NCBI GenBank assembly: GCA_963920635.1
Contig: OY987308.1
Span: forward strand, 2,360,225 to 2,424,224
DNA from: Pseudeuparius sepicola
Lineage: Eukaryota; Arthropoda; Insecta; Coleoptera; Anthribidae
Length of the DNA: 64,000 nucleotides
Reading direction: 5' to 3'
In this document: piece after piece, positions 1 through 64,000 of the stretch
How the letters are laid out: every line of letters begins with the position of its first letter
Position numbering within the stretch: position 1 is the first letter of the stretch
Notes under the pieces: model-generated
What the model saw: the letters and a program-made list of their open reading frames with translations, nothing else
The model's database searches: none
Told to the model about the DNA's origin: nothing
Program-made: the position numbers and the translations under genes

Positions 1-424
1 ATAAATTATAATATTTTTTGGTTTAGTTTAGTTGGGAAAAGGGTCAAAACGCTATTAAAAACACTATTTCTTCGCCAACGTTTCGATTAATGTATAATCT
101 TCATCAGGGCTCTAAAATACAATACAATCTGGTATATAAAATGAATATAAACTAAAAATAAGAATTTAAGAAGAAAGGTTTTCTGGCACATGTTATAAAT
201 TGATAAATAAAAAGAAGACTTACCAGAAATAATATTGATGATTTTAAATTGTAAGTATATTAACGTTTTAACTGTCTAGTTTTTACTGCCTAGTTTGTTT
301 CTGTTATGTAAATATTTAGTAAAAATTTATAATATAATATTTGTATATTCAAAGTCAGTGTCAAAAATATTAGGTATAGGTAAAGGTATAATTAATAACA
401 TGATGTTAAATGAGAAATGGGTAT
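1..424 (-). mobile_element. 3' terminal region of a Penelope-like retroelement
   Basis: This AT-rich stretch lies directly downstream, on the minus strand, of the stop codon of the Penelope-like reading frame. It carries the hammerhead-like core described separately, which Penelope-like elements are known to hold in their terminal repeats. No further coding sequence was seen. The element probably continues past the left edge of the window, so its true end is unknown. Confidence 0.6.
71..112 (-). ncRNA. Hammerhead-ribozyme-like core
   Basis: On the minus strand the sequence reads CTGATGA (107-101), a hairpin with stem GATTA/TAATC and loop TACAT, then GAAAC (84-80). This is the order of the conserved hammerhead core: CUGANGA, stem II, GAAA. 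Penelope-like elements are known to carry minimal hammerhead motifs in their terminal repeats, and such an element is adjacent. Stem III looks very short (CG-TTGG-CG), and a canonical cleavage triplet does not follow it clearly, so activity is doubtful. Stems I and III need folding to confirm. Confidence 0.5.
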
Positions 425-1245
425 TTATTTGTTCAGAATGTTGAAATAAGCTGCATTAAGATTTTCTATATCTACCCTTTGGTTGACACTATTATTTCGT
501 TTTATTGTAATCATTTCTTGTAGTAGTCTTTTATTTAAATTGGTTTGAGTACCTAAAGCTTTAGTTTCATCAAAATTAAATGTATGGTTAAATTCACGAC
601 ACTGTTCAACAAGGGCAGTAGGATTAATAATGTTGAGTTTCTTGCAGTCTCTTTTATGTTCCGCTACTCTAGTTTTTAAATATCTTTTTGTTTGGCCTAT
701 GTAGCATTTAGGACAGTCTTTGCAAGGGATTTTATAAATAACATTAGATTTTAATTCTAGGGGAGTATTAGATTTAATTTTAGTGAAAAAGTTTTTTGAA
801 TTGTGTTGTTATAACTAAATGATATAAATTTGTTTTCAGAACGTAAGCAGTGGTCTAGTTTTTCAGAAAGTCGTGAAACATATGGAATTTTAATAAAACG
901 TTTATTGGAAATATCACTAATCTTATTATTACTGGGAGTTTGATCTTTAAAAAGTATTTTGTTAATTAGAGATATAGGGTAATTATTTTTTATTAAAAAT
1001 GATTTAATTAATGTTAAATTTTTTTGATGAAATTCTGGAGAAGAAATTTTTAAGGCTACAGTTTTTAGATTGAGGATAATATTAACTTTTTGTTTAAAGG
1101 AATGGTTAGAATGAAAATTAATAAATCTTTCTGAAAAAGTTGGTTTATGATACCAATCTACAATAATTTTGTTAGAAAGACCATTTTGTGATCTAATTAT
1201 TTTAGTATCTAAAAAGGATATACTGTTATGTTGTTCTAACTAAAA
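425..1245 (-). pseudogene. Penelope-like element, C-terminal part with GIY-YIG endonuclease (5'-truncated)
   Basis: The minus strand is open for about 270 codons, ending at the TAA at 427-425. It has no methionine near its upstream end, and an in-frame stop lies just before it at about 1242. The protein shows the linker after the reverse transcriptase (FLDTK, then WYHKPTFSERFINFHSNH) and then a GIY-YIG nuclease core with VIYKIPCKDCPKCYIGQT followed by the LKTRVAEHKRD helix. CCHH-like cysteines (IPCKDCPKC) precede the core, as in Penelope-like endonucleases, which nick target DNA for reverse transcription. The reverse-transcriptase domain is missing, so this is a 5'-truncated copy. The frame is otherwise undamaged, which suggests a fairly recent insertion. 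Confidence 0.85.
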
Positions 1246-1269
1246 ATATTTAATATTAGGGTCACCAAC

Positions 1270-1797
1270 CTTTACTAATTATAAATTATAATATCCACTT
1301 TGGTACCTTATGAAGAACATTATTAAATCCTCAATAACTTGTAAGATTTTTTAGTTTAGACCTCGTTTATATAGGTTTAGATATAACCCAAAATTTATTT
1401 ATTCATGTTTTTGTTGAAAATTGAATAAATTTTCGTTAATCAGGCCCTGGCGTGTCAGCCACATCCTTACTACTCTTAGCCACACCCCCTGATCCCATTT
1501 CTAACATACGGCGAAGGACCGTTATAGCGTCTCCCCCCTATACTATCTCAATTTTCGCAACTGACGTAGATGCGCATAGTTGCCTTGTTTTCGGATTCGT
1601 TAGTGACATACCGTGGATAAGTGTATCGTGATCGCTGCCTCACAGACACGGCACGGCGCGTCGACCTGTGCTTTCGTGCTTTGTTTTTCGATAGTCTGCT
1701 ACAAGTGCTACAGCCTACAGCTGTTTATATTTGTGTTACAATTACAAGTAGTAGTGTGTATAATTATTCGTACTCTGTAGAAGATATTAAATAAAAA
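1270..1797. other. Upstream region of the THAP gene, built from repeat fragments
   Basis: Positions 1283-1530 resemble, in inverted orientation, sequence at 11760-12010 (the paired phrases about AATATCCACTTTGGTAC and CCTGGCGTGTCAGCC). Positions 1555-1640 match the terminal repeat of the THAP-bearing element at 52.7 kb (GACATACCGTGG, GATGCGCA). The last 150 bases are likely 5' UTR and core promoter of the THAP gene, but I see no distinct TATA box or initiator that I would defend. Confidence 0.4.
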
Positions 1798-2022
1798 ATG
1801 GGTCAAGCAGAGAACCAGAAAACCACAACGGGAGGCCGATATAAATATTACAAATATTGTTTAGTTCCTGGGTGTAAAAGCACTAGTATAAAAAATCCGG
1901 ACAAAGCCTTTATTTCCCTTCCAAAAGATAAAGTTCAAAGAATTCTTTGGCAGAAGGCAATGAGAAGAACCCATTATGTTTCACATAAATCTGTAAAGTT
2001 CTGTTGCGAAGACCATTTTAAT
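1798..2022 (+). CDS. THAP-domain protein, exon 1
   Basis: This exon encodes 75 residues and ends in phase 0 at a donor AAT|GTAAGT. It holds most of a THAP zinc finger, a C2CH DNA-binding fold: C21-x4-C26, the conserved LPKD proline, the tryptophan W51, and C70-x2-H73 (FCCEDHF). The start ATG has a good context (AAAAATGGG), and no upstream in-frame start is needed. It joins to exon 2 at 5869-6342 for a total of 232 residues. Many insect THAP proteins come from Harbinger/ISL2EU or P-like transposases, so this may be the amino-terminal part of a transposase or a captured host gene. Both splice sites and the frame are intact, unlike the other THAP copies in the window. Confidence 0.85.
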
Positions 2023-2059
2023 GTAAGTTTGACACATGTACAGATAATAATTATTATTT

Positions 2060-2669
2060 TCTTGAAATCGGCAGTAAAGTGTCCCAAAATCGTCATTAAA
2101 AGCACAGAAATCGTACAATAATGGGCTACATTATTGTACGATTTTTTCAATAAGTAGGCCTTGGCGAGATGTAAACATCAAACGTCAGACGCGGAGAAAT
2201 CGCCCGTCAAAAGTGACCAAATATTCAAAACCCGGCCGATAAAGGCCCATTTAACTTTTCGTACACATTGCGAAATTGTTACCTATAGAAGCGCAATCCT
2301 TCAGTATACCTACATATTTTAGTAAATTTGAATATCAATAGATTTGTTGTGTAGGCTGCACAAGAAGTAGCAGTTTGGTTTTTCTGTCAGAAGGTGCCGT
2401 GTCTCATCATACTTGACCTAGGTAGAGCGATCGATAAAGTCAAGCAACGCCGCGCGTAGTCGGTTCATGGACGGGTGATCCCTTATTATTTTCTTGCCTA
2501 ATAAAACATTTTTTTCCGATTTAAAAAAAAATTTAATATGTACCTCGGCACTGAAGTTCTTTTTATGATTCGTGTGGTTTATTTGCATCAGCCAGAGGCC
2601 TCGGCAACTAAATTCCACATGAGTCATAAAAAGTTGAACTTCAGTGCCTTACTACATAAATATAACTAT
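2060..2669. mobile_element. Single copy of the 610-bp element (tandemly repeated at 57.8-61.5 kb)
   Basis: It starts at TCTTGAAATCGGC and runs to CATAAATATAACTATT, matching the tandem units at 57800-61460 end to end. It holds two strong hairpins: one around AATCGTACAATAATG and its complement, and one near the 3' end whose arms read GCACTGAAGTTC and GAACTTCAGTGC with matching ATGACTCATG-type segments (partly decayed here). It is inserted in the intron of the THAP gene, 37 bases after the donor. No coding capacity was seen. Confidence 0.75.
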
Positions 2670-3490
2670 TAGTTAAGGTGGGTTTATATACAGGGTGTCC
2701 CGAAATTAGCCTGCCTTAATTTGCCAGCGTGTTCTGCGACCCTGTATAGCCTGTTTTAAGCATAAGCATTAACATAAATTTAACAAGGACCGATTATTAA
2801 TGTATAAAAAATATAATTTTAACGAATGAAGGTGCAATTTGTTATGACTATGTTTATGCTTGCTTAACAGAGTCTATAACCAGTGATGTAACAGATGCAT
2901 TTTTTTCGGTATCTAGATACAGATACAGATACTGTCTGGCAGATGTATCTAGATACAGATACCGATACATTTTTTCCAAAGTATCTGGGTAGAGATACAG
3001 ATACGTTAAAAAAGTATCTATAGATACTTCCAGATACTATCAGTTAATTAAGAAAGTTGTGGGTTATTAGTGTACCGTGTACGTCACTTCAAAGTGAGCA
3101 CTGAGTACCTGGGTGCTTTATGTACGGTATTTTAAAAAATCACTAAATCACACCCCATTTTATTATTTGTATTGTTTATTTTTTTTTAACATTAGCAACA
3201 TTTCGAAGTTTTCATCGCTGAGCCTGTTACGCCTTAGTTATATTTTTTGCCTCATCGATTGCACAAAGCATGTGACCCTATTTGAATTACAATAAACTTA
3301 AAATTAATTCTTGCCCATAGGAATGGTTTAAAAATTAAATATAGGCACGTGGCAAGCCTTGGCACCTTGGCTAAAAAAATGTATCTAGTATCTAAGTATC
3401 TAGATACTTTCAAAAGGATCTAGATACTAAAGCAGATCCTGATTTTTGTAAGTATCTAGATATGTATCTAAGTACATAAAAATTATCTAT

Positions 3491-4708
3491 AGTAAGGGCA
3501 GAATGTAAACGCGAAGTCGGAAATAAATCATCAAAGAGAGAGCGCTATATCTATTGCTTTACTTGCACTCGCACAGTTACACTCATGTCTCCTCCTCCAA
3601 TTTGTATTCGACGTACGTCTTAAAGTTCGCTAAGCACCTTTCATGAAAGAAAGGGAGATAGAAAACCTAGTACTTGTCTTGTATTACTAGTTGATTGTTT
3701 AAATCAGGCAGGGTCGGCCTAGAATAAATTATTGCTTTCCTACCTGATGTGAACGGACCGATTAAAAATTTGTACTTAGGTATCTGTTTTCATTCATTCA
3801 TTTCATTTGTAATTTTTGAAGATTAATTCGGTAATTTAGACTGGCAATTAAAAAATAATGATCCTAAAATTCAAAGTAGGTCTAAGGTATTTAAATAATT
3901 ATTGTAATGGTTAGGCAAAAAAAAATTATATTTTTAGTTACAAATTACAATTATAAACCTTTTCCCATCATTCGCTTTTTTGTTGTACACACATTTTGGA
4001 TTTTTGTCGTGCCAAGTTCTCATATTCGCCCCGTGTTGAAAAATCCAGGTCTCGTCTAAAATCACTACGTCTAGAGGGCAGCTTGAAAATAAATTGGATG
4101 TATATTGTAGAAATCGAACTCTTTTTGATGCTATATCTGGCTTTTCCATTAAGTATTGTCGTCCATCGTTTATTTTGTACTTAAATCCAAGATTTAATAA
4201 AATTACATTTAACTTTGATTTGCTGCAGCTCAAAATTCCCTTTTTTTCCAGTTCTTCGCATATTTTTTCCCTAGTTAAGTGTTGCTTGTTAGTTGTCATG
4301 TCATAAATCAAACTTCTTATTTCTCCTTTATCCGATTCTGTCAAATCTTTAGTTTTCGGGGCTGCTTTACTTTTAGTGTGTACCATTTTAATATGTTTAA
4401 TCGTTGACTGCCTTCCTGCCTAATTCGTGAAATGGTCCTTGTACTAATCTGTAACGCCTCCGATGCACATTGAAGTACCGATAAATTTTCACATGTTCTC
4501 TTTTTTTCCTTGTAAATATTTCACCACATTTAATATTACTGCCATGTTTTATAGGCGTACTCCCATTTGAATTATTATCTTTATTAACATAATGTATCAG
4601 ACAAGGACAGAACCCCTCGCTCCAAAACATAAGGGAGACCAGGTAGAAAAATCATAGCCCATCTCTCTCGATTTTATGGCCGACTTCGCCTTTACGATCT
4701 GCCCTTAC
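3491..4708. mobile_element. Tc1/mariner-like element nested in the hAT element
   Basis: The terminal inverted repeats are about 30 bp, GTAAGGGCAGAATGTAAACG at the left and the complement of CGTTTACATTCTGCCCTTAC with a few changes at the right. Each is bordered by TA, the usual Tc1/mariner target. The element contains a damaged transposase start on the minus strand (3934-4640). About 1.2 kb remains, too short for the full gene, so it has suffered internal deletion. Confidence 0.8.
3934..4640 (-). pseudogene. Tc1/mariner-like (DDE_3-type) transposase, N-terminal remnant
   Basis: The larger frame (4386 down to 3934, 150 codons) has a helix-turn-helix region (REKICEELEKKGI, then SKSKLNVILLNLGFKYK) and then the first catalytic motif VVILDETWIFQHG followed by TWHD. 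This is the YLDETW-type motif of insect DDE_3 transposases, so the first aspartate is present. The second and third acidic residues are missing because the frame ends soon after. A preceding helix-turn-helix segment can be read in other frames at about 4400-4560 (LQISTRTISRI), so frameshifts separate the parts. A cut-and-paste transposase is known for the family; this copy cannot be active. Confidence 0.75.
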
Positions 4709-4780
4709 TATAGATACAGTATCTAGATACATCTATCTCGATACATTACATCACTGTGTATAACCCAGCTTAGAGTTAAA

Positions 4781-5782
4781 CAGGGACTCTTTAAAATAAG
4801 GGGACCCAGCATGTCACAGTCTATCACATAGGAAAAGTGAAGCCTTGTTTTCTGTATATCTCCAAGGAGACCACATAAGTGGGCTGGTACAAGGTTATGT
4901 TATATGTCAGTGTCCAACTGCCATCAGGTTTTATGTGACATGCCAGTGCCATAGATTCCAAAGGCGGCAAAATATTTCCCTTCATAGTTCACAATTTTTA
5001 AGTTTTCTAACTTCCAGATAGTCAATTAAAGGTAATTCGGCCGCCTGTAGTAGTCCCAATAATTGCAACCAGATTTTTCTTGTCTCACGTTTAGTAATCC
5101 TACAATTCCCATTACGTGGGCATTACGTATAAGTAAGTAGTTCAAAACAAAAATGGTATTTCCTAAATATTAAATTATTAAGCAGGTAGCTTCAGTCAGG
5201 TCTTTTTTAAACAGTTTTTATCTACAACTATAAGTTTATTTTACGTTTGTGAGGTACCTTGGGAGAGAAATAAAATTACAAAAATGAGCACCGAGAAAAA
5301 CTACATGATTAGAACTAAGTACAAGGCCTAATCTTATTAGTCCATCCCGAAATCTGTGAAAGTTCTTTGGGTAGATACATTCAACAAGGTAAGAAAGTTC
5401 AAGTATACATATTACAAATGGATTGAGGAACCTGGTAACAAGGTGCAATAGCGACAAATTCTCAAATAAGCAAAATCGGCACTGACTTACCATATTTATA
5501 TTGCTTAAATTCCTGAAAATAATTGCAGGAAACCAAATTCAAATATAAAATCAATTTGATTCATTTGGCACTTGCCATATTCTGTGTTTCTTGACAGAAC
5601 ATTGTCAAGTCTAATTTTTATAAATCATATTAATTTTTACTAACAATCAAAGTACCTGTTATATCCATAGATTCTCCAATAAAATTGCATACTTGGCATC
5701 ATTGAGACCATTAGAATGGGGAAAGAAACGGCCTCACTTTGGAAAGTATTATGCTGGGTCCCCTTACTTTAAAGGGTCCCTG
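4781..5782. mobile_element. Non-autonomous hAT element with perfect 8-bp target duplication
   Basis: The ends CAGGGACTCTTTAAAATAAG and (complement) CAGGGACCCTTTAAAGTAAG form inverted repeats of about 35 bp that continue with GGGGACCCAGCAT. Both sides carry the identical 8-bp direct repeat GAGTTAAA (4773-4780 and 5783-5790), a hAT-type target site duplication. No transposase remnant was recognised in the 1.0 kb interior. It lies in the THAP gene intron, 24 bases after the previous hAT element. Confidence 0.85.
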
Positions 5783-5868
5783 GAGTTAAAGGACACATGA
5801 CATCAGTAAAATTATCACTTTATTTTAGATATAGCGGATTAATCTTGATTTGTTTTTCTGCTTTACAG

Positions 5869-6342
5869 TTAAAAGAAGATTTGGAAAATTACAGAGTTTA
5901 TATCACAATGAAAAATACTCCGGCAAAATTGTTTCCTGGAATTTTGCCTCACATATTTGACTGCCAAAATAGATCGGCAAAACAAAGCAAAACTCCTCGT
6001 TCTGCCTATTTAAAAAGAGAGCAAGCGGCTATAATTGAAGAAGTTTTAACGCCAAAACAAATTTGCTTAGATGTAAATGACAATCGGTCAGATAATGTTC
6101 CGATAGCGGAACAAATAATAGAACCACGGATCGAAAAAAAAATGTCAACCCAAAAACATAAGTCGGTGCAGGTAAACATAAGACCAAAGACAAAAATCAA
6201 AGCTATGCAGTGCAAATTTAGAAATCCTCTTAAAAAACGGAACGATTCAAAGTTACTTGAAATTGATAGCAGTAGTATCGCCGTATCAAATAAATCTAGT
6301 TTGTCTGGTATGTTGAACTGTGGAATTCTCGCGATAACGTAG
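5869..6342 (+). CDS. THAP-domain protein, exon 2 (with stop)
   Basis: The acceptor is TGCTTTACAG|TTAAAA, and the exon continues the phase-0 frame of exon 1 for 157 codons to a TAG. Directly after the junction it supplies the end of the THAP domain: LKEDLENY, then PGILPHIF, the equivalent of the AVPTIF box. The rest is a basic, low-complexity tail with HKSVQVNIRPKTKIK, a type of sequence found after the THAP domain in transposon-derived insect proteins. There is no nuclease or DDE domain before the stop. A Harbinger/ISL2EU-type DDE remnant lies 2.8 kb downstream on the same strand (9130-9590). That may be the lost second half of such a transposase or just a neighbour. Confidence 0.8.
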   Translation, partial: LKEDLENYRVYITMKNTPAKLFPGILPHIFDCQNRSAKQSKTPRSAYLKREQAAIIEEVLTPKQICLDVNDNRSDNVPIAEQIIEPRIEKKMSTQKHKSVQVNIRPKTKIKAMQCKFRNPLKKRNDSKLLEIDSSSIAVSNKSSLSGMLNCGILAIT

Positions 6343-6485
6343 AAAAAAGGGGGAAATAACATAATCGAAAGAAACCCAAAACTTTATCTTGAGCCGTCCT
6401 CCTTTTACAGTTTTAAGTGATCTCAAATCGATTCCTAATCACTTTGAGATCACATCAGCTGACATCTAGTGTTTCTTTTACCTGG

Positions 6486-7880
6486 ACCAACCATTGAATT
6501 GACAAGTAGAAACTGGCAGCCAAACTTGAGTAAGTGAAATAGTAAATAAATCAGCTGATTCCTGCAAAAACCACATAAAACAAAAGAGGTGTTTGTCCTA
6601 AATTTCTATTTTTCTGTACTGTGCTTCAAACGAGTTCCGTTGTCAAACGTCATTTTAATTTTCCTTCTGTCCCAAGTCCCAATACGAATAGGCTCAATAG
6701 GAGTAATTATTATTGTATTATTTATATTTGATTTGAGTTCGTGTCGTGGTGGCAGTTTCGTATAAAACAGCGTTGAGTTTTCTTAGTTGGTGTTTGGTTT
6801 AATATTGTTTTTAGATCGGAGAGAAAATTTAATTTAGCTATGTGGCTCTCTGTTGAAGTTGTAAATTAAAAAAAAGAGGATCAACTCCTGTTGTGTATTT
6901 GGATGTACCAAATGGGGCGGAAAGAATAAGAATAGTGGGGTTTCTTTTCATTCGTAAGTCTTAAAAATCTTTGCTAATAACTTTGCAGTTTTCCAAGAGA
7001 TAAGGTGATATTAGAGACAAGTGAATTGCAGCAATAAAAGGGAAAAATTTTGTACGTCTACAAGTATTTACTTGCAATGGAGTCAACGATTTATTGAGAG
7101 CGATTTCATAGAGAATTTTGGGCAGCGCAAACTTAAAAAGTATGTAATTACTACAGTTTTTTATTTTCCAAGTCATGATAGAAACTCTATCGAGGGAAAA
7201 ACTGGCAAAATATTGTGCTAATGAACCTAGCTCTTCGTAGTCAAAGATGGAATTAATCTTGAGGTTCTGGTTCCTTTAATAAGGTAATTATTTGTAATTC
7301 TTTTTGTTAAGATGCCTAAACATTAAAAATTATATAAAAATATGTAAAAGCTACCTGTCTTACATGCTTTTCCTATTAAATTGAATTTTAAAATTAATAA
7401 ATCAGTTAAGATAAGTAATTAAAGTTGAAAATGTATCCTCATCCTAGATATTTTGTCGCCTTTATTTTAAAATAAACTTTTATTTTGGAATTTGTATTTT
7501 ATTTGTCTCAATTTACTTCCAGGTACATAAAATTGCCATGTAGGTAATTTTTTAATCAATTCACTACTTTTTTCTGTGCAATATTTACATAATTGTGGTT
7601 ATAGTATAGAAAAATTCTCATTCCTACAAACAAGCCCCGAATTTCGGAATACAGATCATACAATAAAGGGAATTACGTAACATGTTCATTAAATTTATGC
7701 AACATCCCTATATACCTCCTTTGCCTGAATCAGCTGACACGTTCATTAGGCGTCCTTGTCTTACTTATTGCCATTTAAAACCTATCTCTCTCTAGAGTTG
7801 GCTGCTCCAAACAACAATGAAAGTGGTACCTGTGCGACTTCCATTGTACTGATCAATTCGATGGGACCAACACTATATTA
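6486..7880. mobile_element. Degenerate THAP-bearing DNA element, copy A
   Basis: This block closely matches 42000-43430 (copy C) and, without the left end, 39905-41205 (copy B). The left end (CCATTGAATTGACAAGTAG) and right end (complement of TACTGATCAATTCGATGG) form imperfect inverted repeats. It carries a two-exon THAP remnant (6879-7140). The middle to right part (7260-7860) is AT-rich and without coding signal. Confidence 0.65.
6879..7140 (+). pseudogene. THAP-domain pseudogene in element copy A
   Basis: The first part encodes SCCVFGCTKWGGKNKNSG followed by VSFHS, a THAP start with C-x4-C. It ends in a donor-like TTC|GTAAGT at 6954. After a 30-base mini-intron ending TTTGCAG, the second part starts with FPRD. 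It then gives, with frame changes, the WIAAIKR-type tryptophan helix (best seen in copies B and C) and IESDFIENFGQRKLKK. Stops and frameshifts break it, and the C-x2-H pair (CSQHF in copy B) is damaged here. It would bind DNA as part of a transposase; this copy is dead. Confidence 0.65.
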
Positions 7881-8725
7881 AAGACCCGAGCATGCCGTCA
7901 TATTTCATTGTTGTTTACGGATTCGGGTGGCGCTACACGTCGAAAAAAAATGGCGACTTATTATAGGTTATAGGGGGTATTCTGTGGCTATTGGGATGTC
8001 AGTTTCTGACGTTTAAAAAATCCAAAATTTTAAATATCCAGCTTCATTACGATTTACCTTCTTTTTACGGTAACGAATTGTCTTTTCGTCCAGTATTTGG
8101 CAGTTTTATCCTATTAATACGGCTTTTCGAGGTAGATTTGTTTGTGATAACATGAAATTTTCGCGCACATGAAGAAAATGGTATGCACAGACCATTAGGT
8201 GAATTGCAGAAGAATAAACACTATTTTGGAATTATGGTATGATCTGATCAACCAGCTGAAGAAGCGAAAATTAAAGATATTATGTTGGAAGAGTATTTTT
8301 TAACGTATGCATGAATGAAAATAGAAAATTTTGTTTATAACTTCAAAGCGAACCAATAATAGTCCTCCATATAAAGAAGAAACAGAAAAATCTAATGCGT
8401 TTTATGCTTTCACATACTACAACTATCATGGACTGCGTTTCAAACCAAAAGGTACCAATACTCTTGCTTGCTTTTTAGATTCGCTTTTCTTAAGAAAATG
8501 TATGGAAATATGCCGTGTGAACTTGTCAAATTAGAGGGACATAACAAATAAACATTTTATTTTATTTTGAACATTAACTTCGTTGTAACAGACATATTTG
8601 CATGTTTTTATTTTATAAAAGATTCTCAAACAATGGTATTTTAACTAAAACCACCGTGTAAATTTGTTTCGTCGTGTGGCGCCAGTGGAGATCGCTTGAA
8701 ACAGCGCTATGCATATAGTGTTTAT
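7867..8725. repeat. Dispersed repeat with GGACCAACACTAT-type ends
   Basis: Parts of this block recur as 41215-41900 (inverted) and 53265-53680 (direct), including the phrase around GCGCCAGTGG, and the first 110 bases recur inverted at 43430-43545. The ends resemble GGACCAACACTAT(AT)TAAAGACC and its complement (clearest at 53641-53665). No protein was recognised in the small reading frame at 8331-8534. Confidence 0.5.
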
Positions 8726-9129
8726 CCAGCTTTTACAAATGTTCAGTTGATTATGAGGTGATCAGTTTACGCAGCAAATCGATTTTTATATAATTTGTGT
8801 TGGTTTTGAGTGTTTCTGGGGTTAAGGTGGTGAAAAATATTGAAAAATTCATTCAAGGGCTAGATTATAGACAACGTGGTCGTACACTGTTCCATTTACC
8901 AATAAAAAATCAATTCACTATCAGATCACTTCATGTTCATTTCACTTCAAATTCACTTGTGCAAAAAGTCAAAAGGAGGACAACTTTGGTATACCACCAG
9001 AATCGTTATTTATCATAAACTTAATAGAATCTAACTGCAAATTAACAAGAACTGAGAATTTTGTAACTCTAAAAAAAATCCGGCTCAATCTTCCATAATT
9101 AGGATGCTTTAGCGGATGATTTTTGCTAC

Positions 9130-9590
9130 TCGAAAGCAACAATTTGCACTATTGTGCAGAAAAAAGCCAATACTATGAAATATTTGAAAGGATCAACTCC
9201 TGATGGGCCCATTTCTTATATCTCGACTGGATTTGGTGGACAGGCTACAGATAAAACTAATGTAGAAGAATCAAACTTTTTGGGTATGTTGGAAAAAGGA
9301 GCACATTATATCATGGCCACCTATTAATTGCTCAAGGCACAGATAAAGGTAACATATTAGGAGGGCCACCTTCCGTTTCATCAAAACAAAAAAGCGCAAA
9401 AGATGAAGTGAAGCAAGCAAAGCGAATTGCTAGTTTACGAATTCACATCGAAAGAGTTATACAAAGAGTTAGAGGCTTTGCTTTGCTTGGACCTCGCGTC
9501 TCAGTTCATCACAGTTTAATAAAACATCTGGATCAAATAATTCTTATAGCGCGTGGTATAATTAATATCACAGACCTATATAGCCTATAG
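9130..9590 (+). pseudogene. PIF/Harbinger (ISL2EU-like) transposase, C-terminal remnant
   Basis: Two frames join into a DDE_Tnp_4-like stretch. The first (from about 9150) reads KYLKGSTPDGPISYISTG and then GGQATDKTNVEES, with the catalytic-region aspartate in ATDK. The second (9320-9590) reads LLIAQGTDKGN, then RIASLRIHIERVIQRVRGF with the glutamate of HIER, and ends at the TAG after TDLYSL. At the join, where the family has MADRGF, the sequence shows IMAT and a small deletion, so a catalytic aspartate and the frame are lost. ISL2EU-type elements are known to combine THAP and DDE parts, which fits the THAP-rich neighbourhood. This copy is inactive. Confidence 0.8.
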
Positions 9591-10459
9591 CGATGTGTTA
9601 ATATCCAAAGTTATTTAATAAAGTAATAAACTTTATTGATTTTACAGTTTAATAAAAATATATTTTATCTAAAACAGAGTAATTTCATTTATTATAGTAT
9701 CAAAACGTTGGGTGAAGATTTAAACCTTCAGTCAACGGTATCAACCTCAACCTCAACCTCAGACCAATAAATTATTGGTCTGAGGTATCAACTAAAGAGG
9801 AATCGTAGACATTCTTTAAAATATATTTCGCGGCTTTTTTCAAAATCTGGTCGAGCTACTACAAACATTGCTTTTTCCTATTTGCCGTGACATATAGTGT
9901 GTTATATCTTTTTGAACTGTCTTTTCACAAGCATTTCAATGGTACAATAAGAAAATATGGGTTCCATTTGAAAAAATTGAGATTTTTCAATTTTTCAATG
10001 TTGATATTGGGAATTTTTTCCCGAGCACCCTGTACAATATTTTGAAATGGCATATAGACTACTTAATAAAGTTGACTTTCGCCTACGGCAGTCCAAAATT
10101 TCCAGATTCATAAATTTCAAAGTTATCATTACTATGGTCGATGGCTGCAACACTCAAAAAAATCAAAAATTTGCGAATATCTCCAAAAGGGTTAGGAATA
10201 GGGTACGCATTATATTCAAAAAAAAGATTTGGAATTTATAGGGAACCAAATGGTGTAATAATATATAGGGTGTCCTATTCGAAATAACAAAGTTGCTATC
10301 GACATCCAGTATAACCGGAAGTTATCCGAAGTTGAAAATATTTTATGAAGAAAGTTTACAACCTGTTATATAAGTAACCAAAATTTCAAATCAGTCACTC
10401 GCACTCCTTCCCCGTAAACTTCTAATGAACCACTTACGTGAATCACCCTGTATTAAATC
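9591..10459. other. AT-rich stretch without recognised gene
   Basis: It holds a short (TCAACC)n run and a perfect hairpin CTCAGACCAATAA/TTATTGGTCTGAG at 9757-9786, and an isolated AGGGTGTCC-type repeat end near 10268. No coding signal was found. Confidence 0.4.
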
Positions 10460-10980
10460 ATTCAATTTTCCATCCAACTACTAATCACAAATCACATACA
10501 CTGGTGTTTTTTCATATTTTTCTAATAAAATCTTAAACTTTTCCTGATTCCTGCCCTGCGCCGTCAGCGGTTCCTTTCAAATTATTTACACTTACAACTT
10601 AAAATCTGTTCCTACCTCTGTAACTTTTCAATCAGTAACTCTAATCATTCAGGACATCCGTATATCCAGCGCCATCTAGGCTATAGTAGACAAAGTTGCG
10701 GAAATGTTCGACCTGCTAGCAAAACAAATCGTTCGCCGTTTAAGCTTCATTTCCGCCACAATTTTAGTTTTGCATTCTGAACGGTAGATGTCGCCCGGTT
10801 TGAAATAAATCGCTTCCGATTTTTTCATTGGAATTTCGCTTGATTTGGTATTATAGTGAGACGTTTTCGTTTTCATACAATAGTAAAATATATTATCGTA
10901 TAAATATACCATAATTATAGACCGTTTTTTATAACAATTCTATAGACAAATGAAAAATAAAACACCATACTAGAATCACA
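10460..10980. repeat. Direct repeat, copy 1 (second copy 11606-12540)
   Basis: The blocks share long similar runs: CACTGGTG...TTTTTCTAATAAAATC, the AGTAACTCTAATCATTCA segment, the CAGCGCCATCTA segment and the GACCGTTTTTT end. The second copy carries an insertion of about 430 bases (11730-12150) related to 1283-1530. No protein was recognised. The frame at 10676-10912 is probably chance. Confidence 0.6.
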
Positions 10981-10992
10981 GACCTATATAGC

Positions 10993-11600
10993 TTCGCTAT
11001 ACAGGGTGTCCCAATTTGATACTGGACACCTTAGAAATATATGAAGGACAAGGAAAACAAATGGTCTCTAATTATTGGTAGTCCCAAGGGAGAGTATCTC
11101 GTAGGCGGTGGTATTTGGATGGGGTAATTATTTCGTGGCCTGCTATGATTTTTTAAAATAGCAAATTTTCAAGAAACCCCATTAGGGATTTTTTTACGAC
11201 AAAATGTTATTAAGGAAACTTGTTCAGAATAAAAAACTGAGTAGATTCGCAAAATTTCAAAAGGCTAGGTCAACTTTGGTTTTTAGATTTATCTCCCACT
11301 TTTTTCTTAGAAATGTGTCCTTTCTGGAGAGTTCACGTCAAAATTTTATTTTTCACGATGATCAAATTGTCTTAATAATGTTTTGACGTGAAAGCTCCAG
11401 AAAGGACACATTTTTAAGAAAAAAGTGTGAGAAAAAGGCGAAAAAGCTAATAATAAATTAAACTACCCCCGAATTTTCAAAATATTTTCTCCTACCCTCT
11501 TAAAGCCAAAGCCCGATATTTACCTTGCAAATTAAAAATTAGAGAAATAATAGAGGAGTCGAAGCTTTCGCGTGGTTCTTTGGACCACCTTGTATATTGT
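10993..11600. mobile_element. Foldback-type element between the two direct repeats
   Basis: The left end CTATACAGGGTGTCCCAA and right end TTGGACCACCTTGTATA are roughly inverted. An inner palindrome (11290-11435) has arms around TGTCCTTTCTGGAG and CTCCAGAAAGGACA. No coding sequence was seen. Confidence 0.4.
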
Positions 11601-11605
11601 GGTTG

Positions 11606-12540
11606 CATTCAATTTTCCATCCAGTTACTAATCACATACACTGGTGATATTTCATATTTTTCTAATAAAATCTTAAACTTTTCTTGATTCCTGCCCTGCC
11701 TGGGGCCCCGTCAACGGTTCCTTTTAAATTATTCATACGATGTTTGTCACTACCATTGAGGTGGTATAGGGGGGAGGCGCCATAACATTACTTTGTTCAG
11801 GGGGTGTGGCTAAGTCTGTGATCAATATGGCTGACACGCCAGGGTCTGATTAAACAGTATTCCTAGTAAAATTATAAAAAACTTACGAAAGAAAATATGG
11901 GGTTATTTTGAATCGAAGGAAGAAACACCTTGTAGGCAATCCTTGAAAAATACATACCTAGAGTAGTTATAAAGGTAATATTTTTCTTTTTATAAAGTAC
12001 CAAAGTGGATATTTTAGCACCGAGTCAAAAAATTGACGTTGTTCTGGTAATCTATGACGTAGGCGAACCCGTTTTGGGTCACGTGACAGCTTCTCCCCTC
12101 CAATACTACCTCAATGGTCACTACCCATGTGACGTCCAATCGGCAACTTTAAATCTGTTCCTACCTCTGTAACTTTCCAATCAGTAACTCTAATCATTCA
12201 TGACATCGGTGTACACAGCGCCATCTATGCTCTAGTAGACAAAGTTTCGGAATTGTTCGACCCGCTAGCAAAATAAATCGTTCGCCGTTACAATTTTAGT
12301 TCTGCATTCTGAGCGGTAGATGTCGCCCGGTTTGAAATAAATCGCTTTCGATTTTTTCATTGGAATTTCGCTTGATTTGGACGATGAAGATAAGAATATA
12401 CATATTATAGTGATAGTGAGATGTTTTCAAACAATAGTAAAATATATTATTATCAATAATATAAAAATACAATAATTATAGACCGTTTTTTGATAACAAT
12501 TCTATAGACAAATGAAAAATAAAACACTGGATATTAGAAT
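11606..12540. repeat. Direct repeat, copy 2, interrupted
   Basis: This is the partner of 10460-10980. The insertion at 11730-12150 contains a block that is the inverse of part of the region upstream of the THAP gene. It ends about 60 bases before the GC-rich region upstream of the SAMD5-type exon 1. Confidence 0.55.
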
Positions 12541-12599
12541 AATAGACGGGCGATACGTTTTGCTCACGTGTCGAGGGTGATAATTAATAATAATTAAAA

Positions 12600-12846
12600 A
12601 ATAAAATTCGGAATAAAATTTTCAAAAAATTTCCTCCTCCCCTCTACACCCCAACGTTCCCCCCTCATCTCCCCCCTCCCCCCACCGTCCGCCACCTCTC
12701 GACGCCGCCTCCGACCGGCGATCAGTCCGCCAACGACTGCCGACGCGGGTGTGCGTCGGTCGGTGACGTCGCGCGACGTCTCGCGCGCGCTGACTCGAGA
12801 AGTGCGCGTGTGTTAGTGCGGGTAAAACTCGAAGGAATATTACGCC
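12600..12846 (+). promoter_or_regulatory. Probable promoter and 5' UTR of the SAMD5-type gene
   Basis: Base composition changes sharply from AT-rich to GC- and CpG-rich just upstream of exon 1 (for example TCGCGCGACGTCTCGCGCGC near 12770). A TCAGTC initiator-like motif is at 12723. No TATA box stands out, as expected for a CpG-rich insect promoter. The transcription start is inferred, not shown. Confidence 0.45.
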
Positions 12847-12951
12847 ATGGCGACGAACATCGTTGTGGAGTGGTTGCGGTCGTTGCGGCTGGGCCAGTAC
12901 GCCTCTGGGTTCATCGACAACGGTTACGACGACCTCGAGATCTGTAAACAG
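12847..12951 (+). CDS. SAMD5: SAMD5-type SAM-domain protein, exon 1
   Basis: The exon encodes 35 residues beginning [13 protein letters not shown] and ending [12 protein letters not shown], then a donor CAG|GTGTGT in phase 0. Vertebrate SAMD5 starts in nearly the same way and, as I recall it, also breaks after CKQ. The start has a strong context (CGCCATGG). This is the first half of a SAM domain, a helical protein-interaction module: EWL, L..GQY...F, and NGYDDLE are the usual landmarks. Vertebrate SAMD5 is a small cytoplasmic adaptor reported to bind Eph receptors through its SAM domain; the role in insects is not known to me. Exon 2 is 19.3 kb downstream. Confidence 0.9.
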
Positions 12952-12982
12952 GTGTGTCACGGAGACAGCCGTATAGAGGGAT

Positions 12983-15900
12983 TCCTCATTTCGTTCCTTC
13001 CCCGTTTTTTTCTTTTTGCCGCGACCGAACCTTCCGATGTCGGCGACAACGGGCAAAACTCGCCGATTACAGCGGTGTGCCTCAGGGTTCCATGCTTGGT
13101 CCCGTCCTATATGACATCTTCATAGAGGACATCCAACATTCCCGACTCGCTTCATTTAACTTCCTCTCAAGTTTTGAAGATGTGAGTTATTTAATTCTTA
13201 ATGGGGCTTTCCGTCACAGAAACCCGAACAGAAAGCTCAGTAAAACAAAGCTGTTGAAGTTATTTTTTGAGTTAATGTTCAAAGTTTTGTTCTTTTAATG
13301 TTTTTGCCGCGAACGAACCTTCTAATGTCCGCTCTATCGGCGCGTCTCTAACAATGGGCAAAAGCCACCGATTACGGTAGTTGTTGGCGGCTTCCCACAG
13401 GGTTCCATTCTTGGCCCCGTTCTATATGACGTCTTCATAGAGGACATCCAACATTCCCAACTCGCTTCATTTAACTTCCTCTCAAGCTTTGAAGATGTGC
13501 GTTATTTAATGCGTTAATTGGGTTTTCCGTCACAGAAACCCGAACAGAAAGCTCAGTAAAACAAAGCTGTTGAAGTTATTTTTTGAGTTAATGTTCAAAG
13601 TTTTGTTCTTTTATTGTTTATGCCGCGAACGAACCTTCTAATGTCCGCTCTATCGGCGCGTCTCTAACAATGGGCAAAAGCCACCGATTACGGTAGTTGT
13701 TGGCGGCTTCCCACAGGGTTCCATTCTTGGCCCCGTTCTATATGACGTCTTCATAGAGGACATCCAACATTCCCAACTCGCTTCATTTAACTTCCTCTCA
13801 AGCTTTGAAGATGTGCGTTATTTAATGCGTTAATTGGGTTTTCCGTCACAGAAACCCGAACAGAAAGCTCAGTAAAACAAAGCTGTTGAAGTTATTTTTT
13901 GAGTTAATGTTCAAAGTTTTGTTCTTTTATTGTTTATGCCGCGAACGAACCTTCTAATGTCCGCTCTATCGGCGCGTCTCTAACAATGGGCAAAAGCCAC
14001 CGATTACGGTAGTTGTTGGCGGCTTCCCACAGGGTTCCATTCTTGGCCCCGTTCTATATGACGTCTTCATAGAGGACATCCAACATTCCCGACTCGCTTC
14101 ATTTAACTTCCTCTCAAGCTTTGAAGATGTGCGTTATTTAATTCTTAATTGGGTTTTCCGTCACAGAAACCCGAACAGAAAGCTCAGCAAAACAAAGTTG
14201 TTGAAGTTATTTTTTGAGTTAATGTTCAAAGTTTTGTTCTTTTAATGTTTTTGCCGCGAACGAACCTTCTAATGTCCGCTCTATCGGCGCGTCTCTAACA
14301 ATGGGCAAAAGCCACCGATTACGGTAGTTGTTGGCGGCTTCCTACAGGGTTCCATTCTTGGCCCCGTTCTATATGACATCTTCATAGAGGACATCCAACA
14401 TTCCCGACTCGCTTCATTTAACTTCCTCTCAAGTTTTGAAGATGTGAGTTATTTAATTCTTAATGGGGCTTTCCGTCACAGAAACCCGAACAGAAAGCTC
14501 AGTAAAACAAAGCTGTTGAAGTTATTTTTTGAGTTAATGTTCAAAGTTTTGTTCTTTTAATGTTTTTGCCGCGAACGAACCTTCTAATGTCCGCTCTATC
14601 GGCGCGTCTCTAACAATGGGCAAAAGCCACCGATTACGGTAGTTGTTGGCGGCTTCCCACAGGGTTCCATTCTTGGCCCCGTTCTATATGACGTCTTCAT
14701 AGAGGACATCCAACATTCCCAACTCGCTTCATTTAACTTCCTCTCAAGCTTTGAAGATGTGCGTTATTTAATTCTTAATTGGGTTTTCCGTCACAGAAAC
14801 CCGAATAGAAAGCTCAGCAAAACAAAGTTGTTGAAGTTATTTTTTGAGTTAATGTTCAAAGTTTTGTTCTTTTATTGTTTATGCCGCGAACGAACCTTCT
14901 AATGTCCGCTTTATCGGCGCGTCTCTAACAATGGGCAAAAGCCACCGATTACGGTAGTTGCTGGCGGTGTCCCACAGGGTTCCATTCTTGGCCCCGTTCT
15001 ATATGACGTCTTCATAGAGGACATCCAACATTCCCAACTCGCTTCATTTAACTTCCTCTCAAGCTTTGAAGATGTGCGTTATTTAATGCGTTAATTGGGT
15101 TTTCCGTCACAGAAACCCGAACAGAAAGCTCAGTAAAACAAAGCTGTTGAAGTTATTTTTTGAGTTAATGTTCAAAGTTTTGTTCTTTTATTGTTTATGC
15201 CGCGAACGAACCTTCTAATGTCCGCTCTATCGGCGCGTCTCTAACAATGGGCAAAAGCCACCGATTACGGTAGTTGTTGGCGGCTTCCCACAGGGTTCCA
15301 TTCTTGGCCCCGTTCTATATGACGTCTTCATAGAGGACATCCAACATTCCCAACTCGCTTCATTTAACTTCCTCTCAAGCTTTGAAGATGTGCGTTATTT
15401 AATTCTTAATTGGGTTTTCCGTCACAGAAACCCGAACAGAAAGCTCAGCAAAACAAAGTTGTTGAAGTTATTTTTTGAGTTAATGTTCAAAGTTTTGTTC
15501 TTTTAATGTTTTTGCCGCGAACGAACCTTCTAATGTCCGCTCTATCGGCGCGTCTCTAACAATGGGCAAAATCCACCGATTACGGTAGTTGTTGGCGGCT
15601 TCCCACAGGGTTCCATTCTTGGCCCCGTTCTACATGACGTCTTCATAGAGGACATCCAACATTCCCAACTCGCTTCATTTAACTTCCTCTCAAGCTTTGA
15701 AGATGTGCGTTATTTAATGCGTTAATTGGGTTTTCCGTCACAGAAACCCGAACAGAAAGCTCAGTAAAACAAAGCTGTTGAAGTTATTTTTTGAGTTAAT
15801 GTTCAAAGTTTTGTTCTTTTATTGTTTATGCCGCGAACGAACCTTCTAATGTCCGCTCTATCGGCGCGTCTCTAACAATGGGCAAAAGCCACCGATTACT

Positions 15901-16915
15901 TCCTCTCAAGTTTTGAAGATGTGAGTTATTTAATTCTTAATGGGGCTTTCCGTCACAGAAACCCGAACAGAAAGCTCAGCAAAACAAAGCTGTTGAAGTT
16001 ACTTTTTGAGTTAATGTTCCAAGTTTTGTTCTTTTAATGTTTTTGCCGCGAACGAACCTTCTAATGTCCGCTTTATCAGCGCGTCTCTAACAATGGGCAA
16101 AAGCCACCGATTACGGTAGTTGCTGGCGGTGTCCCACAGGGTTCCATTCTTGGTCCCGTCCTATATGACATCTTCATAGAAGACATCCAACATTCCCAAC
16201 TCGCTTCATTTAACTTCCTCTCAAGCTTTGAAGATGCGAGTTATTTAATTCTTAATTTGGTTTTCCGTCACAGAAACCCGAACAGAAAGCTCAGTAAAAC
16301 AAAGTTGTTGAAGTTATTTTTTGAGTTAATGTTCAAAGTTTTGTTCTTTTAATGTTTTTGCCGCGAACGAACCTTCTAATGTCCGCTTTATCGGCGCGTC
16401 TCTAACAATGGGCAAAAGCCACCGATTACAGTAGTTGTTGGCGGTGTCCCACAGGGTTCCATTCTTGGTCCCGTCCTATATGACGTCTTCATAGAGGACA
16501 TTCAACATTCCCAACTCGCTTCATTTAGCTTCCTCTCGAGCTTTGAAGGTGTGAGTTATTTAATTCTTAATTGGGTTTTCCGTCACAGAAACCCGAACAG
16601 AAAGCTCAGCAAAACAAAGTTGTTGAAATTATTTTTTGAGTTAATGTTCAAAGTTTTGTTCTTTTAATGTTTTTGCCGCGAACGAACCTTCTAATGTCCG
16701 CTTTATCGGCGTGTCTCTAACAACGGGCAATAGCCACCGATTACGGTAGTTGTTGGCGGTGTCCCACGGGGTTCCATTCTTGGTCCCGTCCTATATGAAA
16801 TCTTCATAGAGGACATCCAACATTCCCAACTCGCTTCATTTAACTTGCTCTCAAGCTTTGAAGATGTGAGTTATTTAATTCTTAATTGGGTTTTCCGTCC
16901 CAGAAACCAGAACAG
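12983..16915 (+). repeat. ~315-bp tandem satellite of about 12-13 units with an RT-derived motif
   Basis: The landmark GCCGCGAACGAACC recurs at 13306, 13622, 13938, 14253, 14568, 14883, 15199, 15514, 15830, 16045, 16360 and 16675, a period of 315-316 bases with one unit shortened by about 100 (15830-16045). A diverged first unit begins near 13018. Each unit can be read on the plus strand as PQGSILGPVLYDVFIEDIQ, which resembles the PQGS motif of non-LTR reverse transcriptases, but stops and frame changes leave no long protein. Central units are nearly identical and outer ones diverge. It begins about 30-65 bases after the SAMD5-type exon 1 donor, inside intron 1. Confidence 0.9.
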
Positions 16916-16929
16916 AAAACAGATCAGAC

Positions 16930-17660
16930 TCTCTGTCAGACTACTAGTAGAAAACACAAATTTGAATATACCTAGATGCAATATTAGTACTAACAAAACA
17001 ACACTACATAAATTTGTTAAAAACCACTTATCTTCAAGTAGGAAATGAATTTTACCAGCAGGAATTTTGGCTATCGAGTCCTCTTTATCACCATTCATAA
17101 GCATTTTATTCATAGAAGATTTTGAACAACATGAGTTCACTAGATATGTTTACCAACCTAATGTTTGATAGAGAAATGTAGATGATATATTTATTATATG
17201 GGAACATAGAGTACCTACACTCTATTCAATCAAAATGCAAGTTGGGCGTAAACATTTACACGATGGAAACACATGAACAATTCTGAGGACTAATACGGGG
17301 CAGGGCCGCATTAAGGACGATCTCTATGAATTTTATGATATAAAATATTAAAATAATATGCCCCAGTATTAAGAACTTTAAAAACAAACTTTTATGGCAC
17401 ACCTAGTCATTCACTTACCTGCAAATTTCTACTATTAACACAAATCGTAGCTCCAACAATTAATAAACAGCGAAAGAATTATATAGAAAAAATTAAAAGT
17501 CCACTTGCAACTCAATACACCTCTGTAATAAATAACGACTCGCCCGCCTGGAAAAACTTTATTGCCAACTAGCCAATAGCAAGCCGATCACGTTTAGATG
17601 ATTTATTTACATTCATTAATAAATTTTATAAACTCACAAGAACCTTCTATTAAGTTTACT
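16930..17660 (+). pseudogene. Penelope-like reverse transcriptase remnant
   Basis: In shifting plus-strand frames I read VGNEFYQQEF, then SPL and IEDFEQH, then a VDDIFIIWEH catalytic-type motif near 17182, and later PSIKFTLE near 17640. The order and spacing fit the Penelope-like reverse transcriptase (YQQ..G.PMGSP, VDDIF, IKFT). Several stops and frameshifts destroy it. A further piece lies at 17880-18090. It follows directly on the satellite. Confidence 0.65.
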
Positions 17661-17879
17661 CTAGAACAGGGGTCTCCAAACTTTTCAGCCTTGGGGGCAT
17701 ACTGATTACTTCAGTGAGTTTATAGAACCTAGAAATAAAAAATAATAATCAATTTATCTTTCTTAGATGGTTGTATACTAAAATCAGATACCTATATAGT
17801 ATAGTATACCGAGTAGTAGGTATGCTAATAGATATCTCCCTCGATATCTCCATTTTAATTCCAATCATCATATTAGTGT

Positions 17880-18090
17880 TAAAAAGGGATTAATTAAAAG
17901 TTCTAGTAACACAAAATTTGAGAAGGAAATTAAACATGTCAAATAAGTTCTTAAGGATAAAAGTTATCCTATTGAATTTGTGGAGCAAGTTTTTCAGGAT
18001 TGCCAACAAAATAACAATGCTAATAGAATTAGAGAAATAAATCTGGTGGACCGACCAGTAAATTTAATAATTCCTGAAAAACCCAATTAA
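17880..18090 (+). pseudogene. Penelope-like element, linker fragment
   Basis: The plus strand encodes SVKKGLIKSSSNTKFEKEI, one stop, then LKDKSYPIEFVEQVFQDC and RPVNLIIPEKPN before a TAA. This resembles the segment between reverse transcriptase and GIY-YIG endonuclease in Penelope-like elements (compare KNNYPISLINKILF in the copy at 425-1245). No endonuclease follows. The gap from 17660 to 17880 holds unrelated sequence. Confidence 0.6.
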
Positions 18091-18135
18091 AAATTAAATC
18101 GATCTGTTTGTGAAACGAAGAAATTTCCAACAATA

Positions 18136-18782
18136 CAGGGTGTCCGTTAAATTATGCGTCGGGATTTCGGAGGGCGATTCTACACGAAAAATTAATGCCA
18201 CAAAGTCCTATACCATTTTTTCGAAAGCTCAAAATTGACGGAGATACAGGGCGAGAAAAAAAACATTTTTTTTAAACATTTTGACATCTCATCTCGTCAT
18301 GTTCTTGTTGTCATGTTGTTTCCAAGGAAACTAAAGCGTTTGTTTTCAAGGCTTGCTTTGTTAAAGAAAATAAATAAAATAAGAATTTCTAATTATTTAT
18401 GTTTAAAGTGGTTTTTCTCGGAAATGGTTCATTGTGATGCAATAAGAGGACCTTTTTTAAAGAGATTTTGACGCTTTTTAATAATCTGCTATCCAAATTT
18501 ATAAAAATATTCAAACAAGTAAGTTCTAAGTCATTATCTTAAGGTGAAGTACAGTTTGGGCCCTTAGGCATTGACGATTTGGTAAATACAAAGGAACACT
18601 AGTGATATGTATGCAAAATTTGACATAAAACATTATTAAAAAAATTAACAAAAAAATGTTTTTTTGCGCTCTGTGTCTCCGTCAATTTTGAGCTTTCGAA
18701 AAAATGGTATAAGACATTGTGGCATTCATTTTTCGTGTAGAACTGCCCTCCGAAATCCTGACGCACAATTTCGGACACCCTG
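18136..18782. mobile_element. TIR element with ~125-bp arms, TA-flanked
   Basis: The arms start CAGGGTGTCCG and match through ATTTCGGAGGGC, TACACGAAAAATTAATG and TTTTTTCGAAAGCTCAAAAT to GACGGAGA, roughly 125 bp on each side. TA lies at both borders. The interior frame (18235-18471) is not recognisable. This is probably a non-autonomous Tc1/mariner-type or foldback element. Confidence 0.75.
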
Positions 18783-18784
18783 TA

Positions 18785-19950
18785 TAAGATGCAAGTTATT
18801 CTAAAACGGTGTGGAGCCTACATTAAACATTCCATTAAAGTTGTTGCCTAAATTAACAACTGTGCGGAAACTAAAAAAAATACCGATTGCTGTTCGTTGA
18901 AGCGAGAAAATTCTTTTTGTGGAACACCTGTTATCGTTTCAAACGATCGAAGCGTGCAGATTGTTGATCGACCGATCGATAACATTGTAGTTTAGACTTT
19001 TAAGGAAAATAATTAATATTGTATATAATAAAAAATACCATTATCTAGAAATACAGCAACATAAAAATCCCTAATATAAATATCTACCCCATCCACATAT
19101 TGAAGCTTGAACGAAGCAAAATACTTGTAGGTATATTGTTTGGTGGTATCCTCATTTTCTAATTGAAGTTGGATTTGGCCAATTAACTTTTTAACTATAA
19201 TAATGAAATTCGGAGAGAGAATCTTGATCCCATCTGATGAAACTAATTTAAACTCTGTTCAACGAATGTTCATTCCGAGGCTCATTCCTACGTCACAACT
19301 CCCGTCCTTGTCTGACTCGTAAATATACGACCCTCCGACCAAAAATCCATAGATAAGTAATGTCCTATCTCCCAACAGTAGAATTGTTTGTTATGAAGAA
19401 TAACAAAAACCTAACCTTAATTTCTTATTGATAAACAGCAATATTCTGTTTGGGTCCCCAAGGCCATGAGCGTGCGCATTTTTGTATTTACAAATAGGTA
19501 GGTACATTAAAAAAATCATTGGCACCACTTGTTCCTTCATATAAATAATGCCACTTGATTTTATACACATATTATCGTTTACTGAGAGATTCTCTGAACA
19601 TATTCTTTTTCTTTATAGCTGGTAGGATCAATTATGTTACTTTCCCAAAATGCCGATCAATTTTTGCAGGAAACCTAAAAATATGCTATTTATTGATTGG
19701 TTTAAAGTTTTAAAATAGGTAAGTATGTCATTTTATTAACCGTGTCTTTTCAGAATATGATAATAAATAACTTTCATGCACATTTTTTGTATACCGTACT
19801 ATAAAAACCTTTCTATAAAGTTAAACCAACCATTTCCAAACATCATTTTTGAAGATTTGTAGAATATTTGAACATTTGTTTTTATAAAAAAATCGTAACC
19901 GAAATTCCATTTGAGCTGAAGTTGGCAATAATGTCAGGTAGAAAACTTGC
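18785..19950. other. Intronic sequence without recognised feature
   Basis: AT-rich, apparently non-repetitive sequence within intron 1 of the SAMD5-type gene. I see no reading frame, terminal repeats or structured RNA that I can defend. Confidence 0.4.
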
Positions 19951-20049
19951 TTATTAACTTAGAAATTCCACTATTTTTGTATAACAGCAATCATATTTAT
20001 TATGCAATTGCCCCCGCCGCAGCTCTGCGCCCATGGATATACTACTCAC

Positions 20050-20166
20050 CTCTGTAAAGGATGCCGTGGTTTGGGTTCTGCAGCTTTTTATACACACCGC
20101 ACAGTTTTTATCCCTTTTTAAATAGTCCACAAGCCTAAAATTCGCTTTCAGGGCACTGAAAATCAT
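20050..20166 (-). CDS. Possible first coding exon of an unknown gene
   Basis: On the minus strand an ATG at 20166 opens 39 codons that end exactly at a strong donor GAG|GTGAGT (20049) in phase 0. The peptide has a cysteine cluster, KNCAVCIKSC, that could bind zinc. The upstream sequence (20170-20290) looks like a 5' leader. No matching second exon was recognised between 19000 and 20000, and the family is unknown to me. It could be a host gene nested in the SAMD5-type intron or part of a decayed transposon. Confidence 0.3.
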
Positions 20167-20566
20167 ACGATTTTCCCTAAAAATATTAACAAATACAAAA
20201 TCACAACAACAACCGCCATTAAAATGCGTAAATGTATCGATGAAATCGAGGATGAAATAGTGCTGCCAATGGAATAATGTTGCTTATCAGAACAAAGTCC
20301 CTAAACGTTTTGGCGCCAAATTTAAATCAGCAATTTTGATTGGCTCAAGCGCTTATTTACTGTATCTTCCGATTCTATGGTTTTCCGACGAATTTTCTAT
20401 TTTGAACTTCATTATAAAACACAAATCATATCAAAACGCATATTTTTTTAATAAATGAAAACTCACTTTTCCATATCAAGACCCTGGATGACTCTGATTA
20501 AAAATAAAATCACGTCCAAAAATCTGTCACTATCTTCCGGTCTATTTAGATGAATTTCGTCTTATA

Positions 20567-21740
20567 CAGGGTGTTTCAAAACTATGCGGTACCCTTTCAG
20601 GTCAAAACAAGACGAAAAGTTCATATTAACATGGGTCCAAAAACTCTTCGTTACGAAGATACAGGGTGATTAAAGTTTAAAAATATATGGATTTTGGTTT
20701 ATACCTTCCAAACCAATAAGAACATTAAAACCAAATGGGGTACACAATAATACCATCATAGGGTGTAGGGTGCAGTGATGTAACAGATACATTTTTTTCG
20801 GTATCTAGATACAGATACAGATACTGTCTGGCAGATGTATCTAGATACTTCCAGATACTTTCAGATACTATCAGTTAATTAAGAAAATTTCAGACCTCAT
20901 AAAGGCAATCAATATACTTATCTACTTAGATATTTACGAAACAAGTGTGTGTAGGTAAGGTAGAATTGTTTAGACGAATGTGAAGTTTAGATTGTGACTA
21001 ATCAAAACAAGCTAGTTGTGGGTTAGTAGTGACACCTTGGCATCTTGGCTAAAACATGTATCTAGTATCTAAGTATCTAGATACTTTCAAAAGGATCTAG
21101 ATACTAAAGCAGATCCTGATTTTTGTAAGTATCTAGATATGTATCTAGGTACCTACATAAAAAGTATCTAGATACAGTATCTAGATACATCTATCTCGAT
21201 ACATTACATCACTGGTAGAGTGACAAAGAAATGCTAATATCAGGTCTCGAAAGTAATCAGTGGCGGAGGTAAGGGTAATCGGTATCATAAATTAAACAAA
21301 AAAATAGTACGTCCCTGTACAATGCAACAGTTTATTATGTTTTAGAATAAACAATATTTGGAACAAAAAATGCCTCTTTCATTTTTTTTTTTCATATCTC
21401 TCTCCCTTTTGCGGAAAATTTGAGTTTTCCGATTTGTCGTCTTTTTGGACTCTATAACGCTTTTTCGGAATGAGGTATTTAACTCTTATTTTAAGTTAAC
21501 GGAATAATTTTCAAATGGAATGGCAGTAGGAGTATGTAAGTTTTGTTACAGGTAAGGCGCTAAGGAATAAAAAATAAAAAGCATTAAATATTGTTAATCG
21601 TTTTTTTTGAAAGTTTAATCACCCTGCATCTTCGCAAGGAAGAGTTTTTGGACCCATGTTAATATGAACTTTTCATCTTATTTTAACGAGTAAAGTAAGT
21701 ACGCCCTTGAAAGGGTGCCGCATAGTTTTGAAACACCCTG
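20567..21740. mobile_element. TIR element with ~120-bp arms containing a hAT MITE
   Basis: The arms run from CAGGGTGTTTCAAAACTATG through TTCATATTAACATGGGTCC and AAAACTCTTC to the complementary right arm (21640-21740). TA is at the left border; the right border reads TG, probably a mutated TA. The hAT derivative at 20773-21214 is inserted inside. No coding remnant was seen. Confidence 0.7.
20773..21214. mobile_element. Non-autonomous hAT element (second copy of the 2881 family)
   Basis: The ends are CAGTGATGTAAC and TTACATCACTG, with 8-bp flanks GTAGGGTG (20765-20772) and GTAGAGTG (21215-21222), a target duplication with one mismatch. Subterminal AGATACAGATAC and GTATCTAGATAC arrays match those of 2881-4756. 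It is 442 bp and non-coding. Confidence 0.8.
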
Positions 21741-22159
21741 TGTGTTCCATTTACTTGCTTTTGCCAATCTACAGTGTTAAAATGGGGAACCTTTATTTAA
21801 TTTACAGCGTTTAACATTTAACTAATTATGTTTCTTTTTTCTACAGCACTGTAGGGCATATTTTTTTCTACAAAATAAAAGTAGACCCTCGACGACCATC
21901 TGGGATATTTTTATTTGCCACAGAACACACCCCTCACGTTTTTCTGTTACAGTACTTGAGCGAATGCTATCCTAGTTCTATCGGGAAAAAAGTCGGCCCT
22001 AGCCGCAAATGGCAACGAAGACAAAATAATAGTAATTGTCCCCCTCCCCCGCACAAGCATGTGGTTGCATCTGGGTTACTCGTAGTTTGGAGTATTGTGA
22101 GGGTGAGAATTAGTATTATTATATTATTATAAAAAAAAACATTTTTTTAAATAATTTAA

Positions 22160-22690
22160 TTTTTTTATGATCTCGGTAATTTTTAAGTTAAATTGGTGGT
22201 TCAAAAACTAAACGTGTGTAGTTTTCCAAGAAATTGAATGCCTAGGAAACATTTGAATTTCAAACAAAAATTTATCGCAAAAAACAATTTTTTGAAAACT
22301 CAAGATGGCGATTTTGTTTTTTTTTATTAAGCTGGCAAAGTAAATAAAAAATCTGCACCGTATACCTGATTGTCACTTCCGGTTCAGCCGGAAGTTCATC
22401 TAAAACGTTACGAGCGATAATTTATAGGATAAATTGATGGTTGAAATATCTAGCTTGTCAATTTTCTCTAAGGAATCAAGAAAAACGCATTTGAATTTTA
22501 AACAAAAAACTGTCACCGATTTTTTTGAATAATTAAAGAAATCGGCCAAACCGGAAGTGTGCCGTGCAGATTTTTCATCCATTTCCAACAATTCATTGGA
22601 AAAACTACACTAGTTTAGTGTTGAACCACCAATTTATCTTAAAAATTACCGAGATAATCGCTAGTAACGTCTTAACTGGGACACCCTGTA
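22160..22690. repeat. Foldback-like inverted repeat
   Basis: Sequence at 22166-22240 (CTCGGTAATTTTTAAG, AATTGGTGGTTCAA) recurs inverted at 22585-22665, and an ACACCCTGTA end follows at 22681. Inner segments around CATTTGAATTT are repeated too. The left boundary is unclear. Confidence 0.45.
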
Positions 22691-23072
22691 AGACTAAGTA
22701 TTCTCCTCGGATTACAAAAATACAAATGTTTCTATCTAGAACAATAATTGGAGGGCGTTACTCGAAAAGGAACCAAGCGCCATTTTCATGATTTGAGTAA
22801 AACACACTTAAAGTTCAGATTATATTTTAATTTGCTTAAAAATAATTCGAATTATGTTTTGATATACTCTGAATAGTTATAGTCCGACTGAAATAATACA
22901 CTTTAAGAATGTTAGCTAAATTTTGGAAAAATGTATTTTTTTTTAGATTTTGGCGTTTGGTTCTTTTGATATTAATACAGAAATAGAACATGGATCTTTT
23001 TAAACCTTTTTTTTTATTACAAAAGTTACAAAACTAAAAGAGCTTCTTAACAATATTATGTGATATCATCAT

Positions 23073-25032
23073 CTAGTCAGCATCAGCTTCTTCAAATTCA
23101 AAATCAGCTTCTTCGCCAAAGCCATCTATGTCATCAGTAAACTTTCTAGGTTGAAGATTTTTGTAAAAATCCTGAACATCTTTAGGAATAAGGGGTAACA
23201 AACTTTTTATATCGGCTAATTTTTTGTCAGAAATAAGTTTTCCTTCAGGATATAAAAGTTCGAATTTTGAAGAAAAAAAATTGTCTGTATTTAATTGTCT
23301 TCCCCTTGTGTTTCTTTTTATGTTAACTTCTTGAAATTCGCCCTCTTCATGAGTAGACTTAAAAAATATTGAAAACGGTTTGTTTTTAATAATTTTAATT
23401 ACTCTGGTATTTAGCCAGTTAACTTTGTTACCGTGTATATCCATTTTTCTATTAGTAATAAGTTTCTCAATTTCCTTCGTGCTTAAGAAATCCTCTTTTA
23501 CCATTTCGTGCACGATAAATTTACGCTTCTTCGAACACCCTAGCACAATATTTTTAAATTCTTTAAGAGTGTATATTCTAATTTGATGCTTTATTGCACT
23601 TTCTATTTTCCCAAAATGAGAATCATTTGGCAAGTAACTGTGGCCCGGAATAAGATATTTAAAAAATATAGTTTTTAATGATTTGTTTGTTTCTAAAACA
23701 CTTTTTAGGAATAGAACAATTTTTACGTTTCTGTTCTGCCCACCACAAGAGTCGGACCATAGAATCAGCTCTTCAGTTTCAGGCGAAACGTACTTATCAA
23801 TCATAACTTTTAAGCATGAACCAACCTCTTGCGCTCCTCTTCCAGCGGTTCCCTCTTTCCATAAAAAACAGTATGGCTGGGTATTCGACCCTTGGTAAAT
23901 ACCTTCATTGTATAAGGAAAGCTGTCTTTTATAATAGACTATGTTAGTTGGCAGTTTTGGCAGTCCGAGTACTTTTTCCATGTCGTAAGTAAGTGTTTCA
24001 CTTTTATTATTTTCTGTCGATCTAGCCAAGTCACTTTTCAGAGCACTTCTTGCTTTCTCTGCTTTTTCCAAATGTTGGTTGTGTAAAATCTTGGTATTGC
24101 TTAATAACTCGGGATCATCTTGACAACTTTTTATTTTTGCATTAAACTGATCGCAAGCATTACAGGTATCTTTAATAGGTGGCTTCCTTTTCAGATTAAA
24201 GTTTTCATAAAATAATTTTTTATAGGTAGCAAAAGCTACTTTTGGATTTTGGTCTTCCAAATATAGATCGTGCATTTTCTTAAGAGTCAAATCGAAAGGT
24301 AAATACTTAGCTTCAGTTTCACCCCTACAGTAGTGGGACACATAAGTTGGAAACGATGCAATGTGTTTAATTACACTTTTTTTAATTTCATCCGGTAGTT
24401 TTTTAATAATTTTATTTCCGCCATAATTACCTCTTTCGTCTTTTAAATTTCCAGTATTAAATTTTTTTAGAGCAGTATCAACTCTTCGTAGATATTTGTA
24501 GTGATTTAATGTATATATTCCTGCATACACTAATATTATTTAAATGATATGTGCGGGTGAATTGTCTTAAGTTACTTGCTTTATTCCTTTTTCCTTTAAT
24601 GCTTTGCTGTCTAACTGAAGCAGCTATAAAATTGTTCTGACTTTCATAAGTTTGCAAAGCCCAAAATTGTTCGAATATGTTTTGTCTAATATTGGCTGCA
24701 ATCTTATCGCTGCATTTTAGAGAACAATTGCAATCAAAATCCAAAAAAGTTTTAGCTTTTGTCAATTTTCCTTTTACAGTGTAGTGAGTCTGATTGGAGT
24801 TTTTTAACATTTTTCTACTCGTGAATGTTTGACCAGGATATTTAGCTTTTCTGCCCTTTTTAAGTCTTCCTCTTGTATTATTTTGTGTTTCTTCCACTTC
24901 TTGATTATCAGACTCTTCACTTGATCTCATTTCTGCTAATTCTTGCTTGGTTGGATTATATTCACTCCCAGAGTCTTCAAAATCACTAAAATTTTCTATA
25001 TCTACCTCTCTTTGTAGTAGTTGTTGCTTGTC
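23073..25032 (-). CDS. DUF7869-like putative DDE transposase, exon 4 (main exon, one frameshift)
   Basis: The acceptor TTTAAG|GACAAG at 25032 continues the phase-0 frame. The first part (25032 to about 24485) is acidic, then basic (RGRLKKGRKAKYPGQ), then DCNCSLKCSDKI and a FWALQ helix. A frameshift near 24480-24490 moves to a 480-codon frame that ends at 23073. This second part has CNAC (residues 123-126 counted from 24530), YDMEKVLGLPKLP (D183), ILWSDSCGGQNRN (D260) and PGHSYLPNDSHFGKIE (D303, E310), then an acidic tail. I recognise the WSD-CGGQN and PGHS-PND motifs as those of an uncharacterised arthropod family (DUF7869-like). The D-D-E order and the predicted beta strands fit an RNase-H-fold transposase; this is inference. 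The frameshift may be a decay mutation or an assembly error. Confidence 0.8.
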
Positions 25033-25082
25033 CTTAAAGCACTATATAAATAATTATGTTTATCATGTATTTTTTTACTTAC

Positions 25083-25322
25083 CAGCTCAACATTATCAAA
25101 TAACTGTTGACCTCGCTGTTGAATATTTTCATTGTTGGCAATGTATTCAAATTCAATTTGGTTTTGATTTTTTAGATCGATATCAGAAGAGCTATTTTCT
25201 TCGCATTCTTTGTTAATAATTTTAGTAAATGCTTGATTATCGATTTGGGAGATAATAATAATATTTCCACAATTTTCAAAATCTTGATTAGGTTCATTAT
25301 TCATAGCACTAAATTCTGAAAC
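25083..25322 (-). CDS. DUF7869-like protein, exon 3
   Basis: It encodes 80 residues in phase 0 between the acceptor TTTTTCAG|GTTTCAGAA and the donor GAGCTG|GTAAGT. It begins VSEFSAMNNEPNQ and ends FDNVEL, an acidic, asparagine-rich, probably disordered linker. It is a paralogous duplicate of exon 2, with which it shares start, end and middle (QIEFE), plus a 22-residue extension after NQDFE. The two mini-introns flanking the duplicates are also alike. Confidence 0.8.
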
Positions 25323-25379
25323 CTGAAAAATAAATATTTATTTTATAATGTGGTTAGAGTCCGTATTTTTTTAACTTAC

Positions 25380-25553
25380 CAGCTCAACATTGTCAAATGA
25401 TGGTTGACTGTTTTCTTCGTTACTAATGAATTCAAATTCAATTTGCTTTTGATTAATGCGCTTAATACCAGAAGAGCTCTCTTCTCGGAAATCTTTGTTA
25501 ATTTCAGTAAATGCTTGATTAGGTTCATTATGCATAGCATTAAATTCTGAAAC
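25380..25553 (-). CDS. DUF7869-like protein, exon 2
   Basis: It encodes 58 residues, in phase 0 at both sides: acceptor TTTTTCAG|GTTTCAGAA, donor GAGCTG|GTAAGT. It starts VSEFNAMHNEPNQAF and ends SFDNVEL. The peptide is acidic and shows no fold that I recognise. Because both duplicates are in phase 0, either could be skipped without losing the frame. Confidence 0.8.
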
Positions 25554-25914
25554 CTGAAAAATAAACATTTATTTTATGGTTGTGAGATGTGACTTGCGTT
25601 TTTCTAGCAATCCCGCATTCGGGACTCTAGACACATCTTATTATTTTAGAAAAAAGATACCTTCTTATTGTAAATAAATCCAGGCGACACTATCATTTAT
25701 TATCTAAAATATATAAGAGGAACCAAGCGCCATACAACATAAATTTTGTATTCCTTGTCTGAGAAAATGTTTTAAACAAATAGTGGTACGAATAGTAATA
25801 ATTATTGTTACCTAGTAAAACTTTTACTAATTTAAAACGAACATTAGCATTGAATTACTATTAAAGTTGCTAGCACTATAAGGAAAACATCATAACCTAG
25901 AAAAATGTACTTAC

Positions 25915-26019
25915 CTTTTCAGCAAAATTTACAGCTTTATTCGTAACACTGCATTGTTGGTTTGTTATACTAGTTTCTTCCACTACCATTGATAGTATTT
26001 TTTTTCCTCTCATAGACAT
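25915..26019 (-). CDS. DUF7869-like protein, exon 1
   Basis: The ATG at 26019 opens 35 codons (MSMRGKKILSMVVEE to NFAEK) ending at a donor AAAAG|GTAAGT in phase 0. It joins in frame to exon 2. A second ATG two codons later is also possible. The upstream 60 bases down to the subterminal repeats are probably the promoter and short leader, so expression would be driven from inside the transposon. Confidence 0.7.
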
Positions 26020-26094
26020 CTTTTCGCACAAAATTTGGTAAACACTGGATAGCTAACTAAACGCTAAACCACCTTCCATAAACGTGAAAATTGT

Positions 26095-26210
26095 TCAAAA
26101 AGAACCATGCGCCAAATAAATATGTCTACAAGGAACCAACCGCCAGACATAAACGTGAAAAAGAACCATGCGCCAATAAATATGTCTACAAGGAACCAAC
26201 CGCCAGACAG
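26095..26210. repeat. Subterminal tandem repeats of the DUF7869-type transposon
   Basis: A unit of about 60 bases containing AGAACCATGCGCC, TAAATATGTCTACAAGG and GAACCAACCGCCAGACA occurs twice in a row (26101-26160 and 26161-26210). The GAACC-GCGCC core equals the inner part of the TIRs, pointing to transposase binding sites close to the gene's promoter. Confidence 0.75.
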
Positions 26211-26417
26211 TCGCTTGGATCCCTTTAAATAAAGGTAATGGAACCTGTTTCTTGGTTTGTCGCTTAATTCGATAGTCAATAGAGGGAGTTAGGGTGTAAG
26301 TGCGGCTTGGATCTTTTTCCAGTATCTAAGTATAGTTGTTTGAAGGCGCTTGGTATTCATAACACAAATTTTAACATTTGGCGCTTGGTTCCTTTTCGAG
26401 TAACGTCCTCCAATTAT

Positions 26418-27340
26418 AATAGGTACTTCGTGTGTCCTACAACTATGGTTCAATTTTTTCGTTTCTTGTTAGGTATGTTTTTTAACTTTACGACAGACAT
26501 AAAATGAAAATGTGAAACCTACTTAGCATACAAATTAGTATCCAGCATCTTCACATAGAAGATAGGTACCGATCAATAACAACTATAAAAATATGATCTC
26601 GGCAAAATTAATCATAATTATTATTGATAGTTTATAAATAAATCATTGGAACGAATACCTCTAATTACAAATTTTTTCGAATCTCAATATCCAAGATGAA
26701 CGACCCACTCAAACGTGGTCACTTTACTTCTGCAATCTGTCAAAATTGTCATTATAAACGAAATGTCTAAAAAATGAGCTTTTTTCTTACAACTTTAAAA
26801 ATATTGTTTCTCTTCAAGTTTACGATACATTACATTACCTTTAATCTAAATTATCGAATTTTTAAATTAAAACTATTAAGTATTTTCGTGATACTTTTAA
26901 ACGAAGAAATGTAATATTTAATAAGTTTTAAACACCCCGTATTGTCCTATTTGTCTTTAACGCTATTATAGTAATTTGCAGACCGTCAGCAGCTAACAAA
27001 CCACAGCGTTAACGACCGAAATCGGTTAAAATGTCATCATAATTAATAATTAATCAGTCTGAGTGATACTAACTTATCAGCTTTTGTATGAAGCGAGAAC
27101 TATAGTTTCGATGGAAGCCCTAATTCTAAATTACGCTGATTATAGTTGTTATAATGGGAGGTTATTAATTAATATAGGTTGGGGTTGGGATTAGGTATAC
27201 CGAGGATTATACCTACTACTAAAATTATTGAACGATTTGTTCTATAAGTTATTTAACTTTTCAACTTTGTTGCTGTATTGTTAGGTAACAAATTGATATA
27301 AGTCCTAATGAAAATCCTAAAAGTGGAAAAATTATGTTAA
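26418..27340. other. AT-rich intronic sequence, nothing recognised
   Basis: No reading frame, terminal repeat or tandem structure was identified. Confidence 0.4.
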
Positions 27341-28140
27341 TTATTATCAATTCGGTTGTATGTTTTTTATGTTTGTTACTTCAGAACTCTAAACCGATTT
27401 GTAAGGGTATACCTACCGAATGGTCACATTTAAATTTGAAGAAAAAATTCCACCTCTAAGGGTGGACAAATAGGGGATGAAATTTCATATTGAACCGATT
27501 TCGATGATTCTTTTTTTTTATTACAAAGGGAGTACTTTCGAGGTGGCCCCATTTAAATCTGAAGAAAAAAATTCCACCCCTAAGGGTGGAAAAATAGAGG
27601 ATGAAATTTCATATTGCACCGATTTCGATGATTCTTTTTTAATTAGAAAGGGAGTACCTTAGAGGTGGTCCCATTTAAATTTGAAGAAAAAATTCCACCC
27701 GTAAGGATGGAAAATAGGGGGTGAAATTTCATCCTGGACCGATTTCGATGATTACCTTTTTCTTAAAAAGGGATTACTTTAGAAGGGGTCCCATTTAAAT
27801 TTGAAGAAGAAAGTCCACCCGTAAGGATGGAAAATAGGGGATGAAATTTCATATTGGACCGATTTCGATGATTCTTTCTTTATTGGAAAGGGGGTACCTT
27901 AGGTGTGGTCCCATTTAAATTTAAAGAAAAAATTCCACCACCACTAAGTGTAGATAAATATAGGGGATTAAAGTTCATATTGGACCGATTTGGATGATTC
28001 TTATTTTATTAGAAAGGGGTTATCTTAGGGGTGGTCACATTTAAATTTGAAGATAAATTAAATTTTAAGAGAAAAATAATGGACAAATAGGGGATGGAAT
28101 TTAATATTGGACCGATTTCGATAATTCTTAATAATTCACT
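27340..28140. repeat. ~120-bp tandem repeat, about six units, inside a dispersed element
   Basis: The phrase CCATTTAAATTTGAAGAAAA followed by TTCCACC, TAAGG.TGGA, GGGGATGAAATTTCATATTG and CCGATTTCGATGATTC recurs near 27422, 27545, 27668, 27790, 27909 and 28031. It is preceded by TTCGGTTGTATGT and ACTTCAGAACTC. The same order with three units is at 45267-45760, so the array belongs to a mobile repeat. The frame at 27477-27662 just spans units. Confidence 0.8.
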
Positions 28141-28149
28141 AAAAAATAA

Positions 28150-28510
28150 GAAGTAAAACAAAATTAACAAAAAAAATTAAAACCGACTTCAAAAATTTGC
28201 CCGTATGCACACTCCACCAAAAATTAAAAAAAAATAACATCGACTTCACAAATTTGCCTGTATGCACATTTCAACTAAAATTTTAGAAATATTTTCCTCT
28301 TTCTAAATTGAGTTATCTTTGGAGTTGGTGACAGTAAGGTTATGATTTATGATGTATGTAGGATATGATGTATTCATATCTAAGTAGATTTGAATTTTAG
28401 TTGAGATGTGCATACGGGCAAATTTGTGAAGTCGGCGTTATTTTTTGTTATTATTTTATAATTTTTAGTGGAGTGTGCACACGGGCAAATTTCTGAATTC
28501 GGTTTTAATT
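28150..28510. repeat. Inverted repeat bordering the exon-2 fragment
   Basis: Left segments (ACCGACTTCAAAAATTTGCC, GTATGCACACTCCACC and GACTTCACAAATTTGCCTG) recur inverted at 28385-28505. The innermost part contains TATCTTTGGAGTTGGTGACAG. A related copy is at 45777-46080, and a shortened piece (GCAAATTTGTGAATTCGG) occurs in each unit of the 32-39 kb array. Confidence 0.6.
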
Positions 28511-28549
28511 ATTTTGTTAAAATTGTTTCATGTGAAATCCGACCGGCAG

Positions 28550-28612
28550 GTGGGCGACCCGGACCTGGACGCCATCGGCGTGCTGAACCCCGCCCACCGC
28601 GGCCGCCTACTG
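28550..28612 (+). pseudogene. Partial copy of SAMD5-type exon 2 (acceptor side only)
   Basis: After CCGGCAG|GTGGGC it matches the first 21 codons of exon 2 (VGDPDLDAIGVLNPAHRG then RLL) and then runs abruptly into AT-rich sequence with no donor. The 60 bases before it also match the intron end upstream of the real exon 2, minus a 21-base segment. It would give a truncated SAM domain if used. It cannot splice onward, so I regard it as a broken duplicate. Confidence 0.8.
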
Positions 28613-28795
28613 TTTTTTATTTGTTTAAATATTGTTGCAGATTTACCTCAAAATTTTTTTTTACTTTAATAAATTTGGTTTCAAAAAACAATTATCATGG
28701 TCCAATATTCAATAATTGTTTTTTGAAACCAAATTGATAAAGGAAAATTTTTTTTGAGGTTAATCTGCAACAATATTTAAAGAAATAAAAAGCAA
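28613..28795. repeat. Inverted repeat directly after the exon-2 fragment
   Basis: Arms of about 80 bases: TTTAAATATTGTTGCAGATT, CCTCAAAATTTTT and TTTGGTTTCAAAAAACAATT against their complements at 28700-28790. It starts at the exact base where exon similarity stops, so its insertion or formation probably cut the exon copy. Confidence 0.65.
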
Positions 28796-29117
28796 CTAGG
28801 TAGTTGAGTTTAGATGATTTTTAACCCACCCTGGAATCTACATAATTGTGAATTAATATTTTGGTTCTGTTTGCCGTTATTGTTTTAAAGTAGTCGGAGA
28901 ATGTATTGTATGTATGAATATTTTTGCATTTTTGAAATCTGCTCATCAAGGCAATCAAAATAATATTAAACTTTGTGGCATTAACTTTTTTCATTTTTGA
29001 AAAATTCCGTTTTCAAATTTTATACTAAATTTATTTAACTCGAATTTGTGGATCTCTTGATAAAGATAGATGATCGATGTAATAACAAAAAAATATTTGT
29101 TTTAAACAAGAGAGTAA

Positions 29118-29230
29118 TATAGTGAAACTCCAAAATGGAGGAGCTTTTACGATTTTCCTGAAATTTTTTTATTTCGAGAATATAATCAGTAAAATCTGAA
29201 AAGGCTCCTAAACATTTTGGAGTTTCACTA
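29118..29230. mobile_element. Small MITE-like palindrome
   Basis: Ends TAGTGAAACTCCAAAATG and CATTTTGGAGTTTCACTA are inverted repeats, with a loop of about 70 bases. It abuts the next TIR element, so a TA is shared or adjacent at 29231. Confidence 0.6.
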
Positions 29231-29995
29231 TACAGTGCCCGCCAAAAAGTCTGCACCATATGGGAAAAATTTTAGTAAATAACTTACGGAAAATTTGTTT
29301 GCGGCATCAGGTTTTGCTTGCTCTAGAACCAAAATTGACATAATCAAATGTTGTGACGTAGTCTTTTTTATATGCCAAATTTGACATTAATGAAAAAAAT
29401 GTCCGAAAAATAGGCTTATTTAACCGAATTTCGAAAAAAGTCATAAGAAAAATATGTTTATTTCGCAATTTTATACCCCTGTGCAAAATTTCAAGAGCCT
29501 TCTACGATTTTGATATTTTGCCCTTTGTTGCCCTTTTCCGTATTTGTTAATCCATAAAAGTCGATCCTATGTAATTTAAAACACTCATTGACTGAATACA
29601 TACTGCACAATACTTAGTTTACGGTCTAAATATCCTTCTTTTCCTTTTTTTTGCAAAAAAATTAAAATGAGGGCTTGTTGAAGAAGCACGCTTGGTGCAA
29701 AACTGATCTCATTTTTACAGATAAACACATAAATTCGATTTACAAACTTCTTTCTATAGTAAATGGTTGTAAACATACTCACAAATATTTCTGTCATGCT
29801 GATCTGATCGGAAATATCTAGAAAATTTAAAATATTATGTCCAATAATATCCAACAAAGGGCAAAATATGAAAATCGTAGTAGGGTCTTGAAATTTTGCA
29901 CAAAGGTATAAAATTGCGAAAGAAACATATTTTTCTTATGACTTTTTTCGAAATTCGGTTAAATAAGCCCATTTTCGGACATTTTTTTCATTAAT

Positions 29996-30929
29996 TTAAA
30001 CCCTGCCAAGTGCAGTGTGGTTAGGTACTCTCGAAAAGAGTCAAATATTACATTTGATTACAAATTAGGTAACACAAGTCTTGCTTCTAAGGACAGTGTT
30101 GATGATCTTGGGGTCCGCTTTGATAGTGTCATGTCGTTCAATGAGCATTTCAATAATATTTCGGGTTTTTTGTTGAGACACTGTCGAGGCTTCACAAATA
30201 TTGCGGCTTTGAAGACTCTGTTCTTTTCACTCGTCCGTTCCAAACTGGAATATTGTTCTGTTATTTGGCATCCAATTTATGAAACCCATGAAAAGCAATT
30301 AGAGTATGTTCAAAGAAAATTTCTTAAATTTCTTTATTATAAAACTCACGGCATGTACCCTCCTCGTGGATATGACCATCAGGCACTTCTTAATGAATTT
30401 AATATGTGTTCATTGATAGTTCGCCGATCCGTTTCTGGTGTTTCCTTTTTATATAACTGTATCCGAAACAATATAGATTCTCCTTTTTTTCTTTCTAGAC
30501 TAAACATACGAGTACCAAGACCTAATTCACGGCTAACATCTACATTTTACGTTCCCTATGCTCGTACTAATATAATGTTTAAGTCGCCAATTTATTTTAC
30601 ATCCAGTCTCCATAATATGTTGTCTGATGAATGTGATCTGTTTGATTGCTCCAAGCCTTCCTTTTTGAGGTGTGCCATTGAGTGCTTTTCATAATTTCAC
30701 GTTATGTGATGGGTAGTATAAGTATTAGTCCGCTGATAATTGTACTGTACAGGGTAGATACCCTGCGTGGGGCTCCCTATACTATGTTGATTATATTGAT
30801 TGAGCTGTGCTTACTTTATAATCAGTTTTCTTTATTTTTTCTGTGGTGCTATGTTCCCTTTATATTTATCTTTGTATGTTGTCCTGTAAATGGATTTTTC
30901 TGTTGGGCAATAAATAAATAAATAAATAA
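29996..30929 (+). mobile_element. 5'-truncated non-LTR retrotransposon insertion
   Basis: The insertion ends in a (TAAA)n tail and is bordered by the 6-base direct repeat ATTAAT (29990-29995 and 30930-30935). It contains only the C-terminal end of a reverse-transcriptase protein plus a 3' UTR. This is the expected product of target-primed reverse transcription that stopped early. Confidence 0.8.
30017..30694 (+). pseudogene. Non-LTR reverse transcriptase, C-terminal end
   Basis: The frame is open from before 30017 (NPAKCSVVRYSRK) and encodes DLGVRFDSVMSFNEHFNNIS, then FSLVRSKLEYCSVIWHP, EKQLEYVQRKFLKFLYY, and ends in a stop after IECFS. These are the thumb-region hallmarks of Jockey/CR1/I-type elements (LGV.FD..L.F..H, LVRS.LEY.S..W.P, LE.VQR.F). 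The polymerase core with the catalytic aspartates is missing, so it is a 5'-truncated copy, though the remaining 225 codons have no stop. Confidence 0.85.
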
Positions 30930-31091
30930 ATTAATGTCAAATTTGACATATAAAAGAGATTACGTCACAACATTTGATTATGTCAATTTTGGTTCTAGAG
31001 CAAGCAATACCTGATGCCGCAAACAAATTTTCCGTAAGTTATTTACTAAAAATTTTTCCCATATGGTGCAGACTTTTTGGCGGGCACTGTA

Positions 31092-32200
31092 ATGGCGAAC
31101 CCTAGACTAACTTTGAATAAAACATTTGGTTTGTTTCAATTTAAAAGCAACATTTAATTTGAGACAATTTAAATATTATTTGGAAGAAATTAATTTTTAT
31201 TCCCATGAAAATACTAACGATTTGAATTAAATAAATGATATATTTCGAAGGAACAAATCTACGATGTTTAAAAACATTTATTCTATTTAAAAAATTAAGA
31301 CAGTTGCTTCAAACAACTGTGATGGGTTGAATTACCCATTCAGGGTATTCACTGAAATAAAATATTATTTATTTAAAGTAAAGCAACCTTTGTGTTTATC
31401 ATTATTCACAAACTTTTTTTGTCGATTCGAATAAAAAACAATAAGTTTGTTCAATTCATAAAGATGTTCTGTTGAATGGAACGGAAATTGGATTAGAAAA
31501 ACACGATAATTTGTAATGCTATAAAAATATTTATTTAAATACAATTAAAAACAATATTTGGTATAAAAAAACTATACAAAACTCACCAAGGAAAGCGCCT
31601 CATACAGGTGGCCTATTTGATACATTTCAAGTAGTTCTTTGTGATTTGTATCCATTATTGTTTATGCGTATCCTACTTACAGAAGAATCTGAAAACACGC
31701 AATACACACAATACACCACATTACAGACGGCTACACGGAATAGCTCTGAACGCCGACACTAGAGTGCGCTCTCGTTCTCCCATATTTTCTCTCTCTATCT
31801 ATCTTTCATTCTCTGGAGCGAAACAGCAATAAAAATGATAGGTAGTATTATTTAACTCAAATAAGGTCACATTTAAACCAAATAACAATGTGGTTGACCC
31901 AAACAACGAAAGCTAATACTATAAATAAAAATTATTCTTGTTTGCACCAAGTAATACCTTATTTCAGGAAAATAATAAATGCTTCTACTAAACAATAATG
32001 TGTCAAAAGAATCAAATACTTCACCCAAAAAGCTCTTATTTTTTAATTGAAAAAAAAAATAAATCTTCATTTAAATAATATACTTTCTACCGAAATAAAT
32101 ATTATTTCTGACAAATAATTCGTGATCAAACAACAAATATTTTTCTATGAAGAATTGTATTTCTATCTGTGTACTGGCAAATTTATGAAGTCGCTTTTAA
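31092..32200. other. AT-rich sequence before SAMD5-type exon 2, nothing recognised
   Basis: No convincing reading frame or terminal repeat was seen. A CT-rich run (31770-31812) is the only marked feature. The intron's polypyrimidine tract before exon 2 lies at 32197-32222 and is followed by an unusual GC-rich stretch up to the acceptor. Confidence 0.4.
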
Positions 32201-32265
32201 TTTTTTTGTTAATTTTTTTTTGTATGAAACCCGACCGGCCCCTGACGGCATACTATCCCCGGCAG

Positions 32266-32598
32266 GTGGGCGACCCGGACCTGGACGCCATCGGCGTGCT
32301 GAACCCCGCCCACCGCGGCCGCCTGCTGGCCAGCGTGCGCACGCTACGCGAGGAGGGCGCCGCCTCCGTGTACTTCGCGCTGGAGGCCGTCGCCCCGCCT
32401 CCGCCGGCGCCGTCCAAACCGAAGGCGGCGGCCGGCCCCCGCGAGGCGGAGCCCGACGCGGCGCCCCGCCCGCTCGACGAGTACGAGGAGGGCAAGGCGG
32501 AGCTGGTGCGGATACCGTGCGCGCAGCTCAGGGCGCTGCTCGGCGAGCGGGTCGCCAGGGACGGCGTCAGGCTGGGCGGGCAGCCGTACTCGACGACG
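32266..32598 (+). CDS. SAMD5: SAMD5-type SAM-domain protein, exon 2
   Basis: The exon runs from the acceptor CCCCGGCAG|GTGGGC to the donor ACGACG|GTGAGT, 111 codons, phase 0 on both sides. It completes the SAM domain (VGDPDLDAIGVLNPAHR, RLLASVRTLREE), followed by SVYFALE, a proline/alanine-rich linker, and a conserved tail region (ELVRIPCAQLRALLGERV then RDGVRLGGQPYS) matching the part of vertebrate SAMD5 that reads ARDGI...PYS-like. Exons 1 and 2 together give 146 residues; at least one more exon should follow and was not found. The exon is extremely GC-rich against an AT-rich background. It is the only copy in the window with both splice sites. Confidence 0.9.
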
Positions 32599-32845
32599 GT
32601 GAGTGTGGCCCGCGTTTATTTTTAAGTTGATTCGGTTGCGAAGTTGAGACAGTTTGAGGGTTGGACCAGCGTCCAGAGGTGTAGGTACTAATAAGTCCCT
32701 CTCCCGCTCCCCTCCTCATCGAGCCGATCGGTATCTTATAATATAAGAAAATAGGCTGTGCACAGTGTAGTTGAGAGCGGTTCGTTCGCATTCTACCGGG
32801 TGCGCGCAAAATATGTGACTGCGTTGTAGTAACGCTTTTTACTGC

Positions 32846-33131
32846 AGTGCCGATGGCTGTAAAACCAGTTGAAAAGTTTCCTAAAGACCCTGAAAGGTAA
32901 GATTGAGTTTGAGGTGCCTACCTACAAAAATCAAGACATTTTTATATGACACTTGAATACTTAGGTGTTAATTGAAGAATAATTAGATATAATATCAAAA
33001 TATTGAAAATTTGAAGGTGCCAGCAATGGAAGAATGCCTCATTCACTTCGTCCGGAAAACGTTTAGTAAAAACTGCTGCCCCCTCGGCTGTCCCATTAAG
33101 ATTATTGCCAGAAGCTTATAGTAAGACGCAT
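32846..33131 (+). pseudogene. THAP-like micro-exon remnants within each array unit
   Basis: In unit 1, after TTTTTACTGCAG, an ATG at 32853 opens MAVKPVEKFPKDPER and runs to a donor AAAG|GTAAGA. About 120 bases later RCQQWKNASFTSSGKRLVK and PSAVPLRLLPEAYSK can be read without stop (about 33014-33126). FPKD, the tryptophan and an AVP box in this order recall a THAP domain, but the zinc ligands are absent. In units 2 and 3 the donor is changed from GGTAAG to GGGAAG. I consider it a decayed THAP gene or chance; the same sequence occurs in all seven units. Confidence 0.3.
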
Positions 33132-33208
33132 GCTTGTGTAGGTACGTATGCGTAATATACTGTTCTGTATTGTTTTGCAAATTTGTGAATTCGGTGTTAT
33201 TTTGTGTT

Positions 33209-33261
<53 letters not shown>

Positions 33262-33269
33262 GTAATATA

Positions 33270-33496
33270 CACTTCCCCCAAAAATTAACGCACCACCAAA
33301 AAACCGGCTATAATTTGAGACACCCGGTATTTATAAAAAAGAGGTTTTTATGCAAATACAGTTAGTACACCAATGTTCTGAAAGAGACAACCTATCATGC
33401 AAAAAAAAATTCGTCCAAATCGGACTATTGGTTTTGACAAAAATTTACTTTAAACTTTTGGGTATTTTTTTGGTGGTGCGTTAATTTTTGGGGGAA

Positions 33497-33499
<3 letters not shown>
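33270..33499. mobile_element. 230-bp TIR element in a (TA)n tract, copy 1
   Basis: Ends CACTTCCCCCAAAAATTAAC (continuing GCACCACCAAAAAA) and its complement form a ~34-bp inverted repeat. TA lies at each border, within long (TA)n runs on both sides. The target preference and size fit a Tc1/mariner-type MITE. Identical-length copies: 34539-34768, 35775-36004 and 37017-37246. Right-truncated copies start at 38266 and 38913. Confidence 0.85.
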
Positions 33500-33548
<49 letters not shown>

Positions 33549-33550
<2 letters not shown>

Positions 33551-33845
33551 CCCGGCCCACCGCGGCCGCCTGCTGGCCAGCGTGCGCACGCTACGCGAGG
33601 AGGGCGCCGCCTCCGTGTACTTCGCGCTGGAGGCCGTCGCGCCGCCTCCGCCGGCGCCGTCCAAACCGAAGGCGGCGGCCGGCCCCCGCGAGGCGGAGCC
33701 CGACGCGGCGCCCCGCCCGCTCGACGAGTACGAGGAGGGCAAGGCGGAGCTGGTGCGGATACCGTGCGCGCAGCTCAGGGCGCTGCTCGGCGAGCGGGTC
33801 GCCAGGGACGGCGTCAGGCTGGGCGGGCAGCCGTACTCGACGACG
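33549..33845 (+). pseudogene. SAMD5: 5'-truncated SAMD5-type exon 2, copy 2
   Basis: It matches exon 2 from codon 13 (the AAC of LNPAHR) to the donor, 297 bases, but begins directly after (TA)n with no acceptor AG and lacks the first 36 bases. The frame inside is intact and the donor GTGAGT is kept. It cannot be spliced in as an internal exon. One shared change from the full copy is GTCGCGCCG for GTCGCCCCG. Confidence 0.85.
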
Positions 33846-34455
33846 GTGAGTGTGGCCCGCGTTTATTTTTAAGTTGATTCGGTTGCGAAGTTGAGACAGT
33901 TTGAGGGTTGGACCAGCGTCCAGAGGTGTAGGTACTAATAAGTCCCTCTCCCGCTCCCCTCCTCATCGAGCCGATCGGTATCTTATAATATAAGAAAATA
34001 GGCTGTGCACAGTGTAGTTGAGAGCGGTTCGTTCGCATTCTACCGGGTGCGCGCAAAATATGTGACTGCGTTGTAGTAACGCTTTTTACTGCAGTGCCGA
34101 TGGCTGTAAAACCAGTTGAAAAGTTTCCTAAAGACCCTGAAAGGGAAGATTGAGTTTGAGGTGCCTACCTACAAAAATCAAGACATTTTTATATGACACT
34201 TGAATACTTAGGTGTTAATTGAAGAATAATTAGATATAATATCAAAATATTGAAAATTTGAAGGTGCCAGCAATGGAAGAATGCCTCATTCACTTCGTCC
34301 GGAAAACGTTTAGTAAAAACTGCTGCCCCCTCGGCTGTCCCATTAAGATTATTGCCAGAAGTTTATAGTAAGACGCATGCTTGTGTAGGTACGTATGCGT
34401 AATATACTGTTCTGTATTGTTTTGCAAATTTGTGAATTCGGTGTTATTTTGTGTT

Positions 34456-34530
<75 letters not shown>

Positions 34531-34538
34531 GTAATATA

Positions 34539-34765
34539 CACTTCCCCCAAAAATTAACGCACCACCAAAAAACCGGCTATAATTTGAGACACCCGGTATT
34601 TATAAAAAAGAGGTTTTTATGCAAATACAGTTAGTACACCAATGTTCTGAAAGAGACAACCTATCATGCAAAAAAAAATTCGTCCAAATCGGACTATTGG
34701 TTTTGACAAAAATTTACTTTAAACTTTTGGGTATTTTTTTGGTGGTGCGTTAATTTTTGGGGGAA

Positions 34766-34768
<3 letters not shown>
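34539..34768. mobile_element. 230-bp TIR element, copy 2
   Basis: Same ends and length as the element at 33270-33499, bordered by (TA)n on both sides. Confidence 0.85.
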
Positions 34769-34801
<33 letters not shown>

Positions 34802-34803
<2 letters not shown>

Positions 34804-35098
34804 CCCGGCCCACCGCGGCCGCCTGCTGGCCAGCGTGCGCACGCTACGCGAGGAGGGCGCCGCCTCCGTGTACTTCGCGCTGGAGGCCGTCGCGCCGCCT
34901 CCGCCGGCGCCGTCCAAACCGAAGGCGGCGGCCGGCCCCCGCGAGGCGGAGCCCGACGCGGCGCCCCGCCCGCTCGACGAGTACGAGGAGGGCAAGGCGG
35001 AGCTGGTGCGGATACCGTGCGCGCAGCTCAGGGCGCTGCTCGGCGAGCGGGTCGCCAGGGACGGCGTCAGGCTGGGCGGGCAGCCGTACTCGACGACG
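34802..35098 (+). pseudogene. SAMD5: 5'-truncated SAMD5-type exon 2, copy 3
   Basis: 297 bases, same truncation point at the (TA)n junction and same donor as copy 2. It looks identical to copy 2 by eye. Confidence 0.85.
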
Positions 35099-35716
35099 GT
35101 GAGTGTGGCCCGCGTTTATTTTTAAGTTGATTCGGTTGCGAAGTTGAGACAGTTTGAGGGTTGGACCAGCGTCCAGAGGTGTAGGTACTAATAAGTCCCT
35201 CTCCCGCTCCCCTCCTCATCGAGCCGATCGGTATCTTATAATATAAGAAAATAGGCTGTGCACAGTGTAGTTGAGAGCGGTTCGTTCGCATTCTACCGGG
35301 TGCGCGCAAAATATGTGACTGCGTTGTAGTAACGCTTTTTACTGCAGTGCCGATGGCTGTAAAACCAGTTGAAAAGTTTCCTAAAGACCCTGAAAGGGAA
35401 GATTGAGTTTGAGGTGCCTACCTACAAAAATCAAGACATTTTTATATGACACTTGAATACTTAGGTGTTAATTGAAGAATAATTAGATATAATATCAAAA
35501 TATTGAAAATTTGAAGGTGCCAGCAATGGAAGAATGCCTCATTCACTTCGTCCGGAAAACGTTTAGTAAAAACTGCTGCCCCCTCGGCTGTCCCATTAAG
35601 ATCATTGCCAGAAGCTTATAGTAAGACGCATGCTTGTGTAGGTACGTATGCGTAATATACTGTTCTGTATTGTTTTGCAAATTTGTGAATTCGGTGTTAT
35701 TTTTTGTTCATTTTTT

Positions 35717-35766
<50 letters not shown>

Positions 35767-35774
35767 GTAATATA

Positions 35775-36004
35775 CACTTCCCCCAAAAATTAACGCACCA
35801 CCAAAAAACCGGCTATAATTTGAGACACCCGGTATTTATAAAAAAGAGGTTTTTATGCAAATACAGTTAGTACACCAATGTTCTGGAAGAGACAACCTAG
35901 CATGCAAAAAAAAATTCGTCCAAATCGGACTATTGGTTTTGACAAAAATTTACTTTAAACTTTTGGGTATTTTTTTGGTGGTGCGTTAATTTTTGGGGGA
36001 AGTG
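35775..36004. mobile_element. 230-bp TIR element, copy 3
   Basis: Same ends as the first copy; interior differs at a few bases (TCTGGAAGAG, CTAGCATG). The right (TA)n tract is the shortest in the array. Confidence 0.85.
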
Positions 36005-36021
36005 TATATATATATATATAT

Positions 36022-36318
36022 AACCCGGCCCACCGCGGCTGCCTGCTGGCCAGCGTGCGCACGCTACGCGAGGAGGGCGCCGCCTCCGTGTACTTCGCGC
36101 TGGAGGCCGTCGCGCCGCCTCCGCCGGCGCCGTCCAAACCGAAGGCGGCGGCCGGCCCCCGCGAGGCGGAGCCCGACGCGGCGCCCCGCCCGCTCGACGA
36201 GTACGAGGAGGGCAAGGCGGAGCTGGTGCGGATACCGTGCGCGCAGCTCAGGGCGCTGCTCGGCGAGCGGGTCGCCAGGGACGGCGTCAGGCTGGGCGGG
36301 CAGCCGTACTCGACGACG
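36022..36318 (+). pseudogene. SAMD5: 5'-truncated SAMD5-type exon 2, copy 4
   Basis: 297 bases with the same truncation. A private change, CGCGGCTGCC for CGCGGCCGCC, would replace an arginine with a tryptophan-type or similar change depending on frame; in the exon frame CGC becomes TGC (Arg to Cys is CGC to TGC). The donor is intact. Confidence 0.8.
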
Positions 36319-36929
36319 GTGAGTGTGGCCCGCGTTTATCTTTAAGTTGATTCGGTTGCGAAGTTGGGACAGTTTGAGGGTTGGACCAGCGTCCAGAGGT
36401 GTAGGTACTAATAAGTCCCTCTCCCGCTCCCCTCCTCATCGAGCCGATCGATATCTTATAATATAAGAAAATAGGCTGTGCACAGTGTAGTTGAGAGCGG
36501 TTCGTTCGCATTCTACCGGGTGCGCGCAAAATATGTGACTGTGTTGTAGTAACGCTTTTTACTGCAGTGCCGATGGCTGTAAAACCAGTTGAAAAGTTTC
36601 CTAAAGACCCTGAAAGGTAAGATTGAGTTTGAGGTACCTACCTACAAAAATTAAGACATTTTTATATGACACTTGAATACTTAGGTGTTAATTGAAGAAT
36701 AATTAGATATAATATCAAAATATTGAAAATTTGAAGGTGCCAGCAATGGAAGAATGCCTCATTCACTTCGTCCGGAAAACGTTTAGTAAAAACTGCTGCC
36801 CCCTCGGCTGTCCCATTAAGATTATTGCCAGAAGCTTATAGTAAGACGCATGCTTGTGTAGGTACGTATGCGTAATATACTGTTCTGTATTGTTTTGCAA
36901 ATTTGTGAATTCGGTGTTATTTTTTGTTC

Positions 36930-37008
<79 letters not shown>

Positions 37009-37016
37009 GTAATATA

Positions 37017-37243
37017 CACTTCCCCCAAAAATTAACGCACCACCAAAAAACCGGCTATAATTTGAGACACCCGGTATTTATAAAAAAGAGGTTTTTATGC
37101 AAATACAGTTAGTACACCAATGTTCTGGAAGAGACAACCTATCATGCAAAAAAAAATTCGTCCAAATCGGACTATTGGTTTTGACAAAAATTTACTTTAA
37201 ACTTTTGGGTATTTTTTTGGTGGTGCGTTAATTTTTGGGGGAA

Positions 37244-37246
<3 letters not shown>
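37017..37246. mobile_element. 230-bp TIR element, copy 4
   Basis: Same ends as the other copies; preceded by the longest (TA)n tract of the array (about 36935-37004). Confidence 0.85.
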
Positions 37247-37281
<35 letters not shown>

Positions 37282-37283
<2 letters not shown>

Positions 37284-37578
37284 CCCGGCCCACCGCGGCC
37301 GCCTGCTGGCCAGCGTGCGCACGCTACGCGAGGAGGGCGCCGCCTCCGTGTACTTCGCGCTGGAGGCCGTCGCGCCGCCTCCGCCGGCGCCGTCCAAACC
37401 GAAGGCGGCGGCCGGCCCCCGCGAGGCGGAGCCCGACGCGGCGCCCCGCCCGCTCGACGAGTACGAGGAGGGCAAGGCGGAGCTGGTGCGGATACCGTGC
37501 GCGCAGCTCAGGGCGCTGCTCGGCGAGCGGGTCGCCAGGGACGGCGTCAGGCTGGGCGGGCAGCCGTACTCGACGACG
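37282..37578 (+). pseudogene. SAMD5: 5'-truncated SAMD5-type exon 2, copy 5
   Basis: 297 bases, same truncation at (TA)n, intact donor. The following intron part shares variants with copy 4. This is the last exon copy; the two units that follow have lost it. Confidence 0.85.
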
Positions 37579-38189
37579 GTGAGTGTGGCCCGCGTTTATC
37601 TTTAAGTTGATTCGGTTGCGAAGTTGGGACAGTTTGAGGGTTGGACCAGCGTCCAGAGGTGTAGGTACTAATAAGTCCCTCTCCCGCTCCCCTCCTCATC
37701 GAGCCGATCGATATCTTATAATATAAGAAAATAGGCTGTGCACAGTGTAGTTGAGAGCGGTTCGTTCGCATTCTACCGGGTGCGCGCAAAATATGTGACT
37801 GTGTTGTAGTAACGCTTTTTACTGCAGTGCCGATGGCTGTAAAACCAGTTGAAAAGTTTCCTAAAGACCCTGAAAGGTAAGATTGAGTTTGAGGTACCTA
37901 CCTACAAAAATTAAGACATTTTTATATGACACTTGAATACTTAGGTGTTAATTGAAGAATAATTAGATATAATATCAAAATATTGAAAATTTGAAGGTGC
38001 CAGCAATGGAAGAATGCCTCATTCACTTCGTCCGGAAAACGTTTAGTAAAAACTGCTGCCCCCTCGGCTGTCCCATTAAGATTATTGCCAGAAGCTTATA
38101 GTAAGACGCATGCTTGTGTAGGTACGTATGCGTAATATACTGTTCTGTATTGTTTTGCAAATTTGTGAATTCGGTGTTATTTTTTGTTC

Positions 38190-38257
<68 letters not shown>

Positions 38258-39571
38258 GTAATATACACTTCCCCCAAAAATTAACGCACCACCAAAAAAC
38301 CGGCTATAATTTGAGACACCCGGTATTTATAAAAAAGAGGTTTTTATGCAAATACAGTTAGTACACCAATGTTCTGGAAGAGACAACCTATCATGCAAAA
38401 AAAAATTCGTCCAAATCGGACTATTGGTTTTGACAAAAATTTACTTTAAACTTTATAAACTTTAAACAAAATATGTGACTGTGTTGTAGTAACGCTTTTT
38501 ACTGCAGTGCCGATGGCTGTAAAACCAGTTCAAAAGTTTCCTAAAGACCCTGAAAGGTAAGATTGAGTTTGAGGTGCCTACCTACAAAAATCAAGACATT
38601 TTTATATGACACTTGAATACTTAGGTGTTAATTGAAGAATAATTAGATATAATATCAAAATATTGAAAATTTGAAGGTGCCAGCAATGGAAGAGTGCCTC
38701 ATTCACTTCGTCCGGAAAACGTTTAGTAAAAACTGCTGCCCCCTCGGCTGTCCCATTAAGATTATTGCCAGAAGCTTATAGTAAGACGCATGCTTGTGTA
38801 GGTACGTATGCGTAATATACTGTTCTGTATTGTTTTGCAAATTTGTGAATTCGGTGTTATTTTTTGTTCATTTTTTTAAATATATATATATATATATATA
38901 ATATGTAATATACACTTCCCCCAAAAATTAACGCACCACCAAAAAACCGGCTACAATTTGAGACACCCAGTATTTATAAAAAAGAGGTTTTTATGCAAAT
39001 ACAGTTAGTACACCAATGTTCTGGAAGAGACAACCTATCATGCAAAAAAAAATTCGTCCAAATCGGACTATTGGTTTTGACAAAAATTTACTTTAAACTT
39101 TATAAACTTTAAACAAAATATGTGACTGTGTTGTAGTAACGCTTTTTACTGCAGTGCCGATGGCTGTAAAACCAGTTCAAAAGTTTCCTAAAGACCCTGA
39201 AAGGTAAGATTGAGTTTGAGGTACCTACCTACAAAAATTAAGACATTTTTATATGACACTTGAATACTTAGGTATTAATTGAAGAATAATATAGATATAA
39301 TATCAAAATATTGAAAATTTGAAGGTGCCAGCAATGGAAAAATGCCTCCATTCACTTCGCCCGGAAAACGTTTAGTAAAAACTGCTTAGTAAAAACTGCT
39401 GCTCCTGTATATTAACATATACCGCTTTTGGCCTTATTGCGCACGGCAAGGCGCAGGGAACGAAAAGAGATGGAATTTGCCGCCATTTTTAACCCTATTT
39501 TGACAGTTTGAATGGTGGCTACCTTATTCCTTGTTTAAATTTTTGTATACAGCATAAATGAAATTGCATTA

Positions 39572-39733
39572 TAAGCCTGGTTCATGGAGCTTCTTTATCT
39601 TTTAATTTTACTTTATCTTTAAGAAATGACCAACGGCATTTGTCTCTTGATTTGAACTGACCAATGACATTTAATATTTCTTAAAGATAAAGAAAAATTA
39701 AAAGATAAAGAAGCTGTATGAACCAGGCTTATA
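39572..39733. mobile_element. MITE with ~55-bp arms
   Basis: Ends AAGCCTGGTTCATGGAGCTT and the complement of AAGCTGTATGAACCAGGCTT, with arms reaching through TTTATCTTTAAGAAAT. The short loop contains TTGATTTGAACTGACC. It is flanked by TAT-rich sequence; a TTATA-like target is possible. Confidence 0.75.
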
Positions 39734-39904
39734 CTTTTTGAAGGCGCCGGTAAAATCATAAAAGTCACCGTGACATGCTTTTTTGATGAGAGATGCGTTT
39801 TTAGTTTTTAATCGCGATTTTCTCTTTTGTACGGTTGATAGCTTTTCGTTCTCATATTTACGAGATCAAAACATGACCTGGTGCAAAAATGCAAAGAGGC
39901 TTTT

Positions 39905-41205
39905 ACATCCAGATTGTCCTAACTTTCTATTTTTGTGTCCTGTGCTTCAAACGAGTTCCGTTGTCAAACGTCATTTTAATTTTCCTTCTGTCCCAAGTCC
40001 CAATACGAATAGGTGTAATTATTGTATTATTTATATTTAATTTGAGTTCGTGTCGTGGTGGCAGTTTCGTATAAAACGGCGATGAGTTTTCTTAGTTGGT
40101 GTTTGGTTTAATATTATATTTTTAGATCGGAGAGAAAATTTAATTTAGCTATGTGGCTATATTCTTTCTGTTTAAGTTGTAAATTACAAAAAAGAGGGTC
40201 AACCCCTGTTGTGTATTTGGATGTACGAAACGGGGCGAAAAGAATAAGAACAGTGGGGGTTTCTTTTCATTCGTAAGTCTTAAAAATCTTTGCTAATAAC
40301 TTTGCAGTTTTCCAAGAGATAAGGTGATATTAGAGACAAGTGGATTGCAGCAATAAATAGGAAACATTTTGTACCCTCTACAAGTATTTACTTGCATTTG
40401 TAGTCAACATTTTATCGAGAGCGATTTCATAGAGAATTTTGGGCAGCGCAAACTTAAAAAGTATGTAATTACTACAGTTTTTTATTTTCCAAGTCATGAT
40501 AGAAACTATCAAGAGAAAAACTGGCAAAATATTGTGCTTATGAACCTAGCTCTTCGTAGTCAAAGATGGAATTAATCTTGAGGTTCTGGTCCCTTTAATA
40601 AGGTAATTATTTGTAATTCTTTTTGTTAGATGACTAAACATATAAAATGCATATAAAAATATGTAAAAGCTACCTGTCTTACATGCTTTTCCTATTAAAT
40701 TGAGATTTAAAATTAATAAATCAATTAAGATAAGTAATTAAAGTTGAAAATGTATACCTTATCCTAGATATTTTGTCGTTTTGTTATTTTAAAATAAACT
40801 TTTATTTTGTAATTTGTATTTTATTTGTCTCGGTTTACTTCCAGGTACATAAAATTGCCATGTAGGTATTTTTTTTAATCAAACCACTACTTTTTTCTGT
40901 GCAATATTTACATAATTGTGGTTATATAGAAAAATTCTCATTCCTACAAACAAGCCCCGAATTTCGGAATACAGATCATACAATAAAAAGAATTACGGAA
41001 CATGCCGATTAAATTCGCCCATTAATATGCAACATCCCTATATACCTCCTTTGCCTGAATCAGCTGACACGTATTAGGCGTTCCTTGTCTTACTTATTGC
41101 AATTTGAAACCTATCTCTCTCTAGAGTTGGCTGCCCCAAACAACAATGAAAATGGTACCTGTGCGACTTCCATTGTACTTGTCAATTCGATGGTTGCTAT
41201 AGGTA
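39905..41205. mobile_element. Degenerate THAP-bearing DNA element, copy B
   Basis: Direct copy of 6600-7870, lacking the left end. The THAP remnant lies at 40193-40460: VVYLDVRNGAKRIRTVG-type frame damage in part one, donor-like TTC|GTAAGT at 40274, mini-intron, then a second part with CSQHFIESDFIENFGQRK (40398-40451), the best-preserved C-x2-H motif of the three copies. The right end is TACTTGTCAATTCGATGG. Confidence 0.65.
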
Positions 41206-41214
41206 TATGCCTGT

Positions 41215-41900
41215 GCAGTGTGCATAGCGCTGTTTCAAGCTTTCGCCACTGGCGCCACACGACGAAACAAATGTACAGGGTGGTTTAATGTTAAAACACC
41301 ATTGTTGCAAAATCTTTTATAAAATAAAAACATGCAAATGTGTCTGTTACTACGAATTTAATATCCAAAATAAAATAAAACATTTGTTTGTTATGTTCCT
41401 CTAATTTGACAAATTCACACGGCATATTTCCATACATTTTCTTAAGAAAAGCAAGTCAGAAAGTCTAAAAAGGAAGTAAGAGTATTTGGTACCTTTTGCT
41501 TTGAAACGAAGTCCATGGCTAGTTGTAGTGTAAGTAAGCATAAAACGCATTCGATTTTTCAGTTTCTTCTTCATATGGAGGACTATTGGTTGGAGATATA
41601 AACAAAATTTTCTGTTTTCATTCTTGCATAAGTTACAAAATACTCTTTGAAAATAATTTCTAGAATTTTCGCTTCTTCAGCTGGTTGATCAGGTCATCCC
41701 ATAATTCCAAAATAGTGTTTATTCTTCTGCAATTCATCTAATGGTCTGTGCAGTGTGCATACCATTTTCTTCATGTGCATGGAAATTTCATGTTATCACA
41801 AACAAATCTATCTACAAAAGCTGTGTTAATAGGATAAAACTGATAAATACTGGACGCAAAGACAATTCGTTACCGTAAAAAGAAGGCAAATCGTAATAAA
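41215..41900. repeat. Inverted copy of the 8.16-8.72 kb repeat
   Basis: Complementary to 8160-8720: shared phrases include TAGCGCTGTTTCAAGC, GGCGCCACACGACGAAACAA, the CACACGGCATATTTCCATAC segment and ATAATTCCAAAATAGTG. No protein was recognised in either orientation. Confidence 0.65.
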
Positions 41901-41999
41901 GCGGGATATTTAAAATTTGGGGCATTTTAAACGTCAGAAACAGACATATCAAATTGATATGTCTGTTTCTTTGCTATTGCTATTACCAATAACCAATAC

Positions 42000-43430
42000 C
42001 AGCCATTGAATTGAAAAGTAGATGGAAGCAGTGTCGAGAGAGAAACTGGCAGCCAAACTTGAGTAAGTGAAATAGTAAATAAATCAGCTGATTCCGGCAA
42101 AAACCACATAACACAAAAGAGGTGTTTGTCCTAACTTTCTATTTTTGTGTACTGTGCTTCAAACGAGTTCCGTTGTCAAACGTCATTTTAATTTTCCTTC
42201 TGTCCCAAGTTCCAATACGAATAGGCTCAATAGGAGTAATTATTATTGTATTATTTATATTTGATTTGAGTTCGTGTCGTGGTGGCAGTTTCGTATAAAA
42301 CGGCGTTGAGTTTTCTTAGTTGGTGTTTGGTTTAATATTATTTTTTAGATCGGAGAGAAAATTTAATTTAGCTATGTGGCTCTCTGTTGAAATTGTAAAT
42401 TACAAAAAAGAGGATCAACTCCTGTTGTGTATTTGGATGTACCAAACGGGGCGGAAAGAATAAGAATAGTGGGGTTCCTTTTCATTGGTAAGTCTTAAAA
42501 ATCTTTGCTAATAATTTGCAGTTTTCCAAGAGATATGGTGATATTAGAGACAAGTGGATCGCAGCAATAAAAAGGAAAAATTTTGTACTGTCTACAAGTA
42601 TTTACTTGCATTTGTAGTAAACAATTTATTGAGAGCAATGTCATAGAGAATTTTGGGCAGCGCAAACTTGAAAAGTATGTAATTACTACAGTTTTTTATT
42701 TTCCAAGTCATGATAGAAACTCTATCAAGGGAAAAACTGGCAAAATATTGTGCTAATGAACCTATAGCTCTTCGTAGTCAAAGATGGAATTAATCTTGAG
42801 GTTCTGGTCCCTTCAATAAGGTAATTATTTGTAATTCTTTTTGTTAGATGCCTAAACATTTTACACAAATTATATAAAAATATGTAAAAGCTACCTGTCT
42901 TACATGCTTTTCCTATTAAATTGAATTTTAAAATTAATAAATCAGTTAAGATAACTAATTAAAGTTGAAAATATATACCTTATCCTAGATATTTTGTCGC
43001 CTTTATTTTAAAATAAACTTTTATTTTGGAATTTGTACTTTGTTTGTCTCCATTATTTACTTCCAGGTACATAAAATTGCCATGTAGGTAATTTTTTAAT
43101 CAATCCACTACTTTTTTCTGTGCAATATTTATATAATTGTGGTTATAGTATAGAAAAATTCTCATTCCTACAAACAAGCCCCGAATTTCGCAATACAGAT
43201 CATACAATAAAGAGAATTACGGAACATGCCCATTAAATTCGGCCATTAATATGCAACATCCCTATATACCTCCTTTGCCTGAATCAGCTGACACGTTCAT
43301 TAGGCGTCCTTGTCTTACTTATTGCCATTTGAAACCTATCTCTCTCTAGAGTTGGCTGCCCCAAAAAACAATGAAAGTGGTACCTGCGCGACTTCCATTG
43401 TACTTATCAATTCGATGATACCAGCCTATA
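42000..43430. mobile_element. Degenerate THAP-bearing DNA element, copy C
   Basis: The full-length relative of copy A with both ends: CCAGCCATTGAATTG and the complement of CAATTCGATGATACCAGCC. The THAP remnant at 42410-42680 has SCCVFGCTK at its start (about 42420), donor-like GGTAAGT at 42486, and after the mini-intron RDKWIAAIKRKNFV (about 42552-42593) in frame, showing the THAP tryptophan. The C-x2-H region reads as VVNNL here, so zinc ligands are lost. Confidence 0.65.
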
Positions 43431-43545
43431 ACTTATAATAAGTCGCCATTTTTTTCGTCGAGTAGCGCCACCTCAGTCCGTAAACAACAATGAAATATGG
43501 ACGTCATGCTCGGGTCTTTAATATAGTGACGGTCCAGGTCTAATA

Positions 43546-45260
43546 ATAAAAATCGCGGCAAGGGATGACTCAAGATTTTCTATATTCTTCAGACAGCCCC
43601 TTTCACACATGAAACGCCTTCTTGTTTGTCTTTCTTATTCGTCTTCGGCTTACGGCCTTTTTGGTGTTTTTGTTCGCTGCTGTGTATCGGCTTTTTATTG
43701 CCGCCTGTCTGATTGACAGGTGTAAACACTAAGCCGAACACATGCCAAGGGACTACCGTTTGTGTCTGCTTCGGATGGCTTTCGGATTCGGATATGTATA
43801 CAACGGAAAATATACTTTTTGTTACCTTGTCTCGATATATATTATCACAGGTTTTTGTGGACGAACTTTGACTGTCTGTAGAAAAGTAATTTTAGAACTG
43901 AAATTCCTAGAAACATTCATTAGTTTTCGTGATAATATAGAACATTATTTATTGTTTATATGTGTAACTGGCAGATATATCCACTTCAAACTCGGTATGT
44001 ACTAATAGGTTTTCAAGCAAAGGTAGGCTAAAAGTGTCCATTTAGATTTTGCAGTGGCGTACGTGAGGGTAACTAGCACCCCTGTAAACATAAATGGTAT
44101 TCGAATAAATTTCTATTAATAATAGAAAATCAACAAAAGTGTTATACACTCATGTTTATAGGAACTTTTTGTTCAAAAATGATTTTTCTACGAGTTGTCA
44201 AATTTTGTGTACAAAAGCCGTGGATTCCGTGTATATAGGGACTCTGTTTATACAGAGGAAATCCATTTTCATAAGGCAGGATATTATGGTAATCTTTTCG
44301 TTGTGTGTAGATGATTTAAATCTACGTATCGTAAATCTTAGCATGATGAATTATTAATAGTGTATTTATTGCTCATTAAAGTAATAACACCCTCTGAATT
44401 TCATAAAAAGGTTTTGACAAATTAGGTATGTACAGGATGATTCATCGTTTTATTCGCAAATTGATCTAGGTACACTTTTTTCTGAGAAATGTATTTTATT
44501 ATTCCACCCACATACCTAACCTAGGTACTTTATTTTAAGTAATTTTTCAAAATACCATTTTTCTCTATATATATACGGCCGTTAAGAAGTTTTATAGCGT
44601 GTCCAGGTTCGAATACCTGTTTTGGCTCAACTAAGATTATCGTGTTTCTACAGTTTTTATGAATATTCCTACAATATGCATGTTCTCTGAAAAAATATTA
44701 TCAGAATATTCCGCCAATGTAATTTTGCTATATGGGAAGTACATACCTATTTTGAGGTTATATAAAAAAAACTTTTATTTTTATTTTAATTTAACAATAT
44801 TATGTGTGATGACTATTAAAGTTACGAAACCGGTAGCCAAGTTAAATACAGAAATTACGAGATAATGGTCGCATTTACTTGAACAATATTCTTCAAATAT
44901 GGAAAACTCGTATGGGTTGCCTCTCTCAACAACATTTTTTATATGGTTGAAATTTTAGTTTTTAGAATTATGGAAAGTAAATAAAATATTTTGACATGTG
45001 ACGGTAAGTATTATAGAATTAAATTAATTTTTAGCAGTTAAGTAAACTTTGGATTTGTAAAAAATATTTTATTTGATAATATCAAAAATCGCAACTTCAC
45101 CCTAGAAAGTAGTAAACATCTTTTTCAAATATATTTTTTTTTAAATTCGATTTAGAAATGCCACTCTCCGCCACTTTCTGCAACAAATGTCAAATTTGAC
45201 ATCTAATTGCTCTAATTTGAAGCAAAAACTGTTCCCGACATCAGATTTTTACCAAAGCGA
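43546..45260. other. Sequence without recognised gene
   Basis: Four frames of 68-87 codons occur here (for example 43742-44005), but none shows a family motif, splice context or codon bias that I would defend. Composition is AT-rich and mostly not repeated elsewhere in the window. Confidence 0.35.
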
Positions 45261-45266
45261 TTTTTT

Positions 45267-46130
45267 AACAGACTTCAAAAAAGAGGAGTTTATCAATTCG
45301 GTTGTATGTTTGTTTTTATGTTTGTTACCTCAGAACTCCGTCATTTATAAACCGATTTGGACAATTCATTTTTTATTTGAAAGGGTATACCTACAGAATG
45401 GTCCCATTTAAATTTAAAGAAAAAATTCCACCCGTAAGGGTGGACAAATAGGGGATGAAATTTCATATTGAACCGATTTCGATAATTCTTTTTTATTAGA
45501 AAGGGAGTACCAACCTTAGAGGTAGTCCCATTTACATTTAAAGAAAAAATTAAGGGTAGATAAATAGGGGATGAAAGTTCATATTGGACCGATTTTGATG
45601 ATTCTTATTTTATTAGAAAGGGGTTACCTTAGGGTGGTCACATTTAAATTTGAAGAGAAAAATTTCAATCCTAAGGGTGGACAAATAGGGGATGGAATTT
45701 AATATTGGACCGATCTCGATAATTCTTAATAATTTACTAAAAAATAAGAAATAAAAAAATTTTAACAAAAAAAATTAAAACCGACTTAAAAAATTTGCCT
45801 GTATGCACACTCCACTAAAAAGTAAAAAAAAATAACAAAAAATAACACCGACTTCACAAATTTACCCGTATGCATATTTCAACTAAAATTTTAGAAATAT
45901 TTTTCTCTTTCTAAATTGAGATATCTTTGGAGTCGGTGACAGTAAGTTATGATGTATGTAGGATAATATGATGTATTCATATCTAAATAGATTTAAATTC
46001 CTTGCCTTGACTGTCACCAAATCCAAAGATAACTCAATTTAGAAAAAGAAAAATATTTCTAAAATTTTTGTTGAAATGTTTTTTTATAAAAAAATCCCAT
46101 ATGGTGCGGACTTTAATGGTGACACTGTAT
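45267..46130. repeat. Second copy of the dispersed element with ~120-bp tandem units
   Basis: It starts AGACTTCAAAAAAGAGGAG and has TTCGGTTGTATGT, then three ~120-base units (45396-45745) like those at 27420-28140, then the GACTT...AAATTTGCC..TATGCAC inverted part (45777-46080). A relic of the 29233-type element end (CCCATATGGTGCGGACTTT) follows at 46098. Confidence 0.7.
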
Positions 46131-46289
46131 ATGTTTAAAAGTATTTTATTACACACAGAGCTTTGACTCATTCCTGGGGTTCTTTATTAGAAGGGAATAA
46201 CATTTTCTGTGAAATTAAAAATGAAAGAATTAATCCATCATTTTTGTGTAAGCAGGTGGTTGACGCCACCATGATATTAATGTATGTGA

Positions 46290-46718
46290 TTCATTGCTTA
46301 CACCTTTGATATTTTTTGTAGCATTAAAATACGCAAAAATTTCCGTTTCCGCACCCCAATTCTTCCAACGTTGCCTCGTTTCCCCGCCGGATGTCACATA
46401 TTGGACGCTCTCTCCTTTTTTATTAATATTTAAGCAAATGCCAGCGCCAGAATTTTATCGGTGCCATAAACCCGACATACCTGCGTTTTTTACGTGGAAA
46501 ACAGGCGACCCGGGCGGCGCAATTTCATTTAAACCCACGTAAAACTCCCAAAGTTTACGACGGCAGCCGCTCCCGCCGGCCAAATGTCAATTGGTCTTGT
46601 AGGACGTCCCTTTGTTACATTTCCGGAATCTTTCGCGAAGCTTACAAACAAAATACCGCAACGCGGCCGTTTCGCCTTAGCAGGCAGCCATAACCGTCGT
46701 CCAACAATTTTAACTGAT
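46290..46718. other. Moderately GC-rich unique block, possibly conserved non-coding
   Basis: This stretch differs from its surroundings by base composition and by lacking repeats: CAGGCGACCCGGGCGGCGC, CACGTAAAACTCCCAAAG, GGCAGCCGCTCCCGCCGG. The 82-codon frame (46294-46542) has no known motif and no good start context. It may be regulatory sequence of the SAMD5-type gene; this is only inference. Confidence 0.3.
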
Positions 46719-47284
46719 TACAGGGTTAACTATCACTTAGTACAAAAAATTTTATGGTAGATAAAGACAAATCAGACTTGCCAAAATAAATTTTCAAAAA
46801 TTTTCTAACATTTGTCTTAAGACCAAATTTTTTTTCCAAATTGTTTAAAACCCCTCAAAAAACGCCGCCTATGGACGCCCGCCTATGTCAATGGTAGTGA
46901 CAGGCGTTGCCACCTCTGCCAATTTATCCGAGGATTCACCACGAAATTTCGATTTCCTGTTGGAAACGATTACTTCCTAAGGAACATGTAGAATGCCTAC
47001 ATGAAACACCTACCTTACTGACATTTCCAGGATTGAATATTGCACCATTTTCTGTTTTCTTGCTTTTTTTACATTAAAAATCACACGGCACTGCACAACA
47101 CAACATCCACATTTTCTAAATCTGTCGGGAACCTCTTGGTTCCCCTCAGCCATTCCTTTTGTTTGAAGCGAGGTACTCAGCCTGGCGACCACGACGAGGT
47201 GGATCCCCTCCGCCAGGAAAACCCCGAAGGGTAACCAAAAAACACAACTGCACTAGCACACATATGCAAAGCACTACAGTAGCC

Positions 47285-47490
47285 GTTCAAAGAGGCCGCC
47301 GTTAACCTCGATGCACAAATTCACTCGGTTAACTAAAGAAGTCCGGATACGTGCAAAAAGTCCATGATTATTCCGGATTTGATCAGCTGCAACTTCAATC
47401 CTGTTCGTACACAATCGCCTTCGTGTATCCCCAAAATACAAAAATCATTGGATTCAAGTCTGGTGTGCCAGGCCCTAACTTTCCCATTTA
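47285..47490 (-). pseudogene. Mariner-like (DDE_3) transposase, C-terminal relic
   Basis: The minus strand reads GTPDLNPMIFVFWGYTKAIV, close to the SPDLNP.D.FLWGYLK motif that holds the third catalytic acidic residue in insect mariner-like transposases; here the acidic position after P-M reads I. After frameshifts it ends CIEVNGGLFE-like, as members of the family do. It is clearly dead. Confidence 0.65.
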
Positions 47491-47589
47491 ATTAGTTATT
47501 AGTTGTATTGTTATTTCTAAGCGACAGTATTCCAATAAGATGTACGGGTAGGCTGATGTTGAAATTCAGGTGAACGCACTGGGAAACCT

Positions 47590-48060
47590 ATTTGATTTAG
47601 TTTAGGGGATAGGGGAATACTTCAGTTTGCGGGTTGCTCAACATCGCGTCATGACTTGAGCGAGAGAGCCAAGAGGGGAAGACAGTTGTAGCGGAGTGAA
47701 CGGCACACGGGCAGCAGCCCGCTTTCGCGGGTCCCGTGGGTTTTGGGACTAAAAAGGCGGAGAAAAAGGATGCTGGAGTGTAGTGAGAAGCCTCGAGCAT
47801 CGCCCGAGGCGGGAGAAGGAAAATTGTGGAGAATTTGGAGACGCCCTGTGCCCCGGATACAGGAAATCAAGAGGTGTTTCCACGGCGGAGTCTCGGAGTG
47901 CTGTGTACGACGAGGGAGCGGCACGACTAGTGAACATCCAAGCCAGGGAATCAACTGCACCAAAGTTGTTGATGCATGGTGGGTGAGTGCATACAGTAAG
48001 TCGACTACCCCCAAGCAGCCGTTGCACAATATGGAAGGACATTGACTCGGACATTGGGTG
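47590..48060. other. GC-rich block of unknown origin
   Basis: About 470 bases of much higher GC content with a strong hairpin GCAGCCCGCTTTCGCGGGTC and overlapping frames of 100-126 codons on both strands (47743-48045 plus, 48029-47649 minus). None has a motif I know. The composition suggests the 5' UTR of a non-LTR element or an inserted foreign fragment. I cannot decide. Confidence 0.3.
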
Positions 48061-48539
48061 AGCTTTTAATTGAAAACAAACTGTTGTTTCTGGTTCTGCA
48101 CTGCGCGCTAAAAGAACGAACTATCAAAACGGGGTTTACGCCTTCATCTAGTGCTTAAGAGATCAGGTGAATTTAGGTTAGTTAAATTTCAAAGTAAGGT
48201 AAGGCGAATCCGGGAGAACCTCGGGTAAATCTAACAGCGCTGCGGCTGTACACATTCAAATCAATTGTTATTTATGTATTTTTTGATTTGTTTGAGTAAA
48301 AAGGTATTTTCATCCTCCCTAAAACAACGGCAACACCGCGAAAATAACTTCATGCTGACAGTATGTTCGGAAGCCATATTGGATGACGTAATTATAGGCG
48401 GATATTTAAAGGGAAAATAGGGGTTTTTACCCTTTTTTTAGGGATCGTAAAAAAATCTAAAAATATTTTTCTATGTTTTCTTAGGCCACACTGCGCACGT
48501 GGTAAAATTTTTTTGTACTAAGTGATAGTTAACCCTGTA

Positions 48540-49727
48540 CAGGGTGATTCAGTTTTATTCTGCGACACTTCAACATGTGATAGAAAACCAAAAAATAACC
48601 GCACTTTCTTTTATAAACTATATCATTTTAGGGCCTTATTAAAAAGGTACAGGGTGTTAAAGTTTTAAGAAATATGTGGACTTTATTGAATATTTACCAA
48701 ACTAGTTGAGATATTTAAATCATATTTGGTATACGCTATAACGGCATGGGTTAGCATAAAACCTGTTAATATCACACACCTTGAACAACCAGTGGCGTAG
48801 AAGTAGGTAATTAGTATAATAATTGTTTTTAGAAAAAAATGGAACTAGCTTGTATAGCAATAAAATTTATTTAATTTCTTATGTAAAATTTAATTTGAAA
48901 CAAAAATGCCCTCTTGGGAATTTTTCGTATGTGTCATGGTTTCGTGGCAAATTTGTTTTTTTTGTATTATTTCGGGGTGTTTCTAAAAAATTATCCAAAA
49001 AATTTGCTCCATAAGTAACACTTAAAGTAGAAATAATGTGTTCGCTACCTGAAATAAAGTAACTTTTTCCAATAAACTTATCTAGTTAAGGCTATACTTT
49101 TGAAGATACAGGGTCTAAAACATTTAAGGAAGATACAATAATTAATGTTACGCTCTGTATCTTGAAAAGTAAAACCTTCAGTGAGTAAGTTTATTGGGAA
49201 AAGTTACTGTATTTAAAGTAAAAAACACATTTTTTCTACTTTGAGTGTTAGTTATGGAGAGAAGTTTTAACTTAGTTTTTCAGAAGTACCCCGGAATAAT
49301 ACGAAAAAATCAAAATTGCTATGAAACCATGACACATATGAAAAAATGCTAAGAGAATGTTTTTGTTTACAATTAAAATTTACATAAGAAATTGAAAACA
49401 TTTTATTGCTATACAAGGTGGTTCTATCTTTTTTTCTAAAAACAATTATTCTAATTACCCACTTCTACGCCACTGGTTGTTCAAAGCGTTTGATATTAAC
49501 AGATTTTGTGCTAACCCATGCCGTTATAACGTGTACCAAATAATATGACTTAAATATCTCAACTAGTTTGTAAAATATTCAATAAATTCCACATATTTCT
49601 TGCAATTTTAACATCCTGTAACTTTTTTATAAGGCCTTAAAATGATATAGTTGATAGAAGAAAGTGCGGTTATTTTTTGGTTGTCTATCACCTGTTGAAG
49701 TGTCGCAGAATAAAACTGAATCACCCA
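48540..49727. mobile_element. 1.2-kb foldback element, almost fully palindromic
   Basis: The left arm (48540-about 49000: CAGGGTGATTCAGTTTTATT, CTTCAACATGTGATAG, CAACCAGTGGCGTAGAAGTA) recurs inverted at about 49260-49727. Only about 250 bases between arms are unpaired, and even these contain the near-inverted ATACAGGGTCTAAAAC and TTACGCTCTGTATCT. The left flank is TA; the right end has lost the last bases (CACCCATAA). No gene. Confidence 0.75.
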
Positions 49728-49729
49728 TA

Positions 49730-51190
49730 ACAGGCGAAATCGTTACAGTGTTGCCACGTTCGCGTTGTTCTAATTTTTCGGCGACAGCATCCAGTCGGAT
49801 GTGGACAGCAAAAAATAATAAACTCGGAGTAGAACGTTTTATAGTCGCCGTATTTTCGTAAAATATGTACTGGTCGTAAAATTGGGACACGTGTGCGATG
49901 GCAGTCATGTCTGTCGGTGTTTAGAACAGGGGCGTCTCAACAAGAAAGAACAACATAAATAATTTTTGTGATAGCATCTGTAACAAACTATCAATCAATA
50001 TTTTTCTTAACAACTGTGCAATGTAGGAGAACCGAGTCGATCCTTGTTTCTTTCCATGTTGCCGCAAAAAAGTTCTCCGAAAATGCATCTGGAAACTTTC
50101 CCAACGCTTAGGGCCGTTCTCGCAGGTTTTTACTTTAGAATTCCGCGTTATTTGCTCAGTTTTTCCCTTGGAATTACCTACCACGTTGGAGGAAATATGA
50201 GACCATCAGTAAGCTTAATTTGTAAGATAGTTTTCGCAGCTTCATTGACGTCACCACCTCGCGACCACCTTCATTTGACTAGAATAAATGTTGCTAAAAC
50301 AGAAATTGTGTAAGATAGCGCTGGAGTTGCTACAGAGCGAGAATAAAAAGTAGTAACGCCTTGTTTTATACAATTAACAGCACATCATAGGCCAGGGAAA
50401 TTACGGTAAAAAATAACGAAACCTAGACATAACCGCATTTTTATAATGCCATCACAAAATATTGGTAATAAATGAACGCCAGAATTGTTTTTTATACAAA
50501 ATAGACATACGCGTGTGGGCGTCTTCTTGTTGTAATAAAGACGGCATAAATATTAACTGCGAATTTTAAGCTGCATTTATTAGTAAGTACCTAAGGTATA
50601 TAAAGTTGAGATTGATAAATTAAACAGATTACGTTTGCGCAAGTATATCCGAATGGTGTAAAAATGACATATTGCCTAATATTCTGTTGGGCAAAAATAT
50701 TAACTGCGTTTTTATTATTTATAATTACCTTAAAAATCAAGTATTAACAGTTTGTTCTGAAATTAAACATATTGTTTCTCCGGAAATCGCATTTTAAAGA
50801 ATTTTGAAGCTGTCTTTAAGAGCAAAATTATTAACTGGCTGATTTTTGTCAAACTTTGTAAGTGGATACTAAGTCTTGTTGAATTTTTTGAAATTAAACA
50901 AAAATTGGTAACGGAAGTACATATTTTGAAAGGACAAATGACAGTTGACCTACATGCGCCGTATATAAATGTTTAATTTCGCTATCATGTGATTTAATAT
51001 AGTTATATTGTAAAAAGTTAAACAAAAAAAAACAGTTAATATTTTTGCTTTCCTAAAGAAATGACAAGTGACAGTTGACCTATATGCGCCCTAAATAAAT
51101 GTTTAATTTCGCTATATTATGGACGTACGCTTTGTTTATGTGTATATTATATTTCTGCGCTTTATCTGTGTTCTTCTTTGAGAAAAGTAA
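49730..51190. other. Sequence without recognised gene; one short direct repeat
   Basis: A unit with ACAGTTGACCTA.ATGCGCC and AATGTTTAATTTCGCTAT occurs at 50938-50990 and 51069-51118. Frames of 87-93 codons here show no family motif. Confidence 0.4.
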
Positions 51191-51978
51191 AGTAAGGTGA
51201 CCACTACGTAGATGGTTGTCATGCAAGAAATGTATAAAAGCGGGGGAAGGTCGCAAGAAGATGATGGTTATCCAGAAGAAGAATACAATGAAGAAGTTTG
51301 AAAAAGCGGTACAGAAGGTCAAAAGAAGACTGATTAGCAGGAGGAAGATTATGAAGAAATGAAAATAATGCTGAGGGACCGTAGAAAATTGCAAAACCAG
51401 AAAATTTGAAAACTTTGTTATGAAAGCTGTTGCAAATGTTTTAAAAATTAGTGGTCCTAATAACTATGACGAAGCTGTAATGGATAAAGTGATGGTTAGC
51501 TGTAATGGGTAAAGAAATGAAGTCACATGAATAAAACAAAAATGAGTTTTACAGAGACTTCCAGAAGACAAGAAAGCATTAGGTATAGTATCTTGTAAAT
51601 GGATATACACAGAGAGCATAATTCCGGATGGATCAATAGAAAAATACTAGGCGAGGTAGGTAATGAAATAAGGTTGTTCACAAAGAAAAGGTGAAGACTA
51701 CGACCAAACGTTTAGCCCTGTAGTAAAATCTGGAATGATAATAAAAGGAATATTAAGCATATAGCTGCTGGTGAAAATGTTGAATTGACTCGATGGATGT
51801 CTCTACAGCATGCGTTTATACCTGTCGAAAAATCGATGAAGATGTTTATGTGAAACAACCAAAAGGTTATGAAGATTCAACCAATAGAGTTTTGTCGACT
51901 CCAGACAAGTTTTTATGGTCTCAAAAAAGCACAATGGAGCAAATTGCGAACATTTTCATGAAAGCTTTACTCATTTAA
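51190..51978 (+). pseudogene. Copia-type retrotransposon polyprotein fragment
   Basis: In changing plus-strand frames I read GPNNYDEAVMDK and MGKEMKSHE (about 51450-51530), LPEDKKALGIVSCKWIYTES and IIPDGSIEKY, then GEDYDQTFSPVVKSGMI (to 51738), DEDVYVKQPKGYED (51835-51876), and after a large internal loss MEQIANIFMKALLI (51930-51976). These are successive landmarks of the Copia reverse transcriptase and the end of RNase H. The catalytic YVDD region is deleted. Stops and frameshifts are many. Acidic codons at 51280-51400 may be the linker before it. Long terminal repeats were not found. Confidence 0.8.
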
Positions 51979-52689
51979 ACCAAAAATATTTTGAGAGGCT
52001 GTTACTCCTGTGAAACAATGGGCTTAAGAATAATCATCCAAAGGGAAGGATGTTGAAGATTGTAATATCACTTTTCATTTTTCTTATGGTGTATCCATGA
52101 AAATAAGTAAATAAAAAGTGTCAAAAACCAAAAATAAAAGCAATTATTCTTTGAGTTTTAGTCTCGTGTGTACCAAGTGCTTTAGGACTTCAACAGCTCT
52201 GAAGAAAATTGTTAATTCTAAAGTTTTCTGTATGTACATAATAACACCAATAAACACCAATTATAAATTGAACATGCCTACGTTTGGAGTTGTTTTATTA
52301 TAATGTAGTTATCATTACTTTATTTCTTAAGCTAAAAGTACCTACCTTATAATTATATTGTGTTTTCCCTATTTTATATTTTAAAATTTTCTGTTTATTG
52401 CTACCTGCTCATTTCTAAACTTTTCAAAATACAAACACATGCTCAAAATTTGTTCGTCTATTCTAGACAGTATAGCAGTATAGTCACTGATATTAGTAAT
52501 TAATTTTAAAATATAAACGAAACGGAACAGGTAGGTTCGTTTTACCGTTTATTTCTCAAAAAATGGGAAATAAATTGATTTTATTTAATATATAATAGTC
52601 ATATCGATAAAAAAATCGATGCTGGATCTGGATTCATAATATCGATATATTTTTTAAATAGTCCCACCTCTAATTTGACGAAACATGGC

Positions 52690-53165
52690 GGCCGTGTCGC
52701 CACTGTCTTGTATAAAGCCCACGATAAACTTACCCACGGTATGTCAGTAACGAACAAGGTTAGTGAGTAACGAATCCGAAAACAAGGCAAATCTGCGCAT
52801 CTACGTCAGTTGCGAGTCACGAATTCAAAATGCGGTTGTGTTTTACGATTTTTCATAGTTTACAGTTTAATGTGTCAAGAAAAAATTGTAAACAACTGTC
52901 AGTCCAGCTCGACAGTGCTTTAAAATAGGCCAGAAATGCCGGGATGTGCAGTCAGCGTTTGTCCAAATAATAACAGAAACAGTAATGGAACGGAAATTAA
53001 GTATTATAGATTTCCCAAGGAGAATAATCTTGCCAAAAAATCGATTGCTGCATGCCGCAGACAAGACATATGGAGCAATTTAAATTCTGACTCGCAACTG
53101 ACGCGTCACAAGATGCGCAATGACATACCGTGGGTAAGTCTATCGTGATAAAGCCACTGTAGTAT
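52690..53165. mobile_element. Short TIR element with a THAP fragment
   Basis: Ends with CACTGTCTTGTATAAAGC, ACGATAAACTTACCCACGGT at the left and the complementary ACCGTGGGTAAGTCTATCGT, GATAAAGCCACTG at the right, followed inside by GCGCATCT-type sequence on both sides. A solo copy of this end is at 1555-1640, upstream of the THAP gene. The element is about 470 bp and must be an internally deleted derivative. Confidence 0.7.
52936..53085 (+). pseudogene. THAP-domain N-terminal fragment
   Basis: The frame begins MPGCAVSVCPNNNRNSNGTE, a THAP start with C-x4-C, followed by YYRFPKENNLAKKSIAACRRQD, with FPK at the usual place. The expected tryptophan (KKW) is replaced by serine. After IWSNLNS it runs into terminal-repeat sequence, so the second zinc-ligand pair is missing. 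Confidence 0.75.
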
Positions 53166-53264
53166 AAAGCCACTGTGGCTCAGATTAATGTTTAATTTTG
53201 TATAAGTTAAATTCCATTTGTAAGTGGGAATGATCATCTGCAATAAAAACGTAGTTAATATTTT

Positions 53265-53680
53265 TGCTTTTGCCGAAATAGAAAATTATCCGATTTTATA
53301 TAAAGAAGAAACTGAAAAATCGAATGCGTTTTTTTGATTATTTACACTACAACTAGCCATGGACTTCATTTCAAACCAAAAGGTACCAAATACTCTTGCT
53401 TGCTTTTCTTAAGAGAATATATGGAAATACGCCATGTGAACTTGTCAAATTAGAGGGACATAACAAACAAATATTTTATTTTATTTTGGATATTAAATTC
53501 GTTGTGAGAGACACATTTGCGTGTTTTTATTTTATAAAAGATTCTGCAACAATGGCGTTTTAACATTAAACCACCGTGTAAATTTGCTTCGTCGTGTGGC
53601 GCCAGCCAGTGGCGATAGCTTGAAACACCGCTATGCACAGGTCTTTAATAGTGTTGGTCCAGCCTTGAATAAACTGCAAA
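53265..53680. repeat. Third copy of the 8.16-8.72 kb repeat
   Basis: Direct copy with AAAGAAGAAACTGAAAAATC, TTTCAAACCAAAAGGTACCA, GTCGTGTGGCGCCAG and the end GGTCTTTAATAGTGTTGGTCC. No protein recognised. Confidence 0.65.
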
Positions 53681-53934
53681 CTAACTCTGAAGAAATTCAA
53701 GTCGTTCCCTCTAGCCACGTCTCCGTTGTAAAAATGTTGAGACCACGGGCGTAGCCAGGATTTAGTTTTGGGGGGGGGGTTTAGTTTGAGAAGTAAATAA
53801 AACAACAAAAATATACTTACATGAAATTTAATATCTATATATTCATCCGAAAAACTACGACATATTTATAAAGTTCTTAACTTTAAATGAAATGGATAAA
53901 TTAATTTCGTTCCTCTGCACTAAATCTAAAACCA

Positions 53935-54234
53935 TTAAAGAAGAAATCTTCGGCTTTTTCTTTTAAATATATCCACTACTTCATCTGCATGAATTTCTGT
54001 TCCATAGTGAATGTTCATTAGAGCCAAACCATTAAGTCTGTTTTCACTTGTAGTGTTTCGTAAATAGTTTTTCAGTCTCCTTAGGCTCGAGAAAGACCTT
54101 TCTGGGGTAGCAGTGGATACAGGAATGGTAGCCAAGATTTGTAGTAATGTGTAAATATTAGGATAAAGGTTTTTATCGCACATATCTAGGCATTCCAAAC
54201 TAGATTTCGGGGTAGGCAGTCTTCTTATCAGCAT
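53935..54234 (-). pseudogene. hAT transposase, C-terminal dimerisation domain
   Basis: The frame encodes KNLYPNIYTLLQILATIPVS followed by TATPERSFSSLRRLKNYLR and LNGLALMNIHYG, the classic hAT dimerisation region (P-S-AERSFS and L..L......R). It then ends DIFKRKSRRF. The catalytic middle of the transposase is deleted: just upstream (54235-54450) lies the N-terminal zinc-finger part instead. Dimerisation is needed for hAT transposition; this copy is non-functional. Confidence 0.85.
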
Positions 54235-54450
54235 GCAAGGTAGCTGAAGCTTTGATAGCTAAATCCAAATTTGTTTCTTTATTAGAAACCCCTTGACCTT
54301 GACTACACCACTTTTTCCAGTAGTCCATACCTTTAAGTTTATCACCCTTCCTTTTTTCCCCTCCATTTTTCGACAGTAATAATGATTCACGTATCTATCC
54401 TTAACAAGGTCATCGAATAACAGCGCACTAAAATTACTCACTTACACGGT
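54235..54450 (-). pseudogene. hAT transposase, N-terminal fragment
   Basis: A minus-strand frame reads RESLLLSKNGGEKRKG-like, GMDYWKKWCSQGQGVSNK and ETNLDLAIKASATLH, resembling the region after the TTF-type zinc finger in hAT proteins of the ZMYM/TTF group. It fuses directly to the C-terminal piece, so at least the DDE core has been removed by internal deletion. Confidence 0.55.
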
Positions 54451-54873
54451 ACACTTAATTCTCTTCACTATTCGTTCACCACTTTTTCATTTTTATTCGC
54501 TTCGAGTTCGCATGGAACAATACTGCCGTAAGCGCGGTCACGCGCCGCGGCGCCGCTTATATAGCAGCCCAGTAGCCGTCCAGAAACTTCCACGAACTTC
54601 CACAAAGTTCCGCTCATTTCGACCGAGGGGCGTGGCGAATAATCGAGAAACAACGCAAAGTGTCCCTACAATACAAAATAGCTCGGCTGCAACTGCGTCT
54701 GCCTCTCGTCAAAAGATGGCGCTAGGCGCTACTATTACTACATATATTCAAACGTAATAATAATTTAACTCTTCACTCCTCGTATTTTTTCGGTATAATA
54801 TTAGGTAATATTTTGCTTATTTCGGGGGGGGGGGGGGTTTGAACCCCCGAAACCCCCCTTGGCTACGCCCGTG

Positions 54874-55440
54874 TGCTACTTAGAAAGTTTGGCCCAAATG
54901 CCGAAGTTCGAACATTGGAACTGATTAAAGGAACGTTGTTACCTTAGCCAACGGTGGAGAGGCTGCACTTTGAACAACCCCGACGAAATGGGTGTACCCT
55001 GAAATAAGTAAGATTCCCATGATGTTTTTTAATCCATAAGCAACTCGTGAACCTGTGAAAAAAGTTGACATGTAACATTCACTGTAATTTGTAGCCTTGT
55101 GAAAAACAATACTTACTGCAAGTAGTTTGGAAATAATCACAGTTTTCTAAGTTTTAAAACTGATTTTATCTGGGTCCATAAATGGTGTGGTGCTACAAAA
55201 ATTATTGTTGCTTCCAAATAAACGACATGCGACCAGTTCCTGATCAAGATAAAACACGTTTCACCTTTATTAGACTAAAGTTGCACTTAAAGAGTTAAAT
55301 CAATTTACATTAGTTTGTTATCGTATGTAATATCACAAGTGCAGGAAATTTTATCGATAATTTTTTCGAAAGCGTGAAAATAAAAGCCCAATTTGTACGA
55401 GTGGTTTTGCTAATTGGCGAAATAGGGCTTGAGAATAAAA
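54874..55440. other. Sequence without recognised feature
   Basis: AT-rich; no frame longer than 71 codons and no terminal repeats that I could pair. Confidence 0.35.
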
Positions 55441-55448
55441 TTATCTAG

Positions 55449-56465
55449 AAAAATTTCCGGCACGAGTGGTATTTGTCGAGATTATTTCTCGAATACGATT
55501 TAATAATTTCTGTATTAATTTTTTCTATATTTACATTTCCAAAACGATTCATTTTGAACGAGTTTATTGACAGCTTCGACTGTAGCGTTCGAGTAAACAA
55601 ACATGACGCTTGGATATCCAAGGCAAATGCGATTATACCTACATCCTGTCAACGTTGGTTTATTTTCTGAATGTGTCATAAATTTAGACGGAGACGGAGG
55701 TCCAATAACAACAATTTAGCAATGTAAAAGTTATATAAATTCATTGATACAATGCTTAATAGGACCGCAACATAATTTATAAGTTGCATAATTTAGAACA
55801 GTGTGAAACACACAAACTTTAAGAATTAGGTACGTGTTTGTTTTATATCCAACAGATTCGCGGTTGCTAAGCAACGAAGTGATAATTTGCACAATTGCAA
55901 TTACCGCGATTATTTCTCTCATACTGCTTGCATCCAATAAAGTAGCTCCTTCCATAAAAATCCAACCAATGATATGCCTCTGCTAGCGATAATTTGCACT
56001 TATACAAAACCAAAGCGGTAATACCACTTGTGCCATTATCACTTCGTTACTTAGCAACCTCGAATCTATTCGATACAAACACGTACTTCTTAAAATTGGT
56101 GTGTTTTACAACACTGTTCTAAATTATGCAGCTTATAAATTATCTTGCGGTATTATTAAGCATTGTATCAATGAATTTATATAACTTTTACATTGCTAAA
56201 TTTATGTTATTGGACCTCCGTCTCCGTTTAAATTTATGACACATTCAGAAAATAAATCAACACTGACAGGGTGTAGGTATAATCGCATTTGCCTTGGATA
56301 TCCAAGCGTCATGTTTGTTTACTCGAACGCTACAGTCGAAGCTGTCAATAAACTCGTTCAAAATGAATCGTTTTGCAAATGTAAACATAGAAAAATTCAA
56401 TACAGAAATTATTAAATCGTATTCGAGAAATAATCTCGACAAATACCACTCGTGCCGGAAATTTT
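55449..56465. mobile_element. ~1-kb palindromic (foldback) element
   Basis: Arms of about 435 bases (55449-55886 and 56035-56465) with few differences: AATTTCCGGCACGAGTGGTA, AACGAGTTTATTGACAGC, TTGGATATCCAAGGCAAATG, GGAGACGGAGGTCCAATAAC and GTTGCTAAGCAACGAAGTGA appear with their complements. About 148 unpaired bases form the centre. Flanking TTTCCGG segments (55378-55448, 56540-56780) look like further decayed family parts. No protein fits: frames on opposite arms are mirror images. Confidence 0.75.
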
Positions 56466-57134
56466 ACATACGAGAATTCCATACCTACCTTCTTTGACCA
56501 ATCAGAGGCTCGTTTTTTGCTTCGTTGTCATGGCAATTCAAAAAATTTCCGGAAATATTCTCACTTGCTCTAGGCAGCAGGTGATTATAGCGGAAATTTT
56601 TTTGACAAATGTCATTATTATAATGTGACAATGTAACAATTAGATACCCGACAAAAATTTTGATAATAATTTCGTGTACGTATGGAATTTTCTTACCGAA
56701 TCCCCCACGTTCTTGAATTAATATCCGGAAAATTTTCTCTAACACGTATTTTTTAAGAAAAATTTCCGGCAACAATTCAAGCACTAGGGCGATTACTAGT
56801 GAAAATACAACACTCCTGGTATTATCGCTGATATCGTCACCTGATTGGTTAATATTTCAAAGATCGTGTCATTTTATTCATTCGTATTGGCAGTCGTTGC
56901 ATGTTGGATTCTCGCGATAATAATACCTTATATATTACTTCTTCGACTGTCGACGCTGCAAATGATTAAAATAAATAATTCAAAACCATAAAAACACAGT
57001 TGCTTGTGTCTGAAATTTCGCTTCTCAGACGTTCGAACTTTACATCGAAATAAAAAAAACACTCGCCTTGGGTGGTCACAGTAATACTGAAAGCCACCCA
57101 ACCAGTTTGCAGACAAACCGACATCTGTGCGTAC

Positions 57135-57590
57135 TATACAGGGTGTACAAAAACGCCGGCAAGAGCAACAAAAGTTACTGCACATTCAGACTCAGGTCGC
57201 TGGCAACAGGTACAGGGTGAAGATATATGGTATATGGACCGGGAGATAGTGACAGATTTTTGGACGTGATTTTACTCAGTATGCCTTTCAAAGGGCATTA
57301 TGTTGCCTATATTCTCACAGTAATAAGGTATGGATCAGACAGTCATCCTGGGTTCTTCAATATGAAAAACTGAGTTTTCATTTATTCGAAAAATATGCGT
57401 TTTGATATGATTTAGGTCAGGCTGCCATGTGTTCAAAATAGAAAATTCCTCGGAAAACCATAGGCATACTGTTAGGGTGGGTCCAAAGGGCTATTATTGC
57501 CACGCTAACGGTATGCCTATGTTTTTTCGAGGAATTTTCTATTTTGAACTTCATTATAAAACACATGGCAACACCCTGTATAATATATTG
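57135..57590. repeat. TIR-like repeat with ACAGGGTGT and ACACCCTGT ends
   Basis: Ends ATACAGGGTGTACAAAAAC and GGCAACACCCTGTATAAT. The interior 57255-57430 is the inverse of 20390-20560 (TGACAGATTTTTGGACGTGA, TGAGTTTTCATTTATTCG). An inner hairpin lies at 57430-57560 around AAAATAGAAAATTCCTCG and its complement. Confidence 0.55.
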
Positions 57591-57799
57591 TTTACATAGC
57601 AGCTATAATGAAAAAATTGTGTAAGGACATAACGTTTTCAATTAGGTACTTTGAGGTTTAAACGAACGGTCGATATTTCTCTCGGGGTGTTTCAGACCTA
57701 AATACAATAATTTTAACCACATACTCAGAAAGGTGTCTAAATGCGGAAAATCGGAAAACATTTTTTTCGGAAATATTTTAGAAATAATTAAATAATTTT

Positions 57800-60700
57800 T
57801 CTTGAAATCGGCATTAAAATGTCCCAAAATCGTCATTAAAAGCACAGAAATCGTACAATAATGTAGCCCATTATTGTACGATTTTTTCAATAAGTAGGCC
57901 TTGGCGAGATGTAAACATCAAACGTCAGACGCGGAGAAATCGCCCGTCAAAAGTGACCAAATATTCAAAACCCGGCCGATAAAGGCTCATTTAACTTTTC
58001 GTACACATTGAGAAATTGTTTCCTATAGAAGCGCAATCCTTCAGTCTACATATTTTTGTAAATTTGAATATCAATAGATTTCTTGTGTAGGCTGCACAAG
58101 AAGCAGCAGTTTGGTTTTTCTGTTCGTAGGTGCCGTACGTCATTATACTTGTCGTAGGTAGAGCGATCGGAAAAGTCAAGCAACGCCGCGCGTAGTCGGT
58201 TCGTGGACGGGTGATCCCTTATTATTATTTTCTTGCCTAATAAAACATTTTTTTTTCCGATTTCAAGAAAAATATAATGTGTACCTCGGCACTGAAGTTC
58301 TTTTTATGACTCATGTGGTTTATTTGCCTCGGCCAGAGGCCTCAGCAACTAAACTCCACATGAGTCATAAAAAGTTGAACTTCAGTGCCTTGGTACATAA
58401 ATAACTATTTCTTGAAATCGGCATTAAAATGACCCAAAATCGTCATTAAAAGCACAGAAATCGTACAATAATGTAGCCCATTATTGTACGATTTTTTCAA
58501 TAAGTAGGCCTTGGCGAGATGTAAACATCAAACGTCAGACGCGCAGAAATCGCCCGTCAAAAGTGACCAAATATTCAAAACCCGGCCGATAAAGGCTCAT
58601 TAAACTTTTCGTACACATTGCGAAATTGTTTCCTATAGAAGCGCAATCCTTCAGTATACATAGTTTAGTAAATTTGAAAATCAATAGATTTGTTGTGTAG
58701 GCTGCACAAGAAGGAGCAGTTTGGTTTTTATGTTCGTAGGTGCCGTACGTCATTATACTTGTCGTAGGTAGAGCGATCGGAAAAGTCAAGCAACGCCGCG
58801 CGTAGTCGGTTCGCGGACGGGTGATCCCTTATTATTATTTTCTTGCCTAATAAAACTTTTTTTTTTCCGATTTCAAAAAAAATATAATATGTACCTCGGC
58901 ACTGAAGTTCTTTTTATGACTCATGTGGTTTATTTGCCTCGGCTAGAGGCCTCAGCAACTAAACTCCACATGAGTCATAAAAAGTTGAACTTCAGTGCCT
59001 TGGTACATAAATAACTATTTCTTGAAATCGGCATTAAAATGACCCAAAATCGTCATTAAAAGCACAGAAATCGTACAATAATGTAGCCCATTATTGTACG
59101 ATTTTTTCAATAAGTAGGCCTTGGCGAGATGTAAACATCAAACGTCAGACGCGCAGAAATCGCCCGTCAAAAGTGACCAAATATTCAAAACCCGGCCGAT
59201 AAAGGCTCATTAAACTTTTCGTACACATTGCGAAATTGTTTCCTATAGAAGCGCAATCCTTCAGTATACATAGTTTAGTAAATTTGAAAATCAATAGATT
59301 TGTTGTGTAGGCTGCACAAGAAGCAGCAGTGTGGTTTTTCTGTCAGGAGGTGCCGTACATCATTATACTTGTCCTAGGTAGAGCGATCGGAAAAGTCAAG
59401 CAACGCCGCGCGTAGTCGGTTCGCGGACGGGTGATCCCTTATTATTATTTTCTTGCCTAATAAAACTTTTTTTTTTTCCGATTTCAAAAAAAATATAATA
59501 TGTACCTCGGCACTGAAGTTCTTTTTATGACTCATGTGGTTTATTTGCCTCGGCTAGAGGCCTCAGCAACTAAACTCCACATGAGTCATAAAAAGTTGAA
59601 CTTCAGTGCCTTGGTACATAAATAACTATTTCTTGAAATCGGCATTAAAATGACCCAAAATCGTCATTAAAAGCACAGAAATCGTACAATAATGTAGCCC
59701 ATTATTGTACGATTTTTTCAATAAGTAGGCCTTGGCGAGATGTAAACATCAAACGTCAGACGCGCAGAAATCGCCCGTCAAAAGTGACCAAATATTCAAA
59801 ACCCGGCCGATAAAGGCTCATTAAACTTTTCGTACACATTGCGAAATTGTTTCCTATAGAAGCGCAATCCTTCAGTATACATAGTTTAGTAAATTTGAAA
59901 ATCAATAGATTTGTTGTGTAGGCTGCACAAGAAGCAGCAGTGTGGTTTTTCTGTCAGGAGGTGCCGTACATCATTATACTTGTCCTAGGTAGAGCGATCG
60001 GAAAAGTCAAGCAACGCCGCGCGTAGTCGGTTCGCGGACGGGTGATCCCTTATTATTATTTTCTTGCCTAATAAAACTTTTTTTTTTCCGATTTCAAAAA
60101 AAATATAATATGTACCTCGGCACTGAAGTTCTTTTTATGACTCATGTGGTTTATTTGCCTCGGCCAGAGGCCTCAGCAACTAAACTCCACATGAGTCATA
60201 AAAAGTTGAACTTCAGTGCCTTGGCACATAAATAACTATTTCTTGAAATCGGCATTAAAATGTCCCAAAATCGTCATTAAAAGCACAGAAATCGTACAAC
60301 AATGTAGCCCATTATTGTACGATTTTTTCAATAAGTAGGCCTTGGCGAGATGTAAACATCAAACGTCAGACGCGGAGAAATCGCCCGTCAAAAGTGACCA
60401 AATATTCAAAACCCGGCCGATAAAGGCTCATTTAACTTTTCGTACACATTGCGAAATTGTTTCCTATAGAAGCGCCATCCTTCAGTATACATAGTTTAGT
60501 AAATTTGAAAATCAATAGATTTGTTGTGTAGGCTGCACAAGAAGCAGCAGTGTGGTTTTTCTGTCAGGAGGTGCCGTACATCATTATACTTGTCCTAGGT
60601 AGAGCGATCGGTAAAGTCAAGCAACGCCGCTCGTAGTCGGTTCGCGGACGGGTGATCCCTTATTATTATTTTCTTGCCTAATAAAACATTTTTTTTTTCC

Positions 60701-61460
60701 GATTTCAAAAAAAAATATAATATGTAACTCGGCACTGAAGTTCTTTTTATGACTCATGTGGTTTATTTGCCTCGGCCAGAGGCCTCAGCAACTAAACTCC
60801 ACATGAGTCATAAAAAGTTGAACTTCAGTGCCTTGGTACATAAACAACTATTTCTTGAAATCGGCATTAAAATGTCCCAAAATCGTCATTAAAAGCACAG
60901 AAATCGTACAATAATGTAGCCCATTATTGTACGATTTTTTCAATAAGTAGGCCTTGGCGAGATGTAAACATCAAACGTCAGACGCGCAGAAATCGCCCGT
61001 CAAAAGTGACCAAATATTCAAAACCCGGCCGATAAAGGCTCATTTAACTTTTCGTACACATTGCGAAATTGTTTCCTATAGAAGCGCAATCCTTCAGTAT
61101 ACATAGTTTAGTAAATTTGAAAATCAATAGATTTGTTGTGTAGGCTGCACAAGAAGCAGCAGTGTGGTTTTTCTGTCAGGAGGTGCCGTACATCATTATA
61201 CTTGTCCTAGGTAGAGCGATCGGTAAAGTCAAGCAACGCCGCTCGTAGTCGGTTCGCGGACGGGTGATCCCTTATTATTATTTTCTTGCCTAATAAAACA
61301 TTTTTTTTCCGATTTCAAGAAAAATATAATATGTACCTCGGCACTGAAGTTCTTTTTATGACTCGTGTGGTTTATTTGCCTCGGCCAGAGGCCTCAGCAA
61401 CTAAACTCCACATGAGTCATAAAAAGTTGAACTTCAGTGCCTTGGTACATAAATAACTAT
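57800..61460. repeat. Six tandem copies of a ~610-bp element
   Basis: Units start with TCTTGAAATCGGCATTAAAA at 57800, 58410, 59020, 59631, 60241 and 60853, and the last ends at 61460. Units 2-4 share TGACCCAAAATC, the others TGTCCCAAAATC. Each has a hairpin near the start (AATCGTACAATAATG and complement, loop TAGCC) and a longer one near the end (GCACTGAAGTTC, TTTTTATGACTCATGTGG and complements, about 100 bases in all). Short frames in it (for example 58179-57991 minus) repeat with the units and are not genes. A solo copy is at 2060-2669. A helentron-like (HINE) origin is one idea; a satellite seeded from a MITE is another. Confidence 0.9.
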
Positions 61461-63460
61461 TAATACCTATTTCCCCTAACGAGCCGCTCAGTTTTATTAT
61501 CGGGTAGACGCGTACCCAAGGCGAGAGGGAGAGGCAAATTCGTTTCAGGTCTTCCTTACGACGTTGCCAGATCGCGGAGCCAGGCAACGAAAAAACTCAA
61601 TATTTTCTTTATTTTTTCAAGGTATCTACTGATTTATCTAAATGTGCCTACTTTTTATTATCCTTTAGGAGGATAATCGCTGATCGCAAATGAAAGGTGG
61701 TTTAAAAACTATCCTCCACTGGTAAGTTGAATGGTAACACCTCGGTAAGACACGCACTCACATTCGCACTTGCCATATTATCACAAAACTCCCGGTTTCG
61801 AAAAGAAAGTTCGGCGGCACGGCAGCGCCCTGACGATATGGTACTGCGGTTTTCCACGGCGTCCACCGACGGAATTTAGACCTCAACTCGCCCTGCGTCC
61901 GAGGGGAATTGTACTACCTTCTCCGCCTACCTTTTCGCGTTCTCGGTTTCTTGGTTTCTAATGGCCGACTGGCCGACTCTCCTGCGCGGTCGCGCTCTGC
62001 GCACCCTCTCGATGTGGCGACAGTCGTTTTGCTCGCGGTGCGACGTTGCCGATACAGTTCATTCATTGTCTGATTTTTTACTACTAACTAGATTTAATAT
62101 TTATGTATTTATTACCATGTACAGCGAGTGTCCTCCGACAACAGGGATAATCTTTAGCAAACAAAAAAATAAAGACACAAAACACGGCGCTTAGTTAAGG
62201 TTTTATGTTTTAAAAGGCGACACGATAACAACTAAAAACTACACTGGCATGCGGCAGATAGATACACGATCGCCCCCTCTCCTGCCCCGTGGAAGGGCCG
62301 CCTCCACCGCCGGATTTCATTAGTTTAATTGAATTGGCCTTTCATAAATGCATAAATGGTAAAATTACTTAAAAGTATTTAAAATCGGGGAATACCAGCT
62401 AAAACCGGCAACGTTGCACGTCGCCCAATAATGTAGCTTCTGGCCGGCCCACTTCGCGGACGTTACCTCGCCAGTAGCGTCGTTATTGTTTGTAAAAAAA
62501 ACTTCCTTAAACAAATTTTTCTGGCTTTATTATTGACTTTTAATTTTTTTAAATTGCGGATTCGTATTAAGCTCAAATTTCTCCGCATGTGGTTAAAATT
62601 ATTGTATTTAGATCTGAGACACCCTGTATAAGTGTCTGCATTTGCATTTTTACTTGGCAGCAATCAAAATCTCACCTTTCGATTAAATAACCCCAATTTT
62701 TTTAAAAACTTGTTTCGCCAAAATAACGCTTAAAGTAGATTTAAAATGTTAATGAATTTATCCTATTTTATTACCCAACTTTTATTTCTCCTGAGACAAC
62801 CCTTTTGGTAAATTTATTACTCCCACGCGCCTACATAGCATAGCTTCATGGATGTACGAATGAGGGGGGGCTACCTGCTATTTTTAATTCAAGTTTTCAA
62901 TGATAATTTCAGAAAATCGATTTCTTTTTACACGAAATTAAATTAAATAATTTTCAATTATTTACAAACCTTCTTCTTACCTTTAAAGTGTATATTACTT
63001 ATAGTCCAAAGCACGAAAGAAAACGTTTCTAAAGAATGCGGGCAGCGTTGCGAGATTTCCTATACGAGTAGTCGTTATTTATTGGCGAATACAAGTTTTA
63101 TCATATTGAAGCCGAATTTCTGAACTCTGTTATACCGAAAAAATAAAGCTCGCATCACGGGACCACTTACCCATTTTTGTTTATCATTTATTTTTAACGC
63201 GGCGTGATAAAACACCTATTATATTTTTTTCAACATCGTCGCGTCTACCATCGCCTTTGAAATACGGCAACACAGCACTTCTGCGAAGGAGTCGGCTGAC
63301 AAAGGCAGTTAGTCAACGCGTTTTGTGCCTGTTTCTATAGTACGTAAAGTTAACTGCGTATTTGGGCTACCATACAGACCTCATTTTTTAGGCCGCTGGC
63401 AAGTTTTTTCCGCCGGCTCAGAGAGCTCAGTGGCGTTTCGTATGTTCGGGAGTTAACGTG
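61461..63460. other. Largely unique sequence, no convincing gene
   Basis: Two frames (61770-61961, 61961-62194) are arginine-rich by composition and show no motif. A GC-rich patch (62265-62310) and a solitary GACACCCTGTATAA repeat end (62618) are present. No exon with the expected phase-0 acceptor and a SAMD5-like C-terminus was recognised. Confidence 0.4.
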
Positions 63461-63467
63461 TGCAAAA

Positions 63468-63546
63468 TGAGTAAACAGGGAAGAACGTTGCATTCTCAAG
63501 CACGAGAAATAATTGCCAATGTTATAAGGGTTTGCCTTCCTCCATA
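63468..63546 (+). pseudogene. Possible N-terminal fragment of a mariner-like transposase
   Basis: An ATG at 63468 opens MSKQGRTLHSQAREIIANVI, like the helix-turn-helix start of insect DDE_3 transposases, and stops after 25 codons. Nothing recognisable follows up to 64000. It might also be a first exon; a donor was not found. Confidence 0.3.
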
Positions 63547-64000
63547 GTCTAAGGCATCACCGTTAAGAATAATATTAACAACAAATTAAATAACAATTAT
63601 ATGAAAATTAAGTCAGTGAATTAGACAAAATTGAGCTGCGCCCCTGAACTGTGATAATATTTGCGAGTTCTTCCCCCTTACGTCGCACGCATTCTGCCGT
63701 AAGCCAAAACATTGCTAATTTTAGTATTATCTCGCAGGTATTTGAACCAAAAGAATTTCGTTGTCTCCAGAAATATCGAATTAAGTAAAGTGTTTTCCGC
63801 TATATTATATTGACCCAAAATATGAGAAACGATGGAAGTCCGCATAATAAATTAAATGGCAAGTCAGTCTGCTTTATTTGGACAAAAATGGCAATTTAAA
63901 TTCATGAAGGGAGATATGAATATACTTAGAAAACGTCCGTATTCCTTTGTGATAAAAATTAGCTACAACCTGAGATGTGCAGTTGTGGCCGTGCTGAAAC

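Follow-up and report, generated by a model that had tools for sequence, protein, structure and literature searches.

A recently mobile DNA transposon of the beetle Pseudeuparius sepicola and evidence that its DUF7869 gene very probably encodes a DDD(E) transposase

Six nearly identical copies of a DNA transposon

We analysed a 64,000-nucleotide stretch of the Pseudeuparius sepicola genome (hereafter the window) and found that it carries a 3.66-kb DNA transposon whose only gene encodes a DUF7869 protein (Table 1). On the evidence of sequence and prediction, the element is in all likelihood a member of a cut-and-paste transposon family, with the DUF7869 gene as its own transposase. A whole-element DNA search of the genome (769 Mb in 16 contigs; 11/11 candidates scored) returned six full-length copies that are 97-100% identical and carry both the terminal inverted repeats (TIRs) and the gene. 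Pairwise differences among the six range from 0.14 to 1.76%, and the window copy differs from the one at 7.63 Mb on the same contig at 5 of 3,648 positions; copies this similar must have moved recently. The flanks differ between all six (compared by eye), which places them at different sites. The same search detected no separate short copy; its remaining matches were to arms of these six and to coding relatives.

Table 1. Features of the element in the window (positions in the window; residues numbered as in P0001; paired fractions give conservation)
Feature	Position	Strand	Remarks
DNA transposon	22750..26411	- (gene on minus strand)	3,662 bp; six copies with common ends
Left TIR	22750..22782	+	33 bp
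Right TIR	26379..26411	-	33 bp, 1 mismatch
Target site duplication AATT, left copy	22746..22749	.	length of 4 bp taken from the empty sites of L002, L004 and L005
Target site duplication AATT, right copy	26412..26415	.	
Coding exon 1	25915..26019	-	105 nt; GT donor
Coding exon 2	25380..25553	-	174 nt; resembles exon 3; AG/GT borders
Coding exon 3	25083..25322	-	240 nt; tandemly related to exon 2; AG/GT borders
Coding exon 4, putative transposase body	23073..25041	-	2-bp frameshift near 24485
DUF7869 (PF25273) match	23508..23882	-	E 9.4e-7, 29 bits vs cut-off 26
D179, end of predicted strand 1	23982..23984	-	66/66 and 32/32
D256, after predicted strand 4	23751..23753	-	66/66 and 32/32
D299, preferred third acid, start of predicted helix 297-311	23622..23624	-	66/66 and 32/32
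E306, alternative third acid (choice of the earlier note)	23601..23603	-	65/66 and 30/32
CNCSLKC, candidate zinc ligands, N-terminal domain	24712..24732	-	in A3, second Cys conserved in 32/32 and last Cys in 30/32; all three at least 90% in A2
CNAC pair (C119, C122), which may bind zinc together with invariant histidines	24153..24164	-	C119 66/66; C122 65/66, one gap; pair 32/32 in A3
Subterminal GGAACCAAGCGCCA-like motif	22951..22964	-	2 mismatches
Subterminal motif GGAACCAAGCGCCA	25719..25732	+	exact
Cluster of four subterminal GGAACCAAGCGCCA-type motifs (26101, 26132, 26162, 26192)	26101..26205	+	0.11 sites expected by chance in whole window

The inverted arms at 22744-22782 and 26379-26417 match over 39 nt with one mismatch, and their 25-bp core occurs twice in the window, a count equalled in none of 100 shuffles. 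An earlier note, made from the window alone, had taken all 39 bp as TIRs. The arms are real, but comparison of copies and empty sites puts the tips of the element at GGAGGG...CCCTCC, so that the outer 6 bp do not belong to the TIRs: four of them (AATT) are the duplicated target site, and the AT/AT pair outside it agrees by chance. Since this end is common to the copies, the element spans 22750-26411. Both TIR arms are present in 6/6 copies, one of which (L003) has a changed tip on its right arm and no target duplication; the other five have exact 4-bp duplications (AATT, ACTT, ATTT, CAAT and AATT). The repeated subterminal motifs that the note had pointed out are far in excess of expectation, with eight GGAACCAAGCGCCA sites at two mismatches or fewer in the window against 0.11 expected, all within 22769-26392 and thus in or between the arms.

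We further searched the genome for empty sites using the joined flanks of seven insertions (the six copies and L023, from a second family described below), six of them joined with a single copy of the 4 bp (40 of 2,854 candidates scored). Three insertions (L002, L004 and L005) sit in repeated host DNA that has uninterrupted counterparts elsewhere in the genome: three places for L002 (99.6-100% identity over 240 bp), and 27 and 10 match rows for L004 and L005, respectively, among the 40 candidates scored. A single copy of the 4 bp was found at every junction inspected (3, 5 and 5 loci, respectively), which demonstrates insertion with a 4-bp duplication. For the remaining four of the seven insertions, the matches listed included no counterpart of the joined flanks, which says little with 40 of 2,854 candidates scored. 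AATT does flank the window copy, as had been proposed, with the 4-bp length of the duplication shown by the empty sites of these three other copies, and the claim of a mobile DNA element holds on copies, duplications and empty sites together. A host gene lying by chance between inverted repeats, for which the presence of introns would speak, is therefore hardly conceivable given the multiple copies, their duplications and the empty sites of three of them.

Gene structure and state of the copies

The gene has four coding exons whose junctions are all in phase 0, in agreement with the note; the window copy is, however, frameshifted. This 2-bp frameshift near 24485 is private to the window copy and absent from 5/5 others, each of which has frameshifts or stops of its own, leaving an open gene in 0/6 copies. 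Because all six are broken in the gene, further movement of this family would depend on a copy beyond these six or on enzyme supplied from elsewhere. A five-exon model, by which the window copy would encode an open protein of 810 aa, was rejected, since homologs are continuous through the supposed fourth intron and 5/5 other copies differ there by 2 bp; the supposed fifth exon is an artefact of the frameshift. As a consequence, roughly 11 residues at the start of P0001 are out of frame, and residues 1-12 of its structure model have pLDDT under 50. Exons 2 and 3 with their borders (25083-25553) appear to be a tandem duplication, with pieces 77-96% identical.

Predicted fold and catalytic residues of the DUF7869 protein

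The window protein scores just over the Pfam cut-off for DUF7869, and the catalytic part of its predicted structure is an RNase H/integrase core. The prediction and comparison with DDE transposases that the note had called for came out in favour of an RNase H-like core, with weak Foldseek matches: none reached E <= 0.001, the best (1.1e-3) being a Mos1/mariner transposase chain, and the transposases in the fold-match lists were Mos1, Hermes, Metnase and TnsB. No Sola structure appeared in these lists, an absence that means little, and a BFVD structure search gave nothing at E <= 0.001. The likeness to Mos1 is one of fold, the RNase H-like DDE/D core; mariner elements are described as duplicating TA (PMC5199201), in contrast to the 4 bp here, and a sequence match to this or any other solved structure was not found. 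The catalytic core of retroviral integrases is likewise similar in fold only (5-13% identity in the integrase rows), and no retroelement parts were seen here. Among the 25 listed of 32 Pfam families matched by 66 members, none was a transposase or integrase family. In a model of a Diabrotica relative, the N-terminal domain (146-290) is predicted with confidence.

The note had proposed a D183/D260/E310 triad, which corresponds to D179, D256 and E306 in the P0001 numbering (offset 4). The first two are invariant, but the third acid appears better placed at D299, which is invariant as well and starts a predicted helix, though E306 is nearly invariant. No CxxC occurs between D256 and E306 (translation, by eye). 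The predicted core together with three invariant aspartates makes it very probable that DUF7869 acts as a DDD(E) transposase. In the mechanism we propose, the N-terminal zinc/helical part would bind the GGAACCAAGCGCCA-type motifs that recur within and beside the TIRs, while the RNase H core would hold metal ions via D179, D256 and D299 (possibly E306), cut at the GGAGGG ends and attach these to the target DNA at positions staggered by 4 bp, with insertion presumably preferring AATT-like sites.

Three diverged families carry the gene inside their own ends

A Pfam search of the genome gave 150 DUF7869 matches above the cut-off of 150 scored (535 candidates), whereas the same kind of search found the domain in 0/14 control genomes. 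The genome also contains a second family, with the TIR GGATGATGCTTATTGAAAAGGAACCAAGCGCCA and the same inner motif as the first. One of its copies (L023) encodes a protein 51% identical over residues 220-805 and is flanked by an AATT duplication; another (L024) is 36-55% identical in pieces and has no duplication. A third family is much more distant (26% identity over 332 aa, E 2e-28) and accounts for eight copies among the 30 loci listed. Seven of them have both ends, GAAGARTGGAAGTACCAAAGGCACTAAGTGCCA; six of these seven are flanked by AATT duplications and one by AGTT. Across the three families, an exact 4-bp duplication flanks 13 of the 15 two-ended copies (L003 and L024 have none and count as misses; L065, which has a single end, is not included), and 0/13 extend to 5 bp.

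Given that three diverged families each have a DUF7869 gene inside their own ends, gene and ends have diverged together. This, with the RNase H-like catalytic part predicted for the protein, supports the suggestion that the gene is the transposase of its own element. The DUF7869 gene could instead be a passenger on an element mobilised by another enzyme, as might be argued from the fact that 0/6 copies encode an open protein and yet are nearly identical, hence recently moved. We consider this very unlikely in view of the three families, where the other two proteins are 51% and 26% identical, the integrase-like predicted fold with its invariant acids, and the element itself, inside which no open frame apart from the exons exceeds 103 aa.

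Reading DUF7869 as a transposase provides a function for a family whose annotation, in many proteins from insects, molluscs and sea urchins, is simply that of an unknown, and implies that gene catalogues that include these as host genes probably list transposons. Moreover, as the empty sites define exactly where the element ends and what target it uses, the enzyme can be tested directly.

Assignment to a superfamily

The earlier note regarded the element as a candidate for an undescribed superfamily. That has not been established, as published features of Sola2 fit. Sola elements are described as having a DDD transposase, a 4-bp duplication, a length of mostly 2-9 kb and TIRs of 11-1124 bp (PMC10741241), and the Sola2 elements of two slime-mould species as having AT-rich 4-bp duplications, AWWT (PMC3627910); Sola2 has also been reported in an ostracod (PMC7998251) and a wasp (PMC7822920). 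The element described here shares the AT-rich 4-bp duplication, a DDD triad if D299 is the third acid, and the size and TIR range. Its 3.66 kb lie inside the published Sola sizes, 10/13 duplications are AWWT (a definition drawn from the two slime moulds), and the three aspartates are invariant in 32/32, where we infer the choice of third ligand, E306 being present in 30/32 too. We therefore favour, as the probable assignment, the Sola2 group of the Sola superfamily or close kin, matched by description only, with DUF7869 as the Pfam name of its transposase. On the other side, slime-mould Sola2 TIRs are given as 12-21 bp (PMC3627910) against 33 bp here, again compared by description. Furthermore, no slime-mould name occurred among 61 rows, or among 120 of 128 listed, in two length-steered homolog searches; the published 888-aa Sola2 transposase falls within the lengths searched, but a search by words could readily overlook it, and a large number of rows are nameless.

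The other reading, which we regard as possible but doubtful, is that these DDD(E) cut-and-paste transposons form an undescribed superfamily, so far known only as DUF7869 proteins. Consistent with it, neither DUF7869 nor PF25273 was found in the literature searched, the Pfam families and solved structures compared above gave no transposase by sequence, and no named homolog among the matches listed is called a transposase (names are shortened and most rows nameless). Searches for the protein motif words returned no matching paper, CGGQN occurring only in papers unrelated by title and abstract, and what the literature on new transposon superfamilies offered at that level included none fitting the element. 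Besides the fit of Sola2, the abundance of the family argues against novelty, since in our judgement Repbase curators would hardly have missed a protein with 442 relatives in one search and so many matches in one genome. Should Sola2 nevertheless fail to match, the element would add one more superfamily of eukaryotic DNA transposons. Tentatively, DUF7869 proteins might then be the transposases of an undescribed animal-wide DDD(E) superfamily of cut-and-paste elements whose ends start with G(R)(R) and whose 4-bp targets are preferably AATT. In marine animals these proteins are often fused to a deubiquitinase-type (OTU) domain, which might protect the enzyme or the transposition complex against turnover by the host.

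Several other groups were rejected. The TTAA groups do not apply, as 0/13 duplications are TTAA: this is the target of Kolobok and Sola3 and is also given for piggyBac. Academ, described with a 3-bp duplication (PMC5199201), differs from the 4 bp here, and filing under CMC was rejected as well. Ginger1 resembles the element in its integrase-like catalytic core, 4-bp duplication and occasional OTU domain, but has CCGG or CCGT targets and TGTNR ends (PMC2836005), whereas the element has AATT-like targets and GGAGGG ends and matched no integrase among the Pfam families listed; target and ends exclude it.

Protein relatives and neighbouring elements

Among the named protein relatives, those with the best scores come from beetles. 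No relatives were present among 33 pattern matches in viral contigs or 25 in prokaryote genome contigs. An OTU domain (PF02338) was noted by eye in 37 of the 120 distant DUF7869 proteins listed, of 128, in a search steered above about 850 aa, which favours fusions; these proteins may represent a deubiquitinase-like part fused to a transposase. PF04843, which we take to be a herpesvirus tegument N-terminal domain, occurs in four distant DUF7869 proteins among the matches listed.

Elsewhere in the window, open frames at 3934-4419 and 29963-30694 resemble a Tc1-type transposase and a reverse transcriptase by eye, with no Pfam match above the cut-off. The second-family element at L023 (2419-7508) lies within a larger near-palindrome, whose arms measure 53, 202 and 63 nt to either side and which looks like another inverted-repeat element. 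A further relative (L021, 2934-4800) is 46-72% identical in pieces, and the one end found starts GGGATAGCGCTTATCTAAAGGGAACCAACCGC (by eye). The loci L039-L068 contain more DUF7869 families with near-identical copies (L042/L043, L052/L053 and L056/L057), among which L052 and L053 share the left end GAAGAGTATAAGTTACAAAGGGTCTAAGTGCCA.
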